Assembly: GCF_030816015.1 (NCBI RefSeq)
Contig: NZ_JAUSXN010000001.1
Coordinates: 3,906,001 to 3,970,000 of the forward strand
Length of the DNA stretch: 64,000 bases
Direction: 5' to 3'
Origin: Pedobacter sp. W3I1
GTDB taxonomy: Bacteria > Bacteroidota > Bacteroidia > Sphingobacteriales > Sphingobacteriaceae
Both the position numbers and the translations under genes were made by a program. Below the pieces are notes generated by a model. The model was given only the letters and a program-made list of their open reading frames with translations, was not told the origin of the DNA and did not search any database. Below, piece by piece: positions 1 through 64,000 of this stretch (positions within the stretch are counted from its first letter, which is position 1; the number at the start of each line of letters is the position of its first letter).

Positions 1-2470
1 CCAGAATTTGCAGGACTAATGCTATAAGTAATTCCAGTGGCATTGCTGGCTGTTGCCGAATAGGTCTGTGTGCCGAAGCCTTGACAGCGGGATGAAGTAG
101 CACCCAAAGCAAAAACAGGGGTAGTTACCTGAGGACTAACCATGATAGACCCTGTTGTAGTAATAACCGTAGCAGATGGAGACCCATAAGTTGCTCTTAC
201 TGTATAATTATAATCACCAGCATTGGATACCGTCCCTGCATCAATGGTTAAAATGGTATTTCCTCCAGCGGTAGTAGTTCCATAACTTAAACCCGAAGCA
301 CCCAGACCTTTTACTAAAATGGTAGGGGTTCCTGTAATCTGATATTGAATAGCCGTAGTAGAAGCTCCCGAACAAATGGATTGCGCATCTGTTCCCGAAG
401 CCGATGTTAATGAAATGTCAACCGGTGTAACACTAGCAGAAGCGGTATTATTCGACAATACAGGTTCTGCCTGAGATCCGGTTACGGTTGCTATATTGTT
501 ATAATTTCCAGAATTATTAACCTTAGCCGTTATAGTTAGCGTAAGACTTTGCCCCGCATTCATACTACCTATCGACCACAAACCTGTAGCCGGATCATAA
601 GATGTTCCGGTAGCAGCTACATTTGAAACGTAAGTATATCCGGAAGGAAGTAAATCGGTTGCCGAAACGCCTATCGCATTACCAGTACCAGTAACCGTAC
701 CTGAGGCAAGGTTCGAATTTTTTACTGTAATGGTAAAATTAACTGTCCCTCCCTTTGACGGTGATGTATTGTCAACTGCTTTGGTTAAAATCAAATCAAC
801 ATTACATAAGGCAATGGTTATTGGTAACGATTGGGCACTAATGCCGCAGTCTAATTGCGACGTGACCGTATATGTACCAGAAACAGGTGCCTGATAAGTA
901 TTACTTGTAGCGCCTGTAATCGCTGTGCCATTAAGATACCATTGGAACGGGGCAACACTGCTTGGGTCTGCACTAAGCAATGCCGAAGCACAATCTGCCT
1001 GTGTATAAGTAGGTTTTAGCGCTTTTTCCGGAAAAGGAGAAAGAAAGTTTGACATTGAAAAGCCAGCCCCTTGTTGAACCATATTAACAGTTAACCTCGC
1101 TGTACTGCTCAAGCTAATCACATTCGGTTTACCAATATTATCGTTAGTAAAATCGATCAAATATTGCCCTGTTGACCCCATTTGCCTTCTTATCCCCACC
1201 CCAGTAATAGTTTCAATATCTTTGTTGGCATAAAGGTTATCAGTTGAAAGCAATACTTTAGCAATCGGATCCTGTGTAATGATATAAGCGAAATAAGGCA
1301 GATCAGTAGCTTCATTAAGTGCCCTAAACTTCATCGTTTCAACTTTTTTGGATCCACCACAGGCAGAAATTGGTGCCAAAGTGGCAATATCAACTTCGCA
1401 GCCAGAAGCTGTACCCGAATAAGCCACAACATTTTTGTTCGCTACTATTTTGGTAGAAGAATATTGCAATCCCTCTTGTCCATTACCCGCTGTAGTACCT
1501 GCAACTCCATTTGGAAAACTCACAAAGCTTCCGGCGGCAATGAGGTTGTAAGTGTTGGTACTCTGTAAAACACCTGCAGTATTAAAATTATAAACGGTTA
1601 CAGACGTATTTGGCTCAGAGGCAATGATTGTAGTCTGCTCAGAAATGTTATTTCCGCCACCCCTTACAACGATATATTCATTACCTAAAGCAGTAATAGG
1701 AGGCACTGGATTTGATGCTCCATCATAACAAGCTGTGCTTACTGTAGGTGCATCAAACTGTGCGCTTGTATTCATTACCGAAGGACCAGAAGTTTCTACT
1801 AACGACCCCATATTGGCGCTAAACAAGTAACTCTGACCAGCATTCAATGTAGTAGTAGCTACACCGTTTATATTTACAACTGTATTATTTTCAATTGCCA
1901 TTACACTGTAAACAGGCTTATGCTGCCTTGTACTGTAATTTGGGTTGTTGCTGGTATAAATCTCTCCGTTTCGGTAATAACCTGCCCTAAATTTATTTCC
2001 TATGGCCGCATCACCGAAACTGAATAAAGATGCATTGCCTTTTATATAACCATCGTCTGTAGCATCAGAAGCCACATTTCGGATATTTACATTTATCGCA
2101 GCCGTCGATTCTACAATCAACCCCGCTGCATTAACGTTTGTATTTAACGAAAAATAAGGAAAACTGGTAACACTGCCCGTAAAACGGTAACGGCCAGGAG
2201 ATCCGGCAACAACATTCGTTAAAGTGGTTATTAAAGTTCCATCACTTTTTTTTACGGTAACAGAAATCGGTGTTGTACTCAGTGTAGAAACAACAAGTTC
2301 ATTAGCAACAGTAAAGTATTGCCACGGTGCAGGGGCTATATAGTGTTTCTTGTAGGTTTGTGCAGTAGCCGAAGAATTAAAAACCAGTAAAAATAACGAC
2401 AATGTCATTAGTTTAAAACATGTTTCTTTTTGAAAACAGAAGAGAAAGCGTTGTATAATTTTATTCATTT
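1..2470 (-). CDS. Large secreted DUF11-repeat / IgGFc-binding-like protein (3' end missing)
   Basis: I translated about 823 residues from ATG at 2470 to the left edge; the frame stays open, so the C-terminus lies outside. The start gives a long N-region followed by a hydrophobic stretch ending SSATAQ, a plausible signal peptide; an internal Met just before MTLSLFLL would give a more compact one. Residues of about 40-480 resemble the IgGFc-binding-like N-terminal domain of Bacteroidota surface proteins. Next comes an Ig-like segment with a WYLNGT motif, then a DUF11 'conserved repeat' domain ([10 protein letters not shown], then SGYTYVS), then a PKD-like repeat at the edge. Such proteins usually end in a gliding/T9SS C-terminal sorting domain, which would be off-window. 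Role is inferred as an adhesin or surface protein; no enzymatic motif was seen. Confidence 0.8.
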
Positions 2471-2993
2471 TCCACTTGGAAATAATAGGGTAATCACTGC
2501 ATATAAATAACCTCATCCGATGAGCACAAAATCTTCCTAAAAAGGTTTTTTCCAATAAAAAATTCTCTTTACAGGATGCAGTAAAAAACAGCGTTTATAC
2601 GCTGATTATAAAACACTTTTGAAGAGATAGAGACTATTTTAAAATGCCGTTTTTAAGGGCCGCAAAAGTATGTTATTTTTCACAAGTCTGCAAGAGCCAA
2701 AAAACCATGATATTGCCAACATATTTTGTACTTAAATTGTCAAAAACTGTATCAACAATACTACAAAGCGAATAAAAAAAGAAATTAACTTTTACTATGC
2801 TGGCAGACAATTGCCAATTGACGAAATGTTTTTTTGATATTAATCAACAACTATATAATAATATGTAGTATTTATACTACTGATTATACACGTAAATGTT
2901 GTTTTCAAACATAAACAAAAAGGGCTTAGGATCTGTTAAAATCCTAAACCCTTTACTTAAAAAAACAAGAAAATAAAATCGAATTTAAAAGAA
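2471..2993. other. Intergenic region, AT-rich, no gene seen
   Basis: About 520 bp between the divergent-looking start of the large surface protein and the end of the Crp/Fnr gene. It holds a short palindrome (GTAGTAT, TT, ATACTAC near 2866-2881) and the terminator listed separately. No coding frame with recognisable content was found. The upstream region of the 2470 gene should contain its promoter, but no clear TA-n2-TTTG box was identified. Confidence 0.5.
2913..2953 (-). terminator. Rho-independent terminator of the Crp/Fnr gene
   Basis: On the minus strand, AGGGTTTAGGAT pairs with ATCCTAAGCCCT around an 8-nt loop and is followed by TTTTTGTTT. It lies 40 bp beyond the stop codon of the Crp/Fnr gene. 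Confidence 0.8.
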
Positions 2994-3608
2994 TTAAATC
3001 TTAGCCCTAATCCTACTCAATGTTTCGAGCCTGATGGCTAAGAAAGAAGCAATATGTTTTAAAGAAACACGGTTAATTAAATCAGGGAATGAGATTAAAA
3101 AACGTTTGTATCTTTTCTCGGCTGATGAAATCCGGCACAGGTAAGCACGCTCCTCTGCCGAACGGTAATATAACTCCATCATCTTTCTTCCAACAATATT
3201 GGCCTCAGGAAAATTTTCGTAAAGGTATTCTGATAACACTTGCGGGATCGCAACTAAATCAACATCTTCTAATGCCTGTAAATACTCTTCCGAATCGCTA
3301 TCTATCCATAAATTGCGTATGGTACCTACCACTTCATTCTCTTTGGCAATCCATGTGGTAATCTCGTTATCCCCATCTTTAATAAAACCCCTAACTACAC
3401 CTTTAACAATTAAAAAAAGGAACTTGTTACGATCTACCGGCGAAACAAGATATTTATTCTTTTTATAGCTGATTGGGAATGTGTGCTGATTGATCCGCTT
3501 TTCTATTTCATCATTAAGCGGGTGAAATTTTTTAAAAATTGATACCAGTGGAGAAAAATTATTGTATTTCTTCCATCTATCTTCATCAGATAAGTTAACT
3601 GCGATCAT
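2994..3608 (-). CDS. Crp/Fnr family transcriptional regulator
   Basis: 204 aa from ATG at 3608 (an upstream TTG at 3632 is the alternative). The first ~130 residues form the cyclic-nucleotide-binding-like beta-roll typical of Bacteroidota Crp/Fnr proteins (LFLIVKGVVRGF, then NEITTWIAKENEVVGT). The C-terminus is a winged-helix ending ISLKHIASFLAIRLETLSRI-like (RVSLKHIASFLAIRLETLSR), the recognition helix of this family. No Fnr-type Cys cluster is visible, so oxygen sensing through Fe-S is unlikely. The effector is unknown. Single gene with its own terminator; no target operator was identified here. Confidence 0.85.
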   Translation of the reverse strand: MIAVNLSDEDRWKKYNNFSPLVSIFKKFHPLNDEIEKRINQHTFPISYKKNKYLVSPVDRNKFLFLIVKGVVRGFIKDGDNEITTWIAKENEVVGTIRNLWIDSDSEEYLQALEDVDLVAIPQVLSEYLYENFPEANIVGRKMMELYYRSAEERAYLCRISSAEKRYKRFLISFPDLINRVSLKHIASFLAIRLETLSRIRAKI

Positions 3609-3720
3609 AGCAAGACATTTGGATAGACGCAATCCTACTAATGAAGCAGGACTATATGTAAGTATAAGAAGATTGAATCAAAAAAAGAATTTTTTTTTGA
3701 CTTTTCTTAATTTTGAAAAA

Positions 3721-4572
3721 TTAAAGTAACTTTTCTACACCTAAGCCAAATAAAGCAAAATCATACTTCACCGGATCGGAAGGATCGAACTGTTTCAGAT
3801 TTTCGGTTAATTCAATTGCAGTTAACCAATCGGTCTGCTTTCTGTTAATTAGTCCAAGTAACCGCCCCACCCGATCTACATGCACATCGCAGGGGCAAAT
3901 TAAATCTTTTGGCTGAAGTGTATTCCAGATACCAAAATCGACACCTTTTTGATCTACTCTAACCATCCACCGCAAAAACATATTTAAACGTTTACAGGTA
4001 GATTTTTGCTTTGGCGAGGAAATGTGTTTCTTCGTCCGGTGAGGAAAATCTTCTAAAGAGAAAAAATACTGCCTGAAATGGTTCAATGCCTGCTCTATGG
4101 AAAAGTTAAGCTCATCAGCGTAACATACTTCCGAGGCATATGTTATTTCAGGTTTTATTGATGAAACTGCTAAATATTCAGACCTAAAAACATCTTGCTT
4201 TGGTACAAATGCCTGCTCCAAACTGTCGAAATTTTGATAATGTTGCTTAAAAAATGAAATAAAATAAAGTAAATCGGTATCGTTAAAGGTACGGTGTTTA
4301 AAATTCAGCAGACGCTTCAAATCACTATCCGTATGGTTTAAAACAAAATCATAAGGTGCATTATTCATCCGGCCAAGCAGTTCCTTACATTTATTAATAA
4401 TTGTTTTCCGCTGCCCCCACGCTAAAACCGCAGCAAAAAAACCTGCAATTTCTATATCCTGTTTTTTTTCGAAAAGATGAGGAATACAAACCGGATCGTT
4501 TGCTATAAAATTAGGCTGATTATATTGTTCAACTTTACTATCAAGAAAATTCTTTAACTCCAGAAATTGCAT
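3721..4572 (-). CDS. TIGR02757 / DUF2400 family protein
   Basis: 283 aa, the usual length of this family, with ATG at 4572. Characteristic features are NDPVCIPHLF and FFAAVLAWGQRKTI near the N-terminus and PCDVHVDRVGRLLGL near residue 228, followed by FDPSDPVKYDFALFGLG. The last two stretches resemble the VDxHVxR and C-terminal segments of HhH-GPD DNA glycosylases such as endonuclease III. A DNA-repair-like fold is my inference; the family function is not established to my knowledge. It stands alone between the Crp/Fnr gene and the cystathionine synthase gene. Confidence 0.85.
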   Translation of the reverse strand: MQFLELKNFLDSKVEQYNQPNFIANDPVCIPHLFEKKQDIEIAGFFAAVLAWGQRKTIINKCKELLGRMNNAPYDFVLNHTDSDLKRLLNFKHRTFNDTDLLYFISFFKQHYQNFDSLEQAFVPKQDVFRSEYLAVSSIKPEITYASEVCYADELNFSIEQALNHFRQYFFSLEDFPHRTKKHISSPKQKSTCKRLNMFLRWMVRVDQKGVDFGIWNTLQPKDLICPCDVHVDRVGRLLGLINRKQTDWLTAIELTENLKQFDPSDPVKYDFALFGLGVEKLL

Positions 4573-4736
4573 CGTTAGCTTCTTTTAAGACGTAAATAGC
4601 AGCACAATTGTTGCCATTTAAACCGGATTGAAACGGTATCCTTTTTTGTTTTCAATACTTTAATAAAGCAGCAACTTCACAAAAAAGATTTAGTGTAAAG
4701 CCGGACTACTATTAATTTAGAATAGGGCTTGCTTTA

Positions 4737-4770
4737 CAAAAAAGCGGGCAAATATTTTATCTGCCCGCTC
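4737..4770 (-). terminator. Rho-independent terminator after the cystathionine gamma-synthase gene
   Basis: Minus strand: AGCGGGCA pairs with TGCCCGCT around an 11-nt AT-rich loop, followed by a run of six T. It ends just beyond the stop codon at 4777. Confidence 0.85.
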
Positions 4771-4776
4771 TAAATA

Positions 4777-5916
4777 TTATGCTAATGCATTTGCCAGATC
4801 TTCTAAAAGATCATCGATATCCTCCACCCCTACGCTTAAACGCAGCAAGTTGTCGGTAACCCCTACTTTCTCTCTTTCTTCTTTCGGGATAGAGCCATGA
4901 GTCATGGTAGCAGGGTGATTAATTAAAGATTCTACGCCACCTAAAGATTCTGCCAGCGTAAACACCTTGAAATTAGACGAAATCCTAAATGTTTTCTGCA
5001 AGTCAGCACCTTTTAGTGTAATCGAAATCATACCACCAAAACCACGCATTTGCTTTTTAGCTACATCATGATTGGGGTGATCTTCAAAACCCGGCCAATA
5101 GATTTTGTCAACCTTTGGATGTGTTTTTAAATAATGTGCAATACGCTCTCCATTTTCGCAATGCGCTTTCATTCGAAGATGAAGTGTTTTAATTCCTCTC
5201 AAAACTAAAAAAGCATCTTGCGGACCTGGTGTTGCACCACAGGCATTGTAAATAAACCAAAGATCTTTATACAATTGCTCATCGTTTGTTACCAAAGCAC
5301 CCATAACTACATCAGAGTGTCCACCAATATACTTGGTTACCGAGTGCATCACAATATCAGCACCCAAATCGATCGGGTTTTGTAAATAAGGCGATGCAAA
5401 TGTATTATCAACCGTGAGGATTAATTTTTTCTCCTTTGTAATTTTTGCTACCCCTTCAATATCGATAATCTGCATGGTAGGATTGGTAGGTGTTTCTATC
5501 CAAACCAATTTCGTTTTATCATTGATGTACGGTAATATATTTTCCGGCTTAGAAAGATCCAGAAAGTGGAATTTGATTCCGTATTTAGTAAAGATTTTGG
5601 TAAAGATCCGGTACGAACCTCCGTACAAATCGTTCCCGGTAATCACTTCGTCGCCTGGTTGCAATAATTTTAATACGGCATCTGTTGCACCCATTCCGCT
5701 TGAAAAAGCCAAACCATATTTAGCATTTTCTAAAGCAGCTAAACAATCTTCCAAAGCTTTACGTGTTGGGTTTGTTCCTCTCGAATATTCGTACCCTTTG
5801 TTATCTCCAGGAGATTTTTGCCAATAGGTAGAGGTTTGATAAATCGGCGTCATTACAGCACCCGTTGTTGGATCAGGCTCTTGACCCGCATGTATAGCTT
5901 TAGTTGCGAATTTCAT
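4777..5916 (-). CDS. metB: Cystathionine gamma-synthase (Cys/Met metabolism PLP enzyme)
   Basis: 379 aa, full length for the trans-sulfuration PLP family. Visible signatures: N-terminal TKAIHAGQEPDPTTGAV, YEYSRGTNPTR phosphate-binding loop, SSGMGATDAV, and SVTKYIGGHSDVVMGA with the PLP-binding lysine near residue 194. The C-terminal ESLGGVESLINHPATMTH is typical. The family covers cystathionine gamma-synthase, gamma-lyase and O-acetylhomoserine-type enzymes, so exact substrate choice is less certain than the fold. It makes or breaks cystathionine in cytoplasmic methionine/cysteine metabolism. Monocistronic, with a strong terminator; the upstream spacer is full of AGATTTGAGAT-type repeats. Confidence 0.88.
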   Translation of the reverse strand: MKFATKAIHAGQEPDPTTGAVMTPIYQTSTYWQKSPGDNKGYEYSRGTNPTRKALEDCLAALENAKYGLAFSSGMGATDAVLKLLQPGDEVITGNDLYGGSYRIFTKIFTKYGIKFHFLDLSKPENILPYINDKTKLVWIETPTNPTMQIIDIEGVAKITKEKKLILTVDNTFASPYLQNPIDLGADIVMHSVTKYIGGHSDVVMGALVTNDEQLYKDLWFIYNACGATPGPQDAFLVLRGIKTLHLRMKAHCENGERIAHYLKTHPKVDKIYWPGFEDHPNHDVAKKQMRGFGGMISITLKGADLQKTFRISSNFKVFTLAESLGGVESLINHPATMTHGSIPKEEREKVGVTDNLLRLSVGVEDIDDLLEDLANALA

Positions 5917-5926
5917 TTTTTTTTAG

Positions 5927-6000
5927 ATTTGAGATGTGAGATTTGAGTCATGAGATGAAATCTAAATCTCAAATCTAATGTCTCAAATCTCATATCTAAT
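5927..6000. repeat. Low-complexity inverted repeats of an AGATTTGAGAT word
   Basis: The word AGATTTGAGAT or close variants occurs in direct orientation at 5927-5965 and inverted (ATCTCAAATCT) at 5962-5998, giving a long imperfect hairpin between two minus-strand genes. The neighbouring 6060-6115 segment carries GACT-type repeats (ACTCACGACTCAGGACTTAC), a related style of degenerate spacer repeat seen again near 40.5 kb. Confidence 0.6.
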
Positions 6001-6115
6001 TAATACATTAAAATCGTTAGTCAGAAGTTTCAAAACGTTTAACTAGCGACTCTAAACTTATCTTTAAAACGTCTGCAAGGAGACTTACGGCTCCGAACTC
6101 ACGACTCAGGACTTA

Positions 6116-7588
6116 CTAATACGCTCTTGCAAATAATACCCTTTGTATAGATGGTTTTCCTGAATAAATACAAACACCATCTTCCAATTTGTTGTCTAAT
6201 GGAATACAACGTATAGTCGCTTTTGTTTCGTCTTTTATTTTTTGCTCCGTTTCTGATGTTCCATCCCAATGTGCTGAAATAAAACCGGCTTTGGTATCTA
6301 ACAATTCCTGAAACTCTTCATAACTGTTAGCTTCAGTAATATGCTCATCACGATAAGCTAATGCCTTGTTAAACATACTTTGCTGAATATCTTCCAGTAG
6401 TTTAATGATGTAAATATCCAATCCTTCCTGAGGTACAGTTTGTTTCACCTTGGTATCTCTACGGGCAATTTCGACTGTTTTATTTTCCAAATCTCGACCA
6501 CCAATGGCAATACGGATTGGCACACCTTTCAACTCATAATCAGCGAACTTAAATCCAGGGCGCTGTGTATCTCTATCATCATATTTAACAGAAACCCCCA
6601 TGCCTTTTAAACGCATGGTTAATTCATTTACATAAGTTGATATCTTGGCTAAATCTTCATCTCCTTTATAAATCGGAACGATAACCACTTGAATTGGTGC
6701 TAATTTTGGAGGAATAATCAATCCTGAATCATCACTGTGCGCCATAATTAATGCACCCATTAAACGTGTAGAAACGCCCCATGAAGTAGCCCAAACATAA
6801 TCTAATTTCCCATCTTTACCCGTAAACTTAACATCAAAAGCTTTGGCAAAATTCTGACCTAAAAAGTGAGATGTACCTGCCTGTAAAGCTTTGCCATCCT
6901 GCATTAAGGCCTCAATACAATAAGTATCTAAAGCACCCGCAAATCTTTCATTTGGCGATTTACGACCTCTAATGACCGGAACAGCTAACCAATTTTCTGC
7001 AAAATCGGCGTAGATATGCAACATACGTTCCGTTTCCTCGATCGCCTCTTCTGCTGTAGCATGAGCGGTATGCCCTTCTTGCCACAAAAATTCGGCTGTA
7101 CGTAGAAACAACCTGGTACGCATTTCCCATCTTACCACATTCGCCCATTGATTGATCAGTAATGGTAAATCACGGTACGATTGGATCCATCCTTTATAGG
7201 TGTTCCAGATAATGGTTTCGGAAGTTGGGCGAACAATTAATTCCTCCTCTAATTTCGCCGTTTCATCAACCACAATATTTCCGTTGCCGTCATTTTTTAA
7301 CCGGTAATGTGTAACAACGGCACATTCTGTCGCAAAACCCTCAACGTGAGAAGCTTCCTTAGAGAAAAATGACTTTGGGATGAATAATGGAAAATAGGCG
7401 TTCTGGTGTCCTGTATCCTTAAACATCTTATCTAAAACAGCCTGCATTTTTTCCCATATGGCATAGCCATTTGGCTTTATAACCATACAACCACGCACAG
7501 CAGAGTGCTCTGCTAAATCTGCTTTTAATACAATATCATTATACCACTGGGAATAATCTGCTTCTCTACTTGTAATTTCTTTGCTCAT
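6116..7588 (-). CDS. proS: Prolyl-tRNA synthetase (archaeal/eukaryote-like short form)
   Basis: 490 aa from ATG at 7588 ([16 protein letters not shown]); a longer frame to 7675 exists but its extra 29 residues are not family-like. Class II motifs are visible: motif 2 region [22 protein letters not shown] and motif 3 [16 protein letters not shown]. The anticodon-binding domain follows ([13 protein letters not shown]). The protein ends FARAY, the C-terminal Tyr typical of the ProRS type lacking the bacterial editing insertion. The C-terminal zinc-like domain keeps only RCIP and GVCIYSG cysteines, so the metal site is probably degenerate. It charges tRNA-Pro with proline in the cytoplasm. Confidence 0.95.
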
Positions 7589-7785
7589 GTTATGTATTTG
7601 GAACGTAATTTGTATGTTAAAAAGTGTAAAATCCGACGGCAAATTTATAAATTTATGCCTACAAAAGATTAACAATTAATGTCAATTATTTTATATCCGT
7701 TTTTGACTAAACAAATAGTTAATAATTTTTACTTTTGGAACTGTTTTATTAAATTCGTGAACACACACAACTAAATATAAACACA

Positions 7786-8793
7786 ATGAAACCAATTAAA
7801 TTTTTACCCATTGTTATGATTGCCGCTGCAGGGTTGGTGGCATCATGCTCTACATCAAAATTGGCTCAAACTAAGCCAGCTGATGATGTTTATAACTCTG
7901 TAGCAAAAGCTAGAGAGGTCGAAGTCGTTCTTCCTTCACAACGTCAGCAAACACAAGACCAAACTCAGGGACAAGAAGAATATGATGAATATTACGGAAC
8001 CAGTAATCCTTATTACGATATGGATTACTCGTCTAGAATAAACCGTTTTTATAATGGTTACAGCTTTCAGGGCTATTACGACCCTTATTTTGACAATTAT
8101 TATTATGGAAACAGTTATGGTCCTTCGAACTACCTGGGTTACGGACTAGGTTGGAACAGCGGATACGGCTTAGGTGGCTGGGGTGGTAGCTTTGGTTATG
8201 GCAGTATCTGGAGCAATCCATTCTATTATGGAAACTTTGGTTATGGATGGAATAATCCTTACGGTTGGAATTCATGGGGACCTAACTCCTACTATGACCG
8301 TTATGGTTGGGGCGGTGGATACTATGGCGGTGGCTGGGGTATCGGCGGCGGATATTATGGTGGTGGTGTTTACACCAACAGAGGGGGTTCTTACAGACCA
8401 AGACCAGGAAGTAATGATAGAGGCGTACCAAGATATGGTGGCAATACAAGTGCCGGAAACTCTGGCAGACCGAGCAGATCTGGCGTAACCAATCCAAATG
8501 GTGTGGGTTATGCGCCAAACAATAATGCTGGCCGACCTCAGAGAACCCAAGCCGGGGGCTATGCGCAGGGTCAAAACAACCAAAGCGGCAGACCTACCAG
8601 AAACGACGGCTATGCACCTCAAGGTACACAAAGCAGCAGACCTACCAGAAACGAGAACTATACACCACAACAACCTGCAAGAACTGAAAGCAGACCTACT
8701 TATTCACCTCCACCATCAAATGGCGGCGGCGGTGGTTCTACTGGCGGCGGAGGCGGTGGTGGATCAAGACCATCTAGAGCAGGAAGAGGTTAA
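7786..8793 (+). CDS. Gly/Tyr/Asn-rich lipoprotein
   Basis: 335 aa. The signal sequence ends in the lipobox LVASC, so the mature protein should be lipid-anchored at Cys21. Residues of about 60-200 are dominated by Gly, Tyr, Asn and Trp; residues 200-335 are a low-complexity Arg/Pro/Gly/Ser tail with repeats of the type SGRPTRN. No catalytic motif is visible. Similar Bacteroidota proteins are sometimes misnamed vitellogenin-like. It is followed after 17 bp by a FadL/OmpP1 porin on the same strand and is probably co-transcribed. Several long frames on both strands here are shadows caused by the repetitive composition. Confidence 0.8.
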   Translation: MKPIKFLPIVMIAAAGLVASCSTSKLAQTKPADDVYNSVAKAREVEVVLPSQRQQTQDQTQGQEEYDEYYGTSNPYYDMDYSSRINRFYNGYSFQGYYDPYFDNYYYGNSYGPSNYLGYGLGWNSGYGLGGWGGSFGYGSIWSNPFYYGNFGYGWNNPYGWNSWGPNSYYDRYGWGGGYYGGGWGIGGGYYGGGVYTNRGGSYRPRPGSNDRGVPRYGGNTSAGNSGRPSRSGVTNPNGVGYAPNNNAGRPQRTQAGGYAQGQNNQSGRPTRNDGYAPQGTQSSRPTRNENYTPQQPARTESRPTYSPPPSNGGGGGSTGGGGGGGSRPSRAGRG

Positions 8794-8810
8794 TTAAATT
8801 TACACACAAC

Positions 8811-10340
8811 ATGAAAAAATATATTTTAGCTTCACTAGTGGCTACAGTAGCTGCTATGGGAACGTCATACGCCCAAAGTTATGCACCAGATGCGTTCCGA
8901 TTCTCTCAAACCAATTATGGTAGCACAGCCCGATTTAAAGGAATGGGTGGCGCGCAGATTGGTGTTGGTGGTGATATTGGCTCAATTAATGCAAACCCTG
9001 CCGGATTAGGCCTGTTCACGAAATCAGAATTTAGTCTTACACCAGAATTTAATTCAGTTTCTAATAACAGTGCTTATTTAGGCAATAATACGAAAGCAAG
9101 TAAAAGTCAGATTAACCTGAATAATATTGGCGTAGTATTTTATAGTCCTGCAGCTAAAATGAAAGGCGCTGATGTAAATAAAGGATTGGTAAGTACGGTA
9201 TTTGGTTTAAGTTATACACGTAACAACGATTTCTTAAATAACATCAGTTATAATGGCACGAATAACAATAGCTCTATAAGAGATTCTTATGTAGACCAGG
9301 CCAATAGTAGCGGGATTGAAAATTCGATAGCTGGCGATGCGTACAATAGTTATTTAATTAATAAAAATGCGCCTAATTACCCAAACAGATATTCTGCAGA
9401 GCCTTATAACAATGCGAGTTTCAAACAAAACTGGGACGAATCCAGATTAGGTTCCACATCAGAATTTAACGTAGCAGGTGCCCTGAACTTTGGCAACAAG
9501 GTTTATATTGGTGCAACAGCTAGTTTTGTTAATGTAAAATACATCAGTGATGCAACTTTTACCGAATCAGGTATTGTGAACACTTTTGATGATGGTCTAC
9601 CAATCCCTGCGTATACCGGAAACGAAAACTATAACTTAAACCATTTCAGAAACCAGGAAACCAAAGGTGGTGGATTTAACTTGAAACTGGGTATGATTTT
9701 CAGACCGGTGAATGAATTAAGAATTGGTATAAATTTCCAGACCCCAACCTGGATGAATATTGAAGATAATACAAGTGAGACTTTACAAGCAAATTTAGCT
9801 GGAAATGCAACAAATGCACCTTCTAACTCAAATAACCCAACTAAATATTACACGTTCAGTTATAACTTACGTACACCATTAAAAGCTTCTGCGGGTATTA
9901 GTTACGTAATCGCTGGTACAGCATTAATATCAGCAGATGTTGATTATGTAGATTATGCTTCTATGCGTTTTTCAGATGTTGATGGATATGACCGCAATAC
10001 GATAAACGATAATAATGCTTTCATCAAAGAGTCTTATAAAGAAGCGATTAACTACAGAGTTGGTGCAGAAGTAAAAGTGACTAACGAGTTTAGCTTAAGA
10101 GCTGGTTATGGTGTAAATGGAAACGGTGTTAAAGGCGGCGACAATAAATTTTACCAGGGTCAATATTACACTGGTGGCCTTGGATACCGTATAGACAACT
10201 ATTATTTCGATTTAGCGTATCAGAACTATAAAACAAATTTCAGCTCGAGTCCTTATTTATTAGATGATTATACAGAACCTGTTGCAGATGTTAAAAGTAA
10301 TAGAAATAATGTATTCTTAACTTTTGGTGTAAGATTCTAA
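8811..10340 (+). CDS. OmpP1/FadL/TodX family outer membrane transporter
   Basis: 509 aa with signal peptide MKKYILASLVATVAAMGTSYAQ. The mature start (YAPDAFRFSQTNYGSTARFKGMGGAQIGVGGDIGSINANPAGL) carries the SxRxxGMGGA and NPAGL signature of Bacteroidota OmpP1/FadL barrels. Alternating beta-strand pattern runs to a C-terminal Phe (FLTFGVRF), as expected for BAM-assembled barrels. The family moves hydrophobic compounds such as fatty acids across the outer membrane; the actual substrate is unknown. Probably one operon with the preceding lipoprotein. Confidence 0.88.
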   Translation: MKKYILASLVATVAAMGTSYAQSYAPDAFRFSQTNYGSTARFKGMGGAQIGVGGDIGSINANPAGLGLFTKSEFSLTPEFNSVSNNSAYLGNNTKASKSQINLNNIGVVFYSPAAKMKGADVNKGLVSTVFGLSYTRNNDFLNNISYNGTNNNSSIRDSYVDQANSSGIENSIAGDAYNSYLINKNAPNYPNRYSAEPYNNASFKQNWDESRLGSTSEFNVAGALNFGNKVYIGATASFVNVKYISDATFTESGIVNTFDDGLPIPAYTGNENYNLNHFRNQETKGGGFNLKLGMIFRPVNELRIGINFQTPTWMNIEDNTSETLQANLAGNATNAPSNSNNPTKYYTFSYNLRTPLKASAGISYVIAGTALISADVDYVDYASMRFSDVDGYDRNTINDNNAFIKESYKEAINYRVGAEVKVTNEFSLRAGYGVNGNGVKGGDNKFYQGQYYTGGLGYRIDNYYFDLAYQNYKTNFSSSPYLLDDYTEPVADVKSNRNNVFLTFGVRF

Positions 10341-10364
10341 TCATAACTTACTTTTACATCATTA

Positions 10365-10405
10365 AGAAGCGTCAGTTTTCTCCCAGAAAACCGGCGCTTT
10401 TTTTT
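10365..10405 (+). terminator. Rho-independent terminator after the OmpP1 gene
   Basis: GCGTCAGTTTTCT pairs imperfectly with AGAAAACCGGCGC and is followed by eight T residues, 25 bp beyond the stop codon. Confidence 0.85.
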
Positions 10406-10416
10406 ACAACAAAAAA

Positions 10417-10546
10417 GAGGCTGTATCATAAATATAGAATTGTCATCCTGAGCCTGTCGAAGGACCTGTTTTAAACGCCTCGCAAAGCATTTCGACAAGC
10501 TCAATGTGACAAGTTCGAATGGAATCACAACTTATGATACAACCTC
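10417..10546. repeat. Nested palindromic intergenic element (MITE/REP-like)
   Basis: Outer arms GAGGCTGTATCATAA (10417-10431) and TTATGATACAACCTC (10532-10546) are inverted with one mismatch. Inside lies a second inverted pair, GTCATCCTGAGCCTGTCGAA and TTCGACAAGCTCAATGTGAC. The inner words recur elsewhere in the window (for example 40490 and 61985), so this is a member of a dispersed family. No transposase frame is present. Confidence 0.7.
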
Positions 10547-10573
10547 CAGTATTATTAACTAACTGGCGTCTAT

Positions 10574-11971
10574 TTAATTAACATCCCACCATAACCTGTC
10601 GGTAAGTTTAGCCTTTTGTTGCGGTTGTGGGTTTGCTGTAATTTCGGTATTTGGGTAAAGTACCCTTCTCGGAATTTCTGAGAGTGCATTTTTAACTTTG
10701 GTTAAAGCAGGGAATCCGGTACGTCGCCAATCTGTGTAATTTTCAGCATTAAGAAAGTTTGCAATCGACTTTTCTTCCATAATTAAACGGAGCGCATTTG
10801 TATTATTAAGTGTCCCACGAGAAGCAATGTAAGTATTCATATCAGTTGTGCTCACCCCTACCTTAGTCATGTGCTGTTTGATTCCATCCTGATAAATAGG
10901 TTCTGCAGCTGCAAAACCCGATACCACCAGCGTAGCTTCGGCTTTTATGAATAATGCCTCGGTATAATTTACCAGATAATTGTTGGCATTGGCACCTGCG
11001 TAAAAATCGGCAGGAATGGAGTAAGCTTCCAGACTTCCAATTTCGTCTAAACCAATCTGCCGGCCCGTATATAAACCGGTTTGTTTGGCGGGTTTAACCA
11101 TTTTGCTTAATCTTGGATCGTTTCTGGTGGTAAAAGCATCAACAAAGGTGTTGGCAAGCACAAATGTAGTACCCGGTAGAAAATTCTGTTGCCACGGATT
11201 TTCCGCCCCTGCTGCACCACTGAAAGCAGTTTTAGCATCATCATCGTTGCTTTGCATACCATTAGTTAGTGCAGTCAAAGCCAGCTGAGCCTGCGCAGCA
11301 GCTGTATTTCCAGGTGCTTTACTCAGGTGCATGTAATAACGTGCCTTTAAGGTGTAGGCAAGTTTTTTCCATTTTGCCATATCGCCCGCGTACATCAGAT
11401 CGTCACTGCCAGGCGCTAAACCAGCATTACGACCGATATCTGCAATCCCATCATCTAACAAGCGCTGTAGCTGGGTATATATTTGTTGCTGGGTATCGTA
11501 TGTAGGATTGGCTACATCAATTCCCTTGAAAGCCTGACTGTAGGGAATATCTCCCCATGCATCGGTTGCGAAGCCCAAAGTATACGCAGTGAGTATTTTA
11601 GAAATCGCAGTATAATTAAAATTGCCGTTTGCAGCTGCTTTTAAATTTAGGAGACTTAAGTTGTTCAGCGTGCGCACGTATACGTTGTTCCAGTCACCGT
11701 CCATATCAATATTGTACATCTGATAAGTACCAAAATTTGGGGCTACCTGGTTGAGTGCCATTACCTGCAGGTATTGCTGCAACACTACACTTAAATTCCC
11801 ATCACCGGATGCATTGATATTTTGCGAAATCAGCATTTGTATAGGGGGTAACATGAGCGATTCTTTAACATCTATCGGTCTGTTGGGGTCATAGTTAACA
11901 TCTATGTATTTTTTGCACCCGGCAAAAGCCATCATAAATGCAAAACTTAAAATGAAATATGTCTTTTTCAT
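10574..11971 (-). CDS. SusD/RagB-like nutrient-binding outer membrane lipoprotein
   Basis: 465 aa. Signal MKKTYFILSFAFMMAFAGC gives a lipobox Cys at residue 19. The start of the mature protein (KKYIDVNYDPNRPIDV) and the TPR-like helical pattern fit the SusD-like_2 family. It should sit on the cell surface as a lid on the SusC barrel and bind the imported nutrient. The gene follows susC with a 25-bp gap and is surely in the same operon. No glycoside hydrolase or peptidase flanks the pair, so the substrate cannot be inferred. Confidence 0.92.
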   Translation of the reverse strand: MKKTYFILSFAFMMAFAGCKKYIDVNYDPNRPIDVKESLMLPPIQMLISQNINASGDGNLSVVLQQYLQVMALNQVAPNFGTYQMYNIDMDGDWNNVYVRTLNNLSLLNLKAAANGNFNYTAISKILTAYTLGFATDAWGDIPYSQAFKGIDVANPTYDTQQQIYTQLQRLLDDGIADIGRNAGLAPGSDDLMYAGDMAKWKKLAYTLKARYYMHLSKAPGNTAAAQAQLALTALTNGMQSNDDDAKTAFSGAAGAENPWQQNFLPGTTFVLANTFVDAFTTRNDPRLSKMVKPAKQTGLYTGRQIGLDEIGSLEAYSIPADFYAGANANNYLVNYTEALFIKAEATLVVSGFAAAEPIYQDGIKQHMTKVGVSTTDMNTYIASRGTLNNTNALRLIMEEKSIANFLNAENYTDWRRTGFPALTKVKNALSEIPRRVLYPNTEITANPQPQQKAKLTDRLWWDVN

Positions 11972-11996
11972 GTTGATTCTTTTTATGTATTGGGGC

Positions 11997-14900
11997 CTAT
12001 AATGTTAATCTTAAACTGAAATCTACCGAACGGGATGTTGGGGTTGAGAATGAATAGATCCCCTGAGATCCGTTTGAAGAACCAAAAGAACTTACTTCTG
12101 GATCCCCACCTGTAAAGTGTGGTGCATATATCCACAAATTTCTACCCGTAACCTGCAAGCCAATAGTTTTGAAAGGTGTTTTTTGCAGCCATGTTGGTTT
12201 TAGGTTATAGCCTATGCTAACATTTCTCAATTTTACATAAGTACCATCCTGGATAACTGATTCCAGTACGCCATTGGCCCGCTGATAATAGGCCTGTCCT
12301 GAAACAGACACTGTATTCGGCAAACCTGTAGTCGCATTTACCCCCTCAACAACACGTGGACCACGGTCTTCGGTAACCTTTGGTGTGCCGTAGAAATAGC
12401 CATAGCCATCAACATTGTTCTGGATGTCGCCTCCCTTTTTCATATCAAAAGAGAAACTAAGGGTAAACTGTTTATACTTGAAATTATTAACAATACCGCC
12501 CATCCAATCTGGATTAATATCACCGATTATGCCTTGTTCATCTGCAGCAAATGGCAGTCCATCATTACCGATTAACAGTTTTCCTTCACTGTTTCTGGCG
12601 TAACGGGTACCATAGATGACCCCATATGGCTGGTTTATAAAAATAACGGTAAACCCATTGCTAATGTATTCCTGATTATTGTTGATCGAAAGAACCTTAT
12701 TTCTGATCCTGCTATAATTCAAGGTCAAATCCCAGCTAAAATTCTCCGTTTTTATGGGTTTTGCATTTAAAAGCAGCTCGATACCGCTGTTGCGCATTAA
12801 GGCTGTATTTGCACTCGTGGAGTTAAACCCAGTTGACGGTGCCAGCGCTACAGTGGGAATGATCCCGTTTTTTGTCTTCTTATCGAAATAGGTAACCTCC
12901 AGGCTTAAACGGTTTTTAAAGAAACCTGTTTCTAAACCGATCTCAAATTCGTTGATCCGTTCATTTTTTAGGTTCGGATTGCCTAGGTTTTGACTGATCA
13001 AAAAGCCCGACTGCCCCTGATAGGGAAAGGCAATGTTTCTTACCGTCTGTGATTCGTACGGCGTAAGCAGGCTATATGGCCCAATGCTGGCATTCCCCAC
13101 TGTACTGTAGGATAATCTTAATTTCCCAAAGCTCATGATATCAGAAAGTCCTTTCGAAAAGAAATTGGAAAAGATAAAACTTGTAGCAGCAGAACCATAA
13201 GGATAAAAACTGTTGTTTTTGGCCAGTACCGAAGTGCCGTCGTACCTTCCGGTAAGGGAGAGGATTAAGAATTTTTTATAATCGATATTGGACTGTAAAT
13301 AGAATCCTATTTTTCTGGTCAGATAACTTGTTTCCGTAAATTGTATATTTGATGTAGATCCGATATTATCAAATCCCGGAACGGTTATTCCCAGGCCGTT
13401 GGCATTGGCAGTTTCACTATAGGTTGATAATATGTTGTTACCCAATAGTGCATCGATGGTAAAATCGCCAAAACTTTTGTTGGCACCGATGATCAGGTCA
13501 TTATTATATTGCCTGAAATTGCTATTTCTGTTTACAATCCGGCCATTAGGGTTCGAAACCGAGAGTAACGATTCATGATATTTGCCCTGTTCAACATAAA
13601 CATCGGCACCAAAACGTTCAGTAATGGTTAACCAGCTTAAGGGTTTATAATCGGCTGTAAATGTGGGCAGAAAACGGTTAACAACTGATGTATTGCTAAT
13701 ATTATCTAACACCCAGTAAGGATTATTGCGCGAGAAACGGTATAAACGCTGACTTCCATCAGGGTTTACCGAAGGTTGCAGGTTATAAGAAACAGGCGCA
13801 GAAAAAATGGTCCACACCGGACTTTCTAAAGCATAACCTTCAGGTAGCCGGCGGTTTTTGGTATTGGCATAATTTAAAGAGAAAGTAACATTCAGATCTT
13901 TAATAATTTGCGTGGTGAATTTCCCAAAAACGGTATTCCGGTCGAAAGAAGTGGTAGGTACCGTTCCATCCTGCGCAAAATTGGTATACGATATAAAATA
14001 AGAGTTGTAAGCCCCACCCCCATTTACGGCTACTGTGTTGGTATATGTTTTTCCGGTTTTAAAGAATAAATCAGACTGATCATATACCTGCGCAGGCTGG
14101 CCGTTAATTTTTAAGGTATCCATCCTTGCCCCCCAAGAAGTACTAGTTTTTTGGTTCACACCATCAAAATATACACCATTTGAGCCAAGAGAATATTTAT
14201 TCTGGATTTCTGGTAACAGCGGTTTCTCCATTGAAAAAGAGGAAGAAAAGCTAATACCAGGCTTTTTATTCAGGCTACCGGCTTTAGTGGTGATAATAAT
14301 CACCCCTTTTGCACCATCAGATCCATATAACGCTGTTGCTGCACCACCTTTTAACACATTAATACTTTCAATAATATTAGGGTCAAGATCGGCAATACGG
14401 TTGGTACCGGGACCGGAGTTGAGGTTGCCGGTCTCATCATTGTTAACCGGAATACCATCAATTACCATCAAAGCTTCGTTGTTGCCATAAAAAGAATTAG
14501 CACCCCTGATTACGATACGCGATGAACTACCTGGCGTACCCGACGAACTGGTAATTTGCACACCAGAAACTTTACCTGCCAATGCATTTACCAGGTTGGG
14601 TTCTTTCGACTGGGTAATCTGATCGCCTTTTACCTCTTGAGAACTATAAGTAAGGTTACGTTTTTCCCGCTTTACACCTAGTGCAGTCACTACAATCTCA
14701 TTCAGGCTTTGCTGGTCTTCATTTAATGTGATGGTGATGTTGCTTTGCCCATTATAAGCAAATTCTTTGGTTGTATAACCAATGCCACTAAAAACCAGTG
14801 TAGCCGGATTTGCACTTTTAATTGAAAAAATCCCCTTCGCATCGGAAGAGGCGCCAACAGCGGTTCCTTTAACTTTTACCGATATACCTGGAATTGGCTG

Positions 14901-15005
14901 CCCCGATGCATCGGCAATTTTGCCGCTAACCAGCGACGTTTGACCATAAATCTGCATGAAACAGAGCATGGTCAAAGTGAACAAAGTAATCTTTAATTTG
15001 GTCAT
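11997..15005 (-). CDS. SusC/RagA family TonB-linked outer membrane transporter
   Basis: 1002 aa from ATG at 15005 (MTKLKITLFTLTMLCFMQIYGQ signal); an in-frame extension to 15035 adds ten non-signal-like residues. After the signal come a carboxypeptidase-regulatory-like beta domain (about 25-105), the SusC linker (SLNEIVVTALGVKREKR) and the TonB plug (VSGVQITSSSGTPGSSSRI; ALMVIDGIPVNN). The remainder is the 22-strand barrel. It imports oligomers or other large nutrients using TonB energy, partnered by the downstream SusD. Upstream, the expected regulator or first enzyme is absent; only a decayed fragment is found. Confidence 0.93.
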   Translation of the reverse strand: MTKLKITLFTLTMLCFMQIYGQTSLVSGKIADASGQPIPGISVKVKGTAVGASSDAKGIFSIKSANPATLVFSGIGYTTKEFAYNGQSNITITLNEDQQSLNEIVVTALGVKREKRNLTYSSQEVKGDQITQSKEPNLVNALAGKVSGVQITSSSGTPGSSSRIVIRGANSFYGNNEALMVIDGIPVNNDETGNLNSGPGTNRIADLDPNIIESINVLKGGAATALYGSDGAKGVIIITTKAGSLNKKPGISFSSSFSMEKPLLPEIQNKYSLGSNGVYFDGVNQKTSTSWGARMDTLKINGQPAQVYDQSDLFFKTGKTYTNTVAVNGGGAYNSYFISYTNFAQDGTVPTTSFDRNTVFGKFTTQIIKDLNVTFSLNYANTKNRRLPEGYALESPVWTIFSAPVSYNLQPSVNPDGSQRLYRFSRNNPYWVLDNISNTSVVNRFLPTFTADYKPLSWLTITERFGADVYVEQGKYHESLLSVSNPNGRIVNRNSNFRQYNNDLIIGANKSFGDFTIDALLGNNILSTYSETANANGLGITVPGFDNIGSTSNIQFTETSYLTRKIGFYLQSNIDYKKFLILSLTGRYDGTSVLAKNNSFYPYGSAATSFIFSNFFSKGLSDIMSFGKLRLSYSTVGNASIGPYSLLTPYESQTVRNIAFPYQGQSGFLISQNLGNPNLKNERINEFEIGLETGFFKNRLSLEVTYFDKKTKNGIIPTVALAPSTGFNSTSANTALMRNSGIELLLNAKPIKTENFSWDLTLNYSRIRNKVLSINNNQEYISNGFTVIFINQPYGVIYGTRYARNSEGKLLIGNDGLPFAADEQGIIGDINPDWMGGIVNNFKYKQFTLSFSFDMKKGGDIQNNVDGYGYFYGTPKVTEDRGPRVVEGVNATTGLPNTVSVSGQAYYQRANGVLESVIQDGTYVKLRNVSIGYNLKPTWLQKTPFKTIGLQVTGRNLWIYAPHFTGGDPEVSSFGSSNGSQGIYSFSTPTSRSVDFSLRLTL

Positions 15006-15238
15006 TGTATTCTGTTTAGTTAGTAGTATGACCAAAATTAGGCTTATAAAAAGCCAGATAGAACGATGATTTTAACACGTATTAACCAGAAATTAACACA
15101 AATGTTACAATCATCGTAAATACGTTAATAAACTTTGATTTGTTTAACCGATCAGACAGAATTTTGAATGGCGGAGCCCATGCAGAAGTAATTTGTTGGA
15201 TGTTTAGGTATCCACTTACTGGCTGGTGCTTTCACCAA

Positions 15239-15400
15239 CTAAACCTGATGGTTATTGGGGGTATATGTTCTTATTAAAATGTACAAAGAGGTTCGAATGA
15301 GCTTACTTAAACCATAATTGTTCAGGTTTGTAGCCACACTATCGAGTTTATGGTCTTGTGCCTTTGCAAATACACAAAGTAGCACCAATAAAATTATTTG
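15239..15400 (-). pseudogene. Decayed gene fragment with an orphan signal-peptide-like stretch
   Basis: Minus-strand frame reads QIILLVLLCVFAKAQDHKLD and continues to a stop at 15239; it has the look of a secretion signal and mature start but lacks an ATG in frame and is only ~50 codons long. The same frame beyond the stop reads KAPASKWIPKHP before another stop. I cannot name the parent gene. It lies in the ~460-bp gap (15006-15463) between susC and ubiD, which otherwise holds no gene. Confidence 0.35.
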
Positions 15401-15463
15401 ACCGCGATGTTGAAAGCATAGCGTATGTATGCTTAAAAATCTTTTGTTATTTTAATTATTCAA

Positions 15464-17299
15464 CTAAATTATTCCATGCAGGCTTCCACCCTTTTGAGCC
15501 AAAATATCCAATCTTTTTTCCACCACTTCATCTTTAATCAATTCAGGTGCGTGATGGGGCTTTTTCCTGGCATCAATAATCAGCGAGCCTTTACAGCCCC
15601 AATGTTTATTGATGGTAAAGTCGTTAATGCCATAAATATCTGCTGCAGGGTTGCTTCTGGTAAAAGCCACCCATACCAGATTATCAATATTTGCAGCGGT
15701 AAACTCAGCATCATCAGCCAAAATAATCAATGGCAGACCAGATATATCCTGATCGATTAAAGCCATATTTAACAATGCAATTTCAGCAGCCGTTTTCTCT
15801 GGATTCAAATATTTGTTACTCTCTAAAACTAACACGCCAGGCATGGCAATTTTTGGTTGGTAAAAACTATCGCTAAATGTCACCCCCTCCGGAATCCTAT
15901 CCCACAGTTCACGTCGCTTATCCCCTGCCGCTGCAATTACAACTTTTGATCCGCTGTTTAATCCATCGCCACTATAATCAAGCGTATCAATTGTGGTATT
16001 GGTATAAAAATGAACATCCCTTGTTAAATCGATCCGTTCTAAAATATGGGTAAGAAATGCTTCAATATGATGCGTACTTAAATGCTGGTCATCTTCTTTG
16101 GCAGCAATAAACAGATATTTAGCCAAACTCAATTGGTTTTTCCCTAAAATGTGATTGGCTATGGTTAAAATTTCCTGAGGCCTGCGAGCTTTTAAATATG
16201 GGGTATAACGTTCGCTACCAATGGCAAAAAGTAAGGGGTGAACACCAGCAGCATCAACTGCATGAACTTCTTTTAAACCATGTATTTCCTGCGGAATGGC
16301 CGAACCTGTAATCTCATGAATTAAGGCACCAAAACTAGTATCTTCCTGTGGTGGGCGACCAACCACGGTAAACGACCATATCGCATCCTTTTTATGATAT
16401 ACATGGTGTACCTTCATTAAAGGAAATGGGTGTGTTAGGCTATAATAACCTAAGTGGTCGCCAAAAGGTCCTTCCGGTTTATTTTCGTTTGGATAAACCG
16501 TACCTGTAATAATAAAATCGGCATCAGCTGAAATACAAAAACCTTCGTCATCGTAAAAATAACGAAAACGCCTGTCGCCCAATGCACCAGCAAAAGTCAT
16601 TTCCGATAATCCTTCTGGTAAAGGCATCACCGCTGCTAAAGGATGCGATGGCGGTCCGCCAACAAAAATGCTCACTTTTAAGGGTTGGCCCAGTGCATTG
16701 GCTTTAGATTGATGCACGCCAATCCCCCTATGGATCTGATAGTGCAACCCAATCTCTTTATCTTGGATATAATCATTTCCACCTAATTGGATGCGATACA
16801 TACCCAGATTTGCATTTAAAACACCAGGTTTATCTATATCTTCGGTGTAAACCTGCGGCATGGTAACAAAAGGGCCACCATCCATAGGCCAGTTTACGAT
16901 TTGAGGTAACTGGCTGATACTTGTTTTTAAAAATTTGCTTTTTGCCGAAGGTGTTTTAAGTGGCAAGGCCGATAAGGCAGACATGGCAGACCCCGCATAT
17001 TTGAAAGGGTTTTTCAACGCTTTTATGGGGTCGTTCCGTAAGGCTACCAACTGCTGTACTTTTGGTAAAGTATCTCTGAAAATGAACTTTGATCGTTCTA
17101 AAGTTCCAAACAAGTTTGAAACAGCAGGAAAAGGACTTCCCTTAACTTTTTCAAATAGAATAGCGGGTCCTTTATTTTCGTAAACCCTTAAATGGATGGC
17201 TGCCATTTCTAAATAGGGATCTACTTCTTCTTTTATTCTGATTAAATGACCGTGCTTTTCAAGATCGGATACACATTCTGCTAAACTTTTGTATGCCAT
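15464..17299 (-). CDS. ubiD: UbiD family decarboxylase
   Basis: 611 aa from ATG at 17299 (MAYKSLAECVSDLEKHGHLI); a 12-residue longer frame is unlikely. UbiD hallmarks include KGPAILFEKVKGSPFPAVSNLFGT, RIQLGGNDYI, IGLHYQIHRGIG, FVGGPPSHPLAA and EGPFGDHLGYYS. Members are reversible decarboxylases using prenylated FMN; in respiring bacteria they act on polyprenyl aromatic acids in quinone synthesis. The prFMN-making enzyme UbiX is encoded at 42.0-42.6 kb, which supports a working cofactor supply. Here the quinone is presumably menaquinone, but the exact substrate is an inference. Confidence 0.9.
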   Translation of the reverse strand: MAYKSLAECVSDLEKHGHLIRIKEEVDPYLEMAAIHLRVYENKGPAILFEKVKGSPFPAVSNLFGTLERSKFIFRDTLPKVQQLVALRNDPIKALKNPFKYAGSAMSALSALPLKTPSAKSKFLKTSISQLPQIVNWPMDGGPFVTMPQVYTEDIDKPGVLNANLGMYRIQLGGNDYIQDKEIGLHYQIHRGIGVHQSKANALGQPLKVSIFVGGPPSHPLAAVMPLPEGLSEMTFAGALGDRRFRYFYDDEGFCISADADFIITGTVYPNENKPEGPFGDHLGYYSLTHPFPLMKVHHVYHKKDAIWSFTVVGRPPQEDTSFGALIHEITGSAIPQEIHGLKEVHAVDAAGVHPLLFAIGSERYTPYLKARRPQEILTIANHILGKNQLSLAKYLFIAAKEDDQHLSTHHIEAFLTHILERIDLTRDVHFYTNTTIDTLDYSGDGLNSGSKVVIAAAGDKRRELWDRIPEGVTFSDSFYQPKIAMPGVLVLESNKYLNPEKTAAEIALLNMALIDQDISGLPLIILADDAEFTAANIDNLVWVAFTRSNPAADIYGINDFTINKHWGCKGSLIIDARKKPHHAPELIKDEVVEKRLDILAQKGGSLHGII

Positions 17300-17332
17300 G
17301 CCCAAAGATAAATAATTAGATTTTCTTAGAAA

Positions 17333-17388
17333 CAAAAAAGCCTCATATAAGCAGATTTTACAATAAAGCTACTTACACGAGGCTTTTA
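17333..17388 (-). terminator. Terminator after dps
   Basis: Minus strand: AAAAGCCTC pairs with GAGGCTTTT, with extra pairing in the long loop, ending in a T run. It separates dps from ubiD. Confidence 0.75.
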
Positions 17389-17402
17389 CCTAATTTTTGG
17401 TA

Positions 17403-17882
17403 TTATTTTTTCCCTGCGAAAGAACGTAACATCCAGGTGTTTTTCTCTTTAAATTGCATAAAACGGTTAACCATGTCGTTAGAACCATCGTCTCCGGCAG
17501 CATCAGTGGCTTCTAAAAGTTCTCTTTCTAATTCGATCAATGCAGCCATATCATCTAAAATGGCATCAACCATATCAAGGTCTTTAAGCCCAATGGTATC
17601 AATCTCTTTAATTTTAGATTCTTTAATATAATCAGCAAAACGGCTATGCGGTGCTTTACCCAAGGTTAATACACGCTCGGCTATTTCATCAATGGTTAAT
17701 TGTGCATTAGTATATAATTCTTCAAACTTAACATGTAATGTAAAAAAGTTCTGCCCTTTAATATTCCAGTGGCAACCTCTTAATTTTTGATAATGAATAT
17801 GATAATTAGCCAAATAATCGTTTAAAAGATCTACAACTGGTTTAACTTCTTTTTCGTTTAAGCTTATTTCTTTAGCGTCCAT
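17403..17882 (-). CDS. dps: Dps family ferritin-like DNA protection protein
   Basis: 159 aa, normal for Dps. The ferroxidase signature is present: HWNIKGQNFFTLHVKFEELY followed by DEIAERVLTLG, providing the His, Asp and Glu ligands. It should assemble as a 12-mer that oxidises and stores iron with H2O2 and shields DNA in stationary phase. Monocistronic with its own terminator; the 280-bp upstream gap shared with the LysM gene should carry its promoter, but no operator was recognised. Confidence 0.92.
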   Translation of the reverse strand: MDAKEISLNEKEVKPVVDLLNDYLANYHIHYQKLRGCHWNIKGQNFFTLHVKFEELYTNAQLTIDEIAERVLTLGKAPHSRFADYIKESKIKEIDTIGLKDLDMVDAILDDMAALIELERELLEATDAAGDDGSNDMVNRFMQFKEKNTWMLRSFAGKK

Positions 17883-18166
17883 TTTTTTTATTATTTATGA
17901 TGTATTTTAATGTCTACGTAACAACCCAAATTTATAAAAGTTTTGATCAATTTTGTCTTTTAAACAATACCTTATTTATTAGATCGTTTAATATTCAATG
18001 TTGTACGAAATAACCATTTTATAAACATTTGTTAATGAATAGCATAATGATATTACGAAGTTAATTCATCTTATTTTTACTTAAAAACGAACAACAGAAC
18101 TTAAGATGGTTAACAATATTATTCGTATAATTGCTCCCTTTGACTTAGAAATTTACATATAAATAA

Positions 18167-19705
18167 ATGCATAAAATATATTTATCTGCTGTAATGTTAT
18201 TTGCCTTAAACATTGCAAATGCCAAAGCCAACACAGCAAGAGACTCTATCGGTGTAGAAAACAATAAAGGCAAAAAACTGATCGTTCACCAAACTGTAGC
18301 AAAAGACACTTATTATTCTATAGGAAGAAGGTATAATGTTTCGCCTAAAGATATTATGACCTTTAATGATAACAAATACCTTCAGGTTGGGATAATTATC
18401 AAGGTACCTACAAATATCCCTTTTACGGCTAATGGTTCGTCAAATACCGCACAAAGTGCATCAGCCTCAAATGTGATAGAACACACCATAAAGCCAAAAG
18501 AAAATTTAAACATGTTGGCCGAAAAATATGGTACTACTATAAATGAGATTAAAGCTTTAAACAACCTAAGCGGAAATAATTTAAGTATTGGCCAGGTTTT
18601 AAAAATCCCTGCAAAAAACTCAGAACAAACCAGTGCGGCAGCACCGGTAACACCACCGGCAAAAAACAATACCGAGACTGTAGTAGCGAACACCCAACCG
18701 TCAGATCAGACCATGATCGAACATACGGTGCAGCCTAAAGAGTTTTTAGGAAAAATTGCAGAGAAGTACGGCACTACTGTTGAAGAAGTAAAAAAAGCCA
18801 ACAACCTTTCTGGAAACAATCTGCGTATCGGTCAGAAACTTAAAATCCCGGCAACCAAAAATATCGATGAGAACAAAGTTGTAGCTGCTGCCGAAGAAAA
18901 ACCTGTACAGGAAAACAAATCTCCGGATGCTGCAGGCACCCATACCGTTTTAAGAAACGAAACCATCTTCACCATCGCCAAACAATATGGCATTACCGCT
19001 TACCAGATTAGAAAACTGAACGACTTACCTGATAATGCCATTACCATAGGTCAGGTTTTAAAAGTGCCTGGAGGTATAGTTACAGATGTTCAGGTTCCGA
19101 AAGAAAAGCAGGCCGAAGCCAAAGAAAAAGAGGTAGAGGCCAAAGTTAAAGAAGCACCAGCAGCGAAAGAAGAGAGTTTTATCCATACCGTAGCTACGGG
19201 AGAAAACATTTTTACCATTGCTAAAAAATATAATTTAACCGCTTATCAGATCAGAACAGCAAACAAACTGGAGGATAATGCGATTAAAGTTGATCAGAAA
19301 CTGATTATTCCCAGACCGCCACAACCTAAATCAGTAAATGATTTATCGAAAGAAGAACAGGAAAATGAACCAGACAGTACGATGGTTAAAGACCCTAAAC
19401 TTCGCCGCGATCCGAGTGTATATGGTTTAAGTCAGATCGAAGAAAAAGGAACTGCCGTTTGGATTGCAGACCAGGACCTGGATGGCACAAAAATGCTGGT
19501 TTTACACCGTACGGCACCTGTGGGCAGGGTAATTAAGATTACCAACCCGATGACCAACCGTACTACCTTTGCCAAAGTTGTTGGTAAATTTACAGAGAAC
19601 GAATCCACAAAAGATGTTATAATTGTAATGACTAAAGCTGTAGCCGATTCACTGGGCGCTTTAGACAAACGTTTTTTCTGCAATTTAACATATAGTGCTC
19701 AATGA
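18167..19705 (+). CDS. Secreted protein with five LysM repeats and an RlpA-like C-terminal domain
   Basis: 512 aa; signal MHKIYLSAVMLFALNIANAKA. Five LysM units begin near residues 39, 106, 185, 261 and 340 (for example IEHTIKPKENLNMLAEKYGT with GQVLKIPA; IEHTVQPKEFLGKIAEKYGT). Linkers are Lys/Glu/Ala-rich. The last ~90 residues (GTAVWIADQDLDG; APVGRVIKITNPMTNRTTFA; KVVGKF) look like a double-psi beta-barrel of the RlpA type. LysM units bind peptidoglycan. Whether the C-terminal domain cuts glycan or only binds is not evident. The stop overlaps the start of the uridine kinase gene (ATGA), so the two are translationally coupled. Confidence 0.87.
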   Translation: MHKIYLSAVMLFALNIANAKANTARDSIGVENNKGKKLIVHQTVAKDTYYSIGRRYNVSPKDIMTFNDNKYLQVGIIIKVPTNIPFTANGSSNTAQSASASNVIEHTIKPKENLNMLAEKYGTTINEIKALNNLSGNNLSIGQVLKIPAKNSEQTSAAAPVTPPAKNNTETVVANTQPSDQTMIEHTVQPKEFLGKIAEKYGTTVEEVKKANNLSGNNLRIGQKLKIPATKNIDENKVVAAAEEKPVQENKSPDAAGTHTVLRNETIFTIAKQYGITAYQIRKLNDLPDNAITIGQVLKVPGGIVTDVQVPKEKQAEAKEKEVEAKVKEAPAAKEESFIHTVATGENIFTIAKKYNLTAYQIRTANKLEDNAIKVDQKLIIPRPPQPKSVNDLSKEEQENEPDSTMVKDPKLRRDPSVYGLSQIEEKGTAVWIADQDLDGTKMLVLHRTAPVGRVIKITNPMTNRTTFAKVVGKFTENESTKDVIIVMTKAVADSLGALDKRFFCNLTYSAQ

Positions 19706-20352
19706 GTTTGAACAAAAAGCCATTTATAATTGGTATTGCCGGTGGTAGCGGATCGGGTAAAACATTTTTCTTAAACTGCTTTCTTCATCATTTTAAACAA
19801 GATGAAGTAACACTTGTTTCGCAGGATGATTATTATATCCCTGCGGGCGAGATGACACAGGAAGAGAACAAGTTATACAATTTCGACCTTCCATCTACCA
19901 TTGATAGTGAACAGTTTTTGAGAGACATTAAACAATTAACCAGCGGAGAAGTAGTTTACAAAAAAGAATATAACTTCAATAACCCATTAGCCGTAGTTAA
20001 AATTTTAGAAATTAAATCGGCACCAATCATTATTGTAGAGGGCCTTTTTATCCTCCACTTCAAAGAAATTGCCGCGTTGTTAGATCATACCATTTTTGTT
20101 GATGCAGATGAACAGGTAGCTTTAGATCGCCGTATAAAACGTGATGGTTTAGAACGGGGTTACCCTGAAGACGATGTGTTATATAAATGGCATAACCATG
20201 TGGTTCCGGCTTATAAAGAATATTTATTACCTTACCGCGAACAATGTAATAAGGTGGTAATGAATAACACCAATGAGCCCGATGAAATTATTGCCATTAC
20301 GGAGGATATTTCGAACGATTTAAGAAATAGTATTCTGGTAGATATACAGTAA
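19702..20352 (+). CDS. udk: Uridine kinase
   Basis: 216 aa. P-loop GIAGGSGSGKT at residues 11-21, followed by SQDDYY (Walker-B-like region for the nucleoside site), DLPSTID and RRIKRDGLERGYPED lid residues. It phosphorylates uridine or cytidine for pyrimidine salvage in the cytoplasm. It overlaps the preceding LysM gene by 4 bp and is followed by a strong terminator, so the two genes form an operon. Confidence 0.9.
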   Translation: MSLNKKPFIIGIAGGSGSGKTFFLNCFLHHFKQDEVTLVSQDDYYIPAGEMTQEENKLYNFDLPSTIDSEQFLRDIKQLTSGEVVYKKEYNFNNPLAVVKILEIKSAPIIIVEGLFILHFKEIAALLDHTIFVDADEQVALDRRIKRDGLERGYPEDDVLYKWHNHVVPAYKEYLLPYREQCNKVVMNNTNEPDEIIAITEDISNDLRNSILVDIQ

Positions 20353-20355
20353 CAT

Positions 20356-20396
20356 CAAAGAAGTCAAGTTTTTAAAAAACTTGACTTCTTTTTTTG
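20356..20396 (+). terminator. Rho-independent terminator after udk
   Basis: AAAGAAGTCAAGTTT pairs perfectly with AAACTTGACTTCTTT around a 5-nt loop, with a T run, 4 bp beyond the udk stop codon. Confidence 0.95.
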
Positions 20397-20695
20397 CGAG
20401 GAATCGTTGTTCTCAAAGGTCAGTTTTAGCGAAAAACAAAGGAGCTAGGTGACAGGTAAGATAAATCGTCTCTCCACTCCGCATTTGCTTCGGTCGATAT
20501 GACGCCAATTTTAGAATCTGTTATTGGTAAATGATTGGGAACCACGAAAGTGCTCATGAATGCCGTTGAAAACATGAAAACTTATGAATAATCGTAATGC
20601 CTTGATAGCGTTTACAGTGTGCATTAAGATTCCCGCCTGCGCGGGAATGACGGCTCGCTCAACCGCCGTGGTTTGTGTCCCCACAAACCACTAAT
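20397..20695. repeat. Gene-free spacer with REP-like fragments
   Basis: About 300 bp between two convergent genes. It contains a fragment of the TCTCCACT/GGTCGATATGACG repeat family near 20464-20502 and a short palindrome ATTCCCGC, CTGC, GCGGGAAT at 20629-20648 followed by GACG, a widely dispersed bacterial repeat word. No coding frame is convincing. Confidence 0.5.
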
Positions 20696-21358
20696 CTAAT
20701 CCAATCTCATTTCAGGAATCTCTCCTTCTATTACCAATCTCCCCGCTGTAGATTGCTGTATAAATTCAACACTTACACCTGGCGCACGTTCTAAAAGTTT
20801 AAAACCACCTTCAAGTAGAATATCCAAAACTGCCAGTTCAGTTACAATCTTTTTGATGCATTTTACGCCGGTTAAAGGCAAAGTACATTTTGTCAACAAT
20901 TTGCTTTCTCCAGCTTTATTAATGTGCTGCATGGCAACAATAATATTTTTGGCTGATGCCACTAAATCCATCGCTCCGCCCATTCCCTTTACCATTTTAC
21001 CTGGAATTTTCCAGTTGGCAATATCTCCATTTTCTGATACCTCCATAGCCCCCAGAATGGTTAAATCTACTTTTTGTGCACGGATCATCCCAAAACTCAT
21101 GGCCGAATCAAAAATAGACGATCCTGGCAAAGTGGTAATGGTTTGTTTCCCTGCATTAATTAAATCGGCATCTTCCTCTCCTTCAAAAGGAAATGGTCCC
21201 ATGCCCAATAAACCGTTTTCTGACTGTAACACTACGTTAATCCCCTTTGGAATGTAGTTGGCAACCAAAGTGGGTATGCCTATACCAAGGTTAACATAGT
21301 ATCCGTCTTTTATTTCTTTAGCAATCCGCTGTGCTATCTCTTCTTTTGAAAATGCCAT
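20696..21358 (-). CDS. scoB: 3-oxoacid CoA-transferase subunit B
   Basis: 220 aa. Family marks: KDGYYVNLGIGIPTLVANYI, then LQSENGLLGMGPFPFEGEED with the catalytic Glu of the SENG motif near residue 46. Pairs with subunit A encoded two genes upstream to move CoA between succinyl-CoA and acetoacetate or a similar 3-oxoacid. It starts immediately after the stop of the DUF4260 gene (no gap), so it is translationally coupled in a three-gene operon. Confidence 0.92.
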   Translation of the reverse strand: MAFSKEEIAQRIAKEIKDGYYVNLGIGIPTLVANYIPKGINVVLQSENGLLGMGPFPFEGEEDADLINAGKQTITTLPGSSIFDSAMSFGMIRAQKVDLTILGAMEVSENGDIANWKIPGKMVKGMGGAMDLVASAKNIIVAMQHINKAGESKLLTKCTLPLTGVKCIKKIVTELAVLDILLEGGFKLLERAPGVSVEFIQQSTAGRLVIEGEIPEMRLD

Positions 21359-21715
21359 TTATTTATTTTTTCCTATTAAGCCTAAATGTGTGTGATTAAA
21401 TGCATCGCCATATTTCAAACCATAACCTAATGCCCTATCCATACAAGAATGGGCAAACAAGATGATGCCAGATAACTGCAATACGGGTAACTGATAATAA
21501 AACCCGATCAAGAAAATTAATATGGCTATCGCTTTATGGTGAACGATGTTATAAAACCATGCACCAACTTTTGGGCCTGCCAGATAGCCCAGCATGCTTA
21601 AATCTGGCACAAGCAACAGTGCCGGGAATACCCACCAATGAAATGACAATTTAGAAAAGGCAAATATTGCCAATAAAAACATGGCCATTTCTTCGATTGA
21701 AATTATTTTCTTCAT
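21359..21715 (-). CDS. DUF4260 family membrane protein
   Basis: 118 aa, with three to four hydrophobic segments and the family motifs PDLSMLGYLAGPKVGAWFYN, HHKAIA, FAHSCMDRALGYGLKYGD and HTHLG. Probably an inner-membrane protein; function unknown. It lies exactly between the two CoA-transferase subunit genes, overlapping the last base of scoA and abutting scoB. This placement is odd, because the A and B subunits are normally adjacent or fused. Confidence 0.85.
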   Translation of the reverse strand: MKKIISIEEMAMFLLAIFAFSKLSFHWWVFPALLLVPDLSMLGYLAGPKVGAWFYNIVHHKAIAILIFLIGFYYQLPVLQLSGIILFAHSCMDRALGYGLKYGDAFNHTHLGLIGKNK

Positions 21716-22416
21716 TACGATTTTGTTCTTACTGTTCTCTGTTCAATTCTTTTCTCATAATCTTTACCCTGAAATATCCGATGAACATAAATACCAGGAG
21801 TATGAATATAATCCGGATCTAATTCGCCAGCTTCCACTAACTCTTCTACCTCGGCAATAGTTACTTTACCCGCCATGGCCATCACCGGATTAAAATTCCG
21901 GCTGGTAGATCTAAAGATTAAATTCCCTGCGGTATCTCCTTTCCAGGCTTTAACAATAGCAAAATCGGCATCAAATGCATATTCCATTAAATAATCCTTG
22001 CCATCAAAATTGCGGACTTCTTTACCTTCTGCCACTTCAGTACCTACACCTGCAGGCGTAAAAATTGCAGGCATACCGTATCCGGCGGCAAGACAACGGG
22101 TGGCTAAGGTGCCCTGTGGGATAAGGTCTACCTCGAGTTCACCACTCAGCAATTGCCTTTCAAACTCAGCATTTTCACCTACATACGAAGAAATCATTTT
22201 TTTAACCTGACGTTGTTTCAGCATTAAACCAATACCAAAATCATCAACACCTGCATTGTTAGAAATACAGGTTAAATTTTTCACCTGTTTATTCACCAAA
22301 GCATTTATGCAATTTTCCGGAATACCACAAAGCCCGAAACCACCGAGCATGAGGGTAGCACCATCTGATATATCTTTGATCGCTTCTTCAGCTCCAGATA
22401 CCACTTTATTTATCAT
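21715..22416 (-). CDS. scoA: 3-oxoacid CoA-transferase subunit A
   Basis: 233 aa. Family marks: [71 protein letters not shown]. It forms the active transferase with subunit B. First gene of the scoA-DUF4260-scoB operon on the minus strand. The opposite-strand Cys-rich small gene begins 130 bp upstream. Confidence 0.92.
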
Positions 22417-22508
22417 TTTATGAATTTTTTGGTTAGTTCGCTAAATTACAAATTGCCTTCAAAATCGCAGCATTTAAAATTTTTAAATCTACCAGGAATA
22501 TTAAGTAA

Positions 22509-22539
22509 TTGGAATTAATCTAAATAACTATTACCTTTG
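22509..22539 (+). promoter_or_regulatory. Bacteroidota-type promoter of the 54-aa gene
   Basis: TTG at 22509-22511 and TACCTTTG at 22532-22539 match the TTG / TA-n2-TTTG pattern with a 20-bp spacer. The ATG at 22547 is only 8 bp beyond the box, implying a nearly leaderless mRNA. Confidence 0.6.
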
Positions 22540-22546
22540 TGTTGCA

Positions 22547-22711
22547 ATGATTTACGAGAGAGAAGAAAGTCTATTCATATTACCCACCGATCCTGAATTT
22601 CAAAAGGGCATGGGTTTTATTTTCAGCTGCACGGCTGAGCATAAAAAATGTTGTGAAAAATTTAAGAAGGGTAAACGTTGTAAAAAGTGCCCTGGCAATA
22701 AAAAGAAATAA
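22547..22711 (+). CDS. Small Cys-rich basic protein (54 aa)
   Basis: 54-codon frame, ATG 22547 to TAA 22709-22711. The N-terminal half is acidic/neutral (EREESLFILPTDPEFQKG); the C-terminal half is Lys-rich with five cysteines at 28, 35, 36, 45 and 48, spaced C-x6-CC-x8-C-x2-C, ending KCPGNKKK. A promoter sits directly upstream. The cysteine spacing suggests a metal-bound or disulfide-knotted mini-domain, but function is unknown. Similar short Bacteroidota proteins with a CC and KxCKxCP ending probably exist; I could not check. Confidence 0.7.
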   Translation: MIYEREESLFILPTDPEFQKGMGFIFSCTAEHKKCCEKFKKGKRCKKCPGNKKK

Positions 22712-22713
22712 GC

Positions 22714-23805
22714 TTATTTAGCAATTTCCACAATTTTATCATCGCTCCCATTACTGGTACAGATATAAATTTTCCCTTCGGGCGATTGGCAAACGGCCCT
22801 TATCCTGCCATAAGTATTTACATAAAAATCTTTCGTTCCGGTAATTTTGGTTTGTGCATCATCTAATTTAAGCTGCATTAATTTAGTCCCTTTTAATACG
22901 GCCAATAACAAAGAATTTTTAAATTGTGGGATATAATCTGAATTGTAATAAGCCAAACCGCTAGGTGCAATGGTTGGTGTCCAAGTAATTAATGGCTCTG
23001 CCACATTGCTCGAACTGCAAAACGACTGCTCTCCACTTTCATTACAAAAACCTTTAATATTTGGCCATCCGTAGTTTCTTCCCTTTTCGATGATATTAAT
23101 CTCATCATCAGAATCAGGTCCATGCTCTGAAGAGAAAACTTTATTCCCTACCTGAACCAATCCTTGTGCATTACGATGCCCCAAAGACCAAACCGGGTTA
23201 TTTGGATAAGGATTGTCTGCCGGAATAGAACCATCTAAATTTATTCTTAAAATCTTACCAGCTAAAGAATTAACATTTTGTGGAGTAGCAGTATCGGAAG
23301 CATCACCCGTACTGATAAAAAGTTTACCACCACTGATCAATAAACGTGAACCATTATGTATAGAAGCAGCAGGAATCTGATCCAATAAAACCTGCGGACT
23401 CGTTAAATTTCCACCGCCGTAAGTATAACGTACCACTTTAGCTTTATAGGTACTGCCATAGCCATAAATTACATAAACGTAAGGATTACTGGTGAAATCG
23501 GGATGTAATGTCATTCCAAGCAAACCGCCTTCTCCGTTTGTGCGTACATCAGTTATGGTAAGTAAGGGTATTACTTGTCCGTTGGAAGGGTTTAAACGGC
23601 TAATTTTACCCGCTTTTTCAGTAAACCAGATGAAATTATCTGGACCATACACCATTTCCCAGGGAAAGCTCAGTCCTGATACAACTACTTTTGATTTTAA
23701 TTCTACATCTGGTAAGGTACCTGGATCGTCATTATCATCACTACCGTTCTTTTTGCAATTTGTAACGAATAGCATTACAAACAAGCAGAGTAATATTGTT
23801 TTCAT
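22714..23805 (-). CDS. PQQ-dependent sugar dehydrogenase-like lipoprotein (GSDH family)
   Basis: 363 aa. Lipobox region LFVTNC anchors the protein at Cys17. Beta-propeller motifs of glucose/sorbosone dehydrogenases are clear: GLSFPWEMVYGPDNFIWFTEKAG, NGEGGLLGMTLHPDF, ISTGDASD, LAGKILRINLDGSIPADNPY, SLGHRNAQGL, and EHGPDSDDEIN. Members oxidise aldoses using PQQ in the periplasm, though many homologues have untested substrates. Single gene; no PQQ synthesis genes are in the window. Confidence 0.88.
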   Translation of the reverse strand: MKTILLCLFVMLFVTNCKKNGSDDNDDPGTLPDVELKSKVVVSGLSFPWEMVYGPDNFIWFTEKAGKISRLNPSNGQVIPLLTITDVRTNGEGGLLGMTLHPDFTSNPYVYVIYGYGSTYKAKVVRYTYGGGNLTSPQVLLDQIPAASIHNGSRLLISGGKLFISTGDASDTATPQNVNSLAGKILRINLDGSIPADNPYPNNPVWSLGHRNAQGLVQVGNKVFSSEHGPDSDDEINIIEKGRNYGWPNIKGFCNESGEQSFCSSSNVAEPLITWTPTIAPSGLAYYNSDYIPQFKNSLLLAVLKGTKLMQLKLDDAQTKITGTKDFYVNTYGRIRAVCQSPEGKIYICTSNGSDDKIVEIAK

Positions 23806-23870
23806 AGTCGTAACGTTTTAAAAATAACAACGTTACGACTGATAAAGTTTTATTGTTTTACTGGGCGGAC

Positions 23871-23961
23871 GTCATTTCGAGCGAAGCATAGCGCAGCCGA
23901 GAAATCTTTTAAAGGTGCTTAACATCATATTTAAAGATTTCTCCACTGCGGTCGAAATGAC
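23871..23961. repeat. REP-like inverted repeat (GTCATTTCGA family)
   Basis: GTCATTTCGA at 23871-23880 is inverted as TCGAAATGAC at 23952-23961; the inner arms GAGAAATCTTTT and AAAGATTTCTC also pair. The same arms recur at 29636-29707 and around 31350-31440. Confidence 0.8.
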
Positions 23962-24063
23962 GATTACACGAGTATTTTACTCTTTATCGTCATACTCGCG
24001 CATGCGGAGGATCTTAGACTCAAGTATTAATAAGGCATTAGATTCCCAATCAAGTTTAGAGTG

Positions 24064-24150
24064 CAGTCAGATGTTACCATCTGACGGATTTCAAAAAAAA
24101 TGTTATTTAGTGCCGGATGGTAACATCCTGCACCACAACTAACATCTGGC
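24064..24150. repeat. Pair of inverted GATGTTACCATC palindromes
   Basis: Two units in opposite orientation. The first is TCAGAT, GTTACC, ATCTGA near 24067-24084. The second is GTGC, GGATG, GTAA, CATCC, GCAC at 24110-24133. A third partial word (AACATCTGGCACCAC) follows. The layout is like paired REP sequences next to IS200-like REP-associated transposases in other bacteria; no such gene is here. Confidence 0.65.
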
Positions 24151-24157
24151 ACCACGA

Positions 24158-26536
24158 TTAATTCAAATATACATAAGTAATCCCATCTCCGCCTCTATCA
24201 GCATGTTCATCTTCCATCCGGTTTACCTGGCTATACTTGCGTAGGTATTCCCTGATCATTTTTCTCAAAATCCCATCGCCTTTGCCATGAATCAGTTTAA
24301 TAGATGGAAAACCAAGCATAATGGCCTTATCTAAATATTTCTCTACCTCAAACAGGGCATCTTCCGTACGTTTTCCACGAAGATCAAGTTCCGCCCTAAA
24401 GCCCGATACGGCATCATTCATTCGCCCAGCAAAAGAATTTGCACTGCTTTGAACTACTTTTTTAGCTTCCCGGTTACTCACCTTTTGAACACGGTTCTTT
24501 TTAACAGTCGATCGTAAATCGCCTATAGCCAAAATCAATTCGTTGCGGTTAATTTCTAAAACCTGACCAATGGTTTCACTATCGGTAAATTTCACTAAAT
24601 CACCAATTTCAATTTCACCGCCAACAACTACTTGTACCGGTTTGGGGCGCTCTTTCGGGATCGTATTTTTAATTAGTTCTTTTTGTAAATTCTGGCGGAG
24701 TTCTTTAGTTATCTCTTTATCGGCCTGCTTTTCCTTAATCTCGGCAATGGTATTCTCAACTAGTTTATTGGCATTTTTAATAATGTTCTGCGCCTCTAGT
24801 TTCGCCTCTTTAATCAGCACCTTTCTATTCTCTTCTAAAAAGCTTTTTAACTTTTCATTTTCGGCAACCAGGTTTTTTGCTTTGTTCTGTTGATTGGCCA
24901 AGCTTACTTTGGCATCGTAAACATTTTTCTTTTCACGCTCCAGATCAACAAGCATGGTATCTACCCTGTTCTGGTTCGAACCTGTTTTTTCTCTGGCCAA
25001 TTGGATCACTTCTTTAGGCAAACCAATATTCTGCGCAATTTCAAATGCATAAGAACTACCTGGCTTACCCATTTCTAAAATATAAAGCGGTTTCATTTTG
25101 GCATTATCAAAAAGCATTGATGCATTTTCCAAACCTGGTGTATTACCTGCAAAAAGCTTTAAATTAGAATAGTGGGTGGTAATTACTCCCCTCACCTTTT
25201 TATTGTTCAACACCTCCAGAACAGCTTCAGCCATTGGTCCGCCAAATTGCGGATCGGTACCGGTACCAAATTCATCAATCAGCACCATCGTTTTTGGCGA
25301 GGCATGCTCTACAAAATAGCGCATCTTTTTCAGGTGTGCACTATAGGTACTCAAATCACTTTCTATTGATTGATCATCGCCGATATCGGCAAAAATGTTT
25401 TCAAAAATACCCACTTCACTATTCGCGTCAACCGGAATTAACAGACCTGTTTGCAACATAATCTGCAAAAGGCCTACCGTTTTCATACAAACCGATTTAC
25501 CGCCCGCATTTGGTCCGGATACCAGCACCACCCGGGTTTCGGCATCTATATGAATATTTAAAGGTGTAACTGTTTTCTTTTCGGAGGCAAATGAGATCGA
25601 TAACAACGGATGCCTTGCATTAATCAATTTGGTTTTAGGTTCTTTTAACAAACCTGGCATTTCAGCTTCAATGTCCATCGCAAATAATGCCTTAGCACGA
25701 ACGAAATCCAGTTTGGTCAAGAAACCATGGTAAGAAAGCAATAATGGCGAGTACGGCCGCAGATCATCCGTTAAGGCAATTAAAATCTTAATAATTTCAC
25801 GGCGTTTGTCAAATTCTAAATCGCGTAGTTTATTATTTAAAGTAAAAACTTCTTCAGGCTCAATATAAACCGTTTGCCCTGTTGCCGATTCATCGTGCAC
25901 AAAGCCTTTTAGTTTACGTTTATTCTCTGCCAAAACCGGGATACACATCCTGCCATCACGAATGGTTAAACTACCATCGGCAACCCAATTATTGGCAATA
26001 GCCTGCTTGTAAATCGAATCCATGCGCTTACGCACATCTTGCTCCGCCTTCGAAATAGCAGAGGTAATCTCCTGCAATTCTTTTGATGCATTGGGTTTGA
26101 TCTTTCCTTTGGCATCTATAACGGTTTCTATCTTACGAAGGATCGTTTTTTCAATCGGCAGATGCTCAAATAAAGCTTCTAAGGTGGGATATACTTCTGC
26201 ACGTTCTTCGAAAAAGCGAAGTACCGAGAAAACAGTCTGCAATGAAGTATATACCTGAAACCACTCATCCTCTAACAAATAAGTGCCTTCAACCCTGATT
26301 TTCTCAACCAGCGATTTAATGTCAAAAAAGGTATTAATCTGTAGCGGTTCCTGATTTTGCAGGATGCTTTTAAATTCGTTTGTTTGGCGTAAAAACTTAT
26401 CAATCTGATCAAAACGGTTCATCACCTGCATCTTTTCTACCATTGCTTGCCCCATCGGACTTAAACAATGTTTGCTAATCAGCTGCCTGATTTCAACAAA
26501 ACCTAAACGTTCTAAACAGTTTTCGGGATATAACAT
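24158..26536 (-). CDS. mutS2: Endonuclease MutS2
   Basis: 792 aa, normal for MutS2. Core and lever regions lead to the ATPase with Walker A GPNAGGKS near residue 338, LIDEFGTGTDP (Walker B) and ITTHYSNLK. A long coiled region (NQQNKAKNLVAENEKLKSFL) follows. The C-terminus is a complete Smr nuclease domain (ELDLRGKRTEDA, then LIHGKGDGILR). MutS2 acts on recombination intermediates and rescues collided ribosomes in some bacteria; it has no mismatch-recognition domain. It begins 1 bp after the DUF4296 gene, so the two are an operon. Confidence 0.93.
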   Translation of the reverse strand: MLYPENCLERLGFVEIRQLISKHCLSPMGQAMVEKMQVMNRFDQIDKFLRQTNEFKSILQNQEPLQINTFFDIKSLVEKIRVEGTYLLEDEWFQVYTSLQTVFSVLRFFEERAEVYPTLEALFEHLPIEKTILRKIETVIDAKGKIKPNASKELQEITSAISKAEQDVRKRMDSIYKQAIANNWVADGSLTIRDGRMCIPVLAENKRKLKGFVHDESATGQTVYIEPEEVFTLNNKLRDLEFDKRREIIKILIALTDDLRPYSPLLLSYHGFLTKLDFVRAKALFAMDIEAEMPGLLKEPKTKLINARHPLLSISFASEKKTVTPLNIHIDAETRVVLVSGPNAGGKSVCMKTVGLLQIMLQTGLLIPVDANSEVGIFENIFADIGDDQSIESDLSTYSAHLKKMRYFVEHASPKTMVLIDEFGTGTDPQFGGPMAEAVLEVLNNKKVRGVITTHYSNLKLFAGNTPGLENASMLFDNAKMKPLYILEMGKPGSSYAFEIAQNIGLPKEVIQLAREKTGSNQNRVDTMLVDLEREKKNVYDAKVSLANQQNKAKNLVAENEKLKSFLEENRKVLIKEAKLEAQNIIKNANKLVENTIAEIKEKQADKEITKELRQNLQKELIKNTIPKERPKPVQVVVGGEIEIGDLVKFTDSETIGQVLEINRNELILAIGDLRSTVKKNRVQKVSNREAKKVVQSSANSFAGRMNDAVSGFRAELDLRGKRTEDALFEVEKYLDKAIMLGFPSIKLIHGKGDGILRKMIREYLRKYSQVNRMEDEHADRGGDGITYVYLN

Positions 26537-26537
26537 A

Positions 26538-27095
26538 TTAGTGTACCATAGCTGGACTCGGAACTACTTCCGATACGCCAGCTTTTTTTATATTACTTAA
26601 TGAATCGGCCTGTTTTTTCTTCTTTGCAATTTCAGCAACTGCTTTAACTTTCGATAAAGAATCTGGTTTCATTTTTTTTCTGATCGCTAGAGAATCGGCC
26701 TTAAATTTCTTTGCAATCACCAACGAGTCGGCTTTAAATTTCTTTTTCTTGATCATTAAATCGGCCAACTCCGTTCCTTTTTTTTGCCTTGCTAAAGATT
26801 TTTGTATGTTTTTATACATCGCTTCTAACTCCTTAGGGTTGGTATTATACCAAATTAAGCTCCTGTTATATTCCGCAGAATCAGTATCAAACTTTTTATA
26901 AATCCCCTTGTAGTAAGCTGCTGCAACCTTCTTAGCCGAATCGACCATGTAGATGCTTGAAATGTAACCATCAACAATGTGCATATCGTATAAAATCTTC
27001 TCCATTTTATCGGGTTTAATAATTCCATCAGGTATGCCAGGCTTACAGCCAAACCATAATATAGCTGTCATTAAAACCCATATCAATCTCTTCAT
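26538..27095 (-). CDS. DUF4296 lipoprotein with Lys-rich repeat tail
   Basis: 185 aa from ATG at 27095 (MKRLIWVLMTAILWFGC, lipobox Cys17); a longer frame to 27152 lacks signal character. The DUF4296 domain covers about residues 20-105 (PDGIIKPDKMEKILYDMHIVDGY). The tail holds four imperfect repeats of the form KKxKADSL (FKADSLVIAKKFKADSLAIR). Function unknown; Bacteroidota-specific. It precedes mutS2 with a 1-bp gap and is divergent from the yggS operon, 69 bp away. Confidence 0.85.
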   Translation of the reverse strand: MKRLIWVLMTAILWFGCKPGIPDGIIKPDKMEKILYDMHIVDGYISSIYMVDSAKKVAAAYYKGIYKKFDTDSAEYNRSLIWYNTNPKELEAMYKNIQKSLARQKKGTELADLMIKKKKFKADSLVIAKKFKADSLAIRKKMKPDSLSKVKAVAEIAKKKKQADSLSNIKKAGVSEVVPSPAMVH

Positions 27096-27164
27096 GCTTA
27101 ATTTAAATATTATTTTTTGCCCAAATTGCGGCAAGGTTATTAATTTTACCAAAAATAGTTATAA

Positions 27165-27866
27165 ATGAGCATAGCTGATAATCTTAAACAATATAAAAGC
27201 GAAGTTGAATCAGGCGGGGTTAAACTAATTGCAGTTTCAAAAACTCAACAAGTAGAATCAATTTTAGAAGCCTACAACGCCGGACAGCGCATTTTTGGAG
27301 AAAACCATGTACAAGAAATGGTAGATAAACAGGCGCAACTTCCAAATGATATCGAATGGCATCTTATAGGCCATTTACAAAGCAATAAGGTAAAGTACAT
27401 TGCACCTTTTGTTAAACTTATTCACGGGGTAGACAGCCTGAAATTGCTCCAGGAAATCAACAAACAGGCCGCTAAAAACAAACGCGTAATTGATTGTTTA
27501 TTACAGGTTTATATTGCTGACGAAGACACTAAATTTGGGCTTGGTTTTGATGAAGTGATCGAATTGCTTCGTGCCGAAGCGTTAGCCGAATTGAAAAATA
27601 TCCGTATTGTAGGTTTAATGGGCATTGCCACCAATACCAAGAACGAAAAGCAGATTACAACCGAGTTTCACGAACTAAAAGTATTCTTCGATGGCATTAA
27701 AGTGAGCTTTTTTCGTAAAGATGATGCCTTTAAGGAAATATCGACCGGAATGAGCGCAGACTATAAAATCGCGATTGAAGAAGGAAGTACAATGGTACGT
27801 ATCGGTAGCAGTATTTTTGGCAAAAGGGTAATTAAACATTTTAAAAACGACCTTACAGCCAATTAA
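27165..27866 (+). CDS. YggS/PLPBP family pyridoxal phosphate homeostasis protein
   Basis: 233 aa. Family marks: VKLIAVSKTQ with the PLP lysine near residue 26, RIFGENHVQEM, IEWHLIGHLQSNKVKYI, LMGIATNT, and the C-terminal STGMSADYKIAIEEGSTMVRIGSSIFG. Single-domain alanine-racemase-like fold that carries and delivers PLP without catalysis. First gene of a tightly packed operon with a GNAT enzyme and aspartate kinase (1-bp gaps). Confidence 0.92.
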   Translation: MSIADNLKQYKSEVESGGVKLIAVSKTQQVESILEAYNAGQRIFGENHVQEMVDKQAQLPNDIEWHLIGHLQSNKVKYIAPFVKLIHGVDSLKLLQEINKQAAKNKRVIDCLLQVYIADEDTKFGLGFDEVIELLRAEALAELKNIRIVGLMGIATNTKNEKQITTEFHELKVFFDGIKVSFFRKDDAFKEISTGMSADYKIAIEEGSTMVRIGSSIFGKRVIKHFKNDLTAN

Positions 27867-27867
27867 T

Positions 27868-28335
27868 ATGGATTTTAATATCAGGTTTGCAACGGCAGAA
27901 GATTGCCCAAGAATATTGGAGTTAATTAATGAGCTCGCCATTTATGAGCATGCTCCAGAAGAAGTAACGGTTACTTTAGATCACTTTATTGATGCTGGTT
28001 TTGGCAAAAATCCGGTATGGAAAGCTTACGTAGCTGAAGTAAACGATACTGTTGTAGGTTTTGCATTATACTATACACGCTACTCTACATGGAAAGGCTG
28101 CAGGTTATACCTCGAAGATTTTATTGTAACAGAAGAATTTAGAGGAAAAGGCCTGGGCAAAGTATTATTCGAAAAAGTAATAGAGGAGGCTAAAAATGGT
28201 AATTATAGCGGCATGGTTTGGCAAGTATTGGACTGGAACGAGCCTGCAATCAATTTCTACAATAAATATAAAGCAACTTTAGAAAGTGGCTGGTTAAACG
28301 CCGCTTTCTCTAAAGAACAAATCAAGGCATTTTAA
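27868..28335 (+). CDS. GNAT family N-acetyltransferase
   Basis: 155 aa. Acetyl-CoA-binding motif A is EEFRGKGLGKVLFEKVI near residues 90-106; the start RFATAEDCPRILELINELAIYE and the YLEDFIVTEEFRG stretch resemble diamine/spermidine N-acetyltransferase-like members. Substrate unknown. One base separates it from yggS upstream and lysC downstream. Confidence 0.9.
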   Translation: MDFNIRFATAEDCPRILELINELAIYEHAPEEVTVTLDHFIDAGFGKNPVWKAYVAEVNDTVVGFALYYTRYSTWKGCRLYLEDFIVTEEFRGKGLGKVLFEKVIEEAKNGNYSGMVWQVLDWNEPAINFYNKYKATLESGWLNAAFSKEQIKAF

Positions 28336-28336
28336 T

Positions 28337-29605
28337 ATGGATATTTTTAAGTTTGGTGGTGCCTCGGTAAAAGATGCAAATGGAGTAAAAAATCTGGCTA
28401 ATATTGTTCGCGATTACAAAAAAGGCAACTTACTGATTGTAATTTCTGCAATGGGTAAGATTACTGATCAACTGGAAAAGTTAACGCAGGCATTCTTATC
28501 ACAAAGTGATGAAGCACATGCAATTTTTGATGAGATTAAACACTTCCATTTCAACATTATAGACGAGCTGTTTCAAGGAAAATCCAATTCGGTTTATGAT
28601 GATGTGGCTAACACTTTTGTTGAAATTGACTGGTTAATTGAAGACGAACCCGATAACAACCCTGATTATATTTACGACCAGATTGTATCCATAGGAGAAG
28701 TGGTTTCTACAAAAATTGTTGCGGCCTGGTTAAACGAAACCGGAAATAAAACCCTTTGGGTAGATGCTAGAAATTATATCCAAACAGATAATACATATCG
28801 TGAAGGAAAAGTAGATTGGGCCAAAACCAATCAGATGATACAAAAAGATTTATTGCCGCTTTTAACCGATAATATTATAGTAACACAGGGTTTTATTGGC
28901 GGTACAAGCGAAAACTACACAACAACTTTGGGTCGTGAAGGTTCTGATTATTCGGCAGCTATATTTGCTTCCTGTTTAAATGCTGCCGCACTAACGATAT
29001 GGAAGGATGTTCCTGGTGTATTAAATGCAGATCCGAAATGGTTTGATGAAACCGAGAAAATTGCCCAGCTTTCTTATCATGATGCAATAGAGCTTACTTA
29101 TTATGGCGCAACTGTAATACACCCAAAAACAATAAAACCGCTTCAAAACAAGGGTATTCCGCTTTTTGTAAGGTCATTTATCCAGCCAGAAGGCTCAGGA
29201 ACGGCAATTACCAAAGAAAGTAATCCATTGCCTATCCCCTCTTTTATTTTTAAGGTTAACCAGGCATTGATTTCTATTTTCCCTAAAGATTATTCTTTTA
29301 TTATCGAAGAAAATCTGAGCAATATTTTTGAGCTTTTCCATACGCACAAGATCAAAATCAATACCATGCTCAACTCTGCTATCAGCTTTTCGGTAAGTGT
29401 TGATGATCATCCTACTCAGATTGAAAAACTGATCAAAGATCTGTCGCAAGAATTTACTGTAAAATATAATAAAGGCCTGGAACTGGTAACCATCCGTTAT
29501 TATAATCAACAAACAATAGACCGTGTAACAGTTGATAAAGATATTTTATTGGAAGTGAAGAGCCGCCATACCTGCCAAATGGTAATGAAAAATCGAACTG
29601 CATAA
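28337..29605 (+). CDS. lysC: Aspartate kinase (monofunctional)
   Basis: 422 aa. Begins with the kinase nucleotide motif VFKFGG-like DIFKFGGASVKDANG; TTLGREGSDYSAAIFA and WKDVPGVLNADPKWF are classic aspartokinase signatures. The C-terminal ~130 residues should hold the ACT regulatory domains, though they look short and divergent. It makes aspartyl phosphate, the first step toward lysine, threonine and methionine. The link with the cystathionine synthase at 4.8 kb is by pathway only, not by position. Confidence 0.92.
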   Translation: MDIFKFGGASVKDANGVKNLANIVRDYKKGNLLIVISAMGKITDQLEKLTQAFLSQSDEAHAIFDEIKHFHFNIIDELFQGKSNSVYDDVANTFVEIDWLIEDEPDNNPDYIYDQIVSIGEVVSTKIVAAWLNETGNKTLWVDARNYIQTDNTYREGKVDWAKTNQMIQKDLLPLLTDNIIVTQGFIGGTSENYTTTLGREGSDYSAAIFASCLNAAALTIWKDVPGVLNADPKWFDETEKIAQLSYHDAIELTYYGATVIHPKTIKPLQNKGIPLFVRSFIQPEGSGTAITKESNPLPIPSFIFKVNQALISIFPKDYSFIIEENLSNIFELFHTHKIKINTMLNSAISFSVSVDDHPTQIEKLIKDLSQEFTVKYNKGLELVTIRYYNQQTIDRVTVDKDILLEVKSRHTCQMVMKNRTA

Positions 29606-29632
29606 ATTTGGTCTTTGCGAAGATTAACTGCG

Positions 29633-29710
29633 TTCGTCATTTCGACCGCAGTGGAGAAACCTATCTAAACAGATTTCTCCATTTCGTTGCACTCCAGTCG
29701 AAATGACGGA
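29633..29710. repeat. REP-like inverted repeat (GTCATTTCGA family)
   Basis: GTCATTTCGACCGCAGTGGA is inverted further on as TCCAGTCGAAATGAC, with GAGAAAC and GATTTCTCC words between. It lies between lysC and the methyltransferase and could act as a transcript end. Confidence 0.8.
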
Positions 29711-29737
29711 CTCTTTTGAAATGACATAACTAAAAAA

Positions 29738-30925
29738 ATGAACAATAAACTTTTAGCCAAAGCCATACAGGATTATATCAGTGCAAATTTAAATGCAGAT
29801 GTAAATCAGATTGCTTTAGCAAAAAGTCCGTTTGAGGGTATCACTGCAGCCGAGCTAGCCACACAAATTATTTCCAAAAAGAAATCAGAAAAGAAATTAC
29901 CTACCTGGTTTAATACTGATGATATTTATTATCCCGCTGTATTATCCATCGAACAAACTTCTTCTGAAATTACTGCAAAATACAAATCTAAGCTGGCTAA
30001 AGGTGATACATTAATTGATATTACCGGAGGCTTCGGAATTGACAGTTATTACTTTTCGCAAAAGGTAAAAGCAGTTACGCATTGCGAAATCAATCCAGAA
30101 CTCTCCGCAATAGCCCAACATAATGCGCAGGCTTTACACGCAACAAATATCGAATTTAAAGCCGAAGATGGCGTTGCCTATATCCAGACTAGTGATAAAA
30201 CTTTTGATACCATTTATGTAGATCCTGCCCGAAGAGCCGAAAAAGGCAAAGTTTTTATGCTGAAAGACTGTACACCCGACATTTCAAGCAATCTGGAGAA
30301 CTTATTAGAAAAATCGTCAAGAATAATCGTCAAAACGGCTCCTTTACTCGACATTTCAGCGGGATTATCAGAATTGAAACAGGTAAGCGAGATCCATATT
30401 GTAAGTATAAAAAATGAGTGCAAAGAACTTTTGTGGATAATAGATAAAGGTTACAACGGTGACACGAAAATTATAGCTGTAACTTTAAATAACTGGATTG
30501 AAAAAGATTTTTCCTTTTACAGATCCTCATCAAATGCTTCAGTGCAGTTTACAGATAATTTAAACATTGGTGATTATTTGTACGAACCAGATGCTGCTTT
30601 ATTAAAATCGGGTGCTTTTAATTTAATTGGTACAACTTACAGTCTCTTAAAATTACATCCGCAAACACAGTTATTCAGTGCGACTACTATAAATAAAGAT
30701 TTTCCAGGCAGGATATTTAAAATTGAAGCCATATTAACCACTGGGGAGCTAAAGAAACAAGAAAATTTAAAAGGAAATGTAATTGTTCGGAACTATCCGG
30801 CGAAGCCTGAAGATCTGGTTAAGAAATATAAAATTAAACCAGATCGAGATCAGTTTTTAATTTTCACCAAAGTGGGCAATGATGAAAACATCGTTGTTAA
30901 AGCATCAATCATTCAATACTATTAA
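29738..30925 (+). CDS. Class I SAM-dependent methyltransferase with THUMP-like domain
   Basis: 395 aa. The central Rossmann domain shows motif I LIDITGGFGIDSYYFS (about 91-106), the acidic motif II CEINPELS, and the catalytic-type VDPARR motif near residue 160. The C-terminal half matches the THUMP-like extension (YLYEPDAALLKSGAFNLIG; FPGRIFKIE; VIVRNYPAKPEDLVKKYKIK). Probably an RNA methyltransferase; target unknown. Separated from lysC by a repeat, so perhaps its own unit. Confidence 0.85.
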   Translation: MNNKLLAKAIQDYISANLNADVNQIALAKSPFEGITAAELATQIISKKKSEKKLPTWFNTDDIYYPAVLSIEQTSSEITAKYKSKLAKGDTLIDITGGFGIDSYYFSQKVKAVTHCEINPELSAIAQHNAQALHATNIEFKAEDGVAYIQTSDKTFDTIYVDPARRAEKGKVFMLKDCTPDISSNLENLLEKSSRIIVKTAPLLDISAGLSELKQVSEIHIVSIKNECKELLWIIDKGYNGDTKIIAVTLNNWIEKDFSFYRSSSNASVQFTDNLNIGDYLYEPDAALLKSGAFNLIGTTYSLLKLHPQTQLFSATTINKDFPGRIFKIEAILTTGELKKQENLKGNVIVRNYPAKPEDLVKKYKIKPDRDQFLIFTKVGNDENIVVKASIIQYY

Positions 30926-31015
30926 CATCGATCTGATTAATGGAGCTACGGGGTTATGTGCTGTAGCATAATCTATTTTTTTTTGAAAGCAGGTTCAGAA
31001 GTTCTTAGGATATTG

Positions 31016-31116
31016 TAGTCCCGCTTCTGCCGATGAAACCTGTGAAATAAGCAGCACACCATAAAAAACAAAGATAACTGCTTAAAACAATCGGCATCTC
31101 GCTAAGATCGGGTTTA
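31016..31116 (+). ncRNA. Candidate structured intergenic element, copy A
   Basis: Outer stem GCCGAT (31029-31034) with ATCGGC (31090-31095); inner stem TAAGCAG (31048-31054) with CTGCTTA (31078-31084). Between the stems is AAACCTGTGAAA and in the loop CACACCATAAAAA. A second copy at 40296-40411 keeps these unpaired words and has compensatory changes in both stems. Strand and function are unknown; it may be an RNA or a mobile palindromic repeat. Confidence 0.45.
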
Positions 31117-31271
31117 GCTGGCTTAAATCGTACAGCTATTTGGGGTAAAATAAACCCGACCGACAGCGTTATCCCGATTCTTCATCGGGGTTAAGCAAAG
31201 GGCGGGGCTATCGGAATCGATTACCACAACAGTTGCTTTCCAAAAATCATAAACTAATTTAACATTCTCGC

Positions 31272-31458
31272 ATTGTCATTCTGAACGCAGTGAAGAATCC
31301 ACAACCTATGAATTACTACTTCACTTACACGATATACCCATCATCGTGAGATCATCATTTCGACCGCAGTGGAGAAATCTACAATAGAGTAACGACTTTA
31401 TATATCTCTCCGTTTCACTATGCTTCAGTCGAGATGACGATTTCGTTCAGGATGACAA
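31272..31458. repeat. Nested double REP-like inverted repeat
   Basis: Outer arms TTGTCATTCTGAACG (31273-31287) and CGTTCAGGATGACAA (31444-31458). Inner arms are CATTTCGACCGCAGTGGAGA and its imperfect inverse ending CAGTCGAGATGACG. One palindrome has apparently inserted into another. Confidence 0.75.
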
Positions 31459-31470
31459 AGCTATATAACA

Positions 31471-31501
31471 CAAAAAGCCTCTCAATTTGAAAGGCTTTTT
31501 G
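31471..31501 (-). terminator. Terminator after the cold-shock gene
   Basis: Minus strand: AAAAAGCCT pairs with AGGCTTTTT around an 11-nt loop, with T run, 30 bp beyond the csp stop codon. Confidence 0.85.
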
Positions 31502-31531
31502 CACGGGATGAAAAAATTATCTAATATATTA

Positions 31532-31732
31532 TCACCTAAACCTTCTAACGTTTACTGCTTGTAAACCTTTTCTGCCTTCAGCTACTTCAAATTCTACTGT
31601 GTCGTTTTCTTTCAAGCTTTCGATTCCACCTAAAACATCTTTAAAATGCACAAATAAGTCTTTATTGTCTTCTTGTACAATAAATCCAAAGCCTTTTTGA
31701 GTGTTAAACCATTTAACTTTTCCGGTTGCCAT
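31532..31732 (-). CDS. Cold-shock domain protein (CspA family)
   Basis: 66 aa single cold-shock domain. RNP1 KGFGFI (13-18) and RNP2 LFVHF (26-30) are intact, as is the start GKVKWFN. It binds single-stranded RNA and DNA and melts RNA structure in the cold. The 200-bp stretch between its start and the end of the peroxiredoxin gene is AT-rich and could hold a long 5' leader of the kind that regulates csp mRNAs; no fold was established. Confidence 0.95.
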   Translation of the reverse strand: MATGKVKWFNTQKGFGFIVQEDNKDLFVHFKDVLGGIESLKENDTVEFEVAEGRKGLQAVNVRRFR

Positions 31733-31933
31733 AAAAAAATAAAAAATTGTATAAAATAAATAGACCTTTTACGTCTTGATCAGTATTTCATTTAACCAAT
31801 TGCATATTAATATGATTAAAACAACCAGTTTAAGCGTTAATATTGAAACAAAACTACCAAATATAATAATTTACGAATATAAAGCAAGCCGTTTATGGCC
31901 ATTCAACAAGAATGTTGCGTTATTATCTTCGAA

Positions 31934-32569
31934 TTATTTATTCGGCTGAGGTGTAGTACGTAAATATGGTTTAATTACCTGGTGTCCTTTAGGAAATTTA
32001 GCTGGAATATCTTCCGTTTTAATACTATTTACCACAATTACATCTTCTCCATCTTTCCAATCGGCTGGTGTAGCTACGCTATAATTTGCGGTAAGCTGTA
32101 AAGAATCGATCACACGCAATACTTCATTAAAATTTCTTCCGGTTGATGCCGGATAAGTAATGGTTAATTTCACCTTCTTGTCAGGACTGATTACGAACAA
32201 CGAGCGAACGGTTAAAGTTTCTGAAGCATTTGGGTGGATCATATCATAAAGATTTGCCACTGTTTTGTCCGGATCTGCAATAATTGGAAATTCAACAGAA
32301 GTATTTTGAGTTTCGTTAATATCATTAATCCAACCTTTATGCGACTCGGCAGAATCAACACTTAGCGCCAGAACTTTAACGTTTCGTTTTTCAAATTCAT
32401 CTTTTAGAGCTGCAGTTCTACCCAGTTCTGTTGTACAAACAGGTGTATAATCAGCAGGGTGAGAAAATAATACGCCCCAGCTATCGCCTAAATAATCGTA
32501 AAAATCTATTTCGCCAATGGATGTGTTGGCCTTGAAATTCGGTGCGGTATCGCCTAATCTTATACTCAT
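31934..32569 (-). CDS. 1-Cys peroxiredoxin (Prx6 family)
   Basis: 211 aa. Peroxidatic motif HPADYTPVCTTELG near residues 37-50, with Cys45; no matching resolving Cys is visible. The long C-terminal part (TPADWKDGEDVIVV; FPKGHQVIKPYLRTTPQP) is typical of Prx6-type enzymes. Reduces H2O2 and organic peroxides in the cytoplasm. Single gene; the terminator of the protease operon lies between it and that operon. Confidence 0.93.
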   Translation of the reverse strand: MSIRLGDTAPNFKANTSIGEIDFYDYLGDSWGVLFSHPADYTPVCTTELGRTAALKDEFEKRNVKVLALSVDSAESHKGWINDINETQNTSVEFPIIADPDKTVANLYDMIHPNASETLTVRSLFVISPDKKVKLTITYPASTGRNFNEVLRVIDSLQLTANYSVATPADWKDGEDVIVVNSIKTEDIPAKFPKGHQVIKPYLRTTPQPNK

Positions 32570-32666
32570 GATATTATTAATTTAATTTGACTAAAACAAA
32601 TCTAAACAATAGTATAGTAAATACATAGATTTAATATTAATTTAAGACCTCAAAATTACAATTCCA

Positions 32667-32700
32667 ATAAAAAACCCTGAAGAAACAATCTTCAGGGTTT
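32667..32700 (-). terminator. Terminator of the sigma factor-protease operon
   Basis: Minus strand: AAACCCTGAAGA pairs with TCTTCAGGGTTT around a 5-nt loop, followed by a run of T. It lies 32 bp beyond the protease stop codon. Confidence 0.9.
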
Positions 32701-32731
32701 AAGAATATTAATTTGTTTGGGGGTGTTACAT

Positions 32732-33826
32732 TTAGTATGCTTTTATCATAAATACATAATCTTGTATTTTTTCGATCTGTTTGGTGCGTTTTAAACCAGA
32801 CAGTAAGCTCTTTTTGTTGGCAGAAAGTTTATTTACGCCTAGTGAATCCTGGGGAATAGCCCTCATTGCCTCTAAAATATATTTTGATTTAATGGCAAAG
32901 GCTGCGCCTTCTGTCTGATCTGGCTTGCCACTAATAATACCTACCAAATTTCCGTTATTATCTAAAACCGGGCCACCGCTATTACCTGGATTAACTGAAA
33001 TAGCCACCTGATACTGAGTGGTATCTCCAATAAAACCATTTTTAGAACTCACGTACCCCTCTCCAAGTACAGCATCATCTTTTGGATAACCCAAAGTGTA
33101 TACAATTTCACCAATGTTACTTGTATTTCTTTTAATGGTATAAGGAATAGAAGATAAGTTACTGAAGTGTTTATCGTTTATTTTAAGAATTGCAATATCA
33201 TTTTGAGGATCGGTATAAACCGATTTTACCTTAAACGATTCTCCTTTACTGTTTTGTACATATAAAGAATCAGCGCCATTAATAATATGCAGGTTAGTTA
33301 AAATGTAGCCATTTGTAGAAATGGCAAAACCAGTACCACCAAAACTATTCTGAGTATTTGGCTTACCAGCAATTGTATTATTATGTTTAATATTTCTGAT
33401 TAAGCTATTTTGTGTTTTAATAGCATTATTCACCTGATTACTTAACTGTCTGTAACGCTCTGCCTGTTGAGTATTATGCTGAATAGAGTAAATAGAAACC
33501 AGAGAGAGTACAACGAAAGATGCTGCAACTGCAATTGCAGATTTATGTTTACGCCACAATTGAACCACACGTGAAGGATGAGGCCTAAGTGTAGAAGCCA
33601 AACTTTCCACATCAATTTCTGAATGAATATGATTCAACTGTTCTTTTAAGCGCAACTGTTCAGCAAATGTCTCCATAGATGCTAAAAAGAACTTATGCGA
33701 AACTACTTTATGATCTACTGTGGCATCATTAAGACGTAGCTGTTCAAAAGCTTCAGTTTCCTGTGCATTAAGTTTACCTAAAAGATAATCTTCAATAATT
33801 GCATCTAACTCCAAATCGTTTCTCAT
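32732..33826 (-). CDS. Membrane-anchored trypsin-like serine protease with anti-sigma-like N-terminus
   Basis: 364 aa. Residues 1-95 form a cytoplasmic, acidic-helical domain (EDYLLGKLNAQETEAFEQLR) like the N-terminus of Bacteroidota anti-sigma factors, without a zinc motif. One membrane span follows at about 96-114 (SAIAVAASFVVLSLV). After a linker (115-160) comes an HtrA/S1C-type protease with a full triad: His180 (LTNLHIING), Asp210 (PQNDIAILKI) and Ser283 (NPGNSGGPV). No PDZ domain is present. It starts 6 bp after the ECF sigma gene. I infer that the N-terminus holds the sigma factor and the periplasmic protease senses or processes envelope stress; neither is proven. Confidence 0.88.
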   Translation of the reverse strand: MRNDLELDAIIEDYLLGKLNAQETEAFEQLRLNDATVDHKVVSHKFFLASMETFAEQLRLKEQLNHIHSEIDVESLASTLRPHPSRVVQLWRKHKSAIAVAASFVVLSLVSIYSIQHNTQQAERYRQLSNQVNNAIKTQNSLIRNIKHNNTIAGKPNTQNSFGGTGFAISTNGYILTNLHIINGADSLYVQNSKGESFKVKSVYTDPQNDIAILKINDKHFSNLSSIPYTIKRNTSNIGEIVYTLGYPKDDAVLGEGYVSSKNGFIGDTTQYQVAISVNPGNSGGPVLDNNGNLVGIISGKPDQTEGAAFAIKSKYILEAMRAIPQDSLGVNKLSANKKSLLSGLKRTKQIEKIQDYVFMIKAY

Positions 33827-33832
33827 TTCAAA

Positions 33833-34399
33833 TTATGGTTGAAAAAATATTTTCTTTAACCTTTGCAGGCATTTATATTTCTGCGTTTTTGCATTGTCGG
33901 TATTGGTATAGCCGAACTTTTCGCAGATATCCTGCATGGATAAATTGTGGATATAAAAATCCTGAATAATGGTTTTACAAGGTTCACCCAGATGATCGAG
34001 TGCCGATTGCATTTTCACAAAAGCAGCATCTTTCTCTTCGTGGTGTTCTACATCTTCCTCAACAGCAAATACATCTTCATAATCGGTAATACTACCGGTC
34101 TTTTTACTGTTTAGGCTAAGTTTCTTTAGCCAAATACGCCTGCAAACCGAATAAATATAGGTTTTCAGTTTGCTGCTGAGCTCAAAATTACCTGCCTTAA
34201 TTTTGTTATATAAAATTATTATGCCTTCCTGGTAAACATCTTTTGCATCATCTTCATCACCATTATTATTTAGGATAAACTGCAAAACCATTGCATAATA
34301 AGCCTTGTATAACTTGTTAAGTGTATCTTCTGAGTTATTTAGAATACCTAAAATAACCTCTCTATCTGTTGGAACTGAACTCTTTAAACTGTTATTCAC
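33833..34399 (-). CDS. ECF-type RNA polymerase sigma factor
   Basis: 188 aa, GTG start at 34399 (no better ATG upstream; the next in-frame Met is inside region 2). Region 2 is LYKAYYAMVLQFILNNNGDEDDAKDVYQEGIIILYNKI; region 4 is HNLSMQDICEKFGYTNTDNA followed by KYKCLQRLKKIF. It should direct RNA polymerase to a dedicated promoter class. Its own upstream region carries the same GGGTTACC / TATTAA motif found before the four divergent lipoprotein genes, suggesting self-activation. Operon partner is the anchored protease. Confidence 0.9.
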   Translation of the reverse strand: MNNSLKSSVPTDREVILGILNNSEDTLNKLYKAYYAMVLQFILNNNGDEDDAKDVYQEGIIILYNKIKAGNFELSSKLKTYIYSVCRRIWLKKLSLNSKKTGSITDYEDVFAVEEDVEHHEEKDAAFVKMQSALDHLGEPCKTIIQDFYIHNLSMQDICEKFGYTNTDNAKTQKYKCLQRLKKIFFQP

Positions 34400-34402
34400 T
34401 AG

Positions 34403-34431
34403 TTAATACATTTTTCTATAAATAGTAACCC
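34403..34431 (-). promoter_or_regulatory. Second, weaker match to the ECF promoter motif
   Basis: Minus strand GGGTTACT, 15 nt, TATTAA. The TATTAA box ends only 4 bp before the GTG start, so transcription from it would begin inside the gene. Possibly a remnant or an alternative start is used. Confidence 0.3.
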
Positions 34432-34470
34432 AATATTAGACAAAAAAATATTTATAGCTGCTATAATTGC

Positions 34471-34500
34471 TTAATACAAACTTAAAGTAAACGGTAACCC
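34471..34500 (-). promoter_or_regulatory. Predicted ECF promoter of the sigma factor operon
   Basis: Minus strand GGGTTACC (34500-34493), 16 nt, TATTAA (34476-34471). Same two boxes as before the four lipoprotein genes. Leader would be about 65 nt. Confidence 0.65.
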
Positions 34501-34541
34501 AAAGCTCAAAAAAAAATATTTTACCTTTTTTGTAAATTGTT

Positions 34542-34570
34542 GGGTTACCTTTTTACCTTTGCGGCATTAA
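34542..34570 (+). promoter_or_regulatory. Predicted ECF promoter of lipoprotein gene 1
   Basis: GGGTTACC (34542-34549), 15 nt, CATTAA (34565-34570); 30 bp before the ATG. A TACCTTTG housekeeping-like box at 34554-34561 overlaps the spacer, so a second promoter is possible. Confidence 0.65.
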
Positions 34571-34600
34571 CAAGAAATTAATTACTTAAAAAATTCAAAA

Positions 34601-34819
34601 ATGAAAAATGCATTCAAATTAGGCTTTTTAGCTTTAGCTTTATCTTTATCAGTTGTTGCTTGTAACTCAGAAAAAAAAGCTGAAGGTGCTGATACAACTT
34701 TAACTGATTCTTCTACTATCGTTACTGATACTACTGCAAAAGATACTTCAGTTAAAGATTCTACAGTAAAAGATACAACTGTAAAAACTACTACAACTAA
34801 AGAAGAAGTTAAACACTAG
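34601..34819 (+). CDS. Small Thr/Asp/Lys-rich lipoprotein, tandem paralogue 1
   Basis: 72 aa. Signal MKNAFKLGFLALALSLSVVAC gives lipid-anchored Cys21. The mature part is a low-complexity chain of DTT/DST/VKDTTVK units ending KEEVKH; no Gly-rich or aromatic residues, so probably an extended, disordered surface or periplasmic tether. The signal peptide is almost identical in all four copies. Function unknown. Own predicted ECF promoter and own terminator. Confidence 0.85.
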   Translation: MKNAFKLGFLALALSLSVVACNSEKKAEGADTTLTDSSTIVTDTTAKDTSVKDSTVKDTTVKTTTTKEEVKH

Positions 34820-34836
34820 TTTAATTTTACTCATAT

Positions 34837-34872
34837 AAAAGGCTCCTGATTTAGCATTAGGAGCCTTTTTTA
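34837..34872 (+). terminator. Terminator after lipoprotein gene 1
   Basis: AAAAGGCTCCT pairs with AGGAGCCTTTT around an 11-nt loop, followed by a T run. Confidence 0.9.
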
Positions 34873-34889
34873 TTTTTTTTAATTTATTT

Positions 34890-34918
34890 GGGTTACCTTT
34901 TCGGGTTACCGGTATTAA
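34890..34918 (+). promoter_or_regulatory. Predicted ECF promoter of lipoprotein gene 2
   Basis: GGGTTACC (34890-34897), 15 nt, TATTAA (34913-34918); 40 bp before the ATG. The spacer itself contains a second GGGTTACC. Confidence 0.7.
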
Positions 34919-34958
34919 GGGTAAATTAATTAATTAATTACTTAAAAAATACTCAAAA

Positions 34959-35177
34959 ATGAAAAATGCATTCAAATTAGGCTTTTTAGCTTTAGCTTTA
35001 TCTTTATCAGTTGTTGCTTGTAACTCAGAAAAAAAAGCTGAAGGTACTGATACAACAGCTACAGATTCTTCAACTATCGTTACTGATACTACTGCAAAAG
35101 ACACTACAGTTAAAGATTCTACAGTAAAAGATACTACTGTAAAAACTACTACTGAAAAAACTGAAGTTAAACACTAG
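34959..35177 (+). CDS. Small Thr/Asp/Lys-rich lipoprotein, tandem paralogue 2
   Basis: 72 aa; differs from copy 1 at a few positions only (for example TDTTATDSS instead of ADTTLTDSS, and TEKTEVKH at the end). Lipobox SVVAC, Cys21. Same DTTVKDST-type repeats. The high DNA identity of the signal region with copies 1 and 3 points to recent tandem duplication. Confidence 0.85.
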   Translation: MKNAFKLGFLALALSLSVVACNSEKKAEGTDTTATDSSTIVTDTTAKDTTVKDSTVKDTTVKTTTEKTEVKH

Positions 35178-35194
35178 TCTAACTTACTTATAAG

Positions 35195-35232
35195 AAATGC
35201 CTTTGGAATTCATTTTTCAAAGGCATTTTTAT
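35195..35232 (+). terminator. Terminator after lipoprotein gene 2
   Basis: AAATGCCTTTG pairs with CAAAGGCATTT, followed by T residues. Its stem sequence is unrelated to the terminators of the other copies. Confidence 0.88.
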
Positions 35233-35248
35233 TTTCTAAAAAAACAAG

Positions 35249-35277
35249 AGGTTACCTTTTCACATTTTGGGTATTAA
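35249..35277 (+). promoter_or_regulatory. Predicted ECF promoter of lipoprotein gene 3
   Basis: AGGTTACC (35249-35256), 15 nt, TATTAA (35272-35277); 32 bp before the ATG. Confidence 0.65.
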
Positions 35278-35309
35278 GGATATATATTAACCCTAAAACA
35301 TATATCAAA

Positions 35310-35528
35310 ATGAAAAATGCATTCAAATTAGGCTTTTTAGCCCTAGCTTTATCTTTATCAGTTGTTGCTTGTAACTCAGAAAAAAAAGCTGATGGCGCTG
35401 ACACAACAGTTACAGATTCTTCAACTATCGTTACTGATACAACTGCTGTTGATACTACAGTAAAAGATTCTACTGTAAAAGACACTACAGTTAAAGCTAC
35501 TACTACAAAAGAAGAAGTAAAACACTAG
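35310..35528 (+). CDS. Small Thr/Asp/Lys-rich lipoprotein, tandem paralogue 3
   Basis: 72 aa; signal and lipobox as in copies 1 and 2. The mature part has DTTAVDTTVKDSTVKDTTVK and ends KEEVKH like copy 1. Flanked by its own predicted ECF promoter and terminator. Confidence 0.85.
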   Translation: MKNAFKLGFLALALSLSVVACNSEKKADGADTTVTDSSTIVTDTTAVDTTVKDSTVKDTTVKATTTKEEVKH

Positions 35529-35548
35529 TTATTTTTGCTAAATAACAC

Positions 35549-35584
35549 CAAAAAGGTCGCGTTTTTACATCGCGACCTTTTTTA
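35549..35584 (+). terminator. Terminator after lipoprotein gene 3
   Basis: AAAAAGGTCGCG pairs with CGCGACCTTTTT around a 9-nt loop, ending in T residues. Confidence 0.92.
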
Positions 35585-35596
35585 TTTAAGAAAATC

Positions 35597-35624
35597 GGGT
35601 TAATTCTTGTCTTTTTTGTATAAA
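35597..35624 (+). promoter_or_regulatory. Degenerate ECF promoter of lipoprotein gene 4
   Basis: GGGTTAAT (35597-35604), 14 nt, TATAAA (35619-35624); 43 bp before the ATG. Weaker match than for copies 1-3. Confidence 0.4.
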
Positions 35625-35667
35625 TTGGTAATTAATTAATTTTTAAAACCAAACAAATTATAAAACA

Positions 35668-35865
35668 ATGAAAAACGCATTCAAAATGGGCTTTTTAGCT
35701 CTGGCTTTATCCCTATCTGTTGTTGCTTGTAAATCAGAAAAAAAAGATGGCGCAACTGATTCATCTAAAGTTGATTCTACAGTTGTAGATACAACTATAA
35801 AAGATACTACAGTTAAAGATACCACCGTTAAAGACACTACAGTAAAAGACACAACTAAAAAATAG
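35668..35865 (+). CDS. Small Thr/Asp/Lys-rich lipoprotein, tandem paralogue 4
   Basis: 65 aa; the most diverged copy. Signal MKNAFKMGFLALALSLSVVAC, then KSEKKDG instead of NSEKKAEG. The tail is four near-perfect repeats of VKDTT ending KK. Its promoter is also the most diverged, so it is probably the oldest duplicate or under different control. Confidence 0.82.
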   Translation: MKNAFKMGFLALALSLSVVACKSEKKDGATDSSKVDSTVVDTTIKDTTVKDTTVKDTTVKDTTKK

Positions 35866-35883
35866 TTTTAGCTATTACTGGAT

Positions 35884-35913
35884 AAAGGCCTTGGAAATTC
35901 TAAGGCCTTTTTT
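35884..35913 (+). terminator. Terminator after lipoprotein gene 4
   Basis: AAAGGCCTT pairs with AAGGCCTTT around an 8-nt loop, with a run of T. Confidence 0.9.
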
Positions 35914-35993
35914 ATTTTATATTAATTTCTAGGAATCAAGACCTTAAAATCCATCAATTGTAGTAAATTTGCGGCAAAAATATAATCCGCATA

Positions 35994-37340
35994 ATGAATT
36001 TAACATCACTACAAGCTATTTCACCTGTTGATGGTCGTTACAGAAAAACAACCGAAAGTTTAGCTGCTTACTTTTCTGAAGAAGCCTTAATCAAATACCG
36101 TGTTTTTGTAGAAATCGAATATTTTATCGCACTTTGCGAAATCAACTTGCCTGGCTTAGAAAATTTTGACCGGAATCTTTATGCTGAATTACGCAAAATC
36201 CACGAGAATTTTTCAGAAACTGATGCTCTAGAGATTAAAGAAACTGAAAAAGTAACCAATCATGATGTTAAAGCGGTTGAATATTTTATCAAAAGTAAAT
36301 TCGATGCCTTATCGCTTCAAAACTATAAAGAGTTTATCCACTTTGGCTTAACCTCTCAGGATATTAATAACACGGCTATTCCATATTCAATAAAACTGGC
36401 CCTGAATGACAGCTATTATCCGGCAATTAACACTTTAATCGAAAAAATAAATACCTTGGCAATCGAGTGGAAGGATATTCCAATGTTGGCACATACACAT
36501 GGGCAGCCAGCCTCTCCTACCAAATTGGGCAAAGAATTTTTGGTTTTTGCTGAGCGTTTGGCTATCCAGCTGGAAAGTTTAAAAAACATCCCTAACAGTG
36601 CAAAATTTGGTGGTGCCACCGGAAACTTCAATGCACACCATATTGCCTATCCGGAAGTAAACTGGGTTAATTTTTCTAATCAGTTTGTTAATGAGACTTT
36701 AGGCTTAACACGTGCACAACACACTACACAAATTGAACATTACGATCAATTTGCAGCGCAATGCGATGCTTTAAAACGTATAAATAACATTATTATAGAT
36801 TTAGACAGAGATATATGGACGTATATTTCTAAAAACTATTTCAAACAGAAAATAAAAGCTGGAGAAATTGGTTCATCGGCTATGCCACACAAGGTTAACC
36901 CAATCGATTTCGAAAACGCTGAAGGGAATGCTGGAATTGCGAACGCTTTATTTGAGTTTTTCGCTGCTAAATTACCAATTTCCCGTTTACAGAGAGACTT
37001 AACCGACTCTACTGTATTAAGAAACGTTGGTGTTCCTTTTGGACATACTTTAATTGCGATTAATTCTACTTTACGCGGATTAAATAAAATTTTACTTAAT
37101 GAAGCTGCTTTACATGCCGATTTGGATGAAAACTGGGCAGTTGTTGCCGAGGCTATTCAAACAGTTTTAAGAAGAGAGAACTTTCCTAACCCTTACGAAG
37201 CCTTAAAAGAGTTAACCAGAACAAATTCAAAGATCAATGCAGCAAGCATTGCCGAATTTATTGAAGGTTTAGCCGTTTCGGAAGCGGTTAAGGTGCAATT
37301 GAGAACCATTACACCTTTTAATTATACTGGTGTTTTCTAG
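35994..37340 (+). CDS. purB: Adenylosuccinate lyase
   Basis: 448 aa. Begins LQAISPVDGRYR, typical of the E. coli-type enzyme; HFGLTSQDINNTA, HTHGQPASPTKLGKE and the fumarase-superfamily signature GSSAMPHKVNPIDFENAEGN are all present, with the catalytic Ser in the SSAMP loop. It removes fumarate from SAICAR and adenylosuccinate in purine synthesis. Single gene; the nfu gene follows after 87 bp. Confidence 0.95.
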   Translation: MNLTSLQAISPVDGRYRKTTESLAAYFSEEALIKYRVFVEIEYFIALCEINLPGLENFDRNLYAELRKIHENFSETDALEIKETEKVTNHDVKAVEYFIKSKFDALSLQNYKEFIHFGLTSQDINNTAIPYSIKLALNDSYYPAINTLIEKINTLAIEWKDIPMLAHTHGQPASPTKLGKEFLVFAERLAIQLESLKNIPNSAKFGGATGNFNAHHIAYPEVNWVNFSNQFVNETLGLTRAQHTTQIEHYDQFAAQCDALKRINNIIIDLDRDIWTYISKNYFKQKIKAGEIGSSAMPHKVNPIDFENAEGNAGIANALFEFFAAKLPISRLQRDLTDSTVLRNVGVPFGHTLIAINSTLRGLNKILLNEAALHADLDENWAVVAEAIQTVLRRENFPNPYEALKELTRTNSKINAASIAEFIEGLAVSEAVKVQLRTITPFNYTGVF

Positions 37341-37427
37341 TCAAATTAAATTGACGTTAAGCAGACAGCTAACAAGGGTTTTATTAGTGAGTAATTGTTA
37401 ATTTTGTTTATTCAAATTGATTAAGAC

Positions 37428-37979
37428 ATGACGATTAACGTATATACAGAACAGACTCCAAATCCAGCTACCATGAAATTTATGGTAAACAAGCTGTTAA
37501 TAAATGGCAGTGAAGATTTTGCAACTAAAGAAAGTGCAGAGCATTCGCCTTTTGCTAAAGAGTTATTTAAGTTCAACTTTGTTTCTGGCGTTTTTTTCGC
37601 CAGCAACTTTGTTACCATTACCAAAACAGATGATGCAGAATGGGCAGATATTGAAGCTATTCTAAAAGAATTTGTTAAGGGCGCTGTAGAATCTGAATTA
37701 AAAATTAAAGAAGAAACTACCGAAGAAGCACCTGCTTTTGAAGGTACAGAAACTGAAATTAAAATTCAACAGATTTTGCACGATTATGTACGCCCGGCGG
37801 TTGAACAGGATGGTGGTGCAATTACATACAAATCTTTTGATGAAGGTGTGGTTACCGTAGAGCTACGTGGCTCTTGCAGCGGTTGTCCGTCTTCTACCAT
37901 TACGCTTAAATCAGGTATCCAAAACTTATTGCAGAGAATGGTACCAGAAGTTACAGAAGTAGTTTCTGAAGCGCTTTAA
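37428..37979 (+). CDS. NifU/Nfu family Fe-S carrier protein
   Basis: 183 aa. Two domains: the Nfu N-terminal domain (YTEQTPNPATMKFMVNKLL, 1-90) and the NifU C-terminal domain (VRPAVEQDGGAITYKSFDEG; RGSCSGCPSSTITLKSGIQ) with the Fe-S-binding CxxC near 152-155. Acts as a late carrier that delivers 4Fe-4S clusters. Possible clients in the window are MtaB and other Fe-S proteins. Confidence 0.92.
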   Translation: MTINVYTEQTPNPATMKFMVNKLLINGSEDFATKESAEHSPFAKELFKFNFVSGVFFASNFVTITKTDDAEWADIEAILKEFVKGAVESELKIKEETTEEAPAFEGTETEIKIQQILHDYVRPAVEQDGGAITYKSFDEGVVTVELRGSCSGCPSSTITLKSGIQNLLQRMVPEVTEVVSEAL

Positions 37980-38007
37980 AATTGTGCATTTTTCATAGTA
38001 TATAGTA

Positions 38008-38038
38008 AAAGGTCCGGATGAGAATCGGGACCTTTTTT
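38008..38038 (+). terminator. Terminator after the nfu gene
   Basis: AAAGGTCC pairs with GGACCTTT around a 12-nt loop and runs into six T, 30 bp beyond the stop. Confidence 0.8.
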
Positions 38039-38052
38039 AATTTCAACCAAAT

Positions 38053-38115
38053 CGTCACCCTGAATTTATTTCAGGGTCTTGTATATTTAGACCCTGAAAT
38101 AAATTCAGGGTGACG
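38053..38115. repeat. Perfect 27-bp-arm palindrome (CACCCTGAA family)
   Basis: Left arm 38053-38079 and right arm 38089-38115 are exact inverse complements (key words CGTCACCCTGAA and TTCAGGGTGACG) with a 9-nt loop. It lies between convergent nfu and suhB, where it can fold in either transcript. The GTCA-CCTGA words link it to the other dispersed repeats. Confidence 0.9.
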
Positions 38116-38124
38116 TCACGATTA

Positions 38125-38913
38125 TTAAAAATACTGCTTAATCGCTGCCAACATTTCTGCAGTAAGTTTGCCATTAGTAGCCAAGATCTCCCTTTTTTCA
38201 AAGTAATCATTTCCGCCCGAAAAATCATACACCTCTCCGCCTGCCTGCTGAACAATAAAACATCCGGCTGCAAAATCCCATTGTTGCAGGTTGTATTCAA
38301 AAAAAGCATCGAAACGTCCACAGGCTGTATATACCAGGTCTATTGCCGCGGCACCAATTCTACGTACACCATGACTTTTCTGCATCATCTCGGTCAGTAA
38401 TTGAATATACTGAGGTTGTTTATCAAACTGGTAATACGGAAAACCTGTTGCCAACAAACTTGAACCCAGATCAGGGTTAATAGAAACTTTAATTTCTTTC
38501 TTATTCATAAAAGCAAGTCCGCCTTTATACGAATAAAACATCTCTCCCCTATTTAATTCGTAAACTACACCTATTACAGGTAAACCATCTTCATACAGGG
38601 CTACACTTATACCGTAAGTAGGAATGCCATGGATAAAATTAGTTGTACCATCTAAAGGATCGATAATCCAGGTATAAGTTTTACCTGTTCTATTGATGGT
38701 TTTCTCTTCGGTAATAAAACCGGCATCTGGAATTAATTTTTCGAGGTTTTGAACCAGTTTCTGCTCTGCTGTTTTATCAACATACGAAACCATATCGTTC
38801 AAGCCTTTATATTCGATTTTTTGGGCATCGAATTGCATCGCCTCTTTGCGGATAAAGTTTCCGGTGAGCTTTACAATAGAGATTACCTTATTGCATAATA
38901 ATTCGTAATTCAT
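38125..38913 (-). CDS. Inositol monophosphatase family protein (SuhB-like)
   Basis: 262 aa. Metal-binding motifs: ITEEKT (Glu near 76), WIIDPLDGTTNF (Asp/Asp near 91-94) and QQWDFAAG near the C-terminus. A Mg-dependent phosphatase of the IMPase/SuhB/CysQ superfamily; substrate may be inositol phosphate or another sugar phosphate. Lies 60 bp downstream of lgt on the same strand and may be co-transcribed with it. Confidence 0.9.
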   Translation of the reverse strand: MNYELLCNKVISIVKLTGNFIRKEAMQFDAQKIEYKGLNDMVSYVDKTAEQKLVQNLEKLIPDAGFITEEKTINRTGKTYTWIIDPLDGTTNFIHGIPTYGISVALYEDGLPVIGVVYELNRGEMFYSYKGGLAFMNKKEIKVSINPDLGSSLLATGFPYYQFDKQPQYIQLLTEMMQKSHGVRRIGAAAIDLVYTACGRFDAFFEYNLQQWDFAAGCFIVQQAGGEVYDFSGGNDYFEKREILATNGKLTAEMLAAIKQYF

Positions 38914-38973
38914 AGTTATTTAACAACAGAATGTTATTGTTGTTGGATTTTTAAATAAACTTATTAGTGGATT

Positions 38974-40122
38974 TTAGGCCAATTTATTTTTGTTTCTTAA
39001 AGCATAGGCGCTTAGCACAATACCGCCTACAACAAGAAAAGTAGAAATCATTTCTGCCTGGGTAAAGGACAACCCAAAAACATGGTATTTTGAGTTTACA
39101 CGAATCAATTCGATGCAGAAACGCTCAATACCATTTAGGATCATGTAAATACCAAACATTAAACCAGGTGCTTTTATTTTATCTCTGATGCGCCATAAAA
39201 AGGCAAAAAGGATTAAACAGATAATGACTTCGTAAATCGGTGTTGGGTATACCCCTTGTGCCAGTTCATTACAAAACTTTCCGGTACAACCAGGAATTGG
39301 AATGCCTTCTCCTACTACGTTGTTCGGGTATTTGTAAGACCATAGCCAATCTGGCAACCAGGAAAATGGCTTTGGATTATTGTTTACAATACCCCAGTCG
39401 CCATCGCCAGCTAAGTGGCAACCAATACGGCCAACAGCATAAGCCAGCATCATGCCAGGCCCACCTACATCAAGCATATGGAGCGGTTTAATACCGTATC
39501 TTTTTGCTATGATCAATACCGCTGCACCACCGCAAATTAAACCACCATAAAAAGTTAAACCACTAAAAGATAATAACCGCTCGATGGGATGTTGAACAAA
39601 ATCATCCCAGTACTCTAAGTTATCGAAGAACTTTGCTCCTAAAAATCCCCAGATAGCCGCCCAAACAATTAGATTGCTCATCGTTTGGTATGGGTGGATG
39701 GTTACCTGTGTTTCTTTTGGTTTATCCAGCTTGTGTTTATTCTTTTCGGTATAATCCCAGTAGGCAAACAAACCTGCGAAAAACAAACCTCCAATTATAT
39801 TTCCTTTTGTCGACATTAAAATCGACTGTGCATCATTTACAAAAAGTTTATAGTTTAACAACGCATAAACCAATTTATAACCAATAACAAAGCCAAAAAG
39901 GCCATTCATAATCAACTCTGATGGAGTAGCAGGTTTCCCAATCACAATTGTCTTTTTAATTGGATAGAGTATACCTAATGCTTCCTTACGCTTAAGTTCT
40001 TTGGTAAAAGCCCAGTAACCGGCAACAAAAGCCAGTGCTACAAAAACACCGAAAGTATTAAATGGAAGCGGTAAATTAATGCCGAATAAGTATTCTAAAA
40101 AATGTGAAACGGTAGGAAACAT
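38974..40122 (-). CDS. lgt: Prolipoprotein diacylglyceryl transferase
   Basis: 382 aa, about 100 longer than E. coli Lgt because of an inserted loop and extra membrane spans after residue 40, as in other Bacteroidota. The core signature is LTFYGGLICGGAA and GRIGCHLAGDGDWG; the catalytic-core helix AYAVGRIGCH is intact. It attaches diacylglycerol to lipobox Cys in the inner membrane. It would act on the many lipoproteins in this window, including SusD, the four tandem copies, OmpA and the DUF4296 protein. Confidence 0.93.
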   Translation of the reverse strand: MFPTVSHFLEYLFGINLPLPFNTFGVFVALAFVAGYWAFTKELKRKEALGILYPIKKTIVIGKPATPSELIMNGLFGFVIGYKLVYALLNYKLFVNDAQSILMSTKGNIIGGLFFAGLFAYWDYTEKNKHKLDKPKETQVTIHPYQTMSNLIVWAAIWGFLGAKFFDNLEYWDDFVQHPIERLLSFSGLTFYGGLICGGAAVLIIAKRYGIKPLHMLDVGGPGMMLAYAVGRIGCHLAGDGDWGIVNNNPKPFSWLPDWLWSYKYPNNVVGEGIPIPGCTGKFCNELAQGVYPTPIYEVIICLILFAFLWRIRDKIKAPGLMFGIYMILNGIERFCIELIRVNSKYHVFGLSFTQAEMISTFLVVGGIVLSAYALRNKNKLA

Positions 40123-40578
40123 ACAAATAATTTGTTGCGAAGATAGGAAAGAAAGACCAAAGCTGAAAGGCTAAAGACCAAAGCTTGAAGACTACAGCGG
40201 AAAGATTAAAGACCGGTGTTTAAAGCTGAGAGAAACAGGTAAAAATCTATATTTTTTATTTTGGAAAAGAGCGGTTCTGTATTCATTGGCTGCGATAGTC
40301 CTGCACTCCGCTTTACTCACCCGATTGAAAACCTGTGAAACAAGCAAGCACACCATAAAAAGCAAAAAACAGTGCTTAAATCGGGTTCGTGCCCGCTGCG
40401 ATCAGGTTTAGTTAACATATTGTAGCAGTTCTTCGGGAAGTAAAAAAATCATCAATCAGAGAAATGTTAATTCCATCTTAAAAGATCCTTCGAATACGCT
40501 CAGGATGACAAATCTAAGGGATGAAAGAATGAAACTTTGACTCAAGACTTCGGACTGAGGACTTCCGACTAAAGACTA
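40123..40578. other. Gene-free region built of degenerate repeats
   Basis: From 40144 to 40232 it holds imperfect repeats of AAAGACCAAAGCT/GAAAG words; from 40296 to 40411 the second copy of the structured element; near 40486-40510 a TCCTTCGAATACGCTCAGGA-type REP arm; and from 40535 to 40576 a GACT-type repeat (GACTCAAGACTTCGGACTGA). No gene. Confidence 0.6.
40296..40411 (+). ncRNA. Candidate structured intergenic element, copy B
   Basis: Outer stem CCCGATT (40320-40326) with AATCGGG (40379-40385); inner stem AAGCAC (40346-40351) with GTGCTT (40372-40377). The unpaired AAACCTGTGAAA and ACACCATAAAAA words equal those of copy A at 31016, while the paired bases differ in a pairing-preserving way. 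The 3' flank GATC-x-GGTTTAG is also shared. Confidence 0.45.
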
Positions 40579-41901
40579 CTAATGATGGGCGTGAACAGTT
40601 TCCAGTTCTGCTACCTCTACCTCACCATCGGCAGTAATTTCTAAAAGCTTAACTGCTTTCAATTCATTTACCATAACCGGATCGTATTTGGCACGTACTT
40701 TTACATAATTTTTGGTAAAACCATGCATGTATCCTGATTTTTGATCGGCTTCGAAAAGCACTTCGCCTTCAGTACCGATTTGAGATTCGTAGAAAGCCCT
40801 GCGTTTTTTATCAGATAAAATATGAAGCATTTTGCTACGCTCATTGCGCTCGCTTCCTGCCACAACACCTTTCATTTCGGCTGCAGCAGTTAATTCCCGC
40901 TCAGAGTAAGTAAATACGTGTAGATAAGAAATATCAAGCTGATTTAAAAACTGATAGGTATTCAAGAAATCTTCTTTTGTTTCGCCAGGAAAACCAACAA
41001 TTACATCTACACCGATACAACAATGCGGCATTACCTCTTTAATTTTGGCAACACGCTCTACATACAAATCGCTACGGTAACGACGGCGCATTAAACCTAA
41101 AATTTTATCAGAACCTGATTGTAAGGGGATATGAAAATGAGGAACAAATCTTTTCGAAGTGGATACAAATTCGATGATCTCATTACTCAAAAGATTTGGC
41201 TCAATAGATGAAATGCGGATTCTTTCAATTCCTTCTACTTCATCCAAAGCTTTAACCAGGTCAAAAAATTTATCTTCACGCTGGCCATTTCTAATTCCGA
41301 AATCGCCAAGATTTACACCGGTTAAAACAATTTCTTTAACACCGCTATCTGCAATCATCTTTGCACGATTCACCACATTTTCGATCGTATCGCTACGGCT
41401 TGCACCGCGTGCTAAAGGAATGGTACAGTAAGTACAAGGATAATCGCAACCATCCTGTACTTTCAAAAAAGTACGTGTTCTATCGCCAATGGAATAAGAG
41501 GCAATAAAATTATGATTTACTTTCTCTATATTTTGCTGATGGATAAGGGTTTTTGGCTGTTTAGTTAAATCGGTAATGTACTCTACAATCCTGAATTTTT
41601 CTGCAGCGCCCAAAACCATATCAACCCCTTCTATTTCGGCAATTTCCTGTGGTTTTAACTGCGCATAGCATCCCACAATGGTTACAAAGGCATTTGGTGA
41701 ATACTTTAAAGCTTCTTTAACAACTTTACGGCATTTTTTATCGGCATGCTCGGTAACAGAGCAGGTATTGATCACATAAACATCTGCCTGATCCTGAAAT
41801 TCTACTACGGCATAACCTGCATCGGTAAATAAACGACCAATGGTTGATGTTTCGGAGAAATTGAGTTTACAACCTAATGTATAAAATGCGACCTTTTTCA
41901 T
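40579..41901 (-). CDS. mtaB: tRNA t6A37 methylthiotransferase MtaB
   Basis: 440 aa. N-terminal UPF0004 domain with Cys at GCKLN, NTCSVTEHADKKCRK and VGCYAQ; radical-SAM motif GCDYPCTYCTIP near residue 148; C-terminal TRAM-like domain (VLFEADQKSGYMHGFTKNYVKV). These mark the MtaB branch. It converts t6A37 to ms2t6A37 in certain tRNAs using two 4Fe-4S clusters. Single gene with repeat-rich spacers on both sides. Confidence 0.93.
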   Translation of the reverse strand: MKKVAFYTLGCKLNFSETSTIGRLFTDAGYAVVEFQDQADVYVINTCSVTEHADKKCRKVVKEALKYSPNAFVTIVGCYAQLKPQEIAEIEGVDMVLGAAEKFRIVEYITDLTKQPKTLIHQQNIEKVNHNFIASYSIGDRTRTFLKVQDGCDYPCTYCTIPLARGASRSDTIENVVNRAKMIADSGVKEIVLTGVNLGDFGIRNGQREDKFFDLVKALDEVEGIERIRISSIEPNLLSNEIIEFVSTSKRFVPHFHIPLQSGSDKILGLMRRRYRSDLYVERVAKIKEVMPHCCIGVDVIVGFPGETKEDFLNTYQFLNQLDISYLHVFTYSERELTAAAEMKGVVAGSERNERSKMLHILSDKKRRAFYESQIGTEGEVLFEADQKSGYMHGFTKNYVKVRAKYDPVMVNELKAVKLLEITADGEVEVAELETVHAHH

Positions 41902-41939
41902 TGAGCCTGCAAAGATAGGAAATTTGTTTAGAGTTGGGA

Positions 41940-42046
41940 ACTTGGAGCCGTTATAGCGTACAAATTACAGTTTATTAACAAAGCAGTTTGCAATTTTCAG
42001 TTTTCAATTGATTACAAACTGCTAACTTAAAACTGTTAACTGAAAA
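41940..42046. repeat. Degenerate AACTG/CAGTT spacer repeats
   Basis: Words ACAGTTT, GCAGTTTGC, TCAGTTTTC, CAAACTGC, AAAACTGTTAACTG and AAAACT alternate and can form a long imperfect hairpin between ubiX and mtaB. Same style as the spacers at 5927-6000 and 40535-40576 but different words. Confidence 0.6.
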
Positions 42047-42616
42047 CTATTTCTCCTGCCACCGGTAGCTTTCCTGCTCGAAACCTGCTAAATCCAATAC
42101 TCTGCTGATTACTGTTCCGGCAACTTCTTCAATGGTTTTAGGCAGACTGTAAAAAGATGGATTTGCCGGACAGATGATTCCGCCTGCTTCGGTAACGGTT
42201 TTCATGTTGTTGATGTGGATTAAACTAAATGGTGTGTCTCTTACAACTGCAATAAATTTTCTGCGTTCTTTTAGTACAACATCTGCAGCTCTCGAAATTA
42301 AATCGTTAGATATTCCGTGTGCTATACGTCCCAAAGTTCCCATAGAGCATGGCACAATGATCATGGTATCGTATTTTGCAGATCCAGAGGCAAAGGGAGC
42401 GTTAAAATCATTTTTATTATAAAAGGTAAAATCTTTAAATTGGTTATAATCCTGGTTACCCAGCTCGAATTGCCACACCACTTTTGCATTATCGCTCATC
42501 ACTACACCAACAGCCTCAATCTGATCTTTTAATTTTAATAACTGGTCAAATAAAACCTTTGCATAAATAGAACCACTGGCGCCGGTAATCGCAACAATCA
42601 CTTTCTTTTTCATCAT
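42047..42616 (-). CDS. ubiX: Flavin prenyltransferase UbiX
   Basis: 189 aa. N-terminal IVAITGASGSIYAKVLFDQLL, then IIVPCSMGTLGRIAHGIS and VVRDTPFSLIHINNMKTVTEAGGIICPA are diagnostic. It joins dimethylallyl phosphate to FMN to make the prenyl-FMN cofactor of UbiD. The client UbiD is encoded 25 kb away in the same window. Confidence 0.95.
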   Translation of the reverse strand: MMKKKVIVAITGASGSIYAKVLFDQLLKLKDQIEAVGVVMSDNAKVVWQFELGNQDYNQFKDFTFYNKNDFNAPFASGSAKYDTMIIVPCSMGTLGRIAHGISNDLISRAADVVLKERRKFIAVVRDTPFSLIHINNMKTVTEAGGIICPANPSFYSLPKTIEEVAGTVISRVLDLAGFEQESYRWQEK

Positions 42617-42650
42617 AACACAAAAATAGTTTTTCTAAATCCATTAAAAC

Positions 42651-42680
42651 AAAAAAGGGCCAGAACAATGTTCTGACCCT
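42651..42680 (-). terminator. Terminator-like hairpin upstream of ubiX
   Basis: Minus strand: GGGTCAGAA pairs with TTCTGGCCC around a 5-nt loop, then six T. It would end transcription arriving from the 42.9-43.3 kb small frames. The remaining 290 bp to 42970 is AT-rich and shows no gene. Confidence 0.7.
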
Positions 42681-42970
42681 ACATCTACCTATGAAAAACA
42701 TACCCTCGAAAGGGTAAGAACAAATATATATAAATTTTTAAAAAAATGTAAGTGAGAAATGTTAAATCGCTTAAATCGAATGTTTAATTTAAAAACAGAT
42801 CACAACACACTGATTATCAATAAAATAATTTTCAACAAATATTCATAAAAACTTTTTTCCTGCTTAAAAAGACGCCTTTTTTAACAAAATAACGATTAAA
42901 ATTGTCTTACAAATTAGTCATAATCGCCCAGTAAGGCTTTACTTTACAATTTTGCTCTTTGTTTTACACT

Positions 42971-43338
42971 TTAAAGTTTACAATTTTTTGATATTGATTT
43001 AATATAATAAAAATCAATTGCATAAAAATATTGAGGAGATTTTACAACATAATCCTTAATTTTCTTTTCACCAAAGCTAATATCAATTTTACCCGGCTTA
43101 ATGTTTCCACAGCATGTAAGAATGCTGGGATATACTTGATCTATTAATAATATCTTTTTTCTGCTGATTTTAATTTCGAAATGAATGCCCTTTCGCATGC
43201 TTGTAATAGTGAAGTTGTGTTACTTTTTGACCAATCAGTAATTACTGGCGAAAAGCCATTAAATGGCAACCACTTATCTCGAATGTTATAGTTATATTCA
43301 GGATTCATGATCTTATCTATTGTGTAACTGCAAAACAA
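42971..43338 (-). CDS. Uncertain small hypothetical frame(s), possibly one frameshifted gene
   Basis: Two overlapping minus-strand frames: 43338-43144 (64 aa; or from an internal Met, MNPEYNYNIRDKWLPFNG) and 43198-42971 (75 aa, MRKGIHFEIKISRKKILLID). They overlap in different frames by 55 bp, so a frameshift could join them, but the junction has no supporting homology. Neither is recognised. A hairpin terminator lies downstream at 42651-42680, which mildly supports transcription. Confidence 0.25.
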
Positions 43339-43532
43339 TGTTTTAACATTAGCCGTTAAGTAAGGGCTTCAAATCAATCATTAATACTGAAATACAGCAA
43401 TTTACAAACAACAGAAAATCAATACCCTTATAATTAATACTATTTTGTATGATAAATATTATACCATCCTTACAAATCGGTTGCCAATTAACTGCTTAAC
43501 GATTATATTTGAGGAAGTGTCAACTTAAATTT

Positions 43533-45398
43533 ATGATAGATTTAGCTTCTCCATTCTTAAAAGCACTGTTAAAACATTCTAAGAGCCCTATAATCATTTT
43601 TAAAGTAAAACCGGTATTGGCAGTAGTAGAACATAACGATGCTTACCAGGCTTTAATAGAACGGGTAGGTGGATTAAAATTCTATGATATTAATATTATC
43701 CCGAACCTTCTATCTGATGCTGAAAAAACAGATTTGATAAAAACAGTTCAGCAAGTAAGCCAACTTAAAGCAAAGGGTATGCTGGTTATTCATCCCATCT
43801 ATTCTAACTCGCCAAACGTGAAATGGGAATTGGAATTTTCGCCGGTATTACAAAACGATCGTCCGGTTGAATATATTATTTGCTCATTAAGGGAAATTCC
43901 GTTAGATGAAAATGACCTTGAGCATATTTTATTTGAACTTTCAGAAAGTGAAGCACGTTTTAGGGGATTTTTTGAGCAGGCGCCTTTAGGCATGTGTGTA
44001 TTAAAAGGTCCGGAACTTATTACGGAGTATGCAAACGATAACATATTAAAACTTTGGGGCAAAAGCAGGAAAGAAGTTATTGGAATTTCTCAGGAAGAGG
44101 CGCGGCCAGAACTCGAAAAACAGCAAGCACTTGTAAAACGTGTAAAAGATATTTTTAAATACGGCCAGTCTTTAACAATCAATGAATTAAAACTTTCGAC
44201 ACCGGTTTCAGACGGTTATTTCATCGCCTTTTACGAGCCCTTAAAAAATGATAAAAATGAAGTAACCAGGATTTTAGTGATTATTAAAGATATTACGGAG
44301 CAGGTAAACTTCAAAAAAGAGCTACTTAAAGCTAAAGACATTTTAAAAATAGCTATGGATGCATCAGAAATGGGTTCATGGAATATTGATCTGGAAAGCA
44401 AACAGGTGCTTTTATCAGAAAGGGCGCAACAAATTTACGAACTGGAAAATAACAGGCTGGGCATAGAAGAAGCCAAATCATTGATTAGCCCGGAGGACAT
44501 CGGGCATCTTACCAGCAGTATCAGAAGCGCATTACACCACCGAAATGCATTTAACATCGAATACCAAATTAATTTAAATGGCATAGGCGGTAAAAGCAAA
44601 TGGTTAAGAACCGCAGGAAAAGCCTACTATAACAAACAAGGGAAAGCTGTTTATATTGCCGGAGCTGTTTTGGATATTACAGAACATAAACAGGATGAAA
44701 TTAGAAAAAATGATTTTATCGGTATGGTAAGTCACGAGCTTAAAACTCCATTAACGTCCTTAAGTGCTTATGTACAACTTTTACAGTATAAATTTAAAGA
44801 AACTGATAACGATTTTACCATTCAGATACTCGATAAGGTAAATGTTCAGTTAAAAAGAATGTCGTTAATGATTGATGGCTTTTTAAATGTATCCTTATTA
44901 GAATCTGGCAAAATTTTATTGAACAAAACAAATTTTAATCTTGTTGATTTGATCAAAACTATAGCTGAGGAAAATAGAATGGTTTTACCTAGCCATTTTA
45001 TCCAGGTGATCGGTTTGGAAGAAATGATTGTAAATGCAGATATCGAGAAAATTGGTAATGTGATCAATAACCTGATTGGCAATGCAGCGAAATACTCAAA
45101 AAAAGAATCATTAATTGCAATAAAGTGCGAAATGCAAAAAGGTTATGCAGTTGTAAGTGTGGAAGATGAGGGCATAGGCATTAGAGAAAATGATATCCCC
45201 AGACTTTTTGACCGTTTTTACCGTGTAGAGAGTCCTGACACTAAAACAATTGCAGGATTTGGAGTTGGCCTGTACATTTGTGCCGAAATAATGGAAAGGC
45301 ATCAGGGAAAAATTTGGGCAGAAAGCAAATTGGGGAAAGGTTCTACATTTTATTTCAGCTTACCCACTTCAAATGATCAAATAACACCACTTACTTAA
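43533..45398 (+). CDS. PAS-domain sensor histidine kinase
   Basis: 621 aa from ATG at 43533 (MIDLASPFLKALL); the frame extends to a TTG at 43509. No membrane span is visible, so it is cytoplasmic. Three PAS-type domains fit about residues 10-135, 145-265 and 275-390 (the third has a PAC end KWLRTAGKAYYNKQG). The phosphoacceptor His is in DFIGMVSHELKTPLTSLSAY near 405-424; the ATPase N, G1 and G2 boxes are VINNLIGNAAKYS, VEDEGIGI and GFGVGLYI. No response regulator gene is adjacent, so the partner is elsewhere. Confidence 0.9.
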   Translation: MIDLASPFLKALLKHSKSPIIIFKVKPVLAVVEHNDAYQALIERVGGLKFYDINIIPNLLSDAEKTDLIKTVQQVSQLKAKGMLVIHPIYSNSPNVKWELEFSPVLQNDRPVEYIICSLREIPLDENDLEHILFELSESEARFRGFFEQAPLGMCVLKGPELITEYANDNILKLWGKSRKEVIGISQEEARPELEKQQALVKRVKDIFKYGQSLTINELKLSTPVSDGYFIAFYEPLKNDKNEVTRILVIIKDITEQVNFKKELLKAKDILKIAMDASEMGSWNIDLESKQVLLSERAQQIYELENNRLGIEEAKSLISPEDIGHLTSSIRSALHHRNAFNIEYQINLNGIGGKSKWLRTAGKAYYNKQGKAVYIAGAVLDITEHKQDEIRKNDFIGMVSHELKTPLTSLSAYVQLLQYKFKETDNDFTIQILDKVNVQLKRMSLMIDGFLNVSLLESGKILLNKTNFNLVDLIKTIAEENRMVLPSHFIQVIGLEEMIVNADIEKIGNVINNLIGNAAKYSKKESLIAIKCEMQKGYAVVSVEDEGIGIRENDIPRLFDRFYRVESPDTKTIAGFGVGLYICAEIMERHQGKIWAESKLGKGSTFYFSLPTSNDQITPLT

Positions 45399-45409
45399 GG
45401 TGTATGAAA

Positions 45410-45625
45410 TTAAACCTTTATTTCCTCCATTTCTAATTTAACGTTAACCGCTATCAAGCCACGCTCGCCTAATTCTATTTCAAAAATTACCTTCGAATTT
45501 ATATTAATTTGATCAGATACGTTATCTAACTGAAAGTGAATATCCTGGCCATTTTTGTCAATAATGATTCCATGTATGTGTTCAAAATCAATGTGAGTAA
45601 CATTTCCCTTTCTCATATCGCTCAT
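45410..45625 (-). CDS. Divergent cold-shock-like small protein
   Basis: 71 aa from ATG at 45625 (MSDMRKGNV); an earlier Met at 45655 is less likely. The pattern GNV-THID-HIHGIIID-DIHFQL-VIFEIELGERGLIAVNVK aligns with the Csp at 31532 (GKVKWFN, KGFGFIV, DLFVHF, VEFEVAEGRKGLQAVNVR), giving the same beta-strand layout. The aromatic RNP1 and RNP2 residues are lost, so nucleic-acid binding may be changed or absent. It is convergent with the histidine kinase, 11 bp from its stop. Confidence 0.6.
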   Translation of the reverse strand: MSDMRKGNVTHIDFEHIHGIIIDKNGQDIHFQLDNVSDQININSKVIFEIELGERGLIAVNVKLEMEEIKV

Positions 45626-45655
45626 TACAGAATATATTTTATAAATGATGAACAA

Positions 45656-46046
45656 TTATAGTTAATTTATGTATCATTAAAAATACATGAATTATTTTAT
45701 CGAACAACTATAAGCTTTATCATGCAGTTTTTATTACTACTAAAACGAATTAATAGCACAAATAGAATGATTTATTTATTTCGTTTTAAATAAATATTTT
45801 TTTTTTTAAATAACTGTTTTACAAATGGTTATTACGAATAAATCACCTAAATCCCGGACATCAAAGAAGAGTCATCTTATGATCTGAAGAAACAGACCGA
45901 AATTATTGGCTAAACGTTTAGGTATAAGTTATGAAGTCTGCTGTGAGAGCAACAAAAGTATTAAGTTAAATCACAGCTTATTTAAACCAACAAAAGAAAA
46001 ATATTTCTTAACCATTAAGGGCTGAAATTGAATATAACCGGCTGTT
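45656..46046. other. Gene-free AT-rich region
   Basis: About 390 bp with long T and A runs. A plus-strand frame near 45900-46020 reads RPKLLAKRLGISYEV but is cut by a stop and has no start; I could not connect it to a family. Confidence 0.4.
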
Positions 46047-46628
46047 TTATCTGCGGTAACGGTGCCAAACCCTATACCATTTTTTATTATTAGGATAACT
46101 GCGATGTGATGTTCTGTTGTTGATCATAATCGCTACCAGAAGTAAAATACAGGCACCGGATAAGACCGGGCAAAGTACATACAGGTAGCCTAACGATTGG
46201 ATTTTAACCGACCCGATATTGGCTATAAGTGCGGTAGCTCCACCTGGAGGATGTAGTGTTTTCGTAATCTGCATGAGTACGATAGATAAAGAAACCGACA
46301 AGGCAGAAGATAACCACACTTCGCCAGGAATAAGTTTGTGAACGGTAACGCCTACCAATGCACAAACCACATGCCCGCCGATTAAATTCCTGGGCTGTGC
46401 CAGTGGGCTATTTATAATTCCATAAATAAGTACTGATGAGGCTCCAAAAGAACCGATAAGAAATAGATTATCGTTGGCGGTGAAGTATTTGGAATGGAGT
46501 AAACCAATAATACCAATACCTAAAAATGCTCCAAGAAATGTCCAAACGTGTTCTTTAAAATCGACTAAAGTTTCTTTGTAAACAATATATTTTGCTGTTC
46601 GAAGGTGTCTTCTTATCCGTTTTCTCAT
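46047..46628 (-). CDS. HPP family membrane protein
   Basis: 193 aa with four to five hydrophobic spans and the family-naming motif LHPPGGATAL near residue 128, plus SFGASSVLIYG and PLAQPRNLIGGH, all typical of HPP proteins. Plant and cyanobacterial members transport nitrite; the bacterial substrate here is unknown. Single gene. Confidence 0.9.
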   Translation of the reverse strand: MRKRIRRHLRTAKYIVYKETLVDFKEHVWTFLGAFLGIGIIGLLHSKYFTANDNLFLIGSFGASSVLIYGIINSPLAQPRNLIGGHVVCALVGVTVHKLIPGEVWLSSALSVSLSIVLMQITKTLHPPGGATALIANIGSVKIQSLGYLYVLCPVLSGACILLLVAIMINNRTSHRSYPNNKKWYRVWHRYRR

Positions 46629-46691
46629 AACCTAATAGTGGAGCGCGCGCAAAATTAGCAATATTAGGCATAAACGTGAATGCTTTCCATA

Positions 46692-46725
46692 CAAAAAAGG
46701 GTCGGAAAATTAATTCCAACCCTTT
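46692..46725 (-). terminator. Terminator of the OmpA lipoprotein gene
   Basis: Minus strand: AAAGGGTTGGAA pairs with TTCCGACCCTTT (one wobble) and runs into T residues, 24 bp beyond the stop. Confidence 0.8.
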
Positions 46726-46748
46726 ATATGCTTAATTATTTTATGCTT

Positions 46749-47612
46749 TTACTTTTGAGATTGCTCAGGCGCTTTTCCGATCAGATCCATAAACTGATCT
46801 AATTTAGGCGTAATAATAATTTGTGTACGTCTGTTTTTCGCTTTTCCGCCTGGGGTACTATTATCAGCAATTGGATTAAACTCTCCACGTCCACCAGCAG
46901 TTAAACGTTTAGGATCAACAGCATACTTAGTCTGCAATACCTGAACTACTGACGAAGCACGTAAAGCACTTAAATCCCAGTTGTTGCGGATGTTGGTTTG
47001 AGCAATCGGCACATTATCGGTGTTACCTTCTATCAATACATCATAGGTGTCGTAATCTTTAATGATTTTGGCAATTTTGTTTAATGTTTCTCCAGCTTTA
47101 TCAGAAACTTCGTAACTACCTGATTTATATAACATGTTATCAGCCAAAGAGATGTATACTACGCCTTTAAGCACCTGCACATCAACATCACCAAGTTCTT
47201 CTTTACTTAATGATCTCGTTAAATTATTGGTTAACACCATATTAAGTGAATCGCTTTTATTTTTGGCATTAACCAGTTGTTTGATGTATTTATTTGAACT
47301 ATTAATCTCATCAACCAGTTTTGAAATATTAACATTTCCCTGGCTACTAGAATTTAAACATTTGTTTAAAGCATCTTGCAATGCCGTTACATTGTTTTTT
47401 TCTGATGCGATTTGCTCTTCTAAACTTTTAACCCTACTGGTGCTTCCACTAAGCTCACGTTGACTATCCTGGTATTTATTACTAAGCTCCTGATTTCTTT
47501 CTCTTAACTTAGCGTAAGTATCCTGAAGTTCGGTATACTTCTTATTACTTACACAACCCGCAGCAAGTGCAAGGGTAAAGAGCATTATAGGGATTGATTT
47601 GTATAATTTCAT
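46749..47612 (-). CDS. OmpA family lipoprotein with coiled coil
   Basis: 287 aa. Lipobox LAAGC (Cys20). Residues 30-100 are a predicted coiled coil (YAKLRERNQELSNKYQDSQR; VKSLEEQIASEKNN). The C-terminal OmpA domain runs from about 150 (DNMLYKSGSYEVSDKAG; LIEGNTDNVPIAQT; NNWDLSALRASSVVQVL; GRGEFNPIADNSTPGGKAKNRRTQI-like ending). It should anchor the outer membrane to peptidoglycan. Confidence 0.92.
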   Translation of the reverse strand: MKLYKSIPIMLFTLALAAGCVSNKKYTELQDTYAKLRERNQELSNKYQDSQRELSGSTSRVKSLEEQIASEKNNVTALQDALNKCLNSSSQGNVNISKLVDEINSSNKYIKQLVNAKNKSDSLNMVLTNNLTRSLSKEELGDVDVQVLKGVVYISLADNMLYKSGSYEVSDKAGETLNKIAKIIKDYDTYDVLIEGNTDNVPIAQTNIRNNWDLSALRASSVVQVLQTKYAVDPKRLTAGGRGEFNPIADNSTPGGKAKNRRTQIIITPKLDQFMDLIGKAPEQSQK

Positions 47613-47685
47613 AATTTTACTTTATTTATTGCTAGTACAGTAACAAATTCCTTGCCGCAAAGTTTAATATCGCGTGGAACTGATG

Positions 47686-50196
47686 TTAAAAGGCGTTAAT
47701 TTTTACTGAATCGAAGCTTGCTAATGCTTTATATGTTCTTAATCCTATACTACCAGAGGAATATTGATTATCTGTTGCCGAAAGAACAGGCTGAGCCGAT
47801 CCGTTAATAAAAACATCAAATTTATCCCCCTTCGCCACTATTTTTAAGGTATACATTTTGTTCATTTCAACAGGATATTTTCCTGAACTTATGACGGTCC
47901 ATTTTTGCCCGCTAGCTTTTCCTAATAATACGGTACCATTTAGTTGATCCAATCCCACGTAATAGCCCTGGTAAGCATCAGGGCCAATAGCAGGATTAGA
48001 AACCCTGAACATTAAACCAGCATCGCCTGCGGTATTGATTTTAACATCTGCCTGATAAATAAAATCTTTAAAATCTGTCCCATTAGCTACATATTTAGAT
48101 CCGTTTATGCCATAACCGCCAGATCCTGCGTTCGATGCCGCGTTAACCTGTCCATCTTTCCAAAACCAGCCACCCCCATAAAAAACCCAATTGCTGGCCA
48201 TTCCCTGATCAAAGTTTTCGACCAAAGTTTTATTTATTTTTTTTGGCTGACCGATAACAGGGAAACAACTTAGGCGGATATTTTCAGATCCATATGGTAC
48301 CAAGATCACTTCTTCCTGCTTTTCAGCTGACGCAACCGGACTAAAGGGCACATCAAAAGCAGCCACTTTATTGTAACTTAATCCCCATGACGGAATCTTT
48401 TTTGCCTGAACCTTTACTTTAACCGGTGCATTTGCTGTAATAAAAGGATTTTCCGGCATTTTCGATCTCAGCACGCTAACGTTGCTTAAATTACCTTTAT
48501 CTATCACTAAACCATAATTCCATGCCGATTCCGGGCGGATTTCGTAATCTGTAAAGCCAGCAACCGGATGCGTTTTGGTTACTTTATCGGCTGCTTTAAT
48601 TTCGAGTGCATAAACAATAGGCCCACGTTCTACACTTACCGAATTGTTTACTTGTGCATGGGTAGTAATCTGCATCGGAAAATCCAGCTCTAATTGGTCC
48701 TGATCTTTCCATTCGCGCGTAATCGTAAACATTTCTCCTGCTTTTACGCCTTTTAATATCGCTCCATTTAATTTTATGGCCGGTTTTACACTCCATGCTG
48801 GTATTCTTAAAATCAACGGAAAGGATGCAGCCGTGGTAAGCCCCACTTTTAATCTGATCTTTTCTTCGAAGGGGTAATTGGTTTCCTCGGTAATTTTTAT
48901 TTTTTTGTTCCCGGCTACTATAGTTTCTATTTCCATCGGGCCGTAGGTAATTACCGCCAGGCCTTTCTCTGGAGTAGCCACTACACTACTTTTCACAAAA
49001 TAAGGCCAGCCCATGTGCATATTATACCGGCAGCAGCCATAACCTGAATAGGGACTAGAAACGATACCTGAGCTATAATCCTGGTTAAAGCCATGCTCGC
49101 CATGAATACTTTGAACCTGGTTCGGTAATGTATAATAGGAATGGTTTTTAAAATCCCGGCTAAACTGTGCAGGCAAAGCATTAAAAGCCACTTTTTCCAA
49201 CTGGTCGCCAATTTTTGCGTCATGAATAACCTTTGCCGCAGTTTCTAAACTTTGCATCCATTCTACTACAGTACAGGTTTCTACGCCTTCTATGCTGCTA
49301 GTTCCTGCCAGGAATTCAGTTCCAGAACCTAAACCTTCGGGCTGACCGTGGTCGTGCATAATATGCGCTATGCCTTTAGAAAGTGCTTCCAAATTAGATG
49401 GAAGATCTTCAAGTTGTGCATAAACCGCTGGAAATTTTAAGGCCTGAGCCACATTAACCATGTGCTTTGGCTGAAAATCATCGCCAAAAAAGTAAAACCC
49501 GTTGTTGCTATAAATATCGATCCAGGGGTATGCCTGTTGTTTTAATTTTTCTACCAGTTTTAACAAATCCTGTTCACCGGTTTTATTGTAAAGCCAAATG
49601 GCGATTTCCATATTATCGCCTGCTCTTGATTTAGCCCATTCTTTTAATGGGTCAGCATCGAGGTGATCGAGTTCGTACTTGAAATATTTGGAGAGAAATG
49701 GAATAACCCTCTTATCATTTGTGGCCTCGAAATAGCTTTGCAAAGCATACATCATTGGCATACGTGGCCACCAGTCTTTCATTTTCGGTGGGCCAAATAA
49801 TCCGTTAGCTTGTTGACTGTTTAAAGTCCAATCGATATACTTTTGCGCTTTCGCTTTAAGTATAGGATCATCTAAGGTATAAGCTAATGCGACTAAACCT
49901 TTAACATAATATGGTACCCGCTCCCATCCATTTCCATCGCCTCCCAGCCAATCGGAATTTTTGCCCAGATTATCTTTTTCCGGGTACAGCTCTTCAGCCA
50001 TTCCTGTTGCACCATCTCTTTGCTGTTCTAGCTGCTTTAGCAGCCATCCTTTAGCTTTAATACTGCCTATTGGTAATTGCACATAAACGTGCTGTTTTAA
50101 CGGCGCTTTATTAAATTCAGTTAAATTCTGCGCATATAAAGTATGGATAGACAGACAGGAAAACAGAAAATAGATGGAGGTAAATATTCTTTTCAT
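47686..50196 (-). CDS. GH127/DUF1680-like glycoside hydrolase with C-terminal lectin-like domain
   Basis: 836 aa with a signal peptide ending LYAQ. The (alpha/alpha)6 barrel, about 30-430, has GWERVPYYVKGLVALAYTL, WWPRMPMMYALQSYFEAT and a Cys-containing YGCCRYNMHMGWPYFV near 390; the GH127 family uses Cys/Glu chemistry for beta-L-arabinofuranosides. A beta-sandwich follows. The last 190 residues (FDQGMASNWVFYGGGW; YQADVKINTAGDAGLMFRV; YQGYYVGLDQ) form a concanavalin-like domain of the DUF1080 type. Secreted polysaccharide degradation is likely; substrate unproven. Confidence 0.8.
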   Translation of the reverse strand: MKRIFTSIYFLFSCLSIHTLYAQNLTEFNKAPLKQHVYVQLPIGSIKAKGWLLKQLEQQRDGATGMAEELYPEKDNLGKNSDWLGGDGNGWERVPYYVKGLVALAYTLDDPILKAKAQKYIDWTLNSQQANGLFGPPKMKDWWPRMPMMYALQSYFEATNDKRVIPFLSKYFKYELDHLDADPLKEWAKSRAGDNMEIAIWLYNKTGEQDLLKLVEKLKQQAYPWIDIYSNNGFYFFGDDFQPKHMVNVAQALKFPAVYAQLEDLPSNLEALSKGIAHIMHDHGQPEGLGSGTEFLAGTSSIEGVETCTVVEWMQSLETAAKVIHDAKIGDQLEKVAFNALPAQFSRDFKNHSYYTLPNQVQSIHGEHGFNQDYSSGIVSSPYSGYGCCRYNMHMGWPYFVKSSVVATPEKGLAVITYGPMEIETIVAGNKKIKITEETNYPFEEKIRLKVGLTTAASFPLILRIPAWSVKPAIKLNGAILKGVKAGEMFTITREWKDQDQLELDFPMQITTHAQVNNSVSVERGPIVYALEIKAADKVTKTHPVAGFTDYEIRPESAWNYGLVIDKGNLSNVSVLRSKMPENPFITANAPVKVKVQAKKIPSWGLSYNKVAAFDVPFSPVASAEKQEEVILVPYGSENIRLSCFPVIGQPKKINKTLVENFDQGMASNWVFYGGGWFWKDGQVNAASNAGSGGYGINGSKYVANGTDFKDFIYQADVKINTAGDAGLMFRVSNPAIGPDAYQGYYVGLDQLNGTVLLGKASGQKWTVISSGKYPVEMNKMYTLKIVAKGDKFDVFINGSAQPVLSATDNQYSSGSIGLRTYKALASFDSVKINAF

Positions 50197-50555
50197 AAAG
50201 GGATTATTGGTTAGATAATATTTTATAAATCTAATGAATATGTACGAATATTAAAACGATTTAGTAACCTTGATTTAAATAATTAAAAAACACTGTTAAG
50301 TTTGGCTAAAGCAAGCCTAAACGGTAAGTATAACAAATTGAAAGATAAAAAATTATACAGTTTACAAAGCCGGAGGTTTACACCAAGATTATGATATATG
50401 CTTGTTTTTAATGCGCCACGCTAAGCATCGGTTTTGTTCGCCCATCAAGCTTTTGGTGGAAACTAAGATTAGCGCTATATTAGACCTAGAGAGCGTTAAT
50501 TTAGAATCGGGGGATAGCCATTGGTTATTCCCCGTTCTTATTTTAAGCAAATATT
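50197..50555. other. Gene-free stretch before the NTF2-like pseudogene
   Basis: No coding frame is convincing. A short hairpin GGGGGATAGCC / GGTTATTCCCC lies at about 50508-50532. Short overlapping frames on both strands at 50389-50674 are shadows of the pseudogene. Confidence 0.45.
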
Positions 50556-50948
50556 TTAAACAGAAATACTTGTACAACTGGCAGAAATTACTTTCCAATC
50601 TTCTCTCACTTTTCCCCAAACCCTTAACCATTGATATTTGCCATTTATTAATATATTGGCATAATTTCCTTTAATAAAAAGACTTGCAGAAACAATAACA
50701 ATAGATTCAAAAACACGTATTTCCCGTTTGGATACGTTGATTTTTGTGATTTTTATCTTGCCGGTCCGTAGGCATCCAGGTCCATTTCTTTATCTAACAC
50801 ATTCCCATACTGATCATGAAAAAGCATCCCATCGGCAAACAACAAATCGAGCGTGCTCAAGTCTGTTTTTTTAAACCCATCTAATAGTTTTTCTTCAAGG
50901 GTCGGCAATCAGGAGAATGGTTTCCTGGTCTGATAAAGTATTTGGCAT
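50556..50948 (-). pseudogene. Frameshifted NTF2-like (DUF4440/SnoaL-type) protein
   Basis: Three consecutive frames rebuild a ~130-aa protein. ATG at 50948 gives MPNTLSDQETILLIA; after a shift near 50908 comes LEEKLLDGFKKTDLSTLDLL with FADGMLFHDQYGNVLDKEMD; after a second shift near 50755 come FIKGNYANILINGKYQWLRV and WGKVREDWKVISAS to the stop at 50556. Order and spacing match small NTF2-like proteins (LL-xxF-xxxD near the start, W-x-V near the end). Two independent frameshifts make a true pseudogene more likely than a read error. Confidence 0.75.
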
Positions 50949-51060
50949 AATTTCCGGTTAGCCAGTAAAAATATAAAGTAAGCCACAAAGAATAATGTTA
51001 CTTTAAATATTGCCTGCATTGCACGGATTTAACCACACACATTGCACAAATTTTTATCAA

Positions 51061-53047
51061 TTATTTCTTTCTAAAGGTAAGGCCTTGCCAGTTATCTGTT
51101 CTAAATGGCGATGCTGGCAAGCCATCGTTACTAACAAGGTTACACACAGGATTATTTCCCCATGCATAACGAACGGCAACAGGGTTTACCACCTGATCGC
51201 TACTGACTATAATCTGATTCCCCTGGATACTTGCCTTGGCCCAATAAAATTTCTTATCTGCACCGGCAATGGCAAAACCTGTTAGTGCTGCACCATCTGC
51301 GGCTTTTAATCCATTTTCGCTATTACCGAAGGTTAAACGGATCTGTTTTCCCTCAATTTTATTTGATTGATAAACAGGACCAGAATAGTTTATTTTTTGA
51401 CCATATGTTTTAGCCAGGGCAATTAATGCCAATCTTCTGCCTACCTCTTGTTTATTTTTGGGGTGGATATCTTTTGCATCGCCAATATCAATAATTGTTG
51501 CCATGCCCGTATTTGGCAAAGCAAGTGTTTTTTGCTGTGCCTCTCTAAGCTCTGCCCAGGCAGATTCTACCGGCGCATGATCAACCTGCATAAAATTGGC
51601 CAATTGAACAAAATAAAATGGAAAATCGCCTTGCGCCCATTTCTGGCGCCAATCTTTGATCATTGTTGGAAATAACTCGCGGTATTGGTAAGCTCTATCG
51701 GCATTACTTTCCCCCTGGTACCAAATAGCTCCTTTAATGGAAAATTGTTGGTAAGGGTGGATCATGGCATTGTATAAAACTGTTGGGCGATTAGGGCCAT
51801 TTTCTTCAAAAGGCTTTGGTTCTATATTTTTAAAATCTAACCCTATTTTATATTTCCACACGCCAGCTAACGAAATTTTCTCGGCAGAGCCGTTTGTCAA
51901 ATTTAAATCTTTAGCGTCACCATATAATCCGCCACCGCCCCCACTATCAAAAACCCTCACAGTGATGATATTTTCACCCACCTTAAGCAAGTTAGCAGGT
52001 ATTGTATATGTTCTTCCAATATTATAGCCTGCCGTTTCGCCAACTTTTACACCATTTATAAAAGTAATGTCGTTATCATCAATAGTACCCAAATTAAGCT
52101 TTGCTCCATTTGTTTTCCAGTTTTCTGGGATTGTAACCTTTTTTGTAAACCAAACTACCCCATCGAAGTTTTGAAGTGCTGCATCTTCCCACAAGGTTGG
52201 TAAAGTCATGTTTTTCCAATTCGAACTTTCTGTTAATGCCCATTTCATCTGCCCGTCTTGATTACCTGAATCTTTATCAGTAGTAATTTTAACCCATTTG
52301 TTTACTCTTTCTTCGTAAGAAATTGCCGATGGATTTTTAGCTGATTTCTGAATCTGATCAACTGCAGCAGAGAAATCTGCCATCTTTTTTAACGACTCGG
52401 CACTCGTCCAGGCTTCGGCAATTGTTCCTCCCCAGGAGGTATGGATCAGACCAATTGGAATTTTCGTTTTTTCATACACTTCACGTGCAATAAAAATAGG
52501 CCGTTGAGGAAAACTCAGCTATATATTTGGGGCTACATTCCTGCCAGCCACCATTAGCCACCTTAGCATCGTTAAGCGGAAAGTTACTGGTAACATGTTC
52601 TGCCTGTAATAAACGGATATTTGGATATTTAGCTTCTGCAATTTCTTTTTCATTATTGAGGATTTTACCCCAGCCTGCCAGTGGCATTTCCATGTTCGAT
52701 TGTCCTGAGCAGATCCATATATCACCAATTAATACATTATTGAGCACCAACAATTCTCCATCTGATATAGTGATGGTATATGGCCCTCCATAACCTGGCG
52801 TTGCCACTTTAATTTTCCAATTACCATGGGCATCGGCAATCGCTCCATAATTAATTTTATTCCATGAAACCGTTATTTTAACCGCTTTACCGGCATCAGA
52901 TTTACCCCAGATTGCTGCATTAGTTTTTTGCTGTAAAACCATGTTATTGCCAAAAACCGAGGGCAATAAAATTTTAGCCTGTATAAACTGAGATGTGAAA
53001 AGTAATAATACGATGAGAAGTATAGATTTTAACCTGGGGATGCTCAT
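51061..53047 (-). pseudogene. Sialate O-acetylesterase family enzyme split by a single-base frameshift
   Basis: N-terminal part 52481-53047 (188 aa; signal ending FIQAK; CSGQSNMEMPL with the first catalytic-type Ser) stops at ...STAYFYCT. The other part, 51061-52479 and upstream to ~52490, continues IAREVYEKTKIPIGLIHTSW, exactly where the family continues. Removing one base from the A-run at 52492-52496 joins them into ~660 aa, the normal length. A galactose-binding-like jelly-roll insert lies in the middle; WYQGESNADRAY and DIGDAKDIHPKNK supply the second Ser/Asp-His elements. It would remove O-acetyl groups from sugars. Either a pseudogene or a homopolymer read error. Confidence 0.82.
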
Positions 53048-53266
53048 ATTTTAACCTATTTTTTAATGATTAGAAAGCGAATGTACATTTTCTACTGGTC
53101 AACATCAATACATATGCCCGCTCTACACAAATTTATGATAAAAATAAGGCAAAATTCATACAATTAGTTTGGGTAAGAACATCATTTTACTTATTTTGCA
53201 GGTCTAAAAGAACAGCTCTGGATTTAAGATTTATTGACCCAAATGTTCTCTCAAATTAAAGAATTA

Positions 53267-53581
53267 ATGGTTAAGATTTTCATAGGTGGCCTTCCTGACA
53301 ATATCCAAGAGATGGATTTGGCAATATTGGTTAGCCTTCATGGTAGGGTAGAAACAATTAAAATTGTTCGCGACAGGGCTACGGGCAAATGTAAAGGCTA
53401 TGCTTTTCTGGAAATTTATAGTCTTCCCGATGCCAAAAACATCGTATCAACCTTAAATGGCGAAACATTTAAAGGTAATGTAATTACTGTTAAAATATCT
53501 GAAGAGGAAAGTGGCGTTCAGGCAGCGAAGCCAAAAGCCAACCAAGCTTTTAAAAGCAAAAGACCCAGGTTACAGCGTTAG
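53267..53581 (+). CDS. RNA recognition motif (RRM) protein
   Basis: 104 aa from ATG at 53267 (MVKIFIGGLPDN); the frame extends 11 residues further to 53234 without family support. One RRM: RNP2 IFIGGL (4-9), RNP1 KGYAFLEI (about 46-53). The tail is basic (KPKANQAFKSKRPRLQR). Bacterial RRM proteins bind RNA, often cold-linked; targets unknown. Single gene. Confidence 0.9.
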   Translation: MVKIFIGGLPDNIQEMDLAILVSLHGRVETIKIVRDRATGKCKGYAFLEIYSLPDAKNIVSTLNGETFKGNVITVKISEEESGVQAAKPKANQAFKSKRPRLQR

Positions 53582-53869
53582 TTTCTTATTAAGGCTTTCC
53601 CTCGCTTGTGCTGCTATAATTTCCCAGTATATTAAAAGGTATTGTCTTGTTTCAGCAATTAATTAGCGTTTCCCTTTTGTCGACCATTAAGAATTGAAGA
53701 AGATTGAGGATTTCTCCATTAAATTTAAATGTATTTGTTGCTGTAGAATTCTAGACATCCCCCTCGTTCATAGATTAATTTATTTTGATCAGAAACTTTT
53801 TAATTCAGTTCTAAACCTATATTTTGCAAATAAGTGTTTCTACCTTTATTAAAAACGCGTTTCGCAGAT

Positions 53870-55123
53870 ATGGAAAATTATGCCATTGTAATATTTATTT
53901 TAGCGGTGATGATTGGCCTTTCTGCTATCGCCGATCGAATTAAAATTCCCTATCCTATTTTATTGATTATTGCTGGAATTGCAGTGGGTTTTGTACCTTC
54001 TTTGCCATCAATTGATATTAATCCTGAAATTATATTTTTGATATTCTTACCGCCATTGCTTTATGATGCCGCTTTTAATATCTCATTTAAGGAATTTAAA
54101 ACCAATATCAACACCATATTTACCCTTGCCATTACGCTGGTTTTTATTACCGCTATTGGCATTGCTGTAGTTGCCCACTATATGATTCCCGGGATGAGTT
54201 GGCCGGTATCTTTTGTATTGGGGGCAATTCTTTCCGCTACTGATGCGGTTGCTGCCATGAGTATTACCAAGGGGCTGGGTTTATCTCACAAAACCAATAC
54301 CATTTTGGAGGGCGAAAGTTTAGTTAACGATGCTTCTGCACTGGTAGCCTATCGTTTTGCAGTTGCCGCAGTAACCGGAACAGCCTTTGTATTTTGGAAA
54401 GCATCTCTTGAATTTGTCTTTTTAATGGCTGGTGGATTCTTAATCGGCATGGTAATGTCGAAAATTTTAGCGTTTATTATTAAGAGGATCCATAACAATC
54501 GCCTGGCAACCATTAGTTTTATGTTATTAATGCCTTTTGTTACCTATTTAATTGCTGAAGAAGTACATGTTTCGGGTGTTATTGCAGTTGTTATTTTAGG
54601 ATTGGGGATATCCAGGTTTAGCAGCAAGATATTTCCTGAGCAGCTTAAAAATCAATCGAAAAACATTTGGGACATTATTATCTTTTTATTGAATGGGCTA
54701 ATTTTCATATTAATTGGCTTACAGCTCCCTTATGTATACAAAAATATTAACAGTGGCGACATTCTACCCTACATTGGTTATTCACTGACGATTACCATTG
54801 TAGCTTTGTTATTGCGAATGGCACGTGTTTTCCTGCAAAAATTTAATCTTCAAAAAGCTTTTCAAAAAGGGAAACACCGCATTACAGCCGACGCATTGCT
54901 TGATTTCAAGAACAGTTTGATTATCAGTTGGTCGGGCATGAGAGGCATTGTTTCGCTGGCCATCGCCATTGGGTTACCAGCAACCTTATCGGATGGAAGT
55001 GCGTTCCCGCAACGAAATGCCATTATATTTATTTCTGTTGTGGTGGTACTGTTTACCTTAATCGGGCAAGGACTTACCTTGCCGTGGTTGGTGAAGAAAT
55101 TGGCTACTGAAAATGAAGAGTAA
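53870..55123 (+). CDS. CPA1 family Na+/H+ antiporter
   Basis: 417 aa from ATG at 53870 (MENYAIVIFILAVMIG); an upstream GTG at 53834 adds 12 residues. About 12 membrane spans. Family marks: FLIFLPPLLYDAAFN, GAILSATDAVAAMSI, EGESLVNDASALVAYRF with the ND ion-binding pair, and SWSGMRGIVSLAIAIGLP. It swaps cytoplasmic Na+ or K+ for protons and controls pH. Monocistronic. Confidence 0.92.
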   Translation: MENYAIVIFILAVMIGLSAIADRIKIPYPILLIIAGIAVGFVPSLPSIDINPEIIFLIFLPPLLYDAAFNISFKEFKTNINTIFTLAITLVFITAIGIAVVAHYMIPGMSWPVSFVLGAILSATDAVAAMSITKGLGLSHKTNTILEGESLVNDASALVAYRFAVAAVTGTAFVFWKASLEFVFLMAGGFLIGMVMSKILAFIIKRIHNNRLATISFMLLMPFVTYLIAEEVHVSGVIAVVILGLGISRFSSKIFPEQLKNQSKNIWDIIIFLLNGLIFILIGLQLPYVYKNINSGDILPYIGYSLTITIVALLLRMARVFLQKFNLQKAFQKGKHRITADALLDFKNSLIISWSGMRGIVSLAIAIGLPATLSDGSAFPQRNAIIFISVVVVLFTLIGQGLTLPWLVKKLATENEE

Positions 55124-55555
55124 TTCTCCATCATTTAACCACCGAGTTCACAGAGGGTATAGCGTTGGAGGGCTATTTTGCGCTTCGGACTTCCACCTTT
55201 GGACTAATTACATTTACCATTAAGAAATTAAGGTAGTTAAGTTTAACCGCAAAGTAGATTTTGAAAGAGATCGTCTTCCTGAACTTGTTTCAGGATCTTT
55301 TAGAATGGTCAGTTTTATCATTAAGGAATTAAGAACATTAAGATTTAAATTTAAATGCGAGCGTCTTCCTGAACTTGTTTCAGGATCTTTTAGAATGGTT
55401 AGTTTTATCATTAAGGAATTAAGAACATTAAGATTTAAATTTAAATGAGAGCGTCTTTCTGAACTTGTTTCAGGATCTTTTAGGATGGTTAGTTTATCAT
55501 TAAGGAATTAAGGACATTAAGGTTTAAATTTAAAAGTGATTGGATGTTTTAAATG
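55124..55555. other. Repeat-filled spacer after the antiporter
   Basis: Starts with a GCGCTTCGGACTTCCACCTT-type fragment (55180-55205) of the GACT repeat style, then the 90-bp tandem repeat listed separately. No gene. Confidence 0.6.
55272..55541. repeat. Three tandem 90-bp repeats
   Basis: Units begin near 55272, 55362 and 55452 (CGTCTTCCTGAACTTGTTTC and variants) with a strict 90-bp period. Units 1 and 2 are nearly identical; unit 3 has more changes and one deletion. Each has a CCTGAA, CTTGT, TTCAGG hairpin followed by an AT-rich ATTAAGGAATTAAG/ATTTAAATTTAAA tail. The hairpin words match the dispersed REP-like family. Confidence 0.9.
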
Positions 55556-55592
55556 AAAAAAGGGATAAAATCTAACAACTTTATCCCCTTTT
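55556..55592 (-). terminator. Terminator of the gal operon
   Basis: Minus strand: AAAAGGGGATAAA pairs with TTTATCCCTTTT with loop of ~10 nt, ending in T residues, 20 bp beyond the transporter stop. Confidence 0.85.
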
Positions 55593-55610
55593 ATTTTTAT
55601 AAATTATCGT

Positions 55611-57287
55611 TTACCAATATACACTGTAAAGTGCAACCAATAATCCGATGATGATTAAAGCGCCTACTGCAAAGCCGGTAGAGGTTTTGAACATTTTAGC
55701 ATCGATTGCCAATCCTTTAGCTTCTGCTTTAGCTTTGTTACTCGCTAAACTGATGATCACCATACCAAGGATACAGAATATAAATACAAAGCCCATACGA
55801 TCTAAAAATGGAATTTCATAAACTCCAGCTGCGTTTTTAACCGAGAAGCCCATTCCCGATAACCATGAAAGATCGGTAAGGTTGGGTAAAAATTTAAGTA
55901 AAATCGATAAACCGAAACCAGCAATGGTAGCAAATAGTGCCGCACTTGAAGTGGTTCTTTTCCAAAAGAAGCCTAGAATAAACATGGCGAAAATACCTGG
56001 AGAAACAAAACCGGTATACTCCTGGATATACTGGAAACCACCTTTTTTATCGATTCCTAAATGAGGCGCTATCAATACGCCAAGAATCATGGCTACAATA
56101 ATAGAAATCTTACCAGTTGTTACTAAATTTTTCTCCGTAGCATCGGTTTTTAATACTTTCTTGTAAATATCTAAAGTAAAAATAGTTGCAATACTATTTG
56201 CTTTACCAGCCAGAGAAGCTACAACTGCGGCAGTTAATGCTGCAAACGAAAGCCCTTTTAATCCGGCAGGAAGTAAGTTTAGCAATACCGGATATGCACG
56301 ATCTGGATTTACAGATCCATTCTGTAGCATTTCTGCCTGGAAGGCGCCATCTTTATACAAAACATAAGCTGCAATACCTGGTAACACGACAATAATTGGC
56401 ATTAATAATTTTAAGAATGCCGCGAAAAGTATACCTCCGCGGGCAGTTTCCAGGTTAGCGCCTAAAGCACGTTGCGTAATGTATTGATTACATCCCCAAT
56501 AGTTTAAGTTCACAATCCACATACCACCTACAAGCACACTCAAGCCAGGTAAGTCGATATAATTTTCGTTATCTGGCTTTAAAATCATATGGAAATGTTC
56601 AGAAGCTTTTGAAGTCATTAAGCTATATCCTTCAAAAATACCTGAGGTTCCATAGTGGGTAGAAACTAAGTTTAAAGCTAGATAAGTAGTAGCCAAACCG
56701 CCCAGAATTAAGAAAAATACCTGGATAACGTCGGTATATCCAATAACTTTCATTCCGCCAAGCGTAATAATAATGGCAAAACCTGCTATGGCGTACATAC
56801 AGAAACTTAAATCGAAACCAGAAATACTGCTTACCGCTAAAGCACCTAAGTAAAGGATTGAGGTTAAGTTAACCACAACATAAAGTAATAACCAGAAAAC
56901 AGCCATAATCATGGCTACCGTTCCGTTATAACGCTGATGCAAAAACTGCGGCATAGTGGCAATTTTGTTTTTCAGGTAAACCGGGATGAAAAATACCGCA
57001 ACAACCACTAAGGTTAATGCGCCCATCCATTCGTAGGTTGCAATGGCCAATCCCATTTTAAAACCTGATCCGCTCATACCGATAAACTGTTCTGCAGAAA
57101 TATTCGATGCAATTAACGATGCGCCAATTGCCCACCAGGTTAAAGAGCCTTCAGCAAGAAAATAATCTTTAGAACCCGTAGATTCCGACTTTTTCTTGTT
57201 GTAAATGTAGAGGCCATAAGCGGCCACAATAACGAAGTAAATTGCAAATACAATGTAATCCTTCGTGTCTAATAAGTTGTTTTTCAT
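55611..57287 (-). CDS. Sodium/sugar symporter (SSS family, SGLT-like)
   Basis: 558 aa, 14 predicted membrane spans. SSS hallmarks: WWAIGASLIASNISAEQFIGMSGSGF, GLKGLSFAALTAAVVASLAGKANS and YTGFVSPGIFAMFILGFFWKR. Closest in style to the Vibrio galactose symporter. It follows galK by 39 bp on the same strand, so galactose is the likely substrate. Confidence 0.92.
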   Translation of the reverse strand: MKNNLLDTKDYIVFAIYFVIVAAYGLYIYNKKKSESTGSKDYFLAEGSLTWWAIGASLIASNISAEQFIGMSGSGFKMGLAIATYEWMGALTLVVVAVFFIPVYLKNKIATMPQFLHQRYNGTVAMIMAVFWLLLYVVVNLTSILYLGALAVSSISGFDLSFCMYAIAGFAIIITLGGMKVIGYTDVIQVFFLILGGLATTYLALNLVSTHYGTSGIFEGYSLMTSKASEHFHMILKPDNENYIDLPGLSVLVGGMWIVNLNYWGCNQYITQRALGANLETARGGILFAAFLKLLMPIIVVLPGIAAYVLYKDGAFQAEMLQNGSVNPDRAYPVLLNLLPAGLKGLSFAALTAAVVASLAGKANSIATIFTLDIYKKVLKTDATEKNLVTTGKISIIVAMILGVLIAPHLGIDKKGGFQYIQEYTGFVSPGIFAMFILGFFWKRTTSSAALFATIAGFGLSILLKFLPNLTDLSWLSGMGFSVKNAAGVYEIPFLDRMGFVFIFCILGMVIISLASNKAKAEAKGLAIDAKMFKTSTGFAVGALIIIGLLVALYSVYW

Positions 57288-57326
57288 TGATTTATTTTGG
57301 TTAGTATACCTTAGGTTGCTTAAATT

Positions 57327-58478
57327 TTAATTGAATAAACTGGTTCCATTATCGGTTTGAACAGTATAGGAATCAAGCTTGAGGCCGAATTGCAATAAAT
57401 ACTTGGAAGACAGCTCTTCGACTAAATCCGCAATTTTTTCTTCTTTAACAATATTGATGGTACAGCCACCAAAACCACCGCCCATCATTCTGGCACCCAA
57501 TACATAATCTAATGGTTTAACCGCTTCAACCAGGAAATCCAACTCTTTACAGCTTACTTCATAATCTTTGCTTAAACCGTCGTGCGTTTCGAACATCAGT
57601 TTACCTAAAGCTTGTAAATTACCATTCTCCAACTGTTCAGCTGCAGTTAATAAACGACCTATTTCTTCCACTACAAAACGGCACTTATTATACACTTCTA
57701 AGTCCATAGGTTTAACATAGGCTTCTAACATGGTTAAGTCTACATCACGAAGGGTGCTTACATTAGGATAATGTTCTTTTACCCACGCAACGCCTTGTTC
57801 GCACTGTGATCTTCTTTTGTTGTAAGCCGAATCGGCAAGTGCATGTTTTACATTTGTATTTAAAAGCAAAAGTTTATATCCATCCAACTTTAAAGGAATA
57901 TAAATATGTTTCATCGATCGGCAATCGAGCATAATAGCATGATCTTTCTTGCCAAATACCGAGGCAAACTGATCCATAATGCCACAGTTAACTCCGGCAA
58001 AAGTTTGTTCGGCCTTTTGTGCAATTAATGCAATATCCATTTTCGGAACAGAAAGTGAAAAAAGCTGAGTGAGTGCAAACCCAGTTGCACACTCCACAGC
58101 GGCCGATGATGATAAACCTGCACCTAAAGGCACGTCGCCATCAATATAGAAGTTAAAGCCACCCAACTGGTAGCCTCTTTCTTTTAATTGATCGGCAACA
58201 CCTAAAATGTAGTTTGCCCAGCTATTGTCTGATTTCTTTAAGCTTTTAATCGATGAAATATCAAACTGCTGATAGCTCTCTGAAAATAAATGTATTTCAT
58301 CGTCTTCTCTTTTTGATATGGCAACATAAATGGCCTTATCAATAGCTGCTGGCATTACAAAACCACCATTGTAATCGGTATGCTCACCAATAATATTGAT
58401 CCTTCCTGGCGAACGCACTAAAATAGGCTCAGCGTTGAAAAGTTTTTTAAATGTATTTTTTAAATGTTGTGCATTCAT
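57327..58478 (-). CDS. galK: Galactokinase
   Basis: 383 aa. GHMP kinase motifs: VRSPGRINIIGEHTDYNGG (galactokinase signature), PLGAGLSSSAAVEC (phosphate loop) and GARMMGGGFGGCTINIV. Phosphorylates galactose at C1. Gap to galT is 10 bp, so they are one operon with the SGLT. Confidence 0.95.
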   Translation of the reverse strand: MNAQHLKNTFKKLFNAEPILVRSPGRINIIGEHTDYNGGFVMPAAIDKAIYVAISKREDDEIHLFSESYQQFDISSIKSLKKSDNSWANYILGVADQLKERGYQLGGFNFYIDGDVPLGAGLSSSAAVECATGFALTQLFSLSVPKMDIALIAQKAEQTFAGVNCGIMDQFASVFGKKDHAIMLDCRSMKHIYIPLKLDGYKLLLLNTNVKHALADSAYNKRRSQCEQGVAWVKEHYPNVSTLRDVDLTMLEAYVKPMDLEVYNKCRFVVEEIGRLLTAAEQLENGNLQALGKLMFETHDGLSKDYEVSCKELDFLVEAVKPLDYVLGARMMGGGFGGCTINIVKEEKIADLVEELSSKYLLQFGLKLDSYTVQTDNGTSLFN

Positions 58479-58488
58479 TTTAATATTT

Positions 58489-59550
58489 TTAATCTTCAGT
58501 CTTGCTGATTTTATAGTGTGTTGTAGACATTTCTTTTAAACGGCTGGCGGCAAACTCTGGAGTAATATCGCGTTGGGGATTAGCCAACATCTCATAACCA
58601 ACCATAAATTTCTTTACAGATGCCGAGCGCAATAATGGTGGATAAAAATGCATATGCCAATGCCATTCAGGGTAATAGCCGTTATTTACTGGCGCCTGAT
58701 GCATACCTGCAGAATATGGGAAGGAGGTTTCGAACAAATTATCATATTTGGTTGTTAGTACCTTAATGGCTTCAGCTAACGATTTCTTCTCCGCTTCTGT
58801 AAACAATTTAATGCTATTTACATAGCGTTTGCTAATAATCATGGTTTCGTAAGGCCAAACTGCCCAGAAAGGGACAAGCACTACAAAATGATCATTTTCA
58901 AATATAATACGCTCATTTTTCTTCTGTTCCAGTTTAAGGTAATCGGCCAATAAACTCCTTCTATGAATAGCATAGTAGGTTTTCTGGCGTTCGGTTTCTT
59001 TGGCAATTTCTAGAGGGATATCCCCCTGCGACCAGATCTGTCCATGAGGGTGTGGGTTGCTACAGCCCATTATTTCGCCCTTGTTTTCGAAAATCTGAAT
59101 GTATTTAATCCAATCGTTTTCTGCCAGACTATTAAATTCTTTCTGCCAAACATTTACTACGGCAGTTATCGCTTCCACACTCATTTCAGGAAGTGTAAGA
59201 TTATGTTTAGGGCTAAAACTGATCACTCTGCAAAGTCCTCTCTGATTATTAGCTACCAATAAGTCATCTTCGTTCATATTCCCGGCAGGTGTGTCTTCAA
59301 GCAATGCTGCAAAATCATTGTTAAAAACAAAGCTTTCGGTGTATTGTGGGTTGCTATCGCCATCTGCCCTGCCATTACCAGGACATAAATAACATTTAGG
59401 GTCGTATTCCGGGCGGTTATCAGGCGTTACATCTTCAACCTTACCCTGCCAGGGCCTTTTAGTACGGTGTGGAGAAACTAAAACCCATTCGCCAGTTAAT
59501 ATATTTAACCTGGTGTGTGGATTACTATCGAGTTCGAATGTTTGGTTCAT
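58489..59550 (-). CDS. galT: Galactose-1-phosphate uridylyltransferase
   Basis: 353 aa. HIT-like type I enzyme; Zn/active-site motifs CYLCPGNGRADG and SNPHPHGQIWS (the HPH triad with catalytic His), and GMHQAPVNNGYYPEWHWHMHF near the C-terminus. Swaps UMP between UDP-glucose and galactose-1-P. First gene of the operon; divergent regulator 160 bp upstream. No galE or galM lies in the window. Confidence 0.95.
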   Translation of the reverse strand: MNQTFELDSNPHTRLNILTGEWVLVSPHRTKRPWQGKVEDVTPDNRPEYDPKCYLCPGNGRADGDSNPQYTESFVFNNDFAALLEDTPAGNMNEDDLLVANNQRGLCRVISFSPKHNLTLPEMSVEAITAVVNVWQKEFNSLAENDWIKYIQIFENKGEIMGCSNPHPHGQIWSQGDIPLEIAKETERQKTYYAIHRRSLLADYLKLEQKKNERIIFENDHFVVLVPFWAVWPYETMIISKRYVNSIKLFTEAEKKSLAEAIKVLTTKYDNLFETSFPYSAGMHQAPVNNGYYPEWHWHMHFYPPLLRSASVKKFMVGYEMLANPQRDITPEFAASRLKEMSTTHYKISKTED

Positions 59551-59617
59551 TTTATATTTTCAATTGGTTAGAGGAAAGAAAGCATAGAGCTTAACCTATC
59601 TAAGCCGCCAAATTATA

Positions 59618-59658
59618 AAATTATTATTAATTGTCAAAACGACAATTAATAATAATTT
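59618..59658. promoter_or_regulatory. Perfect palindrome, probable operator of the gal operon
   Basis: Arms at 59618-59635 and 59641-59658 are exact inverse complements of 18 bp, with a 5-nt centre AAAAC; core TTGTC-n5-GACAA. It sits midway between galT (ATG 59550) and the Nudix-type regulator (ATG 59711). On the galT strand the TTG within the centre is followed 17-19 nt later by a TATAATTTG box, so a bound regulator would cover the predicted promoter. Confidence 0.75.
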
Positions 59659-59710
59659 TTATATTCGTAAAATTTTGAACATATTAAGCCTTTAAAACCT
59701 CGAATAAAAA

Positions 59711-60409
59711 ATGATTGAATATTCCAGACAGCCGCATTATCTTGTTGCTGTTGATTGCATAGTATTTGGATTTGATGGAGAACACCTTAAAATTCTATTA
59801 GTTAAGCGTGGTTTAGAACCCGAAATAAACAAATGGAGTTTAATGGGCGGTTTTGTGGGCGCTGATGAAAGTCCGGATGATGCAGCAAATAGGGTGCTCA
59901 AAAAAATGACGGGTTTAGAGGGCGTTTATCTGGAGCAGATGCAGATTTATGGAGAGCCTGGCCGCGACCCAATCGAAAGAACACTTTCTGTTGGATATTT
60001 TGCGCTCATTGATATCCACAAATATGAGGCGCAGTTAAATGCTGATTATGAAGCTGAATGGTTTTTGATCAACGATCGGCCAAAACTTATTTTCGATCAT
60101 AACCAAATGGTTGCTGATGCCCGAAAAAAACTAAGGTACAAGGCGGCCCTCCATCCTATCTTGTTCGAAATGCTGCCAAAAAAATTTACGATCCCACAGT
60201 TGCATATTCTTTTTGAGGAAGTAAACGATACGAAAATTGATACCAGAAATTTCAGTCGCAAAATTACCTCGACAGGGTTATTGATTAAGCTGGCCGAAAA
60301 AGACAGGACAGGTTCTAAAAAGGGAGCATTCTATTTTAAATTGGATAAGAAGAAATACCATGCTAATTCTCAGGCATTCTTAAACTTAATGCCAAATTTA
60401 AAGGTTTAA
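59711..60409 (+). CDS. Nudix-type transcriptional regulator (NrtR/AraR-like)
   Basis: 232 aa. The N-terminal Nudix fold (VDCIVFGFDGEHLKILLVKRG; GGFVGADESPDDAANRVLKK) has lost the catalytic REUxEE glutamates (RVLKKM), so it should sense rather than hydrolyse. The C-terminal winged helix is FTIPQLHILFEEVNDTKIDTRNFSRKI. In Bacteroidota such proteins control sugar genes (AraR) and in others NAD genes (NrtR). Divergent from galT across a perfect palindrome, so gal control is the best inference. Confidence 0.87.
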   Translation: MIEYSRQPHYLVAVDCIVFGFDGEHLKILLVKRGLEPEINKWSLMGGFVGADESPDDAANRVLKKMTGLEGVYLEQMQIYGEPGRDPIERTLSVGYFALIDIHKYEAQLNADYEAEWFLINDRPKLIFDHNQMVADARKKLRYKAALHPILFEMLPKKFTIPQLHILFEEVNDTKIDTRNFSRKITSTGLLIKLAEKDRTGSKKGAFYFKLDKKKYHANSQAFLNLMPNLKV

Positions 60410-60433
60410 ATTAAATTTTATTGCACGATTAAC

Positions 60434-61204
60434 CTATTGTTCTTCATAATGATAGGTTAATCCTCCATCTACAAAATAAGTTGATCCGGTTACATAAGCG
60501 GCATCATCAGAAGCGAGGAAAGCCACCACTGCAGCCACATCTTCTACCTTACCCATTCTTTTTAATGGAATATTTTGAAGTACTTTTTCTAACTGTTCTT
60601 TATTGTTCAATAAATCTTGATTAATCGGCGTTGAAACAGCTCCGGGCGCTACGTTGTTAATCCTGATATTAAACTGGGCTAATTCTGAAGCTAGATTTCT
60701 GGTTAACATCTTTAAGCCTCCTTTACTTGCACAGTAGGCTGTGAAATGCGGAAATGCAATCTCTTCGTGTACAGAACTCATGTTGATTACTGTGCCAGCT
60801 ACCTTGCTTTTTCTACAGTAATTTACAAACGACTGGATGCTAAAAAAAGCACCTTTTAAATTTGTATTCATGATCAGGTCGTAATCTTCTTCGGTAACTT
60901 CCCAAAAGCTGGCTTTTTTTTCTACACCCGCATTATTTACCAAAATATCTAAATGACCAAATACTGCTACGGCATCGGTTATCAATTTAGTGGCTTCTTT
61001 GGCTTTACTTAAATCGGCTACTAAAAAAGTTGCTTTTCTACCCATGTTCTGTATTTCAGCGATAAGTTTTTCGCCCCTTTCATCAAATTTATGGCCATTT
61101 AAAATAATATCACAGCCATCTTTGGCCAACCTTAAGGCACATGCAGCGCCAATTCCCTGACTGCTTCCGGTAATTAAAGCAACTTTGTTTTCAAAACGGT
61201 TCAT
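60434..61204 (-). CDS. SDR family oxidoreductase (glucose 1-dehydrogenase-like)
   Basis: 256 aa classical SDR. NAD(P) motif TGSSQGIGAACA (12-23), NNAGVE, catalytic Ser in INMSSVHEE and YxxxK as YCASKGG; C-terminal LASDDAAYVTGSTYFVDGG. Members close to glucose 1-dehydrogenase or 3-oxoacyl-ACP reductase; substrate not determinable. Convergent with the regulator, 24 bp apart. Confidence 0.9.
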   Translation of the reverse strand: MNRFENKVALITGSSQGIGAACALRLAKDGCDIILNGHKFDERGEKLIAEIQNMGRKATFLVADLSKAKEATKLITDAVAVFGHLDILVNNAGVEKKASFWEVTEEDYDLIMNTNLKGAFFSIQSFVNYCRKSKVAGTVINMSSVHEEIAFPHFTAYCASKGGLKMLTRNLASELAQFNIRINNVAPGAVSTPINQDLLNNKEQLEKVLQNIPLKRMGKVEDVAAVVAFLASDDAAYVTGSTYFVDGGLTYHYEEQ

Positions 61205-61337
61205 ATCAAAATGTTATAATACATAAAGGAAATTAATGTAAATATGTTTGAATAAAACCGAAGTTAAATTAGATGGATTAACACATTAAATATAACTTCT
61301 TCAAAAAAACACCGTTATAGCTGTAATCATTTATTAG

Positions 61338-61345
61338 TATGTTTG
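61338..61345 (+). promoter_or_regulatory. Promoter -7 box upstream of the OmpA lipoprotein gene
   Basis: TATGTTTG fits the Bacteroidota TA-n2-TTTG box, 39 bp before the ATG. No clear TTG -33 box was seen. Confidence 0.4.
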
Positions 61346-61384
61346 GGCAACAAACACACAATAGACTTAAATTAATCTTAAAAC

Positions 61385-61915
61385 ATGAACATTACCAAAA
61401 ACCTTTTATTTACTACGCTCCTCGCTTTGTTTACCCTTACAATGTACTCTTGTAAAACAAAAAAACTGGCAGCAAAACCAGCTCCAGCACCTGTTGAAAA
61501 GCCAGCACCACCTGTAGAAGAAAAAAAACCAGCGCCTGCACCAGAGAAAGAAGAGGCTGCTGCTCCCGCTGAAAAACCCAACTTTAACTTAGACAATATC
61601 CAGTTTGAGTTTAATTCATTTGTACTTAAAACATCATCATTCGCTATCCTGGATAAAGCAGTGGCGGAAATGAAAAAATCGCCTACCACCAAATTTGTAC
61701 TTAACGGACATTCATCTGCCGAGGGTACACCAGAGCACAATATGCAACTTTCTGTAGATCGTGCAAATGCCGTAAAATCGTACTTTATAAACGCAGGTTT
61801 AAACGGAAATAATTTCACTGTTGTTGGCCACGGTGAGAAAGAGCCAATCAGTTCGAATGATAGTGAAGAAGGTAGAATGGTGAACAGAAGAACTGAAATA
61901 AAAGTTCAGAATTAA
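61385..61915 (+). CDS. OmpA family lipoprotein with Pro/Ala/Lys/Glu linker
   Basis: 176 aa. Lipobox MYSC (Cys23), then a low-complexity linker of PAPAPVEKPAP units (30-65), then an OmpA domain: IQFEFNSFVL, TKFVLNGHSSAEGTPEHNM, LSVDRANAVKSYFI, GHGEKEPIS and NRRTEIKV. A Pal-like peptidoglycan tether. Confidence 0.92.
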   Translation: MNITKNLLFTTLLALFTLTMYSCKTKKLAAKPAPAPVEKPAPPVEEKKPAPAPEKEEAAAPAEKPNFNLDNIQFEFNSFVLKTSSFAILDKAVAEMKKSPTTKFVLNGHSSAEGTPEHNMQLSVDRANAVKSYFINAGLNGNNFTVVGHGEKEPISSNDSEEGRMVNRRTEIKVQN

Positions 61916-61933
61916 CCGATAAAAAATAACGAA

Positions 61934-61966
61934 AAACCTATCAGGTTTTTAAAACCTGATAGGTTT
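61934..61966 (+). terminator. Perfect palindrome acting as terminator of the OmpA lipoprotein gene
   Basis: Arms AAACCTATCAGGTTTT and AAAACCTGATAGGTTT (16 bp, 1-nt centre), 18 bp beyond the stop. With almost no loop it may act more as a dispersed repeat; followed by a REP arm (CATTCGACTACGCTCAGGGT). Confidence 0.6.
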
Positions 61967-62014
61967 ACAATAACAACCGGTAAAACCATTCGACTACGCT
62001 CAGGGTGACATCCG

Positions 62015-62882
62015 TTAAGGTATTAATTTCTGATATACTCTAACGTAATCGACTTCCATCCTGTTTGGAAATTTAGTATCATTTAAGGACCCACCGTTCA
62101 TACCACCTATTGCCAAATCGAACAAGATATAATGTTGTTGTTTAAAAGGATGAAAATCTGAGCCATCATCATTTTTAAGATCGCTTAAATTGGTTTTATT
62201 CAGGAGCATTCCATCTACAGATAAACTGATGGCTTCGCTATCCCAATCCATGCGCCATATATGAAATTCAGCTGCCCATTTTTTACCGCCCAATTCGGCT
62301 ACGGGTTTTGTGTTACTAAACCATTTCGCCTTTTTATCGGGCCCTAAACTTGCGATATTGGCCAATAATTTTCCCCGGTAGTATTCCATAATATCGATTT
62401 CACCATTTGCGGGCCAGCGCCCTTTTACACCCAATGTCCAAAATGCCGGCCAGAGTCCATCTGAAATGTCGATCTTTCCTCTCATTTCGAATCGACCATA
62501 CTGCCAGTTTTGTAAACCTTTAGTAATGATACAGGCTGAAGTATATTCAATATTTTTTTGGTTTTTTACGCCATTCTTTGCTTCCTTCTACATATAGCGG
62601 ATTAGGTTTTACTTCTTTCCTTGCTTCGATAATTAGTTTGCCATTTTCACAAAAAGCATTTTCAGGCTGATACCATTGCAGCTCTTCGTTACGTACAAAA
62701 CCTTTTTCATAATCCCAATTGGCTGGATCAGGAGTGCCATTTTGATTAAATTCATCGCACCAAACCAGTTTATAACCTTCTTTAACATAAGCATCTGAAA
62801 AATTTTGTTCTTTTTTTATTGCGCAGGATTGGATTAAAATGGCTAGCAAAACAGTAAAGAAAAATTTGATTCTATTGCGCAT
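62015..62882 (-). pseudogene. GH16 family glycoside hydrolase split by a single-base frameshift
   Basis: Part one, 62547-62882 (111 aa): lipobox IQSC (Cys20), KLVWCDEFNQNGTPDPANWD, NEELQWYQPENAF, stopping at KKPKKY. Part two, from ~62560 to 62015, continues EYTSACIITKGLQNWQYGRF, then MRGKIDISDGLWPAFWTLG and the catalytic GEIDIMEYY (nucleophile and acid/base Glu), ending VDYVRVYQ. Removing one base from the T-run at 62552-62558 (plus strand) restores ~285 aa, full length. Surface beta-glucanase (laminarinase-like) if functional. Either pseudogene or homopolymer read error. Confidence 0.85.
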
Positions 62883-62927
62883 AGGGGCTTTTTGATCAAT
62901 AAATTTAACACTATTCTTAAATAGAAA

Positions 62928-62970
62928 ATTCTCTGGGTTTTCTATAAATCTATAAAGAAACCCAGAGAAT
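62928..62970 (-). terminator. Terminator of the DUF4998/DUF5013 gene
   Basis: Minus strand: ATTCTCTGGGTTT pairs with AAACCCAGAGAAT around a 17-nt loop, followed by TTT, 22 bp beyond the stop. Confidence 0.8.
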
Positions 62971-62992
62971 AAGCAATTAGCGGGAATTAACC

Positions 62993-64000
62993 TTAAAGTG
63001 ATTTAAGCATTACTTCTTTTACAATCCAAAACTGATTGCCTGATGCCGTCGTCATAGTCGCGAGAAAGCCCATTGATACTGTTGTCGATTGTGTTAAGGT
63101 AAATTGAAACTTGTTGTTGGCAAAATTGGTATATCCTAAAGATGTGGCCACATTGGCAACATCAGGCAGGGTATTGCCAGCTGCTGCTACGATGTAAACC
63201 GGATCTTTTGCTTCATTTTTAGCCATGGTAATTTCGAAACTATAACTGCCTGCCGGAAGCGTAAAAGTTTGGTAGATTTTACCATTGGTAATTTGCGCAG
63301 TACCATCCCAACCCATTTCCATGGCGAGGCATCCTCCCTGATCGGAACACCAGCCACCTAAACCACCATGGTTACGGATGTTATCGGTAACCGTCCAGTC
63401 GGCAATATTACGCCAACGGCCACCACTTGCTGCAGCTAGGAAAGGGTTTCCTTTATTCTTAAAATAGGTTGCGGTAATATCCGCCCCTACCCGTTGCGTT
63501 TGAAAGGCGGTAGAAAAAGTATCAATCGAAATTGTATCAGGTAAAAACAAGGTACGGTATCTTAAATTTGTACCTGGTTTAATATCAGAAATAGAAGTTG
63601 TGGTTTCGTCTATTTTAGTTCTGATCTTTTTTATGACATTACTCAGGTTGGTGTATTCTATCTCGGTAGCAAATACCCCTGTTAACCTATCCATTCCCTG
63701 CCAGGTAATTTTAGTTGCACCACTAGCATCTGTAAAAGCAGATTCGATTGGCCTGTTAAATAAGGATGATTGGTACCTTGTGCCATAAGATCTTCCTGTT
63801 TTATATACCGGGATAGATTTATTTCCAACGGCGTCATAGGTATAGATTTCGAAATTCTGCACACCTTCTTTCACATTTTCTACAAAGTATTTTAGGGTAT
63901 CAACGGCGTATTTTTTCTTTACGGGAATAACGACAGAATCAGCCTTATTATTCCAAAAGATTTTACACTGTGTTACTTTTGGATCAGCGAGAAAACAGCC
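62993..64000 (-). CDS. DUF4998/DUF5013 surface lipoprotein (5' end missing)
   Basis: The frame is open to the right edge; about 335 residues are visible (DPKVTQCKIFWNNKADSVVI at the edge), so the GTG at 63874 is not the start. The first part matches DUF4998 (YFVENVKEGVQNFEIYTYD; GRSYGTRYQSSLFNRP). The C-terminal ~150 residues match DUF5013 (WTVTDNIRNHGGLGG; MEMGWDGTAQITNGKIYQTF; LPAGSYSFEITMAKNEA). In Bacteroidota these are SusE/F-like or glycan-binding proteins in polysaccharide loci. Together with the GH16 remnant it marks the edge of a polysaccharide utilisation locus continuing to the right. Confidence 0.82.
   Translation of the reverse strand, partial: GCFLADPKVTQCKIFWNNKADSVVIPVKKKYAVDTLKYFVENVKEGVQNFEIYTYDAVGNKSIPVYKTGRSYGTRYQSSLFNRPIESAFTDASGATKITWQGMDRLTGVFATEIEYTNLSNVIKKIRTKIDETTTSISDIKPGTNLRYRTLFLPDTISIDTFSTAFQTQRVGADITATYFKNKGNPFLAAASGGRWRNIADWTVTDNIRNHGGLGGWCSDQGGCLAMEMGWDGTAQITNGKIYQTFTLPAGSYSFEITMAKNEAKDPVYIVAAAGNTLPDVANVATSLGYTNFANNKFQFTLTQSTTVSMGFLATMTTASGNQFWIVKEVMLKSL

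Follow-up and report, generated by a model that had tools for sequence, protein, structure and literature searches.

The 64,000-nucleotide stretch of the Pedobacter sp. W3I1 genome analysed here (the window) carries a two-part promoter box that is shared by an ECF sigma factor gene and a divergent group of small lipoprotein genes, and this sharing is far beyond chance. The arrangement strongly suggests a sigma switch that turns on both itself and the lipoproteins. We consider it quite likely that the locus encodes an autoregulated ECF circuit for the cell envelope, in which sigma would read the box and its protease-linked release would raise the lipoproteins; the circuit probably responds to envelope stress. 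A description of such a circuit was not found in the portions of the open-licence literature that we consulted. The features of the locus are as follows.

32672–32700, minus: terminator-like hairpin after the sigma/protease operon
32732–33826, minus: 364-aa fusion of a putative anti-sigma factor and a DegS-like serine protease, lying 6 nt downstream of sigma
32852–33346, minus: trypsin/DegS-like protease domain, about aa 161–325, presumably periplasmic (Foldseek)
33482–33541, minus: single transmembrane segment, about aa 96–115 (hydrophobic stretch found by eye, in predicted helix 86–148)
33587–33826, minus: putative anti-sigma domain, N-terminal, cytoplasmic and helical, aa 1–80 (AlphaFold2, weak structural and profile matches)
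33833–34399, minus: ECF sigma factor gene, 188 aa, GTG start (TIGR02937, Sigma70_r2)
34403–34431, minus: proximal box of the sigma gene, GGGTTACT-N14-GTATTAA, 3 nt ahead of the GTG, the best conserved
34471–34500, minus: distal sigma-gene box, GGGTTACC-N15-GTATTAA (motif scan; listed in the initial annotation)
34542–34570, plus: lipoprotein 1 box, GGGTTACC-N14-GCATTAA, with TACCTTTG embedded (housekeeping-type −7 element)
34601–34819, plus: lipoprotein 1, 72 aa (lipobox VVAC in translation; NF050142, 40.6 bits)
34837–34869, plus: terminator-like hairpin after lipoprotein 1
34890–34918, plus: lipoprotein 2 box, exact consensus
34959–35177, plus: lipoprotein 2, 72 aa (translation)
35193–35230, plus: terminator-like hairpin after lipoprotein 2
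35249–35277, plus: lipoprotein 3 box, one mismatch
35310–35528, plus: lipoprotein 3, 72 aa (translation)
35597–35624, plus: lipoprotein 4 box, degenerate, with three mismatches and a gap of 13
35668–35865, plus: lipoprotein 4, 65 aa (NF050142, 35.3 bits)
35884–35910, plus: terminator-like hairpin after lipoprotein 4

The box and its sites in the window

The sharpened consensus of the box is GGGTTACC-N14-GTATTAA. The motif GGTTACC-N14-17-YATTAA matched four times in the 64 kb window (34471–34499 on the minus strand; 34543, 34891 and 35250 on the plus strand), against 0.06 matches expected from shuffles. A scan of the 6.4 Mb genome gave 13 matches, four of them at the locus, and five for the reversed-pattern control. 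Chance as the source of the boxes is ruled out by the shuffles, by counts across loci and by reading the box backwards. A scan of the region for the sigma-70 consensus showed no excess (14 found, 15.2 expected).

All five sites listed in the initial annotation are present at the coordinates given there, but the list lacked a sixth and most conserved site, at 34403–34431 on the minus strand. The last of the five, before lipoprotein 4, had been described as a one-base variant and in fact departs from the sharpened consensus at three bases. In nine relatives, this box has one mismatch and a gap of 14 in two (L050 and L067), two mismatches in three, and three mismatches in four.

The lipoprotein genes

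Four equal lipoprotein outputs had been envisaged, and this is not what we find: the box of copy 1 contains an embedded housekeeping-type element, and that of copy 4 is degenerate. The element, TAnnTTTG, is given in PMC9723704 as the sigma-A consensus in Flavobacterium. If the first copy is taken as the first one that has a box, the element is embedded in the box of 63 of 107 first copies and of none of 115 later ones, genus and family together. Counting by gene order, and in the genus only, gives 55/75 for first copies versus 4/109 for later ones. In first copies bearing the element, the second base of the −10 is C in 52 of 55 cases. Lipoprotein 1 may not depend on the ECF factor, because of the housekeeping-type element in its spacer and its departing −10 (GCATTAA).

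It could be argued from these 63 first copies that the housekeeping sigma, acting through a −7 TAnnTTTG, chiefly transcribes the lipoproteins and that the ECF box plays a minor part. We regard this as unlikely, since the element is missing from the later copies and from 44 of the 107 first copies, a pattern that fits a mixed model in which copy 1 is basal and the other copies are inducible. A housekeeping promoter alone for all of the lipoproteins was not retained as an explanation, and applies in part to copy 1 only.

None of the four window copies reached the 50-bit cut-off of NF050142 (the PG1828 family) in the genome search, while one box-bearing copy in each of two other genomes (G264 and G276) scored 62.3 bits.

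Conservation of the box among relatives

The sigma-proximal box was found in 81/81 Pedobacter loci, in 33/33 from the family's other genera and in 16/16 further loci, with a gap of exactly 14 in 113 of the 114 genus and family loci. All 16 further loci have the box on both strands, and 12 of them, mostly from Chitinophagaceae, have sigma factors of 43–51% identity. The box also precedes most of the divergent lipoprotein genes, with a nearly invariant gap: at most two mismatches were seen for 184 of 200 lipoproteins from the genus and 38 of 50 candidates from the family, and no shuffle fell below three. The spacing is fixed and both halves are kept, while most spacer positions vary. A second box 34–200 nt upstream of sigma is present at 49/81 genus loci, 0/33 family loci and 0/16 further loci. 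Over 130 loci (717 kb), boxes mostly precede sigma or lipoprotein genes, and boxes read backwards gave two matches.

The sigma and protease genes are adjacent and on the same strand in the window and in 113/113 family loci, and the predicted synteny of sigma, protease and lipoprotein genes is kept in relatives together with the motif. There are exceptions on the lipoprotein side: one locus (L093) has neither a lipoprotein nor a plus-strand box near sigma, six family loci lack a plus-strand box within 700 nt, and two g12 loci (L165 and L168) have none near sigma.

In a draw of 156 Bacteroidota genomes, an exact lipoprotein-type box occurred in 8 of the 14 genomes with the sigma/protease module and in none of the 142 without it, and the reversed control gave none. 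At the thresholds applied, genome G288 (a single contig) yielded neither sigma nor protease, and neither a box nor a lipoprotein, which is consistent with joint loss of the module. G087 is uninformative on this point, because a lipoprotein there sits at a contig edge, and a break in the assembly may hide the locus; of the other candidates for sigma-less genomes, G133 is incomplete and G092 does carry the module, in pieces.

These data bear on the idea that the boxes belong to another regulator, either a different sigma factor or a protein that binds the nearly palindromic GGTTACC, with the ECF gene as just one target. The near-palindrome fits such a binder, and the link between sigma and box is a prediction from sequence. 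The second half, GTATTAA, however, stands at a fixed distance, as it would in a promoter; the lipoprotein form of the box was found only in genomes with the module, and is missing from the module-less G288; and autoregulation is common among ECF factors. We therefore judge another regulator to be distinctly unlikely. The original proposal of an ECF-type promoter common to the sigma gene and the lipoproteins agrees with the fixed spacing, the varying spacer, the kept synteny, the restriction of the box to genomes with the module, and its recurrence at unlinked genes (below).

The sigma factor gene and its start

The sigma factor matched TIGR02937 (sigma70-ECF) with 80.3 bits against a cut-off of 42.9, over residues 26–183 of 188, and Sigma70_r2 (PF04542, region 2) with 33.2 bits against a cut-off of 24. 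The profile spans sigma regions 2 to 4 and there is no further domain, as in an ECF factor. No separate region-4 match was found in Pfam, and phmmer gave no match to PDB sequences at E 0.001.

The GTG start is the aligned first codon in 80/81 genus loci. In 108/114 loci of the genus and family, no more than 2–3 nt separate the end of the −10 box from the aligned first codon. Transcription should then begin on the start codon or shortly after it, a difficulty for translation of sigma that counts against our main reading. On this basis the transcript from the proximal box might begin inside the sigma frame, with only the anti-sigma/protease translated, making the feedback negative rather than positive. 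A start 6–7 nt past the −10 would indeed exclude the GTG, and the sigma frame of the window has no other ATG, GTG or TTG until codon 37. Against this, five more distant loci (L255, L257, L260, L262 and L264) were seen by eye to have an in-frame GTG 10–14 nt past the box, implying a short leader, and leaderless mRNAs are known in flavobacteria, where PMC9723704 puts them at 5.5%. Negative feedback of this kind is, in our view, very unlikely.

Unlinked candidate targets and the probable extent of the regulon

In 24 genomes, 54 of 70 exact box matches lie within 3.5 kb of sigma. The 16 unlinked matches include eight before a DUF4349 lipoprotein gene and six before PG1828-like lipoprotein genes. 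The box precedes the unlinked DUF4349 gene in all 19 orthologs found in the genus and in 2 of 4 outside it. In two genomes of genus g2, lipoprotein genes more than 1.5 Mb from sigma retain exact boxes, and a third has one with a gap of 15. The regulon is thus not private, as was first supposed, but would include the unlinked DUF4349 lipoprotein and perhaps a few others. Unlinked matches with 0–1 mismatches over the same 24 whole genomes number 71, which does not exceed the reversed control (96), so that an unlinked target can be recognised only where the box recurs at orthologous genes. Conversely, the top PG1828-family matches in family f4 (L293–L296) have neither the module sigma nor a box within 1.5 kb flanks, so that membership of the lipoprotein family extends beyond the circuit.

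Because the lipoprotein genes are tandem duplicates, their boxes alone are weak evidence; evidence independent of the tandem copies comes from the box of the sigma gene, from distant genera and from the DUF4349 gene, which is unlinked. That the likeness of the boxes is a mere relic of duplication is scarcely credible: lipoproteins 1–3 are near-identical duplicates, but both halves stay while spacer positions vary, and boxes stand before the sigma and DUF4349 genes, which are unrelated to them, as well as before lipoproteins of other genera and of Chitinophagaceae. These sites refute duplication as a full explanation.

The protein downstream of sigma

The initial annotation described a membrane protease holding the sigma factor. 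A membrane-bound protease domain is indeed predicted; the protein is not, however, a simple protease, but a fusion of a putative anti-sigma domain, a transmembrane helix and a DegS-like domain. One open reading frame covers both parts in the window and in 129/129 relatives' loci read, at 356–379 aa.

Trypsin_2 (PF13365) matched the 364-aa protein with 86.3 bits, and its catalytic triad (H180, D210 and S283) is invariant in all 61 aligned proteins, as are A101 and A102 of the transmembrane stretch. The trypsin fold and the His-Asp-Ser triad are those of HtrA/DegS proteases, and DegS, including many delta-PDZ structures, was the best Foldseek match to the domain (E down to 5.8e-13). Pfam showed no C-terminal PDZ domain up to E 1, with about 40 residues remaining past the protease domain, and the fusion protein missed the cut-off of the curated DegS profile (79.5 versus 422.95 bits).

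The N-terminal domain was predicted by AlphaFold2 with a pLDDT of 89.9, as helices 2–15, 21–33, 35–70 and 73–80. Its best PDB match was the anti-sigma factor RslA (3hug), a weak one (Foldseek E 2.9; Z 5.7, rmsd 5.5 over 63 residues). An anti-sigma family profile matched the 364-aa protein weakly (E 6.5e-4, far under its cut-off), and PF13490 (zf-HC2) was detected in 21 of 60 members' N-terminal domains at E up to 0.1, the best being 1.6e-4. The window's own N-terminal domain by itself had no anti-sigma match in Pfam or NCBIfam, and its sequence gave only chance-level matches to solved structures (best E 0.032). These weak matches make it a putative anti-sigma domain. A low-confidence stretch at residues 144–161 is a possible site of self-cutting.

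Proposed circuit and comparison with known systems

In the circuit that we propose, sigma would guide RNA polymerase to a −35 GGGTTAC(C) and, after 14 bases (15 after the GGGTTAC core), a −10 GTATTAA. We infer this reading of the box, as we do the binding of sigma by the N-terminal domain, the topology in the membrane, the nature of the signal, the cleavage step and the roles of the lipoproteins. The promoter would serve sigma's own operon (sigma and anti-sigma/protease), the small lipoprotein genes that diverge from it and, away from the locus, at least one gene for a DUF4349 lipoprotein. The N-terminal domain of the downstream protein would keep sigma at the inner membrane, with the DegS-like serine protease as the periplasmic half. 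An envelope signal would activate the protease domain, and the anti-sigma would be cut by its own or a partner's protease domain, and then probably by a general intramembrane protease; DegS itself acts as a site-1 protease (PMC8103513). Freed sigma would then give more lipoprotein and more of its own operon.

A more specific version, which we put forward tentatively as possible rather than probable, is that the downstream protein is a self-releasing anti-sigma, with a DegS-type sensor protease and its own substrate in one chain, so that an envelope signal would lead it to cut its own linker and free sigma. Such a switch would consist of a single piece, with a GTATTAA box that nearly abuts the start codon of sigma. 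It would be core to Sphingobacteriaceae and common to Chitinophagaceae, and would control envelope lipoproteins.

The sigma-E/RseA/DegS system of E. coli is an envelope-stress pathway in which proteolysis in steps sets sigma free. The two systems would have in common an ECF sigma, a membrane-spanning anti-sigma (putative here), a DegS-type periplasmic protease, autoregulation and an envelope output. In E. coli, RseA and DegS are separate, whereas in Pedobacter a single polypeptide holds both the putative anti-sigma and the protease, with no PDZ domain detected, unlike E. coli DegS; the output differs too, being a set of small lipoproteins. The E. coli sigma-E promoter is of the GGAAC type, in contrast to the box described here. 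Anti-sigma factors fused to sensor domains are known from the RsgI and FecR types, in which, as in Pedobacter, one transmembrane protein unites anti-sigma and periplasmic sensing domains; the Pedobacter periplasmic domain differs in being, from its sequence, an apparently active HtrA-type protease.

Within the Bacteroidota, the window lipoproteins weakly match a family, NF050142, named after PG1828 of Porphyromonas gingivalis, a lipoprotein numbered next to the ECF factor SigH (PG1827), a comparison by family name and locus numbers only. PG1827 has been linked to survival in oxygen and oxidative stress (PMC4324044). The ECF motif SM6 of Flavobacterium psychrophilum is likewise a Bacteroidota ECF promoter with a sigma/anti-sigma operon among its targets, but its −10 is CGT and its targets belong to type IX secretion, in contrast to the GTATTAA and lipoprotein targets found here (PMC9723704).

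Our best reading is that the circuit would be a variant of the known ECF envelope-response kind, set apart by the fused anti-sigma/protease and the lipoprotein output; if so, joining the anti-sigma to a DegS-like protease in a single chain would achieve the logic of E. coli sigma-E by a shorter route. Little is known of ECF promoters or anti-sigma factors in Bacteroidota, and according to PMC7406223 only 6% of Bacteroidota ECFs have a class I anti-sigma domain in their neighbourhood. Here a specific promoter, a short target list and a fused putative anti-sigma/protease are united in one module, of which promoter, sensor and output are all testable in a culturable genus. Of 300 genomes sampled from the order, every one from a single family, 298 have the module's marker protein.

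Layout of the locus and its candidate promoter box

The features at the locus, which lies in a genome made up of a single contig of 6.40 Mb, are as follows.

33833-34399, minus strand: ECF sigma gene, whose product exceeds the ECF profile cut-off
32732-33826, minus strand: gene for a 364-aa protein (here called the protease), 6 nt past the ECF sigma gene
34403-34431, minus strand: proximal sigma box, 3 nt 5' of the sigma GTG
Downstream of separate boxes, plus strand: four small lipoprotein genes, products of 72, 72, 72 and 65 aa

A hairpin search identified terminator-like hairpins 3' of lipoproteins 1, 2 and 4; one 3' of lipoprotein 3 was seen by eye and is not listed by the search. The box is a two-part candidate ECF promoter, with a -35 element GGGTTAC(C), a gap of 14 and a -10 element GTATTAA. 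The initial annotation described a looser form of this motif at five sites, and all five are present in the window, which contains four exact matches to it where 0.06 are expected. The fifth site, presented there as a match like the others, is weak in this genome, having three mismatches and a gap of 13. The proposal that the sigma gene has a promoter of this kind holds as regards the presence of a box; however, the proximal box was overlooked, and this is better conserved than the sigma site that was named. The genome-wide scan suggested there gave 13 exact matches, four of them at the locus (reversed control, 5), while a refined pattern allowing GGTTACT gave 11, five of them at the locus (control, 2); it was this pattern that brought out the proximal box.

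Conservation of the locus

The protease was detected in 143 of 145 Pedobacter genomes. From these 143 loci, 80 were picked across the identity range and combined with the window to give a set of 81, three of which end early at contig ends. The sigma and protease genes have identical order and strand in 81/81, and the proximal sigma box is found with at most one mismatch, and a gap of 14, in every one. In 49 of the 81 there is also a distal sigma box, 34-200 nt 5' of sigma. Counting only lipoprotein ORFs beginning MKN or MNMKN (other lipobox-like ORFs were excluded beforehand), there are 200 lipoprotein genes in the genus set, 184 of which have a box with two or fewer mismatches; the gap is 14 at 192/195 sites with up to three mismatches. 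Dinucleotide shuffles never gave fewer than three mismatches. On this count there are one to five copies per locus, the sole exception being L093, where none was found.

The protease also occurs in 298 of 300 genomes of an order-level draw, all 300 of which come from one family. The proximal sigma box (at most two mismatches) is present in all 33 loci fetched from other genera, and 38 of 50 family lipoprotein candidates have a box. Two of the 12 boxless candidates (both in L132) resemble spurious ORFs and the others resemble real lipoproteins, including those in L139, L144, L159 and L161. Six family loci (four from genus g2, two from g12) lack any plus-strand box within 700 nt of sigma; in three of those g2 genomes, box-bearing PG1828-type lipoproteins sit far from sigma. 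G264 and G276 each have two exact lipoprotein boxes more than 1.5 Mb from sigma, with one lipoprotein in each passing the PG1828-family cut-off (62.3 bits), and G145 has one distant lipoprotein box, with a gap of 15.

Of sixteen further loci, four are from MAGs with the titles Sphingobacteriaceae, Sphingobacteriales or Sphingobacterium; the other twelve, with protease identities of 33-39%, mostly carry the titles Chitinophagaceae or Niabella. In all sixteen, a box on the minus strand at the start of sigma is accompanied by one on the plus strand 5' of a small lipoprotein. In a phylum draw of 158 genomes, 14 match the protease across at least residues 85-361 and four more match in the protease domain only. 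A like phylum draw of 156 genomes gave the exact lipoprotein-type box in eight, all among those 14; its reversed control gave no matches in the 156.

Specificity of the box and candidate unlinked targets

A scan of 130 loci (717 kb) gave 453 box matches with two or fewer mismatches; the box read backwards gave two over the same loci. Of the 453, 244 lie within 130 nt upstream of a lipoprotein and 171 upstream of a sigma gene (121 proximal, 50 distal). The remaining 38 were initially filed elsewhere, and comprise nine sigma-proximal boxes in the L255-L266 group of loci, where the sigma start had been assigned too far upstream; 14 from lineages whose intergenic regions are long, at 238-326 nt upstream of sigma; and 15 that are truly elsewhere (7 plus, 8 minus), chiefly within coding sequence. 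In L086-L112, an additional minus-strand box is located 238-326 nt 5' of sigma, and the repeat-like sequence that comes after it (...AAACCCGATTGTAGCG...AAAGCGGGACTA...TTTGCTTTT...) shows no clear ORF.

Whole-genome scans of 24 genomes place 54 of the 70 exact matches and 22 of the 77 one-mismatch matches within 3.5 kb of sigma. As a body, the 71 unlinked matches show no excess over the reversed control (96), and so a single unlinked match carries little weight, while recurrence does. Eight of the 16 exact unlinked matches are upstream of one recurrent gene and six are upstream of PG1828-like lipoproteins; one is upstream of a 450-aa membrane protein and one has no visible ORF. The product of the recurrent gene is a lipoprotein with a DUF4349 domain (PF14257, 49.2 bits, cut-off 27.7), and the gene is represented in one searched genome as follows.

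G000:C1:1002102-1003119 (locus L172): DUF4349 lipoprotein gene with box, position given as G000:C1:1002229

A protein search found this gene in 19 of 21 Pedobacter genomes (18 of the 21 also belong to the 24-genome scan) and in 4 of 10 others. Within 260 nt of the gene, 19/19 genus orthologs and two of the four outside the genus have a box with two or fewer mismatches. The gap is 14 in 16 of the genus orthologs and 15 in three, and is 15 in both outside boxes; the best sites of the other two outside orthologs have five and six mismatches. The predicted regulon extends past the locus and is not private to it, contrary to what had been supposed. The DUF4349 matches L275, L280 and L281 (in G082, G037 and G126) each contain one in-frame stop.

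Less certain candidate targets are the 100-103 aa membrane proteins of L186/L187 and L189/L190, each fetched in two genomes; a 450-aa membrane protein (L175 and L192, two genomes); and an unlinked 96-aa protein with a box upstream in three genomes of family f2 (L307, L313 and L314), which begins MxQKTYxKTKDYCKVKF.

Structure of the protease and the proposed circuit

The structure of the protease was predicted from 61 sequences, with a mean pLDDT of 83.9 and a pTM of 0.55. In the model, helices in residues 2-80 are followed by a long helix that includes a hydrophobic stretch, then by a linker of low confidence (144-161) and finally by a trypsin domain, for which the closest solved structures are of DegS, many of them of a delta-PDZ construct. 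Residues His180, Asp210 and Ser283 are invariant (61/61 aligned). Conservation is strong at the C-terminal residues 345-364 (32735-32794, minus; QDYVFMVKVY type), part of which is predicted as strand.

Modelled alone, the N-terminal domain has a pLDDT of 89.9. Its closest match in the PDB is the anti-sigma factor RslA with sigma-L (Foldseek E 2.9, Z 5.7). Among 60 members, 21 have zf-HC2 profile matches and 5 have anti-sigma matches, the window's own domain matching neither profile. These structural and profile matches, though weak, agree in direction, and we therefore describe it as a putative anti-sigma domain.

These results are best read as an autoregulated ECF circuit, in which a putative membrane anti-sigma domain fused to a DegS-like protease would hold the ECF sigma factor, and the output would be the small lipoproteins and the DUF4349 lipoprotein. 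No earlier description was found in the literature searched, a scope outside which the main ECF classification lies. On this reading the circuit would work like sigma-E/RseA/DegS; however, two proteins of that system form one chain here, in which no PDZ domain was found, and the circuit therefore falls outside it.

Fine structure of the candidate promoters

GGGTTAC and GTAT are invariant across 129 sigma-proximal sites, most spacer positions being variable, and in 217 lipoprotein boxes the consensus lengthens to GGGTTACCTTTT; since only sites with up to two mismatches entered this comparison, its percentages are biased upward. The -10 box stops 2-3 nt short of the aligned first sigma codon in 108 of 114 genus and family loci, and the sigma mRNA would therefore be leaderless or lack its start codon. 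As an alternative to positive autoregulation, the proximal box might feed back onto the protease alone. In five more distant loci, inspected by eye, there is an in-frame GTG 10-14 nt from the box. We retain the autoregulated circuit as the best reading.

The sequence TAnnTTTG occurs within the box of 63/107 first lipoprotein copies versus 0/115 later copies or, by gene order within the genus only, 55/75 versus 4/109, and mostly coincides with GCATTAA (52/55 in the genus). In Flavobacterium, TAnnTTTG is described as the -7 consensus of sigma-A (PMC9723704). Given this consensus and the preference for first copies, lipoprotein copy 1 may be basal and the other copies inducible. In the window, at 34542-34570, a housekeeping-type TACCTTTG sits inside the ECF spacer of the first lipoprotein.
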